Positions 1 through 64,000 of a stretch of 64,000 bases of DNA are shown here, piece by piece (within the stretch, counting starts at the first letter, position 1; every line of letters begins with the position of its first letter). The position numbers and the translations under genes were made by a program. This DNA comes from Protonemura montana (lineage: Eukaryota > Arthropoda > Insecta > Plecoptera > Nemouridae): the NCBI GenBank assembly GCA_947568835.1, contig OX387606.1:8742001-8806000 (forward strand), given 5' to 3'. Under the pieces are notes generated by a model. It searched no databases. It saw nothing but the letters and a program-made list of their open reading frames with translations, and was not told the DNA's origin.

Positions 1-352
1 ACTCTAGTCATGTAGCATCTTTTTAATGTGAAGTGGCGGAAATTTGATTTTGTTTTATTGAATTTGATAATAATGAGATTTCGATTATGACTAAAAACAC
101 ATTGAACTGTGAAAGTTAAGTTTGAGTTCAGAACTTTTTTTTTTTTAATAGAATCACGAAAATATTTAAAATCTAATCTTTCGTAACACTAAAGATGTGG
201 TGACCAGAGGACCAAACATGTAGGCGGTTCCGGCTCTAGATCTCACAAGCATAGCCATGGCATACCGCCACTGTATGATGGGTGTCCCGGCTGCTGGGTG
301 AGAGAATACAGCTCTTTTGAGCCGTGTAGAAAGGCATGAGGAAGGAGTAGGA

Positions 353-369
353 GGGGGGGGGGGGGGGGG
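353..369. repeat. G17 homopolymer
   Basis: Uninterrupted run of 17 G. Confidence 0.95.
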
Positions 370-934
370 CAATCACTTGAGCGACCAGTCGAAGCGAACG
401 CCTCCGGGTTTTGCGGGTTGCGTTGCGTTGATCGAGTTTGACGGGTGACGCGACATCGTCTTCCTGCTCACGGAGAAAGTTAAGTAAACAGCTTCCTGCG
501 TCTGAATGGTACACCGCCCGGGAGAAAGCGCGACGCCGTTTGAACAATATTTCGGCGAAGTGTGGCCCGGTCTGCACTTGTTTCAAAGCTACGCCGAGTG
601 GAAGTAATTAAACGCTTGTTTCAGAGCCGAGGGAAATTTAGATTAGAGAAACGTCGATACGAATATGTTGTTGAGAACGTTTTAACCAACGTGTAGACTG
701 CATTATTTAAGCGTGAACGTACTCTAGAACGTTGTCTGTGCTTTCGCTCAACACCAGCGGCAGCCTCTTTGAATGCTGAAGTTGACAAAATCAAATATTA
801 ATTTTTGAATGTTGTCTAAATGCTGAGTGTAAGTTTTAAACACTTATGATTAGCATAGTGGAAAACCATCTTAGAAACAAGTTTCTTTTCAGATGGCAGA
901 CGAGGTGTTTCAAATACACTCCAAATAAAATATA

Positions 935-1328
935 TCAAGGAAAGTAGTAATATCATAATAGTCTTCTCTGTGGATCTCAATTGGAACAAAAAATCATGCT
1001 CTCTGTGTGGATATACCTACATAAAATATAAAATATAAAATATAATATCATAATAATATGAAATATAATGTTGTCTATAAACACAGGGTAATTAATCAAA
1101 TTCAAGTACGTGCACTCTGAGTACTTTATTATCCGTTGTATGTTAATCAGAAACACTTTGTTAGACAGAAATAAACTTACGAAGCAGTGATTGAACCCGA
1201 TGTAAGTGCGCTCTACTTTCAAATTATTTTCCTGATCCCTTTGATGCTCAGCCAGAATAGACAGGGTGGATAATTTTTTGTTCCAATTGAGATCTAGAGA
1301 GAAGACGATATATTACTACTTTCCTTGA
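935..1328. mobile_element. MITE-like element with about 60-bp inverted termini
   Basis: The left end (935-998, opening TCAAGGAAAGTAGTAATAT) is the imperfect reverse complement of the right end (1270-1328, closing ATTACTACTTTCCTTGA). Shared blocks include CTTCTCT and GATCTCAATTGGAACAAAAAA. About 270 bp of AT-rich noncoding sequence lies between, including an AAAATAT repeat. There is no transposase. I see no clear target-site duplication, so an inverted duplication is the alternative. Confidence 0.55.
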
Positions 1329-4300
1329 AGAACACGTCTAAATTCTTTGTTTTCTACAACGTTTGAAGTCCGCTGTGTACACAATACGCCTGCAGGCGGG
1401 AATTGAAAAACAGCGCCCAGTGAAATTACACATCCATTCTTATTTTGTTCGTAAACACACTGGGCAAAGTTAGCTACAAAGCAACAATAAGCAAAATGTA
1501 ATTAAAGACAGATACCATAAAAAAAAATGAAAACAATCACAACGTGAGGTGTTTACGTACACACACTCACACACATACACGTCAGTTTTTTTATACCTTT
1601 TAATGACGTTGTCGAATTCCAGCCGTTTCGAAACCCTTTCATACGACATATAAACAAAACAAAAAGCCAAAAGCACGGCAATTACATTGTGTACGCGGGT
1701 CCGGGCACATGAGATGAGCGGCTGGAAGGGTGCAGATGTTACGATACCCGCTTAGCATGTACCCCACGTCCAGGCGCACGGGCCTCATCTCCAGCATTGC
1801 CTACCCCCATCCCCAAGCCCGGTGCACGAGTGTGTACATGATATGGAAAATAAATACCATCCTTTCACCCGGCACCCATTCGAACACGCGCGCGCGCAGC
1901 GGGGAAATTTAAAAATATCGGCTTTATGCATTTGGCATGTTTGCATATTTGCCTGTCTCTGTTTGTTCGCCGCCTCCTCTCTTGTAATTCGCTCTCTGTA
2001 TCCATCTCCCGCTCTCGCGCTCTTGCGTTCGTTATTCCAAACGCTGTGTATGTAGGCTTAGGTTCTGAACCAATAACAACACTCCCCGAATGGTATTAAT
2101 GAATTATTACGTTTTACCATGACGAAATTTGCACATTTGAACCCGACGGTGTCAAAAGTGTAGAATGTCACAATCTGTATAATTGTTGGTGAAGCATTTT
2201 AGGCGTTAGTTTCTAGACAATTGAAATGCAAGCGGTCTGCTTGGGCGAGTTGAGTGAAGATCTACGACTGTTGCGATTGAATTGTGACTTTTGATTTGGT
2301 TATACAAAACGCGCGTGCGTGTCGGCGTGCTTATGGCGTGGCGGACAAGAGTGCAAAACGACTCCAAGTGCGTGTGCGCAACGCAAACACGCACCGGCAC
2401 AGCTAATTGCTGTTTCGCTGTGTGCTTACTGGTTATTTTTTTTGATGTAAAAACCTTTTAGAGTGGCGACAAGTGTATTTCGCAAGCGTGTAAACTTTTC
2501 GGCTTTTGTTTGAATGCCGTTAAATTATATATGCGTGGAGGTGCCGGGTCTAGTTGATGTGTGAGAATTTTTTGTGACAAGTTATGTTGACAGGACGTTA
2601 TTTTTATAATGGATTTAGTTAAAAACAAAAATGTATTATATTTTCATTTCCTTATTTAATTAAGATGTCAATTTCTGAAAGATTGAAACTCAAGGGGCAA
2701 ATTTTTTAGCCACTTCGTGTTGTTATAAGGCGCTCTCATTTCTCAGCGACGTGGTATTAAAGTGCAATTATGAATTGTGGATAAATAAACTTAAAAAAAG
2801 TGGAAGTGCCCGATTTGTAAGAAAATCCTCGACCTATTTCCTTGTTACCAACGAACATAGCTTAGCTACTTGAGGCTCCAACTCAGCGTAATATTTTTAA
2901 CCCGATGTTTAGTAAAACCCAAAGTTGCGAGTTCGCCTCGAGCACTTTAGTTATTACACTTCTTCAATATTTGCCATGATAGTTTTCCAGCAAAGAGCGG
3001 AGCAAACTGGAAACTTCGCCGCGAAACGAATAAGGTATTTGTGAAAAGCAAAAGAAGGCCCACTGGCACTGCTCAGCGCTCGTGGTGGTAGGAGGAGGGC
3101 GGGGGCTTGCCCTGCAGAACTCGTTGAGCGCCAGCTCATGCGGCCGCGACCACGAATTGCTGGATAGAACTCCTCTCGGTTCGTTTGGGCTCAATGTGCA
3201 CTGCATTAGGACGTACTCATCTAAAACCCTTATAGTCGGCAAAGAGTTAATGGCAGTTTTTAACTATGGAGATGGATTTCCCTTCGATCCGCTTCCAGCT
3301 CTCGCAAATAAAAGTTCGCCAGGTTCTATACTAACTACTTACATAGAGATCCCGGGGAACGCTCAAATATTTACTAAAACGATTGGAACCATGGTAATAA
3401 TGTAAGATTGCCGATAGAAAATAGATTTCGAACGTATAACAAAGGTCTATATAATCCTTCAATCGGGGGCTCAATTTAATCATCACAAAAACCCGGAGAA
3501 AGTTCGAAAATCACACTTCTCTCTTTCCACCCACGAAACACACACGCACCGACGCATTCGGGCAAAGTGATTTTCGCCCGAAACTTCTGCCCCCAACCGA
3601 TTGCAATCAGAATTAATTTTAATTGAGGCACTTAATTCATTCATTCCACGAAACACATTAGCGAGTGTCTGCCCCCCAAAATCCTAATCCCGTTTAAGTG
3701 CCAACGCACGAGAAACAGCGCGCTGCCTGCCCCCGTAGAGTGAGCGCTGTCTGTGGCAGCGCGGTGAAGCCGACGATGGCGTTCGCGTTGGTGCCGACGT
3801 CGGCGGTGTTGATTCGCGCTTCTCGCACTGACTAAATTATCCTGTTTTGAGTAGTTTCTCTGTTCATAATGCTCGATTTAAGTCCTTCGCATCCCCCGAC
3901 GAGCAGCAACCAACTCATTGTTAAACGCAAATGCTACAAGGACACGAGGCGACATACAGAGTCGACGTCGCCATTATCTCTATCTCCTGATTTCGTCCTG
4001 AGACTTGCCGTAAGTCATCCATCGAAAGGACGTCGTCTCTTCGACATCCACCTCCGTCCGAGCGAAGACTCAATCGCTTTTAATGACTTTCTAGTCGTCC
4101 GTTAATTAGTTTGCGAACACACATACACACCCTAGGAAACAACACGTGGGGCTTTAGCCGGCGAGGATGTCGGAGAAGTTTGTGGCCTCGGTCGGTCGCG
4201 GACAGAGGCGTTTATCGGACACTTTAGCGCTGGGAGTTGCGAATGCTGGAAGACCAATCGATCAAATTGTCACACGTGGAAATGGAGAGGTTCGCTCGTG

Positions 4301-5387
4301 CTAGTACCTATATACGATCGGTGGCGAGAGAGAGAAAAAAGGGATAACTTTTGATACACTTCAAAATTGATCCTATTGTGTTGGTCTATTTCGTTTGTTA
4401 TTGTGTTGTGTGTTTTGCTCCCCGTCTCTTTTTGTTGCAGACACAATATCCTGTGCATTAGCGTCGCGTCCTATTGTATTTGGAGTCAAATCGGAGACGC
4501 CGAGCAGCTAAGGAGGACCTTTGCATGACACATATAACTCCCCAGCGACATATTGCAGCCAGCGAGTATTAAATCAGGGTAAAACATAATTTATCCCCGA
4601 CTGTTCTGCATATAAATCCGTCTGGCTTGCTGCTATTTGCCGTGCTTCTTCGTCGTCGCTTGCTCCTTGCTGTTTGCCGACATGAAGAACCGAAGCAAGG
4701 CTCTTGAAACAGCCGGCCCGCAAACAATTGCCCGCTGAGATAATGCAGAGATATTGCCAAGAAGCGAGAGTGTAACTACTATGTATGAACGTAATATCAC
4801 GCCACGGTATGTACACTGTACATAGCTCAAAGGGGAAAAAATTAGACGCCGTTTTAGGGAGAGCAATATTTGCAGTATTATAACAATACCATCGCTTGCT
4901 TTTACGAAAAGAAAACGTTTTCCAATAAGTTTGCTGTTGTTTTAAATACTCTATCTGAACAACTAGAGCGCGCATCGAAAGCTAATTGGCATATGTTGAT
5001 ACTAAAGAAAATGTAGTTTTAGCTACAAATGATAACTAATTATAAAGTTTTCACATGTTAGTTTCGCCATGTATACACTCAGCATTCAGCATGCAGCATT
5101 GATGATCATTCCTCTCAATGTGAAACTGTAATCCATGGAATTGCGACTTCCCTGAAACTCTGAACGGCGTTGGGGTACGCGTTTATAGGCGGGGATGTGT
5201 ATATACATAGAGTACAGAAACGAGCCAGACGTTGAGGGCTGCCGTGTTGAAAGAGATGAAAGCAGATAAGAAATACGGGCGTCCCGTTTTTGGAAATAAC
5301 ACAAACCAAGTGTAAAAGGATGTATTTTAACTAGGACTTCGTTGGTAAGCTGCGGCTATATTCACCAGTACGGTATGTGTATCAGAA

Positions 5388-5408
5388 TGTGTGTGTGTGT
5401 GTGTGTGT
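5388..5408. repeat. TG microsatellite
   Basis: About ten TG units, followed by imperfect TGTG sequence. Confidence 0.95.
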
Positions 5409-5540
5409 ATGTGTTTGTGTCCGTGTGTAGGGCTGGGCTGGGCCCTGAATCTGATATAGTGTCACTTGTGCCCTTGTTTACGGCCTGTGGTGGGCGACTG
5501 TGTGTTGCATGCATGAGAAGGAAAGGGGTAGTTCTTTATC

Positions 5541-5632
5541 TGGCGTTTGTGGTGGGTAGGGTTTATCGGTCTCGAGGGCCCACGGGTTCGATACCATTCA
5601 AACTAACTCTGGATCTATATATATATATATAT
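5541..5632 (+). repeat. possible degraded tRNA-like SINE with TA tail
   Basis: GGTTCGATACC at 5585-5595 is one base from the Pol III B-box consensus. TGGCGTTTGTGG at 5541-5552 is a poor A box exactly 44 nt upstream. A TA repeat follows at 5616-5632. The T-arm does not fold well, so it is not a functional tRNA gene. Confidence 0.25.
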
Positions 5633-5746
5633 TGCACACGAAACACATGAGCTGCATTGCTTTTAACCAGCCGTTTTAAAACGCTTGTGAAATACTGAAA
5701 AGCGAAAAGAAAATCAGGGTAGTTTTGGCGTGTGAGTGTGTTTGTG

Positions 5747-5793
5747 TTTTTTTTTTTTTTTTGAGAAAGTGGGTTTTTTTTTTTTTTTTTTTT
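5747..5793. repeat. two T runs (16 and 20 nt)
   Basis: T16 at 5747-5762 and T20 at 5774-5793, separated by GAGAAAGTGGG. Confidence 0.95.
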
Positions 5794-8700
5794 GTGCAAC
5801 GCGGTGCTGGTAAAGTCTCCCGAGATGTGTGTTTCTGGACCAAGCGTTCCATTATTTAGAAAGCTGGTATAAGTTTCACCTCTCTTTGGGACAGCCGGAT
5901 TGTATATGGTGCACGAATTAATAAGGGAATGAAGTGTCGAATATGTAACTTTTCTTGCGCGTTGGTTAATTTTGGTTCAGTTTATTTATAATTTCTTGCT
6001 CGTGCAAATGTTTGCTTTGGTATCTCGAAGCGAACAGTTTTTAACTACATTCATTTGAAAATTGTGTGCTCAAAGTTATTTATTGTGTATTAGAATTAAT
6101 TATTCGTTGACAAACACGAAGCAATACAGTAAATATTGGACATTCACCAAAGGAAAATAATATTTTTTGAGTGATGAATTAAAGAACGCTTTCATTATAA
6201 AGCGTGTAAAACAAAAAACATTTTTTGTGTATTAGCTGAAATTTCCCATTAATAAGAAGAATTTGTAATTTAAAAATTTCACCTCCAGAAAACACGGCGA
6301 GCAATATTGAATATTAATATTCGCAAATCTAGTTCAGTTCACACAATATCATAACCATGCACAGTCTGCAACCATGCCCATGCGAGAAGTGCTTCCATCA
6401 TTGATGAAACCAGAACAATCCAACAAGATCGTATACCTGAGACAAATGACATGTCGCTCATTCAGTTAAAGTATCGAACTATCTTCCCTCTCCTTCCCCC
6501 AAGCACTCCTTGCATTGTTTCTACTCCACCGACTCTCTGTCTGCGTAGCCAATCGGCTCAAAGTTCTCGCTGATCTATTCTGCATTCATGATCTTCACGG
6601 GCGCTAAGTGTAGCCAAGATAATATTTGCTGTAACTATAAGACATTTTCGTACATATTACTTACCAGCTGGGATATGCTCCGGTTCATATTGAACTATTT
6701 GCTTTTATTTGGATTTAATTTTGGCTTTAGTTGATTTAGAGTTCTATTAGTTTTATTGCTGTGAAAAAATTCCCAGTTTTGCGAAGGTTAGAAATAGAAA
6801 AAAAGAAAGTCTCGTTCACCGTGTCACTGCCAAAACCTTGGGTCACTGTCACAATAATAAAAAACCGGTACACGGTTAGCTTTCCGCGGAAATTTCGAAA
6901 GAACTCGGAATTTTTTTTTTGGTGCCCTATACCTTAAAAACAACGGTGACTAGCAGAAATTTAACTATCTTACGGGAAAAAAATTGAGACCAGTGCTGAA
7001 AAGTTCTCCCAAATCCAATAAGCCACGGATCTCGCTACCCTTTTTTGTTCGCCTTTGTGGTCATTCCTATCACGTCTCAACTGTCGTCTATAAAAACCAG
7101 TGCCCGACTGTTTTAAAGACGTGACGTCGCTTCAATAGTTAGGCAAACAAATAATTTTGAACTTAATAATTCATTGGTAACAGTATTTTCTTCAAAGTCT
7201 GCTCTGATCAATTTCACGAATTTTATAATTTATTTTTATGTTTGAATTTTTAAGTACCAAGCATATTCCTGAACAAGTCTTAATATGGCATAACACAAGC
7301 GTAAGTTTATGTGGATTTAATTCCTGTGAAATAATTAATTATGGTTGTTTCAGAACATGGCAATGTGAAAGGAAATAACAATACGATACAAATAAAAATA
7401 AATAAAAACTATTTTCATGTTAGTTTGTCCGGATCTATCTTACAAGAATGTGGGATATTTGCACCCATGGTTCATGCCAATTGGAGCTAAATAAACCGCT
7501 TATACCCCAAGTTCGAATCAATTTCCGCAACAATTAGACGGACAAAGTCTACCCCACAGAGAAGTTCCATTAGCACCATCCACCCCTTCCGCCGTACCAC
7601 CATCCAACGCAACCCGCCATATGCAACAGAGCGAATTGTGAAGCTGCAAGGCACAAAGCCAAGATGGCTAAGTGTGTAGGTAACTTTTACTTATACCCAA
7701 CATATAACGTCAAGTTATGTTCTAAGCAAGAAAATGTTGAAATGTTTAGTACAAGAGAATAAAGTTCTCTCGACTTATTACAGAATCCCCGGCTGAAAAG
7801 CGCCCCGGCAACTCTCACCACCTACCCCCCGTCGCCGCCACCTCCCCAATCCCCGGCTCGCCACAGTTTAGGGGCTGGTTTTTAGGTTTTTGTTACTATA
7901 TATGTATGCGCGACTCTAGCGTTAACCTACTCCCACTCTTCTCCAGTGCTACCAACTTATCTAACTACATCCGCGTGTGACGACATTAACGGGGAATTAT
8001 GATGGCGAGTCAAGCTGATGAATAAATATCGTAGGCATCGGGTATAAAACATTACCCGCGTGTTTTGGGTGAACGGAGAAGTGGAGTTCGCATAAAAAAA
8101 AACAGGAGGGAGTGGTGAGGGCCAAAGGGGACAGGACTCGCGGAAAACCGCAACGTTCACGGTATCTCGTCGACGAGCGAGCAACACACTTTTAACACAA
8201 TTACCACATTACCCGTAAATATCATCTGAAACATGTGAGTGCAGCGTTGACGTCACATGATAGTAATTTATCTACTCAGTGTGTATAGGTACAGTGTGCC
8301 AGTAGATTTTATAATGGCGTCAGTGTGCGCGCCGTGGCGAGACGTGTCTAGTAAAAAGTTTTGCCGAATAGTTTTCAAACATTTTACATGAGGGGGGATG
8401 GAAATTGTCGGTGAGCTTGCTGTGAAAGTTAGCGCTTGCTAACACAATGACGGATGTTGCGTAGTGTCTGGTGTGTGGAGGAATTATTGCGCTATCGAGA
8501 GCGTGTGGAGCCTTTCAGTTTCAGGACTTTCCTAATGGCAATCATTACGTGCTTTATCGCCGGGAAAAACGGCGAGCAGGCCGTTTAGGCTAAAACGTGG
8601 GGACATCAATGCAATATTTATAGGCCTAGCCAATAGCAGTTATTATATTTATATTGAAAAAACAGTAAAATTTTGAAATATACGGCTTCTTGGAAAGGCG

Positions 8701-9670
8701 TGAGCCCTTTTTTTTTAACAAAAGAGGCCATTTATTTTATTTTTGAAACACAATGAATGCTTTTATGTCGGCAAGTTGAAGATATGCGTGAGAAAGATTT
8801 AAAGTAGGTATAATGATATAAAATAAAAAAACTTTTGTCTGTTTTAATAACGTACTTATAATTGTCCATTAACAATTGGGACTGGAGTTACTAAAATCCT
8901 TTCAGAGATCTACTAACAGATAATCCAATTATTAAAACCAAGCACCAAACAAAAGAACACTTTCCGAAAACGCCACTCGGTACTATTTCTCATTCTTGCC
9001 ACCTCCCATTTCACCTCTCATTTACGACGGACTGCATTTTCATCGACATCTATTATGGTTAATGTACCACGCATCGCGTCGATCCCTTCCTCCCCTGAAT
9101 TATTATTACCTACCAGAATAAATTATGCAATTTTCTTTTCACACGGAACGCTAGATTCCCGACACAAACGACGCGAAAGAGATGCTGACACCGCTCGCGA
9201 GAAGCGCTGAGAAACGAGGCAATATGGCGCTCGGTCGTGCCGACTTTAAGCGGCCATTTATCTTTATTGATTCATCCAAACAACTGCATTGTTCTTAGCC
9301 GCCTTTCGCTAATGTCCTTTTGGTCGGCGCTCGATTGGGACTCGATGCATAATAACGCCATGAAGCCGACACGAAAACAAACACATCAATTGGGACTCCC
9401 GCATGTGCTTGCAAGACATTTTCAATTTCATTACTTCCGAGTTTTGGGGGGAACGTTCGGGAGATGCGATTTCGATGGCGTAATGATAAGTTAAGACTTG
9501 CGACTCGTTAAGCCTTATGAATGTAGTTGGAAAAGGTGTGGGATGTGATCGTAGTATGCTACTGTGACGGGTACTTCGGGTGGCTCTTTATTTTCTACAG
9601 TTGTAATATATTAGTCTTTTAATTGACCATGACGATTGATAGGTAACAGGGATTGTTATAATATCGCAGA

Positions 9671-9692
9671 TGTGTGTGTGTGTGTGTGTGTG
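9671..9692. repeat. TG microsatellite
   Basis: Eleven perfect TG units. Confidence 0.95.
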
Positions 9693-11422
9693 TTTCCCCC
9701 AATGAGCTGAGAAGTTCCATGATTGACCGTGGGTGTATACACATTTGTAAAAGCAACAAAATGTGTATGAGACCTGTGTTATACGCTGTAAAATAAAAGG
9801 CAAGGCAAGAGGTGAAATGTGTTAAAGAAAAGACAATTCAAAGTTTTCTTACTATCGAGGAATTGAACTTTTTCAATAAAACCTCATGTGTGCAGCTGTA
9901 ATTTAATCTGGCTCTAGAGCGAATGCTAGGACCGGAGCGGCTTATTGAGTTAGGCCTGCCAGAACATATAGTAGTAGTGCGCCCATAGAACTGCTGGAAC
10001 GGGCCGAGCCCGCCCGCCGCCCGCCCGGGTAAAGGTATTAGAGGCCGAACGGCAGCGTCTTCAAACGTACACGTCAATTTCGAATGATACAAGATTGCAG
10101 TCCAAGTTTCCACGGGCGGCAGCCATCTTTAATACTATAGATGTGTAAGTAGAAATAAAACAAAACAAAATAAAACTACCGCAATATGACCACTTGGCCA
10201 TTTCCTATTTGCCGCTGGCGCTATTCTCGTTTCTGTCGTCGAAACAAGGACACGGCTTTTGAATGAAAACGCCACTTTTCCACGCTGTCGTTGCGTTTCC
10301 CGAAACATTTTCACCCGCTGGGCGGTTTTGAGGAGCGAATCAGCCGCGGCGTACGCTAGTATAGACTGCAGACGATTGCTATGATGTTATGCACGGTTAT
10401 TGCGGCCAGATTGGCCAAAAGTAGGTCAGCGCTGCAGTGACAAGCCAAGCACTTTAAAGATATTTTGACATTCTGTACGCGGTGTTTATTCGCTTTCAAA
10501 CACTTCAAATACAATTTCTGTGCTCTTTCCAACAATCTAGTTGTCGACAGTGAACACAAGATTTCACTTATTTTTACCCATTGCGCGCGAATGGAGGAGC
10601 ACATAGTCTATATACAAGGACGTAATGCAGTCTTCGTCGAGCTTAGAAATGGTCGCCGTCATTCTTAAGTCCAGTTAAGTCCAATTCTATGTCGGGTAGA
10701 GCGCATCGTTCGGCCATAACCCGTGAATAATCTAGAAATTTGTATTTGCAGTTCAATTTTGCATATTCTTATGCCACATTACGGTACCTACATACAGTGC
10801 AGCTCAAGTAAACCATGTAGTAAAACGAAATAAACGTGTATATTTGGTCTGACGCCAACTCTCGTGCATTGAATCCTGGCGGCATATTTGTGTTATAGAC
10901 GGGTGACATATAGGTATAGTGTAGGTATCTTTAAGAGACAGGCTGCGGGGTTGTGCGATTTTGCCAATATCTTTCTATCTTTGTCAAGCGTCGTCCAATG
11001 ACGGGGCGTCGCTTTTCAAGGCGGCGTCCACGGAGTCTGGAAGATCCTAGCCATTAACTTTCCGACACACGCAGACGATTCTTTCGCGTCGCGTCTACCC
11101 TCTCTCTCAATCTACATATATAGAGACGCACACAGGATAATGACGGCTATCTCCTTTACGCGCATTGCCACCCCCTGTCATGAGTTATTGGAGCAAATGT
11201 AAAGTGTCGACTAGATATTCCAAAACTTCTTGTTACAAAAAAAAAAGAACTGGAAACTTTTGCGAGTTAGGTTGACGTTTCCGTCCGTGGAGTCGGCGTA
11301 CTGTGATATAAGCATTAAAATATGATCTGGCGATGAAAGTTTCGAGATGGTTTAGAAGAAAATAAGTGCGAGACACGAAGAGTTAAAGTTATTGCATTAC
11401 AATCGTAAAATCAAAGGTGTGG

Positions 11423-11424
<2 letters not shown>

Positions 11425-11459
<35 letters not shown>
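11425..11459. repeat. TA microsatellite
   Basis: About 17 perfect TA units. Confidence 0.95.
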
Positions 11460-11462
<3 letters not shown>

Positions 11463-12948
11463 AATACATAATGCTTTTAGCTTGCGGTTTCTCAAATTGG
11501 TTCTCAAAGTTGGCTAGAGCGAGGAAATTTGCTTTAAGTTCCCGGGACGCTGGCTTTGCCGAGGCGACGAACGCTACGGGAAAGCTAGCGCGAGTCGCGT
11601 CGCGTGCTGCAATTATCTTTTCGGATATAATTTAAGTTCTCGCAGCAAAGTTTTAGCCAAGTTTGTCAAAGAAATGTCTTTGGTCTTGGTCGGATTTTTC
11701 CCTCACCGGGCACGCGGGCGCGCAAACCCTCCGCAAACCGGCTAACAAGCGAGCAATCACGAACTGTTCAACTTATTTCCATACAAGATGCAGAACTGCT
11801 GCCGCGGCGGCGGCGGCGGACGGGCGGTTCGGCGCGGTGGCTACGGAATACACTGAATTGAGAATTGCGCGAGTACAAAAGGTAAAACTTGTTCACTATT
11901 TTTATTTTTTATTTTTTTGTGTAGCAGAAAGTGAAGAAGAAGTGTAGAAGAAATTTATGCTTTGTGCGGTCTAGTCATTGTGCAAGTGCATGCACAGTTT
12001 ACTGAGCGGTAATGCTAATGACGTAGCATTGTAACTTAGACCAAAAATGAAAAACAAGCTGCATAAGATGAACGTGTTTTTCAGTTAGTACATAACAACT
12101 GGGGGCAAACAGCGATTGCTCAGAATCAAGGTGGTAAACTTGTGAATAATTTGCCTTACCTTTAAGTTGTATAAGTACTCTGTTAAGTAGAACAAGATGC
12201 TTAAGCAGATCAATGGTGAATACAGTTGTAGGTTTTTATTGGCGTTTCAATAGGCATTTTAATAGCCATGAATTAATTTTCCTGACGAATGATTCGAATC
12301 GTGAGTGTAGTCATCATTGCGTAGGTACAAGTACTCTCCATCAGCATCAGGTTAAGTACCTATTTATAATGGCAGGTAAGTAGGTACAATTCCATAATAC
12401 ACATAATTATTGCTAATTTTGCAGCAAATACCTGCCGCGCTAGTCGGAGCACCCCTTGAGCAATAAGTACGGCACTTACTTCAGCAACGACGCTGAGGAC
12501 GCAGACTGAGCAGTATAAGAAAACGTTGCCAACTTCGAAACGGCTAAGACACGGGACTAAACGAACTAGTACTTTCGGGCACTAAATTACCATGCATTTG
12601 CATAACGCATAACAGCCGGGTTACGGCACTGTGGGGGGAGTAACTGGAATACTTTTAATCAAACACTACATTCGGAGGTCTAATTGTTCCATCGAGAGGA
12701 TTATTTCGAGGCGCGCCCCCACACTTTCCGGTCTAAATTGTAAACCTGTATTGACCACGTAAGCCAAGTTAGGGTCAGAGTTCGAATACAAGTTTCTATG
12801 GTAGAAGGTTCGAAAACCGCAGTTTAATCCATTGATACTTACAACAGCCACCGACAATGGAAGCGGCAATTTCCAATAAGATTGGACGCAATAATGATTC
12901 GCCACCCCGGCAATAGCGAGTTGCGCACAGCGTGTGTGCCCCATAACG

Positions 12949-12966
12949 CCCCCCCCCCCCCCCCCC
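12949..12966. repeat. C18 homopolymer
   Basis: Run of 18 C, followed after a single T by six more C. Confidence 0.95.
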
Positions 12967-15900
12967 TCCCCCCAACATGTCCCTCATCGCTACCACCCAA
13001 AATCCAACATTCGCTACACGTATGAACAACGCCGCGCTGTTAAAATTTACTCGCTAATAACCAGCACGCATATCCTAGTAGCATCTTTAGTATCGCGGCA
13101 CGCGTAATATTGTTTGCAATTAATTAATACGCAGTGTTATGACGACACTGCCATAACTACATGATAAACCAAGGGATGTACGTGGAAGGGATTCTAGACA
13201 CCTAGCGATGAGGGCTTCGAGGACATAACGGGGTAGGTTATAGCGGTGTTCAAGTGGTGATGTGGCCCAATAGAAATTCCTGCATCCTTCGACTATGCAA
13301 ATCCGCTATCGACATAATTCCTATAATAATTACGCCGCATTGATTAATATGATGATGGGACATCGGCCACTCTTGCGGGCACGTAGTTCGCGTGGAGAGA
13401 TAGTTCTAGTGGAATCACCAAGAGGGATATTACGCGCTGTATCCAGCATTTTAATCAATTAAAATTCCATGAACAATGGATACAAAAGATTATCTGCAGT
13501 CGCCCGATATTGCCGTTGCGAGCTTTGCGCAGTTTGGTGCCCGCGGGTTTATGGTGTATGTACCGACTACCGGGGGTGCAGTCACATCGCGTTCGCTAGC
13601 AGGGTCATGAAAGGGAATTATTAAAGACGGTCCAAATAAATGGTAATTTTAAGCCGGCAAGTCTACGGATTATGTATTTATTGTCTGTGTGTGCCGCGAT
13701 ACTTTCGAGCTCGAGTACAGCGACGCGATGTTACAGTAACAATGAAAGGGAGGCCGAGGGAATTGCGCGCAATTAGAAAACTGCCCGCTTTACTGGCAGT
13801 GGGCGAGTTTTGATCGAGCCGTATTGCGTCGGTTGTCGCTTCCAGATCCAGGCTTTTCTGGCTCCTAGCTGAATTTTTAATTGTTTCAGGTATACTGGAG
13901 AATCATCCACTTCGATACCAACTGAAAATTATTCCAAGAGGCAACTTTGACTCATCTAAATTCGAAATGATTGGACCGGCTTCTACGCGCTCAGATTTAA
14001 TTGGACAGCGAAAATTCGGCAAAACATTTATTAATTGCGAACTAATCACTCTCTTTTGATGAGCAAGCAAAAACTGGCTCATCGTTATTATTGTTCGTAT
14101 ATTCAAGAGCCATCACTGAAAATTACCTGCAATGAACCATGAGCTTTGCCGCCTGAAAATTTCCCTCTCGGTGAGAGTCGATGGCCCTTTGGTAAACATC
14201 TCCAACCCTTTCCCCGCCTTTTTCAGTCGAATGCAAACGGTCTCGCAACGCCGAGGAACACACACGATGCCAGACGCGATGTGCATGTGCCAGCGAAGGA
14301 AGCATTAAACATTAATGAAAAATATACGTGAAGTCGACCCCGTCTTAATGAACCTCGGTTGCACACAAAAGTTGGCCGAAAAAAGTAATCACGAACGGAC
14401 CGAAAGCGAGCAGTGCCGAAATGGAGGTCGCACTGTCAAACTAGGACGGGTAGAAATAAAGCTCAGCGTCGGGCGTCGAGCGTCGACTCTCCAGTCCCCC
14501 CCCTCTCCCCTCCCCTCCCCACACCGCCCGCCGCCGACGTTTACGGCTTGAGGCCTGCAAGAAAAGGCGTCGTCGGGCCAGCGTCGCGACGCCAGCTCCA
14601 GCACGGTTGCACGATGCAGAGGAAGAACGCGGGGAATAGATGGGGGCATCCACGAAAACGCACATGGAAACCATCTACATAAATCTGAAGCCAATCTATA
14701 TTCCTTTCCCAGCAACCTATATACCCGATCAATCTATATTACGTGGGGCGTCTAGGTTTATCCTCCGCACTGATCTAGGAGCGGAGCGCGCAATTCCAGC
14801 GGCGCTATCAGCTGACAAGGCGCAAGCCATCAGCAGTTAGAGAGCCGAAAGTATCGACAATGGAACACAACCCGCGAGCTAACGCCGGCGAGTCTTTAAA
14901 ATAGACAGTGAAAAGTTACACCCGGCTTTGTTTATTTTTATTTAAAAGAGACCAACACGATGCTGGAAATCTATATTAATTTTGTATGGCATGTTGTAAA
15001 CTAGTGTAGGTCTAAGGTATGTATATATATAAACTAAAGTGAGAAGAGATGCGAGAGTGCAAGCTTGAGTTCCACCCCTAAACTGCATTATTAACTCATG
15101 ACAGTTAAGAGGTTCGGTTGTTGTTTTAGTTGTTAGTAGAGCTCGCGAGCTGCTGGCGGGCGAGTAAGTGCAGGAATTAATGCGTCTGATTTGCGAACAA
15201 CAAGTTTTTGTTTGGCTTGCTCGCAACTCGTAAGACGGATGGAGTGACGCACGGGGCAAGAACTCGAGCGCTTTGCATGGAAACTGACGATCTCTTGACG
15301 TTGCACGAATTGATCGATGCAGTTAAGAATGTTAAGCTTGGAATTAATGGCAAAGCGTGTTCCCTTGAACACAAAAGCTACTGTAAAATGCACTTCATTA
15401 TAGCGGGTTCCTTGCGTACACATGTGTGTTTCTGTTCCAGTTCTCATGTTTTGAGATTCTAAATTATCTCGCGCGATCGTCAATTATTCAAATATTTAAT
15501 TAAATTCTGTCGCGGCCCCCTTGAAACATGTTAACTTTAAAACAGTTTTAAAATGTCTATCTAATTGCGTTCGTAAAAGAGCGGCGATGCAATGCAAGTA
15601 CAGCGTGCTGAGAAATGCGCAATTAGCAAACGTGACCAACGCATGCGCTTCGGAACGAGCAGTCGCGGCCGCCGGGAAGATATAATTGAAACGCTCCTCA
15701 CACAATAACAATAATATCGATCTGCTCTGGAGGCCTAATTTGAATACAAATTACCGCGCATCCTCAAAGTCACATGACAAACATTAATTTATATTTCTCT
15801 AATAGATGCAGCAAATAAAACGAATGTGCCCGTGCATGAATTTGCCGAACATAAACGTCGATCGCATAGATTCAAACTTGTACCAATTAATTATGATCGT

Positions 15901-17766
15901 GATCGTAAATAAATAAATTAAATCTAAATTACCCATCAGTTTCCGCACGCTATATTAAAACGCGTTTTATTATGAGTGGGTACCGACGTTCATACAACTG
16001 AATGACAGTCGATGTTATGAAATGTACTAGAAAGCCGATGGGTACAAATATGAGTCGTTGTTTGCCAGCAAATCAGTTTCAACGCGTTGTTATTATAGGT
16101 AACCGTAGACAGGGCTGTGCCCTGGAATTCGAAAACAAGTCTGCTCGTGTAGGTATCGTTGACAATGAGTTGTCGCCACCGAAGAATTGTGAGTTTGATT
16201 AAAGCCTCTACAGTGCAACTTGCGTCTGTCAGCAGCCAATATGCTTCCAGATAAACGTCTCACTTTGCACTTCTTGTATTGGCAAAGTAAAATTACACAT
16301 TATTCTTATTTTACACATTCTTATTTTTCATTAGAAATTAACGGTTTTATTTTTGTTCTGTCTGGGCCCCTGACCTTGAAGGTGTTGTTCGGAATCCAGG
16401 AAGATCATGAAAGACGCGTGTCGCGTTTAGACTATGTTTTATTTTACTTTTGTAACACCTGGTTCTGGTTGTAATTAAAACATTTACCTGTGTGTCGACC
16501 TCCAATCACATGCAGAGATATTTAGTTAAAATGTCAAAGATTTCGGTTAAACTGAACTTTAACGTCATGAAATACGCTTCCATGAAATACAAGTTTAGTC
16601 TAGAAACGTCTCTTCTTCGCTTAGCTCAGCCAATCTTCCGAAAACAAAAAAAGCCAAAAATCGCGCATTCCAAACGAAATGCCAAAACGTCCACCAGCCC
16701 CTAACTTTTCCCGCGACGCTCGCAGAGATGCTAGTGAAACAGATTGGAAACTCTTCCCACCAACCGTAGACGAAACTCAAACATTCCTGACAAGACCAGG
16801 ATCCTTCTTAATTGGTTCCGCGGCCAATCATTTACGATCGCCATCGCAACCTGACGCCGGCAAAACCTATCGCTTCGATTCTGTAATCAAGTGGCTCGTC
16901 GAACCGGGGCCCTTCACCGCACAGGTCGCAGGAAGCGGCATGCTCAGACACACGCACACCGTGCTATTATTCACCCTGCTCTCTGCAATATATATACGCG
17001 TGCCAAATGCTCGTTGCGTACCCCAATCCCACATCCCTATCCCGGGGTCCCGATTTCCAGACCGCGTGACGGATGGCGTCGGTGGGGGATCGGTGCGGAG
17101 CGCACGATCGACGTATCAAACAGGTGATTTCTTCGCCGGCTTACACCGAGGAACAAGAGAAAGCCGCCACGGGAATGTTTAGTACGTGGCAAACCGACGC
17201 GATGCCAAACGGAGGAACGACTCTCACAGAGAAACCCGAGCAGGTACTTTGTGAGTTTTGTGTTGTACCTGGTGCTTTATGGTTCAAGATGAAGACGCGT
17301 TGCTGCTCTCTTGCCAGCACTCCATTAAATATAACGCGCTCCCTGAAGGTTGTAAAAGTTAGTTTAATCACTTTCTAATGAGGTAAGCGTGCAATGTAAG
17401 TCTGGGGGTAAGCTTCGCGTGCGAAATTTTGTCAATGACAATTTTCTCCGTGCTTAAGCAGATTAGAATCATTAATTTCCCCGGGCATGAATTGCTTCGC
17501 CGAGTAATTAAATGTTTACGTTGAGGAGGCACTAGGCGAGGAGTGCGGAGAGTTTGCAGACACACAAAAAAAAGTGAAAATCCTGTCGAGTTTGGGCAAT
17601 CCTGGCACATATATTTCATCCCCGCTACAGGCGGCGAGGTCTGGTTTGCATTTTATTATTATGTGAAAAAAACGGAATCCTTAAATAACAATTTTCTACG
17701 GATAAAAATTAGCATTTCGAATGGAGTTCGGCATGCGACGCAGAAAGGGCGGTTGACCCCACGTGT

Positions 17767-17802
17767 GGAGGTGCCGTGTTTGATGGAGGTGCCGTGTTTG
17801 AT
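17767..17802. repeat. 18-bp tandem duplication
   Basis: GGAGGTGCCGTGTTTGAT occurs twice in direct succession. Confidence 0.9.
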
Positions 17803-19897
17803 CATGTGACCGCACACGAAGCACAAGAATAAAAAAAAATAAAAATAGTTTAATTTCTTGAGTGGTGCTTGCGTTGATCCAAGGGTCCATTCTAGAGTCC
17901 TCTCACGATCGTCAAAATTGAATAAGGCAAACCGGGGGGGAAAAAAGTAAAGTTGATGCCATAGTGTGAAGTCATTTTCGTGGGCCTGAAAGGGTGCAGC
18001 AAAAGAGTCGACATTTCCATTGAAGGAAGTAATATGGAATAAATGAACGCAGTCATGCGACTCGTGCAAGTGACATGTTATTCCAATCCCTCCAGACAGT
18101 GCAAACAAATCACGAGCACTTCATGAAATAAGAACATCTTCTGAGCAGGCCTGCCAGTCCCCTTGCCCCCTTTCCCCTCCGCCTATCTCACTCGGAAGGC
18201 GCGCCAGCCCCAAAACACTCGTCAGGAAAACCAATCGCTCCTACAGGAATATTTAGCAAAATGCATTTAAATTTAAATGCTCGGCTTTTATATTGTATAT
18301 CAAAAGCGTTCGACAAAAGCGCCGTGTCTCCAGCCACGCCAAGCAGAGTGCCAAGGAGTAGCGCGGAGCAATCAACTCAATTCGAAGGAGTTCGATAAAC
18401 AAAACAAAACAAAGAAAAAAAAATGTCGTCTAAAAGAAACTTGGAAGACTTTGTAATTGAGATTCAATTTACGAGATAGTGACTATTTAAATTGAATGTT
18501 ATAGTGCGACAGTTATTTTATTCGACCCTCTATACCTACTGCCATTTCCCGTTCGGTTTTTCCGTATTCACCTAGCATTTCCTGGCGTAATCCTCTTTCC
18601 TGTTATGTGGCTTTGCGGAATGGAATAACAGTATAACTCGCCAGGAAAACTTCTACGATTTCATTTTCTTATTTTGTAATGATAAGGTGTAGCAAGAAGA
18701 TAGTGATACACCTCGGAATCGACTTTATAGACATCTTTCTCCACACCAGCAAAGGAACTTCATGAACAGCGTCTGAGTCTAGTTCCCTTCTAATAATATT
18801 ACGGGGTCTTTGCGGCAAGATTTCGCTATGAGTCGGTTTCTGTGTAAGCTCTAGTCGGGCGAAACGAGGCGAATGTTTTATTTGTAGGTGTCAGACTGGG
18901 CCAAAAGTCTGGGTGCGGTTGCGCCCCGCGATAAGACCAGTCTTGGGGTTTGGGGCGCCGCGCCGGGACAGCGCTGCACAGGAGGGGAGTTGGGGAGGTT
19001 GGGGCGACACAGCGAACTTCACAATGATTTATCAACGAGCCAAGCTACATGTTTGAACATCTAAATAGACTAGATCCCGTACTAAATGCGAGAAAAAGAT
19101 AGATCTGCATTTAAAGAGATATGGTCTGACTGGGTGGTTGCACACAGCATCGATAGGGCGAGCGTTTTGGCTGAAATGCATCAAGGGGAAGATAAATGTG
19201 GCCGTTTAATATCGGTGGTTGTCATTTTGTGTGGGCGAACTCAGAAGTGTAATGTGCGTTTGGTCAATGAAAATGGCCAAAGTATCCGATTCGTATCCGT
19301 TATTATACAAAACACTCTCGTACTCTAACTAAGAATAAATTTCAACGTGCCTATCAGAAAGTTTTATTGCAAAAGTGGCCATTTAAACGAAGAAAAAAAT
19401 TGTACAAAAACGTCGTTCGTTATTTGCTGTCGAGTTTACGAAAGTCAGAGATAGCTTTGCAGTGCAGAGGAAACCTTAGGGTAGTTTCCGTCAGGATTGG
19501 TTTTGTGTTCAAAGTTTATATCAGACTTTGACTATGTTAGAGGTGGACTTATTTTGTAAATAACAACGGCTTGTACAAAGCAACCCTGTAGTAGCACAAG
19601 AGATTGTATTCAGTTCTTGGTAAGGTTTCAGATGCTAGAGTTAGATTTCGCAAAGAAGGATATAATCAAGCGAAGGTGATATCTCCTATAAAGAGAGCCG
19701 TTTTTGGGCACGCGAGTTGCGCGAAGGTTATTGGAAATTTCTTAACTTTCTCGACAAAGTTTTATAGCTTCGAGCTCGTCGAGGAAAGCATCGAAAGCTT
19801 TCCGGTGGAGGCGCCCCGATCAGACGCGACAGACACCAGTCATCGCAAAGCAAGAACTTAAGCTGCTTTTCAAAGTCTGATCTTCTTATGCCATATT

Positions 19898-19915
19898 AAA
19901 AAAAAAAAAAAAAAA
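19898..19915. repeat. A18 homopolymer
   Basis: Run of 18 A with no recognisable retroelement body upstream. Confidence 0.9.
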
Positions 19916-21039
19916 TAACGCACAAGTCTAAAGATGACTTTCTTAGCGGATCGTGAAAAGAAAATCATCCGGAAAAGTTTCTGTCGCATAGCAAGAAGTC
20001 TAGCGGAGTTCCTTTGAAACTTTCAGCGAGCACGCATTGATTTTCTCCTAAGCTTGCACACCGACTGCATGATGCATGTGGACAAGCGGACGCTTGTTTC
20101 CCGAGGAAAATTCAAACTAGTTTTTCTGCTGGCCGAGCAAACTGGAAATTCGCAGCAATGAAATCGAGGAAGAGTCGACAAAAGCGGTGGTGGCGGAACA
20201 GTGGCCGACCGCAGGGCTCGCCTGCCAGTTGAGGAGGCACTGGAAATGTTTATCGTTCGTTTAGAAATTATGTGAGGTTGGCCAACCAAACTAGAATATA
20301 CCAGGTTCTAGTTATGGACATTAGGTTGATTTTGAGTTTGTTCATGCGGCCCTCCGTTTTGCCACTTGTGACCCAAGTGCTGTGACCTGAAAAGTCATTT
20401 GCAAAATTGAAAACTACATTAACAAAATGTACACAGAAAGGTGTTACATATCTGTGTTTACTCTGTAAGTACCTATTGACCGAATATGGCAGGATATGAG
20501 CTTTGCGATGTCAAGTTTTTTTTTTCCGGTGTCGACAACCCCATCTCGATCGATGTCTGCAATTGTAACCAATGGTCTAATAATTAAACAGAAGTAAGAT
20601 TGTCGATTGACAACAAGAAGAAAAATCGCAGAATCGCTTAGCAGTTGTTTTTTATTTGTAATGCATTTTTTTTATACCTTTAGAGTTAATATCTAATTTT
20701 CCGCATTTTTAATTGGAGCTTTGCTTTTAGAAAATGTCTGCGTTTGATTTTGAAAGAATAACTGATTTTCTTCGCCTGTCGTCCACTTACAAAGAACACT
20801 TAAAATTAAATAAATATCAAGAAACTGTGACGAACGAATGGTAAACGAAGTTCCGCCACTGTAGGCGAGAGTGCGAAAACTGAAATCGCGAGCGCGAGCG
20901 TTTTGCGGTGCAGCGTTGGCCATGTTTCAAGATTGACATTATTATAAGGGTTCCGCGCGGGGGTCGCGAGATAAATCTCTCCGGGTGGATTTTACAAATT
21001 ACAACTGCGACTTGTGCCAGATAAATGAAACGAACAGCA

Positions 21040-21080
21040 TGCTACTTGCCGCCGCGCAGCAGCAGCGGCGGCAAGTAGCA
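21040..21080. repeat. perfect GC-rich hairpin, 16-bp arms
   Basis: TGCTACTTGCCGCCGC (21040-21055) is followed by a 9-nt GCA-repeat loop and its exact reverse complement (21065-21080). It is too short for an ordinary microRNA precursor. Confidence 0.9.
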
Positions 21081-22056
21081 CTCGTCAGGCGCAAAGTTTT
21101 CTAATTATGTCATAGAATGTCATCGTTATTAAAATATTTAAAAGATTGTATCAAGAATTTTCCAATAAAGAAGAAACAAATCGGAAACTTTTCTCGATTC
21201 TTCGTGATTTGTGCCAACTTTGGCGCTAGACGAGCTTACAAAATCATGCAAATTTAGTTCATTTGCTAGATAGTTTGGTAACCAGAGAAGGGCAACACAA
21301 CGCTCGCTCGCCGAGTTCAGATAGTTTTACTTCACCCCAGCTAATTAAAGTTTGTTTTCCTTGTTAGTGCTTAAATCTATTTTACTCGACTTGCCGGTAA
21401 CATTTCTGAAACCTAATTTACGCCGACAGAAAATAATGCAAGTGTCACGGTCGCAGTTTGCGCCAGAAATGCACTCAGCATTTTATTAATTGCGCCACTA
21501 CTCACAAACGAAACAGAATTCGCTAAATCCCTCATTGATGTAGTTCCTATTTAATTAGAAAATGGATGCAGTGCACACTAATTATTCGCGAGAGGATGCA
21601 TAATCATAGCGCGATATCTCGCCCCCATGTTTAGAATTATATGCCCCGCTAGCTGTTATCATAGTACCAAGTAGAAACGGTGAATTGCACACGTCAATCC
21701 TACATTACTTATGCTAATTGCTTTTTCATAATAAACACGTTCCCGGCCAATAGCCACGGCGCAAATCACTTTTAAATGTTAAATTTATACTATGATAAAA
21801 ACACACCTAGTGTTTTTACACTGCATGCCCACGGTAAATTATCTTCCCGCCCACCGACCAGCGCGATGACCAAATTTCAGATGACGATTGTCAACTCCCA
21901 GCGGGTCCTCGATTGCCAGTCGCTGGTAACCGTGCCCACCCGCCAGTCGGGGGTCGGCTGGCGTGGCTAGTGGGCGCTGGCAGGGGTGGTTGTTTAGAAA
22001 CGGCATTCGCCCAGGACAGTACAATTATGATAATGGCAGGACAGTGCAGTACTTAC

Positions 22057-22270
22057 CGACCACCGAGAGCCGAGCGTAGAAGACCCGTGGTGGGTGCGAC
22101 GACACCTGACATTCGTAGTGTCCCTCGTCGTGATCTTGGGCGAATTTGATCACAAGCTGCCAGTCGTTGGGGTGCGTGAAGCTCAGCGTGTACCGTGAAT
22201 CGCTGCTGTACGTGGTCAAGCCGAACGTGATCAGGTGGAACGAGTCGTTTTTCCGTCTCACCCACGATAC
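22057..22270 (-). CDS. dpr-family gene, exon 3: C-terminal half of Ig1
   Basis: Minus-strand exon of 214 nt between acceptor CCCGCCAG|GTA and donor GTCG|GTAAGTACT. It encodes residues 105-175: the Ig tryptophan (VSWVRR), the LTTYSSD.RY segment, NDWQL, and the second disulfide cysteine in HYECQVSSHPP. It ends SVV plus one base, as expected at the end of a Dpr Ig1. The next exon should open in phase 1 with the Ig2 linker. It was not found in this window. Confidence 0.92.
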
Positions 22271-25200
22271 CTGGCGGGGCAAGCAGAGAGCAGGACAATG
22301 TTAGTAGGAGGAGAGTAGGACGCTTGATAAGTCATGGGCGTACGCTGAGAAAGCCGCTGGCATCAGCAGTTGGCTCACAGGTTAGTTCATAGATGGCTCG
22401 CTGCATCCAATTAATTGGTTTCTTGGTTAATTGATGATATACGGCGGCGTAGGATTAAAGCTGATTGAGAGTTAATTTGCGTTTAGCTTTGCTACGGTCG
22501 GCTGACGTCGGTGCCAGAGCGCCGACTGGACGATGCCGAAACGTCGACGGCGAACGTCTGATGCCGCGAGAAACATAATTGAGCGGAGGTCCAGTCGGCG
22601 TAAAGATTGATTCGCCGTGAGCCTCTTCGAAATTGCTTTCCGTTTTGCAAATCGCCATGGTGAAGCGAGGATCCGACGCTCACGCATAAACACGCACTGT
22701 GTGCCTCACCATATGAGCGCACGAGATGAAAAACGATCCATGAAATATAGCTTAGAGACCCACGACGACAAATTGCTAGAACACAACAATTCATTTTTCA
22801 TCGTCGGGTTTTCGGGACGCCGTGGCGTTGTGTTCCTCGCAATGTAAATATTGTACCCTTCGACGCCGCGTTCAGGCCCGAGACGACGACGCCGCAGTTT
22901 GGTGAAGGAGGCGTCGCGGCGCGGCACGGTGCGGCTCTCAGCAGGCATCGGGCATCGCTGAAACGGTGGCGTCGGCGGCGTTGAGTCCTAATGTTATTCA
23001 TGGCAAAGCGTCGCTGAGCTAACAAGGGCAAAGAAAGCAGCCAGCGAACGCTCAGCTTAGACCTACTTTATCTCGAAACTTTGTGATTCGAAGCTTATGA
23101 CTAAAAGAGAGCCATCCACTTGCCGCCCAGGCCCAGTGCTCGTCTATTGCGCCCTTCCAGCGAGAAGAGCCCAATTAGATGTGGCTAAAAAGGGGGTGTT
23201 GGTGGGGGGACGGGAGTAGTGCATCTGACAAGGGAGTTAATTGTGTGGACTTATGTTTTATATGTCTCTAGAGACCTCGTCGGCGACTATCCAAGAGGGA
23301 ACTCTCGCTGGGACCGGGCCTGGGTTGCACGGAGAGGAAAGGTCGTCTTCGGCGATAAACTTCTAGCGCAAGGAGGCGCGTTTCTTCTCTACATGGGATT
23401 CTATAGTTTAAAGCCTAGTGGTGCCCGCCTTTCGCAGGCTTGTAGCCGTCGGCCGAGCCGTCGTACCCGCCCTAACAGCCCTTATAAAGAACAAGCCCTT
23501 CACACTGGTGCTCGTAATAGTCGCGGCACGGTCCACGTAGGAAAATTTGCTGCCGTTATATATGAGATTTTCAGAGGCGAACGAACTTATTTTCAGGAGT
23601 GAGTTTGGTTTCATATTGTTCGCTATGTTCATACTGTGTCTCCTTGACAAGCAGCAGGTTTGAAAACGCAAATATGAGTACACTTTCCCAGTTATCATTA
23701 GAAATAAAATGTATATGCAGTTTGATGTAATGAAAAAGCGAACGATCAGGCTATCACTTCAATTTGTCAAAAGGTTTTACTTTTGGCAAAGCGGTAGAGC
23801 GTGACATATCACTGCTTATGTGTAACCAATACAAGCTACAGAAAGAAAATGGTGCACAATTCGGCTGCTCGCTTCCGAGAAATCCAAGTCAGGCAATCTA
23901 AATCCACCTTTCCACAGCAAGAAAGAACTTTCTCCTTGTAGGCGTCGTCGTGCTGACATCCTGTAGCCACCCGTAGAACGACGCTTATTCTCCTCCGTAG
24001 ACAACTTCTGATGCTAAATCTCGTCCGTGTATTCGTATTCAGATAGCAGTGTCAAAAGTCACCTCCCTCCCTTGTTATTCCCTATGCGTTTTCTTTTTTT
24101 TAGAAAAGAGGAAATAGCTATCGATAGACCCAACGTTGATATAACAATGAAAATTGTTGGAAGCAATATTGCTATTGCTTCAAACATACATCCGAACGGC
24201 GTTCGGAAAAAAGTATATTACGATAAAATATAATGTCGGCTGTTCTACTATTCAAAAGTGAAAAGATGGAGTCGCATGAGCTTGTACTCGCAATGCAGCG
24301 GGTAAAATAGTATATTCTGTTTGATTTTCACCTGCTCGTTTTATTATTTCTTATTCATTTACAATGATAAAACACGTGTGTATAGAATTGCATCATTGCA
24401 CTACAGAAAATGCTCGGATCAAAGGGCGTGAAAAAATTGAAGTTCGCACAAGTATCTCCGTTCACGAATTTGAACAAACAGGGCATGCTTTTATTAAAAT
24501 CAGAGTCAACACCAGCTTCCCGCCTCTCACGTGCGTAATTATCGAATTAAAATTAAAATTCTGTTCTCCGGTACAAACTAATTAATTTCATGTTAGCCCG
24601 TTTTTTCTCTCTGGGGCTCTCGACTCGCCCGACATCTGATCGCGCTCGCGATCGGCGAAAAACTCCGTCAACAAGGCCAAAACATCGACTCTTCGTGGAA
24701 ATGCAGCACCACTTTATTGTCCCGGCGACGCTGGGAGCAAATCGAGGGGGACTGGCAAATTTTTTTTTTCAACGGCGTGTCAATTCGAGACATTTGTATG
24801 GACAGGGGGCGTTGACCAGCGCCGCTAGAGGGGCGCCAAATAACTTAGATGGCATTTGAAACTCCCTGGGAATCTATTATCGATGTCCGGGAATAAAGCA
24901 TGCAATTCCATGACGCGCTCTTATTGAATTCGTACTAAGAGTCTGATCAGCTTTCGCATTTCCATTGTATTTATGTTCTTTTTTTTATTCTACATGTCCA
25001 AGTCAATAGGAAATTAGAGCATGTGGAACCAGAAAATCACTTTACATATATGAAGCATGATTCGTCTGACACTCATGCAAATTGACTGCCAGCCAACTCC
25101 CCGTGCCGACTTTTATATCTGAAATATTCCGAATGAGATGTAGACTATCGGAGCGATGCAATTTTCTTCTTCACAATCCAATGGTGTCGGCAATCTCTTC

Positions 25201-28200
25201 GCGTCGGACATAGCCGCCGACATGACAATTACGATTCCATTAACTGAGCATCCCGTCGAGCGATGCTGTCAAAAACGTCACCCCACGCTTCGAAGCGGCT
25301 GGTGAGGGGGCACGTGCTCGATTTCCATCGCGATCGGCGAAACGCGACACATTTCCAGCGATGCGCTGATGGCCGCGTAAACGTTTCGACGTCGGACCCA
25401 TTATCTATCAAATTCGTTCATAAAAATTAATTACGCTTGGAAAACGAATGGACGCAGATGTACATTTTAAAAATTTGTTGCGATGAAAATACTTCATACA
25501 GAAATGATGTCGCTCGTTTCGCCGATGGTGGGAAATCCGGTTGAATGGGTTTGATTTCATGTCGACGTCGTCACAGGTACTTCTCTTTGCCATCCATATA
25601 AATTACCCACTACAACATCCATGAGCTACGAAATGTGCAGTCCATTGTAAAATCTTTAAATACGACTCAACCATCAGAGACGAGTCCCGACAATTAAGAA
25701 TCTACATAGAAAGGCAACTCTTAAATTGAATATAATTTGAAATAATTACACAGAGAGCGCCAATATAAAGTTAACTAGGACATTTAATCTACAAGTTCCA
25801 GACAAAGTTGTTAACTTTATAGCCCATTATTGCCGATTCTTGTGTTGCTGTATTAATGGGAAACTCAAATGAGTAATTAGTACATTAGTATTTGTGCCGA
25901 GGATGATACATTTTGCTAGCTCTCGCCGTGGGTCGATAGTTTTAAGTGTTTCTTAGTGCGATATTGTGCGCGAACCTTAAGGTTTTTGGAGCCCCTGGGT
26001 TTGGTGGAGCATATGTGGAAGGGCTTGGGAGGGTTGGGGGGGAGGGTTGGGGGGGGGGGGGGGGGGGGCAGGGGCTCTTTACCAAGAGACAGCTGCCATT
26101 CACTACCAGCTTGCGAAGATCCACGCTAAAAGATGAAAACCGATGGTAGAGATCACGAGGCATGCCAATATAATACATCACCGAAGAAAAGTGATGACCA
26201 TCTTCGGGCAGACAAAGGGCGTAGTATTTTTTATACAGTATTCTGCCAAGAAGGTGTCAGTTTGTTTCCGAATGTTTGTTGTCAACATGGTCGAAAATAA
26301 TGGCATGCATTCAAAATACAATACAAGATACGAGTGTCAAAAGTTAACGTCACCGAAGCACTGGGATTAGCAACTATTTTGGCGATTTGCGGGACATGTT
26401 TTTGGATAAACTTAGGGTATATTAACGGCTGACTTTAAGTGAAAGGGAACGCTTTCGAACGGCGTTGACTAATTATTGTTACTCGTGTTTCAACAACGAA
26501 GCCATAGGCGCTAAATTTTCCTCCCATCAAAACAGCTCCTACGAGCTTAAAAATGAAATTTTAATTGCTATTCTTATCTGTAAGCCAGGCAGTACATAAC
26601 CAGAGGGGATCCATCTTGAGCTATAAAGAAAATTTCTTCAGTGTCTCCGCTCCGCTTCCATCCAATCTTTTTTTGTGTCCAGAAACTGTCTCTGGGGCCA
26701 TGTACCAATTAATGCAGCAAAGAGCAATAGTCGGTGGGCCCGAGATGTTCGCTATACAACGCCACGCGGTGCTGTGTAACGCGGCGCAGCGTTTTTCACT
26801 TGATGTATGTGTTTGGCTCCACTGTTTTCTAGTGGAACAGTAAACAATCCATCTCCGGTCTTTGCAGTCTCAACAATCTGAGAGTCCATGACAAAGTGCT
26901 TCTGGTTGCCTATCTGCTAGCCCCAGAGGCTCGGATACTTCATCATGCCCGAAGGGGGTTACTAGCCATCGCGAAAATATCTACCGACAAGAACCAATAT
27001 CGGAATCTTCATAAAGACCAGTGAAGAGTGAACGAATTGCGAATCCATCATATTTCCTCAAGTTCCGCGAGCAGTCTTTATATATATTATATTGTGTCGC
27101 TATCAGCTATCACGCTCTCGGGGCTGCGGATTGAATGAGAAACGAAGAAATAGTTTTGAAACTCGAGGCGACGAACACGCTACCTAAGCGAGTGAAAATC
27201 TAGAGCAAACTCTATTTTGAGTGCGATGATTGAAATAGAGCAGCACACCATAGTTTTTTTCAGTATTCTACAAAGTGATTTCTTTCGGCGTCTGAAGTGT
27301 TCGTACATTCTGTAAGCACACCGAAAGAGACTCTGAAGAGAGAGAGACAGAAAATCCAGAGCGATTACGCCTTTATATATCTTCTCAATAAGATGGTTCC
27401 AGCCTCCGCCTGTAGTTGTCTTTAGCGTGGTCCCACGCCGCTGTAGCGCAGCGCGCGAGCCGGAACGCCGTCGCCGGGGGGCTGACTTTAGTCGCAGAGA
27501 ACGCGGCCATTGATTCGATCCGAATCCAATGAAACGAAGTAATATTTCCACACGTCAAAACGTTTGTCGTCACACGCCGAGGAAATGAAATATAACAATG
27601 ATGAACGCGCGGCGTAGATCGCCGTTGACATTAACTGTTGAGAAAAACCGTCGTTTCTTCTGTCGCGATTTGATGTGAATGGCTCGGCGGAACGTCTCCG
27701 GCACGACGCGAACACAGCCTTGCGACATCTGTTGTTGTCATCCCGCAATGAGACACGGCCAAAGTTTACTACTTCATTAATTAATTATTAAGATTATATA
27801 TTCAGATAATAATCCGTCACGATGAAAACTATATTAATTAACTATGAGATTTATTTCTCGCGGTAACACGCTTCTCGCAGAAAACTTTTTCCTTTTCCTG
27901 CAGTGGGATGACAAACGTGAAGAAAACGAAATGAGCAAGTGACTATTTTTCTTCCGGAGGAAATCACTGGAGACGTCAAGAGGCGGCGGTGATTATGATG
28001 ATGAATAAAGTTCTAAACAAAGTTGCTTCCGAAGTTGCGCGTCACCGGATCGGAACAATTCGGCTGGAATTTTGGACAGGAGCCGAGTTGCGTATCGATG
28101 GCAAGACACGACCTGGATCGACGACGGGGACCCACCCGATGAGCGAACACGGCGCCCAACGCGCGCGCCCTGCAATTATGCGGTGGTACGGGAATCGCGA

Positions 28201-31200
28201 AATGAAGATGAAACAGCAGAGTTTTCTCTAGGGAAGGCCACATACTGCGCGAGTTTACCCATAATAACCGTCCTTTGAAACGAGCGCTACTACATACTAC
28301 GGCTGATAATTATGCCGATAAACTGCACGGGAAGCTATGGCAGTGCCTCTTTTTGTCTGTGGTCGACCACATGTATGCAGGGAAGGTTGGCTGGCATTCA
28401 CGAGTTGATAGGGGACCGCCAAGAGTGATCTAACGGCAGGGGTATGACTTGTGATAGGAACGTGCTCTTCGCAATTGCCCACGGGGAGGTCATGGATGAA
28501 AGCCCGATATACCAGGGAAATCGGGTCCCGGTCCTTGCCGGCTCGTAGGTATTTTGGACGCGTGCCCGTTTCGAATACATATTATCGTCATATATAGATT
28601 CGACATGTAGATATAAGATAATGTATGAACGGTGTCTGTAAGTTTTTATTCCTGGGCTTTACTTCAATTTTTTTTTGCTTCTTTTTGTTAGCGAAAGAAT
28701 TTTATTCGGTGACCCAAAAAGCCAGCGGACTGCCAAGTTCACCAACGACTCTAAGATATCATCTCGATGTGGATAAGACTGAAGCAAAGCCGACTTTTCA
28801 CAGAGACAATAATCTTGTGACAAGTAACTATACGCCTTCTTGCCTCGTCGTCTTATATACTTGGATATCTAAAAGAACGCAGGCTGCTCGAGCCGCTTAG
28901 TCTTAACGCTACATAAAACAATAACAATGCATTTGACAAAAATAAAAGGTCTGGCAAAGCAATTACCAGCTCGTGCAGCGTGGGGTGAGGACGGGGACTG
29001 GGTCGATGGGGGTTGGGGTGTGTCCGCCCCCTAGACGCGAATAGTAATGTCCAACTAATTGACTCCCAGCAGATGTTTCCCGGCGCTATGCGAGCATATA
29101 CACGGTGTGCGCACGGTGTATCTTTGCAAAACAAACACATGTAGAAGTGTGTAATTAATTGCCGCTAAGTTAGACCAGGCTTTATCGTTATGCAACACGA
29201 TTTAGGGCCTCGGTAGTGAAGGGGGGCAAATATTGACCCAAAACATCTCACGAATAGCTATGGCAAAGTAGGAAAACCAGCTGCTAGTAGACTGTCAAAT
29301 CGCGTGGTAGAGGTGCCGGGTTCATATCACGTCAATAATTCGCTGTTGGAAATGCGGCATTTATGTCTATTTTTTATTCAATAATTAGTTATTAGGTTAA
29401 CTAGTTAGGACATGACGAGGAAAACTCTTTAAAGTCAGAAAATAATTGTTTTATTCAATAATATTCACTGAGGAGATATAAAATTGACTATAACCATTGA
29501 TGCAGAACAGCTAGGATAGCTGCTTGACTTGATCTGAACATTACATGTATACGCGGAAGACGAGACAACGAAACCAACGGCACAGAAGAGGACGCACGAC
29601 TCAGGAAAATAGCCGTTGGCTAAAATATCAAATACGAGCACGAATACTCAGTAGCAGTAATATTATTCAAATATTATTGGAGTCCAGACGAGAAAGCATG
29701 CGCAGTGAGCGCCTAATGGAAGAGATTGTAATAACATTGCCGAGCTATCGAACTGAATGGCCCGTAATCAAATTGAAATCTTTTATTCCTCATACGTTAT
29801 TGGAAACTCAATATCGGGTTATTTCTCCCGATAGAAAAAGTCAGCCGATGTCTAAAACAATCAATCTTCGCCCGAGCGATATTTTCGCGAATTCCAAGGA
29901 ACATTGCCGAGTGTCGAAGGCAGCGGCAGAGAACGGCCAGCTCCTACTTTTTGCTGCACTCGTATTTCTGGAGCACGCTTTAATAATAGAATGCCAATTA
30001 CTTCCAAACAAGATTAATCGCACGTGTTCTATTAAACTATAATTTGCCATCTTTCATAAATTATCGCAAGTATTGTGTAACGTGTCAAGGCAAAAGGGGA
30101 CAGCTTTTTCAAATGTGTAAATCATTATCAGAGAGAAGGCAAAAAACAATATCAAATTTAGCTGTAAGCATGTCAGAGTTTTCAAAATTGATCAGTTGAT
30201 TTTTTTTTACTCGCTTCGACACAACGTGGCATGAAAATTGAAAATGTATCAGCAGCACAATGATTTCCATGTAGCCTGCTTCCGCATCCGATTACGAGAT
30301 TACTGGAAGCGCAAAGCCCTGCTGTCTGGCAAGAATTATCAGAATTATCCAGCGACGAAGCAATGAGCTTTACCTAGCTCGATCGGAGATGGGGAGGATG
30401 GATTTGCATATAGTTTTGTCCGGACCCGACGAAGAACGTCGGATCTTCTAAGAATAATCGTTTAGGATCGTAATTAATTGCCCTGAATATAACCAAAAAA
30501 AAAAAGAAAAAAAAAACGCTAGATGAAAAATTCACGAACCAAACAGACTTTCTGTGTACCTGATGTCCCTTGTGGCATATATCTTTCCTACCTAGTGCGC
30601 TACATAGTATCACATATACACTCATGGACGGTGTAATTCATCAACACCTTCATATAAAGTTCATCAAAAAGTTACGTTAGATTGCTCGTAAAATCTCAAA
30701 CTAATGGCGAACACCTAATTTTCGCGATAAAAGCCTATGTTATTACAAGCTATAAATGTTAAGCCCCAGCTACAGTTTCGTTTTATAATTTGAAAACTTT
30801 CCAGTACAGCTCATTGTTATAAGTTGAAACGTTTAAATAAACCCTTTGAGCGTCTCTAAAAGTCACGTGACGCAGATCCCTTGTTCTTCGGCAATAAGGC
30901 ATTAAGTTAACGATTAAACCTGAAGAGGATTCGTAATTGACTGCTGAGATTGCGACTCTTGCGCATTTTGATTTATCCCATTGCGTTTCTTACCCTTCTC
31001 GCTGCATTGAGCACGCCATTAAGGAATTATTTCAGAAGTCAATTTATTCGCTCGATAATTTACAGCGAACAGCTTCCCCGCTTCCCGTTTGAAATTTTAA
31101 ATAAACACGCCCCAAATTTGTAACGGAAAAAAAATATATAAATCAGCAATGGTAATTTCTTCGTGACTATTAACCGGGTGGTTCTCGTAAAAAACCAGTT

Positions 31201-34200
31201 ACCATTCGATATCGACTCGTAGCGACGTTGATAACGGATTGAATTAAAAAGGCGTTACACTTCTTTGAAAACTCGCGCGATCGCGTTGCTTTCCGCCGTT
31301 GTGACAGTGCATGTCACCACGCGACCGCCGGCGACCGACCATAATTGCCCACCTATTTATCACACTGACATTTCACTGCCAGGTAGATTTTCCATCATAG
31401 ACCCGCCGATACCTGACTACCAGCTCTGCTAATACCGATCATTACCCGCAGTCGGGTTCACCGCTTATCTTCCGTCTTATATAGCCAGCCGGCCGGCTTT
31501 TAATCTAGCGCACGGCCTCGGATTTTTCTCTGCAATTTCCCAATATTTGAGAGAAACGCACGTCACCGATACAGTCGTGTGGGTGCGCCGGCGTCGTTTG
31601 GCAATCATTAGCTTACCGATGAAATATCACGGAGTCGTCGTCCTTGTTTTTGGCTCTAGCGTTACGCGAGCATTTCAGCCAGTAACGTCACGATTTTTGT
31701 ATCTTTCAATTTTTCTGACAATTAGATTTGCGAAAAAGGGAGCAAAACGTCGTGTGCACACGGAAAGTAATGAACTGGTCAAATGAGCCATCGTAAATAA
31801 CTGCTTGTAGCTACGTGCTACGAAGACGATAGTTGTTTTGTCTTCACTTCCTCGATTTTGAAACAAAATTCCTATCCCTCTATTTGCGGTATACCATTAC
31901 TGACAGAGAAACAAGGCATAGCAAGACACAGGGTATGAAATCACTCCATCAATTGGTATATCAAATCAAGACTACGAGTCTACGGCCCACAATCCTATTG
32001 AGCCCCTGCGAATAAATCCAATCGGAGGAGTTCCCTTAATGAAGCGGGCGATCGACTCCCCGACGAGACTAGATGATATGTTCTGTGGAACAAGTCGGCT
32101 GCAGACTGCGTGCACCATACCCAACGGACTCCCGTAAGCCTGCAGGGATTTAACTTATCAAGAAAATAAAGAGGCGCAATTGATTCATATCGATATGGGG
32201 AAAGCCAACTCTTCGCAAAGTGGGAAGCCATTTGAAGCCAATGCATTAAAACTTTTCTAGCGTTCCAACTGCGACCGACAGAGAAAGTGAGTGGGTGAGT
32301 GACTGGATTGGAAGGCGGGGCAAGGGTCATGGACGTCTTTAGATGAGACACCCTTTCCAACGAGCTGCTCTATTTTCGCCAAGACCTTGTTCAAAATGTC
32401 AGCTGATAAAGGCACACAGACCTTCAACACACAAAAGACTGCTTTGAAAATCCGGTAATTAATTTAAATTGCAGACACGCGGCACGCCAGACCTTGCGAG
32501 ACACAAAATTAAAAAAATATATATATGTAGTTATAATTTATTTACCGCAGTCGGACTTAAATTAGTGGAGACGACAACCGCCGGTCGTGGTGCGTAACTT
32601 ACCGTCTTGTCTCGAAGATCGTTGACACGGCAGTGCAGTGTGACCGTCTGGCCAAGCTGAGTGGTTACGTTCGTCGAATTTGCATGGTTTTCAAAGAAGG
32701 GCAGCGGCTCGCTGGTAGTCAACGGCTCGATGTCTGTGAGCTCGTCGTACGCTTCAGTCCACGGCGACGAGTACTCGTACCAGTAGTTTTTTGGCAGCGA
32801 ATCAAAGCCATCGCCGTTGAAGCCGGCAGGCTTGGCGATGCCGGGACGCGCTAGAGGGACAGACAAACGGAATCTATGATGCCGCGCGGGGGCGCGTTTG
32901 TTTTTTAGTGGGAGTGAGCCGTGGGATCGAGTATGGTACGAGCAGTGATCGCTTTTAAGGCTGCAGGTCGCTTGCTTTAGTCAAATGCAGAGCTTTGATT
33001 TCATTACTGGCAAAAGTAACCGGGAATTGAGAAGCTTCTCCTAGAAGTACCTAACACTAGGCCACTTACAGGGGAAATTGAAATCTGCATATGATATTTG
33101 TGACATAGTGTGTCTTCTTTGAGATTTGAGACTACTCTCTATTTTATCTCGGGAAATAAATGGGTTTTTCATGCTCAAAGAAGAACCTCTTTCTGCGAGA
33201 CACGCGTCACTTTAAAATTTACGAGCCGTTCCAAAAGACCGAAATGCATAGTTTTGGTCATATATGAAAAGAGCAAATGAAATCGACAAAGGAAATGATA
33301 AAACGTGTGATGGCCAACAGGAATTAGCGAAGTCTCTGGGTTTTTGCACACAAAATGACGTAGTGTCAGTACATAGCCTGAGGGTTTCAAACCACTATCG
33401 TTCCCGCTTTATAGTTAAAAGTCAAGTTGTGATTTGAATAGGGGCAAAGGTAACTGAAAATCAAACAGCTTTTTGTTGGTAAAGGTCACATCAGCGCTGA
33501 GTTGCCAGTGAAATTGGAATTCACACGTGATGCGAGCTTTAAAATATCAACAGGGATACTTTTTGAGCATTTTTTGAGCACTTGCAATGTATCTGTAACG
33601 ATACTAATCTATTGGAAAGTAACGAAGTGTTTCTCTAGTACGTGACTAGAACAAAATATTATACAATTAGTGATGGCTGGACATTTTCGCTATCGGTTTC
33701 CGGTGTGAGTCTGTGAGTGAACTTCAAACGCCACCATATGGTGTTAGCTATCGGCAACATGTTATTTTCAACGGCCAAAAGGTAAAAACAAACACAATAT
33801 AAATGGAAAAACTATATGCACAACAATATCTCTGCAAACGCAACGCAAATATGATAATATTTGAATTCATGTGACATTTTCGCCTCGTTTGAATCCGCCG
33901 CGGTGCAGTAAAATCATTTGATATGTTTGTCTATAATTGTAGCCGTTAGAATTGAAGCCCAGCACATATAGATTAAATATCAATTCGCAGTTAACAATAT
34001 TCTATTTTTCAAACCACACATTAATTTTCAGTTAACTCAAATCCCATCGATGTTCTGTGTGATCGAGAGACAACAAGAAAAACACCGTCTACCAAAGAGT
34101 TACAAGTTCCAACTAATTTCTCAAATTGTTTTTTTTTTCTCTCTTTTCCCGACAAGACTAGCTACATGATGTTGCTCCGAGCATATAAACCTGCAAAAAG

Positions 34201-37200
34201 TGCATGAGCATGGTCCTGCTGCAAAACAGTAAGGACGTTCGAACGTGTAGGTGAAGAGCACGTGCCCCATGGTAAGATGAGCGACCAAACTTTCTTGCTA
34301 GGTATCTCACGTTCACCTCTAAAATAACATAATAACGTCGGAAGAAATTTCGTCCATGACCTAGCTGCGGGGAGGAGGATCTAGAACGAGAAGGGACGCT
34401 GAAAGCTAAACTGCTGGTGTGTCAAATTAACCGTGCTCCCATGGAGAATGTCTGATTTATGTTGCAGCCCCTAGAATTTCCTCTCGGTGATAAAACAACT
34501 TTTCACGTCGCTGAAAAAAAAAATATATATATATATATAGATACATATAAACCTGCATGGAACGAACTTTTATGACATCTACTTTTGGTCCGCGTGAGTA
34601 TCGCATAGAAAGCATCGAATGTTTCAATCAACAGTTGTGGCTTGAATCAATCAGATTTTTGTTCACATATCTCGGGCTAATCTCCTGCGACAAGAAACGC
34701 AAATGGCCACTGACTTTTATTTGTCGCGTTAAAACGGCGTCTGTGCAAAGCACACGATCGTTTCCTGTATTTATATCTCGGCGTCAGACTCGCGAAATGA
34801 AAATTAGGTACAGTTAAGTTTCTAATTACTCATTACACAAATTATTCGCCCCTCGCGTGAATCTTTTGGGGAACTGGTAATTAAATAGAGTAATCTCATA
34901 AGTATATCGACTAAACGTCTCAAGATTTCACGGTTATCCCCGAATGAGTAAATAGCCGTTCGTCGCCTAAGGGTGCCTGCCGGAGGATCTTCTCCCTCTG
35001 ACGAGGATTAAGCCCAGTTCTATGTAGATTGGCTAATAATTTGCATGTGATACGGCGCATAATCCTACGAGGAAGCAGCCGACGTTATGGTACCTGCAGC
35101 ACGTAGCGATGGGGCAACGTCAACCCACTCCTTTTGCGACGGAATATCAAGTTCGAAATAATGTGGACCCACTTAGCCATAAAGTTTAAACTAGTAAGTT
35201 TTTGATGTGAAATTGTGCTTCACTTTGACACTGGCATGCTTGTACGTAATACTCATTACTGTATGCGGTGTTCGTTCGAGATTTTCACAAAAGCTAGACA
35301 AGTTAATTTACTTTAGAAAGTGGTGCGGGGAAGGTGGGGAAAGTCTTACAAAAAGGGGTACACAAGATCTGTGTTCGTTCCGGCTAAAGTTGTGCGGTGT
35401 ATGGAATGGGAATCAAAGTTCGTGCTGTTTGATATGATCTGCTTACCAGACATGATAGTATTGATCGATAAACAATACGCTAACCGCAGCTTATGTGGTG
35501 TACTGGCTCGTTAAAACATGTTTACTTAGCGGTTTACAGTCAAAATTGGGTTCACTAGCACTCTAGGTGGAGGTGCCACACACCGGTCTGTTCTGCGGGG
35601 TGCGTTCAGGGGCCAGGCACACAATCGTTTGCATGGGTTCACTGATCTGAAGACTCCAAACTATTGCTGTTTTAAAAAGGACTAAGTATAATATTAAACC
35701 AGTAACAATTCTTGTTTCTAAATTCGCAAAATTGGCTTGATTCTTGTCTTCAAAATTTAAATATTTTGAGAAAAACGCCCTTTTAAATACTAAGGTGCAT
35801 GTTTTCATATCAAAACAACGACTTTAACTGATCAGAGTGATCATGTAATATACTTTTAATTGCACTGAAAGAAATATACATATGCAAGTAATGTCAATTT
35901 AGTTTGAGAGGAGGTGTCAACTTCACTCCTGTTCTGGGGGTGGCGTTTAGGGGCCTGTCATAATATCTGCTCAGGTAAGAGTTTATAGCGTTCGAACCGT
36001 TTGGTATAGAAGTTTTATTCTTTTTCCAAGAAAAACGAGAAAATACAATTAATTTCTTGTTGCAAGAACGCCAAAAATCCGAATTTATAGGATAAGTAAA
36101 CACTTTTTCGATTTTACCTCACGTTATCAGCGTTAAGTTTGGCATAAAAGAACCTTTTTGGCGTACAAAAATACTGCTCTAGTGAAAGATGAATTAGGAA
36201 ATTTGATTTAAAAAAAATTACCTGCTTATGGATTTGGTAAGTCAGTTCCCAAATTTGCTCCATCGGGGTTACATTTAGGAGAGAATCGAAATTAACCTAA
36301 TAACTTAGCTGATAAACGCATTCACTTGTGCATGAAAGGTGGAATGGAGCCCACTTTCAACGGAAAGCCAATGAAACAATCCGTTCACTAAGACCCAACC
36401 CGAGACTAAAAGGCAGGCGTTCCACCAGATAATTCCAATTTTCCACACAGTCCCGGCTGGGAAAGTCTAGTGCAATTTCGCTGAGCCGCTTTCTCGGGAC
36501 CATCAGCTGATATTAAAAGAAAACAATGGGATTTCCTAAGTGACTCTGATGCCTTTAAAATACCATTCGAAACACACACTTGGATCAAGGTAATGATCAT
36601 TACGTTCAACTCTGCAAACACAGCCGGAAAACGGCTAGGCTCCGCTCGGGGGAAATAGGTTTAAACGTTCCGTTACAAACGTTTATGCCGTTCTTTACGT
36701 TTTGGTCTATTGGCACATAAAAGCTTTCTAACAAAGTCTCAATTAATGAAATGACTCGAACAATAGACGTAAGTGTTGTATTCCGACGTGCGCCGGTATA
36801 CTTGGTTCAAATGTAATCAGGCTTCAAGTTGGTGCTCTCCTGACGCGCTGCTACCTACCTACTTGAAGCTCCAGTGGATTAGGTAGACTTGCCAGACGTG
36901 AAACTATTGCACGGGCCTACACTCACGTTCTTTGCTTCCCTAAACAATAATCTATTGCCATCGCTGGTACTGCAAATGAAACACGAACTAGTTCTCAGCT
37001 TGTTATCTTCGTCACGTTCCTCAACTCCAGCCAGACCGACGTGAATTGCGTTTATTATTTCAAAAATAAATGTATTCGAACGCAAAATATTTTTTTGTCC
37101 TTTTTGCTTTTTCCCCCGACAGCACAACGCGGAAACCAATCTTCTGCCACCACCTTTCCAGTGCTGATCAGTTTTTTCGTCTCTGAGCTGCGAACATCGT

Positions 37201-39470
37201 GAAAACATTTAGCTGCTTCCCCCGAACGTTTTATATTCGCACGGAAACGAAAACGACATAAGTAAAGTTACTCTATATAAGTAGAATACATTCAGACGTA
37301 AAAATAGCCTTAAATTTAAGATGAGATAAACGCCAGGGAAATCGCCCTCAATTCTCAAGACAAATGAAAATATCCCAAAGTTGACGGATCTAACTTCGCT
37401 CACGAGTTGAGAACAAGAACTCGTTTAATTTATACGGTTCTAGATGAACGTGCAGAGGTCTTGAGACGACTCGATGCAATAACTTAGACGTCCAGCGCTT
37501 GCATCTTGCACTCTTGAATTACGACTACACTCATTTGTGTAAATGGCGGCACGGATGGACGTCATTCGTCATCGCCCGAAGTTCACAAAGCACCCTGACC
37601 CAGTGGTGACCAGATTAATTTTTAAAAAGGCCAGGCGTGGCGGGAATAGATCGAGTTGTCGAATATCGCCAGCCAGACTACATCAAACAAAAGTTTTATC
37701 TCTCTGCATATTATTTTGAAATCATGGCTTTAGAGTTATGATTACATTCTTTCTCATTGCATCGGCAATGTGTGATGTATACTCATTTTCACCCGGACAA
37801 ATATACTTAAATGATAACTATACCAATATATCAACAAAATATCAAATAAAAGGCTCGTGGCGACCTGGTTTACTTTTAAACTCATGATGGACCTCTGCAA
37901 GTATCGAGAGTGGCTGTTAAACTGTCTTTATAATAATTTAAAAAAAAAGTACATTTAATGCGTTATCAGTCCACTTTTTTCTGGTACTTTCAAACATAAA
38001 TTCAAAGTGTTAAGCACCACTCACAGGTTACTCCTTATAAAATTGTCTCCAAACAAATAACTTTGCGAATATGACATAAGTTAGTGGCAATAAATAATAA
38101 TAGCCATTTGTTTTCCTTCCCAATGCAACATTAATTTAATGTGTACTCACTTTAAACCAGCCATGATACTCAAATGATGGATTGATATATAAAAATTCAC
38201 CGAGCTACAAGATTCGGTGAGCTTTCTTATGGGCAACTCTCCAAGTGCAAGTGAATGGATTTTTAGACGCACGCTAGACTACGTAATGATGTCTCGAATT
38301 TTCATACCTGACCTGTTAAAACATGTCCGTCCCGTCCGCCACTGTTTTGAAACATATCTTCAGAACAAACCGTCCGTAGATGTTGGTACCATCTGATGTG
38401 CACTGGAATATTTAGTGATGTGCAAGACTGGATACGAACAGCGACGTCGTCATCGAGCTAGCAGCGTATTGAATTGACAGGCCATCAAGATTGGATTCGG
38501 TCGGTGTGCACAGAAGAGTATATGCCTCCCTTAATCTACATATTCATACCGCAACGTCGTGCGTAATAAGGGGCTGAGGGTACGCCAACACCCGGCCTAA
38601 TGTTCAAATTGCGTTCACCCGACAACTCTCCATATGCTACCATGTTTGCTCAAGATTTATCCGGTTTCCAAAATCACGAATATGTGATTAATATTTTCTT
38701 AGGCTTTACGCTTCTGTTTAAAGCGTGTGTAACAAATCATGTGGATTAGGGTGGCTTAAATTTGGTTATATCGTACACACTGGTTTACTCTCTTTGCCAA
38801 CCCTTAGAAAGGGCAGGATGAGCCTGGCAATGTATTTTTAAATCGTTTTGGCAACGACCCATTTATAGGATTGACGATTCATCCATTTCTGAGATTTCAT
38901 TCCGCCACGAACCAATCCACACCGAATTCTTTCACAGCGTTTTTGTTTCTTTCTTTTTGCATATTCCATTTTGATGTCGGCTACTCCCCCCCCCCCCCCC
39001 CCCCCCGACTTTTTCCAGTGATATTTCGTCCCCGTTGTCACCCAGATATCCTACCCTATCTGTGTTTTCATTCGCGGTCTTCCCTCAGAAATGCTTAGCC
39101 AGCTCTCTTAATATCACTATCGCCCAATAGAGTTTCGAAAAGTGTCATCGTAACTCTGATTTCCCTTCATCTGATCAAGACAAAAACGCAAACTTTAGAG
39201 ACAATGAGAAAACTCCCCCTTTTTGAAATTCAAATTCTAAAATCACGACGGCATAGAAAAAGCTTTGAATTGATGTTACTGAAACAGGACACTTCAGCGG
39301 ACCCCTTCTTAGCTCAAGACGTTGCTAAACTGCGAGAGAAGGAAGCAGCCACTAATTACCGACAAGGGTAGCCAGCCCAACAACGAGGTCGCAATTAGCT
39401 ACTTACCAGGGACGCGTATAGCACAGTGAATCTGCAGGCAGCCAATAAGGAGCAGCCACGTGGCTATCAT
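22057..39470 (-). CDS. dpr-family two-Ig cell-surface receptor (5' part; 3' end off the window)
   Basis: Three minus-strand exons join in phase: 39407-39470, 32603-32850 and 22057-22270. They encode 175 residues plus one base: a signal peptide (about 1-16), a Tyr/Trp/acidic linker (about 40-62) and a complete first Ig domain. Seen in Ig1: Cys95 in VTLHCRV, Trp107 in VSWVRR, the DEGHYEC motif with Cys158, and two N-glycosylation sequons at Asn79 and Asn82. The VSW, TYSSD.RY, DWQL.IKFAQ and YECQVS.HPP motifs are typical of Dpr proteins, which bind DIP partners on neuronal surfaces in synapse matching (family knowledge). DIPs lack this motif series. The Ig1 split after DKT falls just before VSW. 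The second Ig domain and C-terminal anchor are not in positions 1-22056, so the gene continues left. I cannot say which Dpr member it is. Confidence 0.9.
26049..26068. repeat. G20 homopolymer in a G-rich tract
   Basis: G20 preceded by GGGTTGGGGGGGAGGGTT-type sequence from about 26027. The whole tract could form quadruplex structure. Confidence 0.95.
29250..29345 (+). repeat. possible tRNA-derived SINE head
   Basis: TGGCAAAGTAGG at 29261-29272 fits the Pol III A box, and GGGTTCATATCAC at 29318-29330 resembles a B box with two changes. Spacing is 58 nt and GAGGTGCC precedes the B box, as in many insect SINEs. No tail or flanking repeat is clear. Confidence 0.35.
32603..32850 (-). CDS. dpr-family gene, exon 2: linker and N-terminal half of Ig1
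   Basis: Minus-strand exon bounded by acceptor CCTCTAG|CG and donor ACG|GTAAGT; 248 nt, that is two bases plus 82 codons. It encodes residues 23-104. First comes a Gly/Pro/Asn-rich start, then an aromatic and acidic stretch with NYWYEYSSPW and YDELTD. The Ig strands follow, ending in Cys95 and DKT. Sequons NST and NVT lie just before the domain. It splices in phase 0 to VSWVRR of the next exon. Confidence 0.9.
35567..35627. repeat. diverged unknown repeat, copy 1
   Basis: Shares GAGGTGYCA, CTGTTCTG, GCGTT and AGGGGCC in the same order with 35908-35966. Similarity by eye is about 70 percent over 60 bp. Confidence 0.5.
35908..35966. repeat. diverged unknown repeat, copy 2
   Basis: Second copy of the 35567 sequence in the same orientation, about 341 bp downstream. 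The sequence between and after the copies shows little further similarity. Confidence 0.5.
38986..39006. repeat. C21 homopolymer
   Basis: Uninterrupted run of 21 C inside the first dpr intron. Confidence 0.95.
39407..39470 (-). CDS. dpr-family gene, first coding exon: start codon and signal peptide
   Basis: ATG on the minus strand at 39470-39468, then 21 codons and one base before a consensus donor (CCTG|GTAAGT). The peptide opens MIATWLLLIGCLQIHC, a short N-region, hydrophobic core and small-residue end as expected for a secretory signal. Cleavage is probably near residue 16. The single leftover base joins the two leading bases of the 32850 exon to give Ala. This phase match, together with the signal-peptide character, is the reason for choosing this start. 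An upstream ATG is followed at once by an in-phase stop. Confidence 0.8.
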
Positions 39471-40099
39471 TGCAGCGTCACATCACGGACTTCGCGTACC
39501 AGCCAAAAGCGCACAGATCTGGAGAAAAGACAAGGCACAAAATGTCAAGAAGAAAATATCCATAACACGTTCCGGTCGGTCGCGTCGGCCGGCTGGGTGG
39601 TGCTCGCGACAAGTCATGCGAAAGTTTGTAAAGTGGTGCACGTGGCCACCCGGTGTTAAAATGATAATGTCCTAAATCACCATTAATCAAGACCAAGCCA
39701 TTGAAAAGGTTTTGCTGCCGGTAAGGCAGGGACAAAACCGAGTGGACAACAATGCACACCATGTTTCATTGTTAACGTTAGCGCCCACTAGCATGTACAC
39801 AGCGAGAAATCCAATCAACTGCCATTTTGAATCAACTCCCTAATAAGGTCAATGTACATGGGGTGGGGCCTAAACCAATTGCGTTTACACGTTACTGCAG
39901 CTAGATGTGCACGCGGGTGTGTGTGGTTCACAACCCAATTGGAGGAATCACCAGGCAAACATACTAACAGCTTTGCGGCATCATTACTCACATCTGGGTG
40001 GACCTGTGTATATAAATTAGCTGCCTACCCAATGTATAACTACCTAGACATGTTAATAGATAGACATTTGTGGATGGACTATATCTGGCACTTTTAGCT

Positions 40100-40217
40100 G
40101 CACACACTGATGTAGTAGAACTATATTTTATTGTACTTTTATTTTAGTTTTAAAGGATTGACTGTCTTCATAATATGTACAATGTTCCTGCTGACAATAA
40201 ACAAATTATTATTATTA
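40100..40217 (+). mobile_element. possible 3' tail of a non-LTR retroelement
   Basis: A T-rich stretch ends with AATAAA (40196-40201) and an ATT repeat (40205-40217). This is the usual ending of insect LINE copies with simple-repeat tails. No reverse-transcriptase coding sequence is recognisable upstream, so it could instead be a chance or gene 3' end. Confidence 0.3.
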
Positions 40218-41119
40218 ACCGAGAACAGTGCTAGTTATAATAGCAGCTACAACAGATTTGGTTCGAAGCGAATTCGCCACGATTTCAGGCTCGGAAGTTG
40301 ATTTTGGAAGTTAGTTGGACAGTCTGTGCTCGCTTTGCCTCTCGGGCTTCACGCGAGTTATCAAAGGTCGCGGAATGTTTGCGGTTGATCGACGATCAAT
40401 CTAGGAAACGCATCGAGGGACGTGGCGTATTGGCGTTCGGTTGCTGGGATTGACCGTTGCATACTTCATTCGCTGATCGTCCGTCAATCGTGAGCAAACA
40501 TTTCAAAACAGCCAACAAAACGCGAGCTTCGAATTAACCCGAAAGAGTATTACGTTTATCGATCGCCATATCTAAAGGTCAATTATGTAATAAATGTTTC
40601 ATTTTACATGCTAGTCAACTTTCGCAAAACAATGACAAGGTGTAATCGATAGATTTTTAACTATGAAGAATATTAGCAATTTTGTGCACTAAAAAAATGA
40701 TATATTTTTTATCTTTGTAATCTCGGTCCCTTTCCTTCGGAACCAATATGTATGGGTAAACATAATATACGCTGTGACAACAACGATAGAACCGAAAAAC
40801 TTCACATTAGTAAAATTGAGGCATTCCGTTCACAGTTTTCGTCCAAGACCCAAGTTTACTTACGCCAAGCGAATGCAAATCTCCGTAACAAGTAAATTAA
40901 ATTAAAGTAAACCAACAGAGGCCCCGCTCAACTCAAACTCCAAATATAAACACATAGACCGAATGAATTAGGTGATTGCAAATACGAGTACAGCATGACT
41001 TTACGAGATCGTGCATGTGCTCATGTGTGTAAAGGCTTGGGCACACATGGAACAAGTGGTAGTCAGACGCGGTCTAAAACGGCATGCCTTTGCTCCTGTA
41101 GATTCAATGTTTATTTAAC

Positions 41120-41120
<1 letters not shown>

Positions 41121-41149
<29 letters not shown>
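41121..41149. repeat. CT microsatellite
   Basis: TC/CT repeat with one CCC interruption. Confidence 0.95.
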
Positions 41150-41150
<1 letters not shown>

Positions 41151-42691
41151 TCTCCATCTACCAACCACCCACTCTCACCCATCCTCTCACTCGCTACCCT
41201 TTAGATAATTAAAGCTTGGTGGGGTAAACATGCATCATTCATTTGTATGCAGATTGGGCGTCAGATTAACCACGAGAGTATAAAACAAAAATAGTCTCAT
41301 TCATCGGAAAGCCGCTGCTCGCCCCTGGGTAGCCACCACGACTCTTAAAAAGGGCACGATGGGCCGTTAGAAAACGCAATGCAATGCAACGCAGAGCGTG
41401 TTGTGTATCATGGCAGATCCACTTGTGGTCACCTCGTGCCTGCGCCGCCAGCTCTCACATGAATCAATTAGGCACGAAATTACACCCATATTGCACATTT
41501 TGCCCGCTTAAAGGACGACGTACCCAGGCACACTAGCTCTAATAATAGATGAAACGTACCGGCGTTATGCCTCGCTTGCTTGCCAATCTCGACACATCGC
41601 CGTAAATTGATTGTGCAGCTAGTGTTTTTTTTTTCTCATTTTTTTTGGCACGTCTGGTTCCTGGGAGTCGGTCACAAAACGAAAACATATTAAACTAGCC
41701 CACGTCGATTTTCCAATATGTCAATTTGCCAGAGATGTCCATCGAAGAATGAAAAAGCTGGGAAATCGCGTCTAGCCCACCTCCATTGTAGGGGGGGTTG
41801 ACGCGTTCAACCGACAGAGAAATGATTTTTCGAATAAATCTCGCCGGGTGAACTTTGTATGGAGGAGAGATCAAAAGTATCACGAAAGGTGGCGACTTTC
41901 AAGTTGGTGGAATCTATATATATATATATATGTGTGTGATGCTGATAAGATTCAATAAAAGAGATGAAAGAAAATATTGATAATGGCGAGTGTTGCCCAA
42001 CGCAACGTAGGTGGCTTAAAGTATGTGTAGCTAGCGAGACAATCGCTATTTCTACAGAGAAAGAGTCGAGCTGTTGAGTTATAGCCGACATGGATTCTGT
42101 GTGGTATCTTTATGAAGCAAGCAAATTCATTGCAGCTTTCTTGAAATACTTTATTAAATTTCAGAAAAGCGCATGTAAAAATCTACATCTAGGTCATGAG
42201 AATATGCACGCTGAACTTTGAAGCGTAAAATGTTATGTTAGGAGTAAAGAGTTGAAATTTAGTCTTCCCAAAACCGAGTGTGTTTGTTAAATTTGCTCGA
42301 CAAGACGCAGTCTTTTATTTATTGAATTTAAAATGTAATAAAGTAGTCTAGTTTCTTGAAGGCGTTTCATGCTTCAGGTAAGTTGAGATAGCAATATTGT
42401 TGTGTTATCACGTGGTGCTTGCCGCTGAGTGGGTTTCTTATGAATGTCAAAACCTGAACGACGAGGCTATGCTGGTCTAATTGGTTCTCAAACAATCAGC
42501 ACCGTGCTGCTGAAGCGTCGTTCAGCCAGGTATCATTTCCTCGGATCGGTACGAGGAATTTTGCTTATTAGCTGTTAACAAGCAAAGGTTTCGGGTATCA
42601 TTTTGGAATTTAGCTTGTTAACATTTTCGCAATTAGTATATTCTATTATATTATTCGCGTAAATTCTTCGAAGGACAAGAGACAATTTGAT

Positions 42692-42715
42692 AAAAAAAAA
42701 AAAAAAAAAAAAAAA
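42692..42715. repeat. A24 homopolymer
   Basis: Longest A run in the window, about 190 bp before the 43-bp minisatellite. Confidence 0.95.
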
Positions 42716-42908
42716 TTAAGATACTAAAACACAAAACTGTTCCCAAATGCTCCTTAATTATTCTCCTAATGAGAAGACCTGCAATCACAAGATTTTTACG
42801 TCATATTTTACTGCACGGCACAAAGGTTTTTTGAAAGCGGAGGTCAGTGGAAATTGTATCTCTTACAAAAAAACGGGAAAAAATTGCTTCAGAAACCCAT
42901 AAATACAA

Positions 42909-43140
42909 CCCGCAGAGCAAAGTCGACTCCTAGACGAACTCCTAAACGCAACCCGCAAAGCAAGCTCGGTGCCTCCACGAACTCCTAGACGCAGCCCGCA
43001 AAGCAAGCTCGGTGCCTCCACGAACTCCTAGAAGCAGCCCGCAAAGCAAGCTCGGTGCCTCCACGAACTCCTAGAAGCAACCCGCAAAGCAAGCTCGGTG
43101 CCTCCACGAACTCCTAGAAGCAGCCCGCAGAGCAAAACGG
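42909..43140. repeat. minisatellite, 43-bp unit, about 5.4 copies
   Basis: CCCGCA(A/G)AGC begins at 42909, 42952, 42995, 43038, 43081 and 43124, exactly 43 bp apart. The middle units are nearly identical (CAAGCTCGGTGCCTCCACGA then ACTCCTAGAAGCAG). The first and last copies are diverged. The unit length is not a multiple of three and it is not in a gene. Confidence 0.95.
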
Positions 43141-44194
43141 GTCCTTCACATCGAAAACAGGAAAAGTAAACCAAACGTAATTTAACGGCCATGTATTCTT
43201 AATAAGGTAAACAAAACCAAAATGTGTGTGTTTAAAGTCATGTTCAGAACCACGTTACTATGTATACCAAAATAATCAGCCCGTTTAATATTTGAAAACA
43301 GCGTACGAGAATCGTTTCAAAATGTGTGTCCAGTGTAACGACCATAAAAAAACATGAATCTATTGTGATGGTTTTTAGACTCATGTCTACTTGATTTATC
43401 CTTAGCACAAGTTTTTAGAAAAACTATTTGAACTGGGTTTTGAATGCTAAGTAAAGGGCTACTAAATTTCCCGTCGTTTCGTAACATATACTAGTTACTT
43501 CGTCAGAGGTTTGAGCAGTCCTGACAATTTTCCGATAACAATTATCTATTGTTATTTTCTTCGTTCGAGTGATTGTTTTCCATTTGTCTCGGCCTTTAAA
43601 AATAATTCAATCCAGAAGTTACGCGCCACCTGCCATAATCCATCGGCTTACCCTATTCTCCCAGCACTTCTCGTATCACATTTTAGGGCAAAACTATTTA
43701 TGCTAATTTCATCCAATATGACGAGCAACACTTAACCGGGTTAGCGAAACTCGACTTTGGTTTTCTGTGCACACAACAAGCCAACTAACAAACAAACAAC
43801 CCAACAGAAGTGTGTAGCAGCAGCAGTGGCACCAGCAGTAGAAGCAATAGGAGGAGCCGCTTGTTACATAGGTAAACACAGATAGGGGTAGCTAGGTACG
43901 GTATGGTAGCACCGCATCAAACGCCACCCCGTATTAACTAAATCCCGGTGATTAAGCTCACGTCAGAGTCGACGTGACGATGTGCTTTATATATTCTTTG
44001 CTTTGTGTTGCGTGAAAAATGAATATGCAAGCGCTGTCGGGAGGTTTGGTTTGATGTCGCCAGCCGGCAGCAATAATCTACTGTAACAGTAGTTGCCCGT
44101 TACTTAGCTAGGATTATTTTACGCCGGTACAGACACGAGATAGTGACAAATATGGAAGATTAAAACAAATGTGGTTAATGTCAGTGGTATTTGT

Positions 44195-44212
44195 AAAAAA
44201 AAAAAAAAAAAA
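44195..44212. repeat. A18 homopolymer
   Basis: Run of 18 A in gene-free DNA. Confidence 0.95.
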
Positions 44213-47200
44213 TTGTGTATGGAAAATATAAAAGTCAGTGCTTGTCGGTTGAGCGGAGGCTTAATATCCACGACTTGCATAGCATTGCGATGCATTTGCG
44301 TTGAAATGTATTATGCATAATATTTCAACTACGTAAAGGAGCTTTAACTTTAACCTACATTTATATACACGAAGAGATTATCCAGACTTAGCAGAGACCT
44401 GAGACAGTGTCATCTTTGATTTAAATTCGAGCGAATTCACGTGAACGAGCTTATCCCTCCTTTACCTTCTCTGGCTTTTAAAAGTTATTAAAAATACTTA
44501 GCTTCACTTCCATTTTACTGTTTAACATTTGACCTTAACGAGAGAGGAAATTTGAGGCCTACACGCACCACCACATTCACACATATCGACTACAAATATC
44601 TATAATTTATATCGTGTAATGTGATTCATTGTTAATTACTTTCATTCGAGTGTAATCATGGTGGTCTCTAAATGTTTCATCCTTTGTACGCCGCGATATC
44701 ACCCTGAAAGCAACCCAATCAATTTAGTATCCGCACGATCTCGTGTTGTTTTAGTCATCGCCGTGGCGCCGAACCCAGAGGTAGTTTTTCGATGGCAATT
44801 ATCGGGTTCCAAGCACAACAACAACACAAAAAAAGTGGGCAAGTATGACCTATCAAAACTCTTTACAATTCCCCGTATTTCCCACGAATTTCTAAACAAG
44901 ATATGCCCAAACAAACCAGTAGAAAATCGCATGTGTCATTTCTACATACTATTTCCTCTGAGTGAACTTGCGATATATTCTTTTCCGATTCTCCGCAGTC
45001 ACGAAAAAAGTTTTCCCATCTTCTAGAGGACAGTTTTTCTTTTTGCGTTTTTTTTTCACCCCGAGCCTACATTGCCAATATATGGGCAAATAACTCAGAG
45101 AATGCGCGCGCATCTCGCCAGCCTCCGGTTAGCCCTCATAAAATAACCGACGTCTGGCGTCGAACTGGGGAAAACGAGCTACTAATGAAATTGTCTATCC
45201 TAGGTCATAAACATTTCCTAACTGCAACGACGCCCAGCGACGCTGACGACGTCGACGTCGCTACGCTTCCAAGCATCCCAGCTGCAATTGCGCCGGCGTT
45301 CACGGCTCAGTTAGGTATCAAGGTAATACAGTTAAACTTAATGGAGATGACATGGCACTAACGCCTCGGCAGTTACAAACGTGACATGCTATATCGTCCA
45401 TGTGAACTTGAATAAGTCATCTCAAGTTGCATGACGAGCTCTTAGCGCGGGCGAGCCCTCATTAAAAGTCAGTTTCATTTGTATTGGACCTTAATGCACC
45501 GTCAAGATCTCATGTGTGTGGAGCGATCCGCAAGTTAACACGTGTGGGAAGCTCTTTTGCGACGGTGTTAGTGAGAAGAGAGTGGCCGATTAGGTCAAGA
45601 ACTTATAGCCGGGAGTACTCGGGTGAAACAAGACGAAAAGAGAGTGTGATTTAAAGGTATCCCTTAGTTTTTATGCCGCATTTGGAAGATGTGTTTAGTG
45701 AAGCGGCGTCGGGGACTCACAGTCTGGAATTGCGCCAATAAACAATGAGGCACCTCTTAACTCTAAGCATCCAGTGCATGCGACAGCGAGGAAGAAGTCG
45801 AACAGTTCTCCCAGGTGGAATTTGCCCGACAAGCGGCCGGGGAAAACGGGGTAGGAGAGGGGGGAAGGGAGGCTGCTTCGGGAAGATAATATTAAGTGTG
45901 TGATGGGAACTGAGACAATAGGAGAGATTGTGTTTGCCTAATAAGTGGGATGATTCGTCTAATTTAAAACAGGATTTTGGAGGAATTGGAACATGTCTCT
46001 GCCGAGGTACCGGCGCGAATTTTGCGTTGAATTTTCGATAGAATATATAACGACGGTTTGAAATTGGTTCGTAGTCTGGAATGAGACTATGAACAGACGG
46101 AACTGCGTTCGGTATAGAAAGTTTCTTTGAACTTGGGGAGTGTTCTTGTTACGAATGTTGTGATAATGGTTTCCTATCGCACTATTGGTGAGAGCAGGGC
46201 GAAAGTAATTAATTTCAATTAAATGAACCGACACGAATGCAAACACAATCATCGCAGCTGCGTGTTTTGAATCCGGTATTGTCTGAAATCTGCAGTGTGT
46301 CGAGTCTCGCGCACACTATAGGTGGCAAAAAAATCGTCTGTTCGCCCTTATACGCTCTCAATTGGATAGTTGCACTGAAAAGTTGATGCTGCATGTGTTT
46401 TTGCAAATTTCTCTGAGTAAATACCGTTAAAAAGTCCTTGCTTTGATTAAAAGTTTACTTCCATAAAAGAGTAAAAAGTCTCGTTTCACAAGAAGTTCTT
46501 GTACGATCTTACAACACGACTACGACTAATAAAATCCGACTTCACAAAGCACTTTCATTGAATAGAAAATAAGCTGTCCCAATTCCTGAACATCTTCTTC
46601 AAATTCAAAACAACTTAAAATATTATTACATATCATGACGTGCTAGTGATATTAAATCGTGTCTTTTCTATGCACGTGACAGTTTCTTTGAGAGGAACAA
46701 ACTCGATCAATTTTAAATCAATTTAGCCTCACAAGTCAAGTATGCGTAGGCGCAGAATCGAATAAAAGCTCACCACGCCACAAACGACAGTAGAAAACAA
46801 GAGTGGGATAGAAAATAGTGCGCTTTCAGACGAATTTATCATTACATTGAATAAAATTAAGCCTAGATTTCCGTAGGTACCTCTAGCAAGGAATAGCGGA
46901 GTGGTTAAATGTCTGAATATTACTAAAAGCAAAGCTTCACACAAAAGACTCGAAACTGTTAAAAGGATCTTAAGGAAACAGAATTTATTCTTCTCTGTGT
47001 TCATCGCTCCAAGTTCTCCCTTTTCCTCAGTACGTATCCGGCAAAGTACAAACTTGTTGCAAAGAATAAAGAGAACGACTGGGAAATTCAATTTCCGCTC
47101 GGCAAACACAAACGAAGATGCTAAACATGTTGAAATTTGCATCCACTTGCTTAGAAACATTGTTATATCCGGTTATCGTTCAATAAAGACAATAAGACAT

Positions 47201-47790
47201 GCCATAGGATTCGAATCAACTCTCCGACTGCCGGAGATGATTCGGGTTTGGCATATGCATTTGATAAAATCGAGCGAATAGCCGTGGTGGACGCAGGAGC
47301 ACATTTCCCCGACGAATGGAAAAAAATGAAGGCAACTTTTCCTCGGAATTCGCTGACTTCTATCAAGTTTCCTCAGTAAATTAAAACTTGGAATGAGATG
47401 AGATACCTTTAATGTAGTAGATTCCACAGCACAATATTCTATACCTATACATAAATTTTCTCAATCTTTGTTTATGAAAATGCAAAGAAATGTCTGTGCG
47501 AAAACTTTCTTTGAAAACTTTACGTTAGACATGTTGAAATGAAATTTATTCAAAGTAGAAATAAAGTCAACATGGAATACAATCAAACTTTTTGATACAT
47601 AAAATATACAAGTTTTCCTATAACGGAACAGCACCAGTAGCTAGGCTCCACGTACTTTATCATCGTACCTACCTACCTACTTTGATGTGAAAACAACTTT
47701 CCCGTAGGTTTTCATCCATTTGTTTCCCGAACGAAACTGGCAAGAGAATTGTCCAAGCCGGTCCGGCGGTGAAGTGAAATACGATACAAG

Positions 47791-47839
47791 CACGCACGAT
47801 CACGCACGCTCACGCACGTTCACGCTCACGCTCACGCAC
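47791..47839. repeat. CACGCACG short tandem array
   Basis: Three 10-bp units (CACGCACGAT, CACGCACGCT, CACGCACGTT), two CACGCT units and a last CACGCACC. Confidence 0.85.
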
Positions 47840-48602
47840 CGAGGCGCGGTAAGTCGCGAGAAAACCACTGCTCACAGATGAAACGGCGGCACGCCCACAG
47901 GCCTAAGGTGTAATGCACAAACCCATTGAGATAACAATGGGAGGCATCACGGCGTATTAACATCTTATCCTGGCAAAGGAATTTTCCACGGCAAGAAGCT
48001 GTCAAACCAAATAACAATGGCACGAACGAACCATGGCGGAGAGAGGATTCTCACACACAAGAACGATGTGAAGATGTAATCCAGAGAATTTATGATTGCA
48101 ACTCTCTCAAGGGCTGTTTCGACTTAAGGTATGCACGTAGGTTGTCGGCACGGTGTGATCTAAGCGCCACACCGCATACGCAGTACAATGCGTTATTATC
48201 AATGCTTCAGCCGTCAAACACCGATTTTGGAAGCGTTCCCATTTGGAGCAGAACGATTGAAAATAAATGGAAACAGAGTTGGAATTAGGAAAGCAAGGGA
48301 GTGCATGCTATTTGACATACATTAAAATACCTAAAGTCGGAGCAGTAAGTAAACCTTATAAATGTGAATTGCGTCCTTATATCGATGTGGTTACAATGCC
48401 TAAGAAGCATTACCGATCATTTGATTCCCAGAGGGAATTATAAACAGCGGTATTTTTAAACTACCTGAAGTTACTACATTACTGACGAACGTCTTTCTTC
48501 AGTTGATGATTTGTTGAATCAGAATAGTTTTGACTGAATAATGACAAAAAGTATAATCCCTTAGAACGAGTTTAATTAAACTATTTTGTGTATTATTACG
48601 GA

Positions 48603-48637
48603 CAATATTTTAAGAACCGAAGGTTCTTAAAATATTG
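48603..48637. repeat. perfect hairpin, 16-bp arms with 3-nt loop
   Basis: CAATATTTTAAGAACC, GAA, then the exact reverse complement of the first arm. It stands alone in gene-free DNA. Confidence 0.9.
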
Positions 48638-51600
48638 ATTTTGATAGTGACATAGCAAATATCATGCAAAAGGTCAAATGGAAAAATAAATACTGCTATC
48701 AATATTATCGGCAGTAGTGGGATACAGAGTAATTTGGCAGGGTTCTTTCGAATTAGAAATTATCTTTTCATCGTGTAAAGTCATGGCGAGAAGTCAACGA
48801 TGCTGGCAACAAGTGAATTGGCGTAAATAATTTCTATACTAAAAAAAACGCCAAAAAAAATATCTTCCTCGAAAGTGGTAGACTTTGTAGATCTTGGTTT
48901 TAATGTATCAGATCTCTTGTAGGGTCAACGTGCATTTAGCATGTTCTGCAAATAGTGGCATCACGTTGACACAGTTGGTCGGCAATGTCATTGAAAGTTA
49001 CCTCCTACGGGAGTTAAAAATATATGACTCAATTTTGAACACTTTTCTGTGGAAGAAACAATTTTTTAAATTAGTCCAGAGACCTGAGAGAAGAAAAATA
49101 TTATATTCATATTATGCTCGACGCATTTTTATAAAGTGCTTATATTTTTTACGTGTTTCTGTGTATATATTTCTGTGTGCATCCTCCGCCGCACAATAAG
49201 GAAGAAGGAGAGGGTAATACGATGCTGTTGTAATAAAATCTGCCTCATAAAAGAGCAAGCAATAGTAAAAGATGGTATAAAAGGGTATATGCTAAAATAT
49301 TGTGAACCCCCCCAAGTGGAGAATTGCTTACTATATCGTTGTAAAGCGACGCAGAAGCCTAAATAATGAAATGATCTTAAATAGGAATCATTTATCGTAA
49401 AACATTGAAACAGCAGAGAGATTTTTTTCAATTACAGAAACAAAACTTCTAACAGGAAAAAAAAATATGATCTTTTGTTTGTACCCATAAAAGAAAGTAT
49501 GTATGCATGTGAAGTTAGAGCCAAGCCAATTTAGTCTCCACAAGTGAAACATAAAAAAGAATTTTATACGTTACCATGGCCAAGCATGTGTATGATTATG
49601 CGTCACTTTCCCACTTTGTGGTTCCGCCGACGAGCGAATTGCTAGTTATTCAGTTGCTATGTGTATGTAAATATAGGATTCTCCTGTCACTGATTAAGAC
49701 TTCTTTTTCAAATTTTCTTTTGTTCCCAATCCTGTACACTAGATGCACAAAGGCAAACTCAAAGCAGAAAGAAATCTTCAAACTATCTCGCTATTCGTTC
49801 ATCCTGAAATACATTGGTACGATGGTACCATGTTTATTATATAGATATTCACACAAAACTCTGTCTTCTAGGAAAACGAGAAATCACAATCCGTAAATCA
49901 AGCCCATACAAAAGAAACATGTAAAAATATGCTAGAAAAAAATGTACAGATATAAATATCAGTGTGTATGCCAACCTACGTACGGTTGGCTCAACCCTAA
50001 GCAGAGCAATGTTAGAGAGATAAACATCTTTACGGTCTAATGCATTTGTCAATGTTATTAACTTTAACAAACCCATTTGTAACTAATTGTTTTTCTGGGT
50101 AAGACTAGCAACCATCATCATACACATGTCAATGGCATGACCTTCGTGGTCAAGGTGTATTCACTTAGGAGGATTCTCCCTGATGTATTCGTCAGAATTA
50201 CCGACTTCAACCACTATGTTTTCCAGCAATTGAAAGCTGAGAGCACTTGTAAAAGTAATGGTCTGTTTGCGGTAAAACTGGAAGGAGCCTTTGTCGAGAA
50301 AGATTATCCCTTTCGTAGTTTAATGTTCTTTGATTATCCGTGTGGAATAATCTCGCCCTGCTGTTTGGCGAAACATTCAGACAAGATTTAATACCACATA
50401 AATCGTTGAAAAAGAGACAGATGTTGTAAGGAAATGTCTTAATCGGGGCGATGCCATAGCAGAGATTTAAGCTGCATCTTATGCGGATGCAACTGCAATG
50501 CATCTAAGAAACTTTATGAGCACGCGGATCGTGAACTCTGAGCAGAGGATTTGAGCAATTCTCTTGGGTTTCGAAAACGTGATATGATATCGCTGGTATA
50601 GCATTCTGTCTCAAACAATTAAGGATGTGCCAACTCGTAAAAGTAATGTTTTCGCATTGTATACCTTGAAGTGTCAAGAAAACTTTTTGTTTGACGGTCC
50701 GGCGACCACGTTAACTTTCGCAGGGAAGATGGTATATTAAGAATGTTTAACGCTCTAGTTTACAAATATAATTAAAATTTACAGTTCGCCCACTTTGCCC
50801 TTCGGTCCGAGGACCAAGCGTGTGAAGCAGAATCTCGTATAATTTGTTTACCAATTAGTACTTTAGACTCGAAAAGAGCGAAAAGTTTAGAACGCAAACG
50901 ATTTTAATAAACCGTGTATGAATCTACAGTTGTGCCCACGTCTGTTTCCATCCATATCAAAGTTGATTTTCGAAACAAAGTTCAGTTTTTTTTCATTACG
51001 ATCGCCTCCTATTATTTGAAGGTACTTTGATATATTTTCTCAGAAAGGCAATCTAAGCATAAAGTTTCTGTGAGATTCAATTGATCGCAACCCAGCGACC
51101 TCAGCTATTTATCTAATAGAAACTTTTTAACTTGCGAAAAATAAAAAGTCGGCGCCACACATACAAGAGTTTTAAACTTTTCCCTATGATTAATATTTAC
51201 CCAACATTTGACGACACTTGCAATCAATGTCTTACTCTCAGTTTTGTGAGAAACCAAGTCTGAAACCGTCAAGGAAATCAAAGACCACGGCAAAACTACC
51301 AGACTCATTCATTAGATTCCCAAGACAATTAGGCTCTATTAGAAAGAACCAACGGAAGTTGCCCTAAAGTCAAAAAGAAATTGATTGAATTAGCGCAACC
51401 ACTTTTCGCACAGTGAATTTCAATGTTGCTAGCTGCTGGAACTGTAATTTTTATCACACATTTTATAGTTTGTGTGCGATAACCTCTCAGCGCCTCATAG
51501 CTGACATGCAATGCGAAAAGCCTGATATCAACTAAGAAGGTTTCAATCAAAGACTGTAATTTAAAAAAAATACTTACATTCATTAGTCCAATATAATGCT

Positions 51601-54600
51601 GCAATTACACTATTAAATCACTCGCTCGACAGCACAGGTTAACAACACAATACACAAACTATATTGGTGAAATAGTTTGCCTGTTCACATCGACGGCCAC
51701 GTTGCAGCGCCGGAGAGATGTTGTCGAAGTGACGGTTGCAAAGAGACTGAGCTCACCGCTACCCATTGCTCCCCGAGCGGCCGCGAGTCGTCGAGCAGTT
51801 CAAAATTTACACCGACCGACCGAACAACGGGTTGGGCGGAATTCAGCCGACCATGCACGAACAATACTAAAAAAAAAAATTGATGAATTATTGTGATTAC
51901 TGAGATAAGTTTTATGTTTTTTTAGCATCAAAGCTGAGGTACTGATTTCCTGTTTAATTTTTACTCCAGCAGTCGTGCCTACACCATTGTCTGAACTCAC
52001 TTCAGAGCACTAAAAATATTATCTACCGATCTCAACCGATATAAATACAAAATAGAGAAAAATTATTATGGACAGAATGGCATTCTCTTTTTTGTTTTGT
52101 TACAGAGCATTGGAGTTTAATTATGAAAAATCCCACTTTAATTAAAGAAAAGCGTAGGATGTAGAAGTTCTTTTTGCCTGACTGACTGAGCAAAATGCAC
52201 GATAATCTTTACCTGAGGAATGAAGCACTGAATTTGTATTCAGACAACAAAGAATAAAATATAGCTTCTCATCTGAAGAGTCAAGCAATATTTAGGCATA
52301 TAGCTGAAAAGACCTACCTACATAATACATAGGTACCAGGAACGTGAAGAAATCAAACCAGAATACCTATAACGAGGATTCAGTTTCTTTCGACAAAAAT
52401 ATGCAAAAAAATATAAAACGTTGTGTAATCACAGTGTAATGCCATTTAAAAAAAATGTGAATGTAATTATAACGCACAAATAAGCATAAGGATGAGCATA
52501 ATACGCTATTAAATATGTGCCGCTAGCTCGATGTTAATATACGTTTACTAACATACACTCCATAAGGGACCTACTCATGGGATGCAGAAAATATTACAAT
52601 AATTTCTACAGAAACCCAACTGAAATACAACTCAGACCTTTGAGTTAATAGGTATAGTCAGAGGACCAGCGTTAAGGCTAACCGTTCTGCTAGCAAAGGA
52701 ACAGCAACGCATGGAAACGAAGGTAACGGTAAAGTCCCACCGTGTGGTATTAATAAACCTCTATACTTAAATAATTTTGACTAGAAACGACGGTGATTCT
52801 ACCTAGAAGCAGCCTCCATTTTGTCGATAAAGTAGTAATTTGGCGACCATTTTTTGCGAATCAGTTGCAAACTATTTTTATAGTGGCAAGATCATATCAG
52901 GTGCCACTGCATGCTTCCAGCATAGTATTTCTTGTCAAAGTAAACATCACAGCATCTAGGCATGACACATGTCACAGGAATAGGGTACGCAATAAATAAA
53001 GCAGTGGACTACATCTCGTACCATCTAGAAGAAGAACTCGCATAGGTTGTGATTTAAAAGTTTCGTGGTTAGAATATTGGAAGATATCCAAGTGAACATA
53101 TGTTAGCAAGTGCAATAACATTGAAAAGAGAATATCGGCATAGCTAGCGTTAGCACCACATAGAGTCAGCGTCGAAACTACAATCCTTATTCGAGAATTC
53201 ATCTTGTACGTTACATAAAGAGCTAGCGTGGGGCACACAATCTGAAGCTATACACACCCCTAGCACAGGCGTCTTCTCAACAGATGCCATTTTATAGCAT
53301 CGATAACTGGCGCTCACAAACTTTCATATTATCACTTTTCCAACTCGCGGCGCTGAGCTGACTGGCTTGCTTATATAGCTTTTTCCCAACTTTCGCCGGC
53401 GCTGTGTTATTGTCTTGTCGTCAGCGCTATCAAAATATGCAGCTAGGCTTTGCGGTGATCACCGAGGATGGCACTAGAATGCAGAAGGAACAAGTTGGTT
53501 AGGGTCTGACACGAATTCGGGACACATTGTTATTGTTGTACAATGGTTTCACCTTGCGGATATGGCTGGAACGACTCTTTTTTTCGAACGTCAGCGAGAT
53601 TAATTTGACTGCCCCAGTGATATGGTCAATACGTACGTGGGTGACCGCAGTACACCCGTTTTATATTTCAAATCTGGGCGTATCCCCACTTCTGTAACTT
53701 ATAAGGGATCGCTATAGATAGCCAAATGTGTGCATGATAAAGCAGTGCTAATTACATATTTTCAATAGAAAAGTACCGTGTTTATTTTTATTGCATTCTG
53801 GAGACAGAATTTAGTTATTACTTCTATGAGTATCAAATAAAATCATAATCAAAACCAAATAAAATTACATTGCAAGTCTTCAGTCTAAAAAAAATTGATT
53901 GAAAGAAGCTCAAGCGCGAATAGGTATTAAAATTGATATATGAGTCGCCCAACGTCCGGAGTAAATGGTAAAATGGTAAATGGTACTAATGCAGCTTTAA
54001 AAAACCACTTTTATTATCAGAGGCAGCGATGGTGCTTGATTTGGTTACTTTTTGCAAGAAATCACAAAAATGTATCGAGAGAACCGGCCAGTTTTGGGAG
54101 TAACGCGACATATTTCTAAATGCCGCCCCTGGAAAAGTGTCACCCTATCTCTCTTGTGACAAAATTCTGCTTGAATATTCTGCTTGAATTGAAGTATAGA
54201 ATTATAATTATGTCGTATGGTGGTGGCCACATTTTTCAAAAAGGGACTGGGAATAAATTGATCGGGAAGGGTTGTACAGTGGATTAATGCACAATGCCTT
54301 TCTATGTGTGTTTCTCCCCTTGATTGGCAAGGGTGACAAGTCATAATTAATTTAAAAAAAAATCATTAATCTTGTCTTCGCGATTCTTTTGCGAGCCCCA
54401 TTAAATTTGCCTTCCTATAAAAGCTCTTTGGTACGATTCCAGGCAGGTTTTAATTTTCCAAATGTCCTATTAATTGCATTTGGGCAATTATTAGCAAACT
54501 GTGATCTTCGTCGTAAATGTGAATGCTTGTTTCGACTTATATATTGTATTATGATGCTTTCTGCTGCTCAATTTAAACGAAGAAATGTGCTCTCATTTCG

Positions 54601-55739
54601 TCTTATTTTTAGTATCTTCGAAAGCTATTAACACGAATATTGCTCCACGATTTATATTTAATTACAACTTAACTGCAATTATGCAAATCTGTTGACTACT
54701 TTAATTGATTTGTTGATTTTCTGCGACATCTAAGTGAACCGTGCATATAAAATTACCAAACAAAAACACCTGATAATGTAAACTGAATATGATTTAATTA
54801 AAAAATAGATGTTTTTAATCTATTGCCAGTAAACAAAAATGCATGTTTTTTTATGATTTAATACATGTAAATGTACATGCAATATGAATTCCAAAATCTA
54901 ACGTTTTGGAAATAGTTTTTAATATTATTGATAGTTTGTAATATTAATTTGAAACTGTTCAACAAATAATCGCACCAAATTAAAATTGCAAAAGAGATGG
55001 GCGATTTTGAGATCAGGGTGAGGCTATTTCTGGCAGGAAAAGCGTACTATTTGTTGAGGAACTATACTAGAATTATTAGGTTTAAGTGTCATTTTAGATT
55101 ATGTCGTAGGTATTATATAATAACCGAACAATATCGCATCAATTTATGGATTGTTACTTTCCAGAAACTTTGTCGACAGGGTAAAATTGCCATTAGTTAT
55201 CCTGTGAAAATGATTGAAAATGTGTCAATATCTGGAAATTAAAAGTTCTTATTAATATTACTATACTTTTATTAATATTTCTAGACATTTTCAATTAAAA
55301 TGAGTTCTAGTTTCGTTATGAATTTCAATGTCTTCAAAAATAAATTTGCTTTGCGTCATATCATTTTGTCTTACGATAAATGTGGAATCACAGAACTAAT
55401 TTGAATGCAAGTAATCATGTTTTTTTTTTTAATTCATGTATTTAATACAGATTGTTTAAATCAATAAGGCTTACGAAAGTATCGGTAAGACATTTTAGCT
55501 CATTATATTGCGTTTTTGGGAGATTTTAGTGATTTGAAAATGGGTTGAATTGGATGTATTAGGTTCTTGTGCTGGCTACAACCTCATAAGCGCTGCAGTA
55601 CCACGGTCTGCAAAAACAATGCAGCCAACTTTATTTTGGTTTCACACTAAACGTCAGTCTACGGTAGTTAGTTCAGGATCATAAATGTCAATTGGTGGAA
55701 ATTTTTTCGTATAACAAATAATATAATACAAATATAATC

Positions 55740-55832
55740 ATGAACGTGGTTACAGCAGTCAAGATGTACATCACTAAAATGACAGAGGAAAGTGGCCCTG
55801 GAATGAAGGTTCTACTGATGGATAAATACACG
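55740..55832 (+). CDS. Vps45: Vps45 exon 1 (residues 1-31)
   Basis: It starts at the ATG at 55740 and ends ACG|GTAAAA. It encodes the conserved N-terminus with MNVV and [12 protein letters not shown]. The start is chosen because it aligns with the invariant MNVV beginning of animal Vps45. Confidence 0.95.
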
Positions 55833-58800
55833 GTAAAAATCTCTTCTCCAAAAAGTGAGGCTAGGAATTGTTAAAGGCCCACCCACCCTTTAAAAAATAT
55901 TCTATTTAACCAGCTCAACTAATTTATGAACATTTTTTTATTTTTTTATAGTACAGACAAGAAAAAACAACCTTTTATGTAGCAAAGTTTCCCATTCTCA
56001 TTTAAATGAATAAAAAAGCATGTAATTCCATACCATACGGACACAGTTGCCTGCAACTGTAGGTAAAATGATCTAGAGTGTGTTACCGTTGATGTTGTAT
56101 CTACATCAACCCCATTGGTTATTTTGGGTGTACGCTCACGTATGCGCTGCACACCTATCTATTTCAATAAGTACGCGCCGCGTACCCACCTTTTCTTGCA
56201 ATAGTGTACGTGGATCACTCATTCAGGGAAAAGTTTGGTCAACTCTTCATTTAAATTCAAGAAACACATGTTATTTTTACAAGTTGGTGAAAATTTTACT
56301 TGGAAATGGCATTTAGTAGAACGTAGGTATATTCACAGAATCTTATCATTCTGAAAAATAAATGCCAAATACACTGGCTCATAATTGTGACTTGGCAAAG
56401 CGATAGCAAGGCTAAGCTTAGCTAAGCTCAGGCAACGCTACCCTTTGTCAGGCAGCACCGGCAAAGCATAGCGAGAGTAAAGAAATTGTTTCAATATTTT
56501 TTGCCTTTTGGCACAGCTTCCCCTTCCCCCGCCAACCCCCAAGAAAACACACGATCTAGAACAGCACCTGAATTCAATTGAGAGCGTACCCACCTTTTTC
56601 GTTTCAAATTAACCACTAATCATCCCAAATCTACCCTTTTTTCAGACAAGCATAGTCAGCATGGTGTACAGCCAATCAGAAATTTTACAAAAAGAAGTCT
56701 ATTTATTTGAAAGAATAGATTTTGGAGCTGGCCAAGAACCTATGAAACATTTGAAATGTATCGTGTTTTTAAGACCCACCAAAGAAAACATAGCTTACTT
56801 GTCAAAAGAGCTTCGATACCCAAAGTATGGTGTATATTATGTTTGTAAGTAATCCATGGATATTTTTATCAGCAAACTGCCTAGTAGTGTTAAACAGATT
56901 TGAGATAGTGACTGTCACCTGTTGCTCTGTCTGATAGTGCTGACTATGTCTTTTTGATACTAGATTTTAGCAACATCATTGCTAAGGCAGATATTAAAAC
57001 TCTCGCAGAATCTGATGAACATGAAGTGGTACGGGAAATCCAAGAGTTCTACGGAGACTACTTGGCCGTCAGCCCTCACTTATTTTCACTAAGCATTCCC
57101 TCGTGTTCCCAAGGTAATAATTTTTTTGCTCAATAATTTGTCTGTTATGTAATTTTTTTTTGACATTTTGTTTAGAAAAATATTGTTTTATCACAGGCTT
57201 GATGTGGGATCCACTTCAGCTGCAGAGAAGTGTCCAAGGCATCACTGCTGTATTGCTGTCATTGAAGAAATGTCCATTTATTAGATACCAAAATAATTCG
57301 GAGATGGCGAAACGTCTGTCTGAAAGAATACGGGTAGGTTTTGAATACTATCAAAACCTCAACTAATTGTTAAGCTTAACTCAGAAGTTAACTGATGCCT
57401 CTTCCTTTTCAGGAAACATTGTCCAAGGAATCGTCGTTGTTTGATTTTCGGCAACCAGAGATTCCACCGCTACTTCTCATTTTAGACCGACGAGGAGATG
57501 CAATCACTCCGCTGCTTAATCAGTGGACATATCAGGCAATGGTACACGAGTTGTTAACTATTGCTAACAACCGCGTTGATCTCTCGAACGTATCAGGAGT
57601 TGCGAAAGAGTTGAAAGAAGTGGTTCTTTCTGCTGAACAAGATGAATTTTATGCCAATAATCTCTACCTTAACTTTGGGGAGATTGGACAGACAATCAAA
57701 GAACTCATGGAAGATTTTCAAAAAAAGGCTAAGAACCATCAGAAAGTTGAAAGTATTGCTGACATGAAGACGTTTGTTGAAACGTATCCTCATTTTAAGG
57801 TAAAAATATAAAAAATAAAAATTTTATTTCAAAGTAAATAAACTTCTTTAGCCCTGCTTACCTATTTACTCAGTACCTATACACCTATTGTTTTTAGAAA
57901 ATGTCTGGAACGGTATCAAAGCATGTCACGGTCGTTGGAGAGTTGTCGTCCCTGGTTGCCAAACACAGCCTGCTGCAAGTCTCAGAGCTTGAACAGGAGC
58001 TGTCTTGTCAGAGTGACCACACACAGCATTTGCAAGTGAGTCGAACTTAATATGTAGTATGAACATACCAACAACTGAATGTAAAATTCTGGTAAAAATG
58101 TTTTCAAGTCCGGTTTAATGGATATATTCATTTCATTTCCCAGTCGGTTAGACGAATGGTGGCCAGTGATCGAATCAGAGACTTGGATGCAACAAGGCTT
58201 GTTCTATTATATGCTCTACACTACGAGAAACATCCAAACAACGACATTTCGGGACTCATTCAAGCTTTAAATAAACGTAATGTTCCTCAGCATCTGTCCA
58301 AGGTAGGATTGTAAGCTGGTGGTTAACTCTAATCAAAACCATAGTCAGGAATTCAGTCAGTTTAATTATTATTTTTACAGGCTATCAGCAACGTAGTGGA
58401 ATATGGAGGAGCTCACGCGACACACACTCAACTTTTACCAACTGATGTTGGAAAAATAACCAAAAGATTTTTTAAGGTATTGTATTTCTTGAGTATACCA
58501 TGAATTATTCAACCTCCATTATTACCTATACACTAATTTACTGGTTTCTTGATATGATTCTATCATTTAGGGCTTGAAAGGAGTGGAAAACGTGTACACA
58601 CAACATAACCCAGTATTGCGAGAGATCTTAGAAGATCTTATCAAGTTAAAGCTGCGAGAGGACGTCTTTCCATTCCTCGGCAGCAACCAGTCAGCACGGC
58701 GAGTGCAAGACGTGATTGTCTTCCTCATCGGAGGCACCACGTACGAGGAAGCGTTCGTTGTGCATCAACTGAACAAAAACAATTCGAGTGTTCGGATTGT

Positions 58801-58903
58801 GCTGGGTGGGACCTACATCCACAACACGACTAGCTTCTTAGAAGAAGTACAAAATGCCACCGAAGGTACGTCAAAACGACATGCCCGATTTAAAGACGTT
58901 TAA
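55740..58903 (+). CDS. Vps45: Vps45, Sec1/Munc18-family SNARE regulator (complete)
   Basis: Nine exons: 55740-55832, 56646-56844, 56964-57113, 57197-57333, 57413-57799, 57898-58035, 58144-58302, 58381-58476, 58571-58903. All introns are GT-AG and phases agree throughout, giving 563 residues against about 570 in animal Vps45. The start [23 protein letters not shown] (18-29), [25 protein letters not shown], the Sec1-family signature [20 protein letters not shown] (215-234), [30 protein letters not shown] and [12 protein letters not shown] match Vps45 closely. Vps45 binds the syntaxin-16/Tlg2 type t-SNARE and assists endosome and trans-Golgi fusion (family knowledge). Introns 2-8 are 78-119 nt; intron 1 is 813 nt. 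It is convergent with CPT1. Confidence 0.97.
55833..56645 (+). other. Vps45 intron 1 (813 nt)
   Basis: AT-rich intron between exons 1 and 2. It includes a 12-bp palindrome, GCTAAGCTTAGC, near 56411. No other feature is seen. Confidence 0.8.
56646..56844 (+). CDS. Vps45: Vps45 exon 2 (residues 32-98)
   Basis: Acceptor TTTTTTCAG|ACA, donor GTTT|GTAAGT. It opens [15 protein letters not shown], the domain-1 segment. It ends one base into a Tyr codon, completed in exon 3. Confidence 0.95.
56964..57113 (+). CDS. Vps45: Vps45 exon 3 (residues 98-148)
   Basis: Acceptor GATACTAG|AT, donor CAAG|GTAATA. It encodes [11 protein letters not shown] and [16 protein letters not shown], conserved in domain 1/2 of Vps45. 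It leaves one base that becomes Gly with exon 4. Confidence 0.95.
57197..57333 (+). CDS. Vps45: Vps45 exon 4 (residues 148-193)
   Basis: Acceptor TATCACAG|GC, donor CGG|GTAGGT. It encodes [29 protein letters not shown] and [12 protein letters not shown]. It ends in phase 0. Confidence 0.95.
57413..57799 (+). CDS. Vps45: Vps45 exon 5 (residues 194-322), Sec1 signature
   Basis: Acceptor CTTTTCAG|GAA, donor AAG|GTAAAA; 129 codons. It contains [18 protein letters not shown] and [11 protein letters not shown], the Sec1-like core, then [23 protein letters not shown] and ESIADMK. Confidence 0.96.
57898..58035 (+). CDS. Vps45: Vps45 exon 6 (residues 323-368)
   Basis: Acceptor TTTTTAG|AAA, donor CAA|GTGAGT. 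It encodes [20 protein letters not shown] followed by the [14 protein letters not shown] segment of domain 3a. Confidence 0.95.
58144..58302 (+). CDS. Vps45: Vps45 exon 7 (residues 369-421)
   Basis: Acceptor TTTCCCAG|TCG, donor AAG|GTAGGA. It encodes [17 protein letters not shown], conserved in the family, and an Asn/Leu-rich stretch before the next intron. Confidence 0.94.
58381..58476 (+). CDS. Vps45: Vps45 exon 8 (residues 422-453)
   Basis: Acceptor TTTTTACAG|GCT, donor AAG|GTATTG; 32 codons including VVEYGG, then a divergent loop, then KITKRFFK joining GLKGVENVY of exon 9. Confidence 0.93.
58571..58903 (+). CDS. Vps45: Vps45 exon 9 (residues 454-563 and stop)
   Basis: Acceptor ATCATTTAG|GGC; stop TAA at 58901-58903. 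It encodes [32 protein letters not shown] and RIVLGGT.IHNT.SFLEEV, the C-terminal Vps45 motifs. The last 17 residues are not conserved. A donor-like AAG|GTACGT lies within the exon at 58865, so a longer spliced tail is possible. Confidence 0.93.
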   Translation, partial: GLKGVENVYTQHNPVLREILEDLIKLKLREDVFPFLGSNQSARRVQDVIVFLIGGTTYEEAFVVHQLNKNNSSVRIVLGGTYIHNTTSFLEEVQNATEGTSKRHARFKDV

Positions 58904-58973
58904 TTCTCAACAGTACCTTGTGTTAATGGTTGAAGGAAATGTTGAATAGCTATAAAGTAAGGGACAGTCTTAC

Positions 58974-58979
58974 ATTAAA
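58974..58979 (+). terminator. possible Vps45 poly(A) signal ATTAAA (proximal)
   Basis: ATTAAA variant about 70 nt after the Vps45 stop, followed by a T-rich stretch (58988-59010). It would give a very short 3' UTR. It is not confirmed. Confidence 0.35.
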
Positions 58980-59327
58980 AAATGCTGTTTCTTTTATTTT
59001 AATTTTGTGAATACTTACCCATGGTTTATCCAGAAGGTCCAACCTTCTTCAAATTGCACCTCATTTTTTAAAGCTATCACATTCCGCATTCCCCTAGACT
59101 ATCTTAACCTTTATATGTAATTCGCATAAGTTAAGCAAGAGACGTAAATTATGGTTCTTAATGTAATGGTATTGTTCTATCTAACCACTAAAAGATTACA
59201 CTTTTGAAAAACGTAATTTATTGAGACAAACCTATGATAATAATATGAATCAGTATAATAATAATATATATATAATATATAAATATATATATATATGTAT
59301 TATGCTATTTATTATATTTATGTGATC

Positions 59328-59333
59328 AATAAA
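59328..59333 (+). terminator. likely Vps45 poly(A) signal AATAAA
   Basis: Canonical AATAAA about 425 nt after the stop, followed within 15-40 nt by GT/T-rich sequence (GTTTGGTTCTG), the usual layout for cleavage. It is the best 3'-end candidate for Vps45. Confidence 0.55.
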
Positions 59334-59750
59334 GTATACAGTTTGGTTCTGATTTATCTCATTGTTTATGATCTTTATGAAATGAGAAAGCTCTGTGTTA
59401 TTTATGTCAACAGGTAAAATAATTTTCTACAAGCTTGAGAAACTTTGATTAATTAGCATTGGTTATATAAATGTATGGATGAAAAGCATTGCAGCAATTC
59501 GTGAATGGGAATTTACGTCACAAAAATATAAATACTACCACGAATACTTGATGAATCCCTTCAAGTTGCTTGCATCGATCAATCCTTAGTTAAGAGCAAT
59601 TGATTTCATTGATCAAAATTCAGAAGATCCTCGTAATACACCATCCCAAATTTTAGTTGAATGGTTATCAATAGGTCGGAATGACAGTGCTAAGAAGCTA
59701 GCACTTTACCAGACACTTGTGACAACACTTTAACCCTACACCAGCCACCC

Positions 59751-59756
59751 TTTATT
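59751..59756 (-). terminator. possible CPT1 poly(A) signal AATAAA (distal)
   Basis: TTTATT on the plus strand reads AATAAA on the minus strand, about 570 nt beyond the CPT1 stop. A closer ATTAAA variant lies at 60141-60146. Which one is used cannot be told from sequence. Confidence 0.4.
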
Positions 59757-60140
59757 CTAGACTCAAAAACAAACTAAAAAAAAATCAAACTTAATATACA
59801 CAGTAGACTATTTAAGTCTACTGCAGTTGCATTGACAGTTGCACATAGTTGTTAGAATGTTGTTTGGCAAATAGAAACTACCTAAAACAGTGTATGAATG
59901 GTGAAAGTGTTTGCACGATCTCCAACTCGAGCTACTCTAAAAATATGCAACTGGTACCGAAGGTCACTTCTTGATGATCTTAACCAGTTTTAAGGCGGAC
60001 AACAGTGGACACTTAAAATATCTTGGTATGTTTATATATATATATATATCATTATTAATTACCTAAATCAACATTCTCTGAAAATAAAAGCATGTTGAAA
60101 TATCATATCTGAACTGTAGGGGATTGCATTTAGGTTCATT

Positions 60141-60146
60141 TTTAAT
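60141..60146 (-). terminator. possible CPT1 poly(A) signal ATTAAA (proximal)
   Basis: ATTAAA on the minus strand, about 180 nt after the CPT1 stop codon. It is a common variant signal; the evidence is position only. Confidence 0.35.
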
Positions 60147-60325
60147 AGAGTTGCTCGTCCTGTGATTAGTCAACAGTCACCATGTCTTTATCGCTCATCC
60201 ACATTCACACAACACTCAACAAAATCCAGGAACGCCGGCTGGCTTACCTATATATACGTACATTGCCGACTTGCACTCTCCCCAACTAAACTTGAACTAA
60301 GCTTAGTACTTATGGACTACCGTCG

Positions 60326-60421
60326 TTATTTCTTCACAGTCTTCAGCCGCTTGGCTTCGAGAAACAACTTTTTGACGTCCTCTAACGACTTTGTGATCTG
60401 GTGAGCAAATCTGCTCGAGTC
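60326..60421 (-). CDS. CPT1: CPT1 last coding exon
   Basis: Acceptor TGTTAACAG|GAC, stop TAA at 60328-60326; 31 residues, [20 protein letters not shown] and a basic tail. It aligns with the DSHRFG..I..A..DI..LF end of CPT1 and joins SSPQT in phase 0. Confidence 0.9.
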   Translation of the reverse strand, partial: DSSRFAHQITKSLEDVKKLFLEAKRLKTVKK

Positions 60422-63400
60422 CTGTTAACAGAATTGAAAGTGTTTGTAAAAATGTTTTTCTAGGCCAAGTTTTAAGGGTGAGTTGTAAATTGTTGACAAG
60501 TCCTTCTTGTCAATTTTTTGTCGAAAATTTCTCAAGAACACTTGCGACAGCCAGAGAGATTTCCAGCTAATTGATTATATTAGACCCCAATGGAAATTTG
60601 AGATGCCAATTATCAAAGAACCCATTTAATCATGGATAACTTATTATTCATATTCCTTTTCTTTACCAACTCCTATAAATAAATAAACAGACCAGTTTAG
60701 TCATGACGTAATAATGTAAAAGCTTACCGTTTGCGGCGAACTGCGTTTACACGTGATATGGAAGAAGAGCATATCCTCTCCGGCAATGATGTATGAGACG
60801 CCGTATCCGTCGTCGACCACAGGCCCGAACCCGCCGCCCGCCGAAATGCAGTTGGGGTACTTCTTGAGGTCCATCAAAGTGGTTTGTCCGTGAGGGGTCT
60901 GCGATGTTGACAGCCTCCACGGCTCACTGAGCACCTCCTTGAGGAACTCGGAGTCTTCCTCCAGGTACTTGGATACAACGTACATGCAGAACAGATGACG
61001 GTCGATGCCCTTACCGCACATTGCATCCTGGTAGCCGAGTTGGTGCATGTTAGATGCTTTTTGTAGCAGTTGGATGCGGTCTTCCACCTAGGACAAGTTT
61101 TGTGCAGATTTAGACGAGTTTATTTAAATTTTGTAAAAAAAAAAAAAACAATACCATTCACAAAATAACCCTAGACCGTAGAAAAGAAATAAGATCTCAG
61201 TTATTCTAATGAAAAATGTACCATATCATACCATTTGGAAAGTTGTTTTCCTTTTTTCCTCTTTACTTATTCTCAAATTTTGAAATGTAGGTATACAACT
61301 ATTTTCCAGATTTTTTTAGCAAGCTTCATGTAAAATGAAGCACAATATATGAGGGAAAGAAGAAGGTACAATAAAACAGAAAATTAACCAACTGAGCAGT
61401 GAGAGTGGAACCAGATTTGGAAAATAGGTCTCATGAAAAATTACACATAATTCTATACACTCGGTATTTTCTAAAATATGACAATACATGATGAACAATG
61501 AATGCTTTAATTCAGATTAGATTTTGATGATAAAATTAGTCATAATCTTACTGTAGCCTTGGGGTCATCCATCGACCTGACCCAGGCAGACGATTCGATG
61601 GTGCATGGCCTGACGGTTTCCGTTCGACCCTCTCGGAACAACCTGGTCATTGACGCCTCGTATGTCAAGCTGAATCGTCCAGAATCCTGCACATCATAAG
61701 AGTGTCAAAAGTGTAACAAATCGGGTCATAGAGCCTAGCCATCAATACAAAACTTACCCGATAATAGGCCAGCTGCAGGGCCATCTGTATGTAAGCATCT
61801 GGACTGATGCGGCAGTCTTTCATAAATCCTTTTCCATATCCGTTGTGCAAGAGAATGCGCAGGTCAACGTCATTCAAAAGGCCAAGCGCAGTCTGAGAAT
61901 TGATGAGGCAGTTTAGTTAATAAAGTAGAATACCAGTGACAAAAAATACATAGGTACATTCAAATGGTTTACCAGTTCCTTGATAACATTTATTGATATT
62001 TTATGGGAATAATATAGAAAGGGAGTAAATTTGTTATTCCAATACTCAAAATTTAACACTAACAAAAATTCAAGCACCTCCTATTAGTTCAGGCATAAAT
62101 GCTGGTTAAACATAATTTGTTTTCCCCCTGTATGGCATTTTTTTTAGTTGGGTAGGTAAAAAAATCTTTCAAAATTGAAGTTGTCTAAATGTGAGTAAAA
62201 TATCTCACCTTGGTCATATGTCTTACTTAGTTATGACTTCCATACTTTCATTATCTGGATTTGCAAAAATAAATAAACATCAAACAATATATTTTAATAC
62301 AAGTACATTTTTGCCAGAGAATTTTCAGAAGTACCTGGTAGGAGCTGTCAATGACAGAAAGGCACTGACTGCCGAGGTCCCACTGCAATCTAGTCGGCGT
62401 AGGTGGAAGTAGCTCTGGTTCGCCTAACGTATGTCCGTCATCGCGGTATCTGCAAATTCAGCGATCAAAAATGATGATGGCGTCTAGGGAAGGCAGCTGT
62501 GCCATAATTAGATTTATTTGGCGTATTTCAAATAAGCAAAGCCGAGAAAAAAGCAGATGGAAAAGCAGAGGCAGAAACTTTACAATTTATAATCTTTAAA
62601 TAAATCAATGTAAGCTTGAAAGCTTACAGCAACAAGACGTTTCAAGTTTGACAATAAAATTACTTGGCATTTTTGGGAAGAGATTTGACAATCAAAATTT
62701 AATTAAAACGCACGTTAAAAAATGTATATAAAATAGCAAGCCAAACAAAACCAAACAAAACTCAACAGCACAATACATGCAGGAAACATTTGGTAAGCAG
62801 GAATTGGATGGAGCTTTTTGTTTGATAAATGATGCTCAATCAGAGCGAATAAACTGATGATTATGAATAAAATATAATGGTACACGGTTTTAGATTTGAA
62901 ACGTTAAATTGTATATGGAATGATATGCATGAAAGTATGATGTAAATGTTACATAATTAATGGGCATAGGAAAGAAATAAGGAAGCGAATGATATAAGAC
63001 AAGGTCACAACACAACTCCTGTCTAAAGTTAGCTTTAGAGTTAAATTCAAACCTATGCAAACGTAACACGTATTGAACAGTTACCCGTCGATTACCTATT
63101 TGAAAGCTCTTGACAAATACAGTACTCCCACATATGGCCCAAGACTGGCGCATCAGCCCTTCAAGCAACGAGATTAAAAGAAAATAATTAACGTTTGTCA
63201 TCGATGTAAGCTAGCGACACAATACCGTAACCAACGACAGCGTTCGCCTGCAATATGGCTAAAAAATAAAGAAATTATAAGTAAATGGAAGAGGAAAGCA
63301 AATAAAATAAAGAGGCAGTGCAGTCAAGAAGAGTTTGTCTTTGAGCTGACAGGCTGTTTGGGGAGGGAAATTCTTTTACCGAACGTTCATCATCTCCTCG

Positions 63401-63445
63401 CAAATGACGAACTCCCAGAGATGTGACATGACAGCAGCGTCGGCC
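60326..63445 (-). CDS. CPT1: carnitine O-palmitoyltransferase 1, C-terminal half (5' end off the window)
   Basis: Minus-strand exons 63380-63445 or 63096-63158 (alternatives), then 62335-62449, 61758-61892, 61552-61686, 60728-61087 and 60326-60421. All phases agree and give about 300 residues of an enzyme normally near 770. Diagnostic motifs in order: ADA..(S/G)[83 protein letters not shown] (the carnitine-site STS motif), [20 protein letters not shown]1 transfers long-chain acyl groups from CoA to carnitine at the mitochondrial outer membrane, the controlled step of fatty-acid import (family knowledge). GIDRHLFC and the STSQTP region distinguish it from choline or carnitine acetyltransferases. 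The N-terminal membrane segments and catalytic His lie to the right. Introns of 306, 464, 71, 442 and 646 nt hold nothing else apart from an A14 run at 61135-61148. Confidence 0.96.
60728..61087 (-). CDS. CPT1: CPT1 exon with STSQTP and GGGFGPV
   Basis: Acceptor TTGTCCTAG|GTG, donor ACG|GTAAGC; 120 codons. It carries [36 protein letters not shown] and [20 protein letters not shown], the C-terminal catalytic-fold motifs specific to long-chain CPTs. A long insect-like [16 protein letters not shown] stretch separates the last two. Confidence 0.97.
61552..61686 (-). CDS. CPT1: CPT1 exon with [20 protein letters not shown]
   Basis: Acceptor ATGTGCAG|GAT, donor ACA|GTAAGA; 45 codons in phase 0. 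[19 protein letters not shown] is one of the most conserved stretches of the carnitine acyltransferase family and contributes to carnitine binding (RTET). It follows a 71-nt intron. Confidence 0.96.
61758..61892 (-). CDS. CPT1: CPT1 exon with NDVDL and YGKGF
   Basis: Acceptor ATTCTCAG|ACT, donor CGG|GTAAGT; 45 codons in phase 0. It encodes [19 protein letters not shown] followed by [20 protein letters not shown], the region around the CoA/acyl channel in the family. Confidence 0.95.
62335..62449 (-). CDS. CPT1: CPT1 exon with RDDGH and PTRLQWDL
   Basis: Acceptor ATTTGCAG|A, donor CCAG|GTACTT; one base plus 38 codons. It encodes [16 protein letters not shown] and [13 protein letters not shown], matching the Y.(E/D)DGH and PTRLQWD motifs of CPT1. 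It exits in phase 0. Confidence 0.94.
63096..63158 (-). CDS. CPT1: CPT1 alternative exon, proximal (3') copy
   Basis: 63 nt between acceptor GCTTGAAG|G and donor AATAG|GTAATC. It encodes [20 protein letters not shown] plus two bases for Arg, about 12 of 21 positions identical to the distal exon and one codon shorter. Start and end phases are the same, so either copy joins the flanking exons cleanly. ADAP and GH.WEY match the vertebrate CPT1 sequence better than the distal copy does. Confidence 0.85.
63380..63445 (-). CDS. CPT1: CPT1 alternative exon, distal (5') copy
   Basis: 66 nt between acceptor TTTTCTCAG|G and donor GTTCG|GTAAAA. The first base completes the Trp codon of the HSW motif from the exon outside the window. 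It encodes [20 protein letters not shown] and V, plus two bases completed to Arg by the 62449 exon. It keeps the H.WE of the family. Its 63-nt homologue lies at 63096-63158 in identical phase. Confidence 0.88.
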
Positions 63446-64000
63446 CTGAGAAAACAACACGGTGCAATGACGTCTTAACTTTCAACTCGAATCTCTCGGC
63501 AGCATTTCGTAGCACACCGCAAGAACACCGAAGCAAACAAAAATAATAATAGAGTTAGTTAGCTTACCAACTGCAATGTGTGTTTTTTTTTATCAGTGCA
63601 CACTTTCCAATGTGCGTACATTTTTCAGCCACTCAAACATGCATACATCAAATGAGAAATTTGGCAATTTTTTTAGGAACTTACAAATATTTCTCATTAG
63701 CCATTATACATATTATTATCATTTTTCTAAATTAATCATTTTGTTACCAAATCAAATTATTTCAGCTCTGGAAATATTAGAGACGAAAAAATAATATTTA
63801 TAGTCGTTTCAAGCGGCCCACACTTTCCACCCTCCCACACACTGACCGCGAGTTGTGACTGATGTGAATTGATGACAATTTGGCAAAACATTCACTGAGT
63901 ATCGTGCCTCTGCCAGGGCACTGGTAGTGTATGGATGTGGTCAGAAGTCCACATTTAACTCGAAGTGGGGCAGAAGGTACACAAGATATAATATATGACA
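63446..64000 (-). other. CPT1 intron upstream of the alternative exons
   Basis: No CPT1 exon ending in the expected HSW with two trailing bases is visible here, so the upstream exon with the catalytic His lies beyond the window. I see no other feature. Confidence 0.7.

Follow-up and report, generated by a model that had tools for sequence, protein, structure and literature searches.

A pair of small homologous exons, lying side by side on the minus strand just after the catalytic His of a CPT1 gene, is very probably a tandem-duplicated alternative exon of the kind that is already known from the fruit fly. They were found in a window of 64 000 nucleotides (G000:C4:8742001-8806000) from a plecopteran genome of 258 Mb in 34 contigs. 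Judged from sequence, the exon pair is real and very likely functional. Two CPT1 enzymes would result if splicing places either exon 7A or exon 7B between exon 6 and exon 8; they would be identical save for the segment of 20-21 residues that separates HSW from an Arg. Both transcripts are presumably made in this species.

Gene identity and coding model

The carnitine acyltransferase catalytic domain (PF00755) is matched by exon 9 (61758..61892, 135 nt), exon 10 (61552..61686, 135 nt) and exon 11 (60728..61087, 360 nt), all on the minus strand and placed by their splice sites as well; exon 8 on its own gave no match in the Pfam scan. For isoform B, the joined protein has matches to CRAT, COT, CPT2 and ChAT chains within parts of residues 162-771. 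A CPT1-type N-terminus is also present, as residues 1-49 match 2m76 (E 5e-8) and residues 1-42 match 2le3 (E 2e-7), both of which are CPT1 N-terminal entries. A protein of this class is predicted to be active at the mitochondrial outer membrane and to be sensitive to malonyl-CoA. A whole-genome search with PF00755 placed 43 exon matches, among the best candidates scored, in six gene clusters. The other five clusters, each classified from one piece rather than from the whole gene, have their best matches in CRAT (on contigs C1 and C3), CPT2 (C16), ChAT (C15) and COT (C4, near 5.5 Mb), and no second CPT1 gene was found among the six clusters of best-scoring candidates.

The genome itself looks insect-like by its sequence markers. 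It contains 129 matches to 7tm_6, the insect odorant receptor family, and one match to PBP_GOBP. The pattern (TTAGG)5 has 15,571 overlapping matches, versus 1 for the reversed pattern, TTAGG being the common insect telomere repeat. Arrays of this repeat also occur inside the 33-Mb contig G000:C1 (for example at 916562, 963644, 1042484 and 11637666), in some cases at a distance of millions of bases from the contig ends.

CPT1 lies on the minus strand and extends beyond the edge of the window, and the gene model was completed with flanking DNA, whose positions (above 64000) are given in window-equivalent numbering. The complete model has 12 coding positions, from exon 1 (71816-71676) to exon 12 (60421-60326), the latter placed by frame and splice site and contributing 96 coding nt including the stop codon. 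Its introns are GT-AG and a single open frame is kept with either alternative exon; the predicted protein has 774 aa when 7A is used and 773 aa when 7B is used. Exon 7A (63380..63445, 66 nt, 21 residues, donor gtaaaa) is supported by splice sites, phase and frame; it is separated by an intron of 221 nt (63159..63379) from exon 7B (63096..63158, 63 nt, 20 residues, acceptor gaag, donor gtaatc), and exon 8 follows (62335..62449, 115 nt). The first-pass annotation, made within the window, had described two minus-strand exons of 66 and 63 nt lying 221 nt apart, and we recovered them with the coordinates, lengths, spacing and phases that it gave.

The catalytic His-Ser of CPT1 is carried directly 5' of the alternative pair by a 26-nt microexon, exon 6 (64239-64214, minus strand), which lies outside the window and encodes VGFNAEHS plus the two bases TG. 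Its sequence, GTTGGTTTCAATGCAGAGCACTCGTG, is bounded by ttacag on the upstream side and gtaagc on the downstream side. Intron 6 (64213-63446, 768 nt) connects it to exon 7A and has its 3' part (63446..64000) in the window.

Two neighbouring loci were noted in passing. A Sec1-family gene (PF00995), Vps45-like by eye, has plus-strand exons at 57392-57808 and 58571-58900 and is convergent with CPT1; the other eight of the ten open frames scanned alongside these exons had no Pfam match. Upstream of CPT1 (G000:C4:8813801-8823800, minus strand), frames resembling an ADP/ATP carrier and a PDZ protein were recognized by eye.

Phase, homology and residues of the exon pair

Exon 6 ends CAC TCG TG, which supplies the codons of the catalytic His-Ser and the first two bases of a Trp codon, and exons 7A and 7B each open with the G that completes this Trp codon (TG/G). 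The earlier proposal that both exons complete the Trp of HSW therefore holds; it had been an inference, because the exon holding HS (64239-64214) is outside the window, and the placement of the duplicated segment directly after the catalytic His is borne out in the same way by exon 6 immediately upstream. At the other end, exon 7A stops with CG and exon 7B with AG, and the A that opens exon 8 completes CGA or AGA, so that both copies end two bases into an Arg codon as had been described. Up to and including this Arg, the peptide of copy A has 22 residues and that of copy B has 21.

The two copies are clearly homologous. In 100,000 shuffles of copy B, the BLOSUM62 global score of 63 between the two peptides was never reached (maximum 30), and among the 127,882 six-frame 20-mers of the window they are each other's best non-self match (ungapped score 74), with the next-best 20-mers scoring 24 for copy A and 26 for copy B. 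Identity over 20 codons is 36 of 60 for bases and 11 of 20 for residues. Synonymous sites differ at about 10.7 of 10.8 and non-synonymous sites at 13.3 of 49.2, a contrast with a Fisher p of 7e-6 or 2e-4 depending on rounding. Since nearly all synonymous sites have changed while only about a quarter of the non-synonymous ones have, both copies appear to have long been kept as coding exons. The pattern suggests that the duplication is old and that its copies have been retained as protein, in a comparison of two copies that does not imply equal constraint on each; with synonymous change saturated, the age of the duplication is not readable. There is no third copy among the six-frame 20-mers of the window, nor on the gene's strand between 72000 and 60300, where an 18-mer scan scored the two copies at 107 and 97 and the next candidate at 25. 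Mutually exclusive exons are characterized in the title of PMC3228551 as neighbouring, of similar length, of the same phase and homologous in sequence. The present pair is neighbouring and homologous, at 66 and 63 nt, and has the same start and end phase.

Counting by offset from the catalytic His, we placed the equivalent of human P479 at an Ala in copy A and a Pro in copy B, and the equivalent of human L484 at a Met in copy B; the acidic residue four after the His is kept in both copies. The P479-equivalent is Pro in three CRAT chains. A pattern search of the five other genes in this genome located the site in three of them, with Pro in the CRAT-like gene on C3 and Val in the CPT2 and ChAT genes, and gave no pattern match in the C1 and COT genes. 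In humans, the Arctic variant P479L has a blunted malonyl-CoA response. Both P479L and L484P are listed among human CPT1A deficiency variants, with His473 as the catalytic residue, in the portion of PMC10076611 available to us.

Splicing outcomes and exon choice

Translation of the four possible splice outcomes left inclusion of A, of B and of both exons open, the last with a protein of 795 aa. Skipping of both joins the TG of exon 6 to the first base of exon 8, an A, and a transcript of this form would meet an in-frame UGA (TG/A) right after His-Ser at the 6-8 junction. The reading frame thus removes the double-skip form and leaves the double-inclusion form, and exclusivity is not forced by phase, in agreement with the first-pass annotation, which had observed that both exons together stay in frame. 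Strict exclusivity and tuning by tissue are putative in this species.

Of the ten other donors of the gene, nine have a G at +5, which is lacking in the donors of both 7A and 7B (p 0.045). Among the 12 acceptors, that of 7B is the one that reads AAG. Trans-acting splicing factors reading weak sites would be the likeliest basis of exon choice. In Drosophila, altered splicing factors acting on the CPT1 transcript raise triglyceride, according to the available text of PMC10352773. In the A-B intron, a pyrimidine-rich stretch (63260-63338, minus strand) ends in ttttttag, with its AG at 63260-63259, some 100 nt before the weak acceptor of 7B is reached. It could serve as a decoy; joining exon 6 there would add 20 residues followed by a stop.

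Exclusivity might instead be arranged in cis, through competing RNA structures, through steric crowding or through splice sites of incompatible classes, rather than by trans factors on weak sites. Mechanisms of this kind are described for other exon clusters in the accessible parts of PMC6071210, PMC8042237 and PMC7969005; we consider them unlikely here, as no cis-acting basis for exclusion was found in splice sites, intron lengths, pairing or folds. Pairing among the three introns was within the range of shuffled sequences (z 0.37, -0.17 and -1.63, with values at least as low in 37, 24 and 6 of 60 shuffles), and the z of five local folds ran from -0.74 to 2.04 versus shuffles, so that competing structures, evaluated in one species, gave no signal. 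Steric exclusion was set aside with an A-B intron of 221 nt while the same gene has an intron of 71 nt (intron 9, before exon 10), and U2/U12 incompatibility with none of the 12 introns listed opening with the U12 pattern tested. In OGDH, exclusivity of exons 4a and 4b is enforced by a distant branch point in the part of PMC7969005 that was consulted. The A-B intron has seven AGs before the used 7B acceptor, the nearest 52 nt upstream, and for this reason does not look like the OGDH design. A local hairpin of 11 pairs is predicted at the end of exon 7A by its donor (63380-63410, minus strand), in a 91-nt fold that does not stand out from shuffled sequences (z -0.74).

Routine inclusion of both exons, always or often, would yield a CPT1 with a repeated post-His segment. 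The open 795-aa frame and an intron between the copies that, at 221 nt, exceeds the 71-nt intron of the same gene are compatible with it, but it would add 22 residues beside the active site, and the Drosophila precedent consists of two isoforms; we consider it very improbable. Equally remote is the use of a single copy, with the other surviving as a dead relic exon. The +5 positions, the AAG acceptor and the Ala of copy A, at a site that is Pro in copy B and in three CRAT chains, would suit decay, but 11 of 20 residues are kept at saturated synonymous change and both frames are open between GT-AG sites in matching phase.

Relation to known CPT1 systems

The alternative use of 7A and 7B has a close counterpart in Drosophila melanogaster, whose single CPT1 gene (withered, whd) makes two isoforms by alternative splicing (PMC7767417); the present gene is likewise the one CPT1 found in its genome and has two predicted isoforms. 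The first-pass annotation had suggested that the Drosophila alternative-exon system is present here, and the identity of the gene as CPT1, the lack of a second CPT1 among the clusters found and the place after the catalytic His all support this.

A 2010 study by Price et al. reportedly found a single CPT1 gene with two alternative exons in every insect genome then sequenced, and is said to describe the alternative region as 21 residues that are essential for binding substrates and malonyl-CoA. The place of the present pair presumably matches that of whd, a stretch of 21 residues close to the sites for substrate and malonyl-CoA. We found one CPT1 gene whose catalytic His is directly followed by two homologous exons of some 21 residues each, and the pair fits the whd system in gene, place and size. 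The plecopteran pair differs from whd in that copy A is one residue longer than copy B (22 versus 21, including the Arg).

Vertebrate CPT1A and CPT1B also differ in the same segment. As CPT1 variants they likewise have different kinetics and tissues, according to the available source text; they are separate genes, however, whereas alternative exons of one gene are used here. OGDH exons 4a and 4b similarly tune a mitochondrial enzyme by tissue, according to the accessible part of PMC7969005.

By analogy with reports from Drosophila, the exchanged segment would tune substrate affinity and malonyl-CoA response, and the latter may differ between the isoforms here. The Rhodnius fat body counts against malonyl-CoA tuning: malonyl-CoA was without effect on its beta-oxidation, and no physiological effect of malonyl-CoA on the rate of insect beta-oxidation has been shown, in the portion of PMC10352773 available to us. 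A switch of three states could also be imagined, with 7B carrying Pro, 7A carrying Ala and perhaps a blunted malonyl-CoA response, and double skipping turning the gene off through the UGA by unproductive splicing; we think this improbable. No description of the UGA on double skipping or of the Ala/Pro difference was found in the literature searched, which was seen in part and did not cover Price et al. 2010, and we claim no novelty for either.

The UGA on double skipping and the Ala in place of the P479-equivalent Pro leave the overall picture unchanged. The plecopteran gene adds one insect to the case in which a single CPT1 gene can cover ground that vertebrates divide among separate CPT1 genes, through an exchange of about 20 residues beside the active site.
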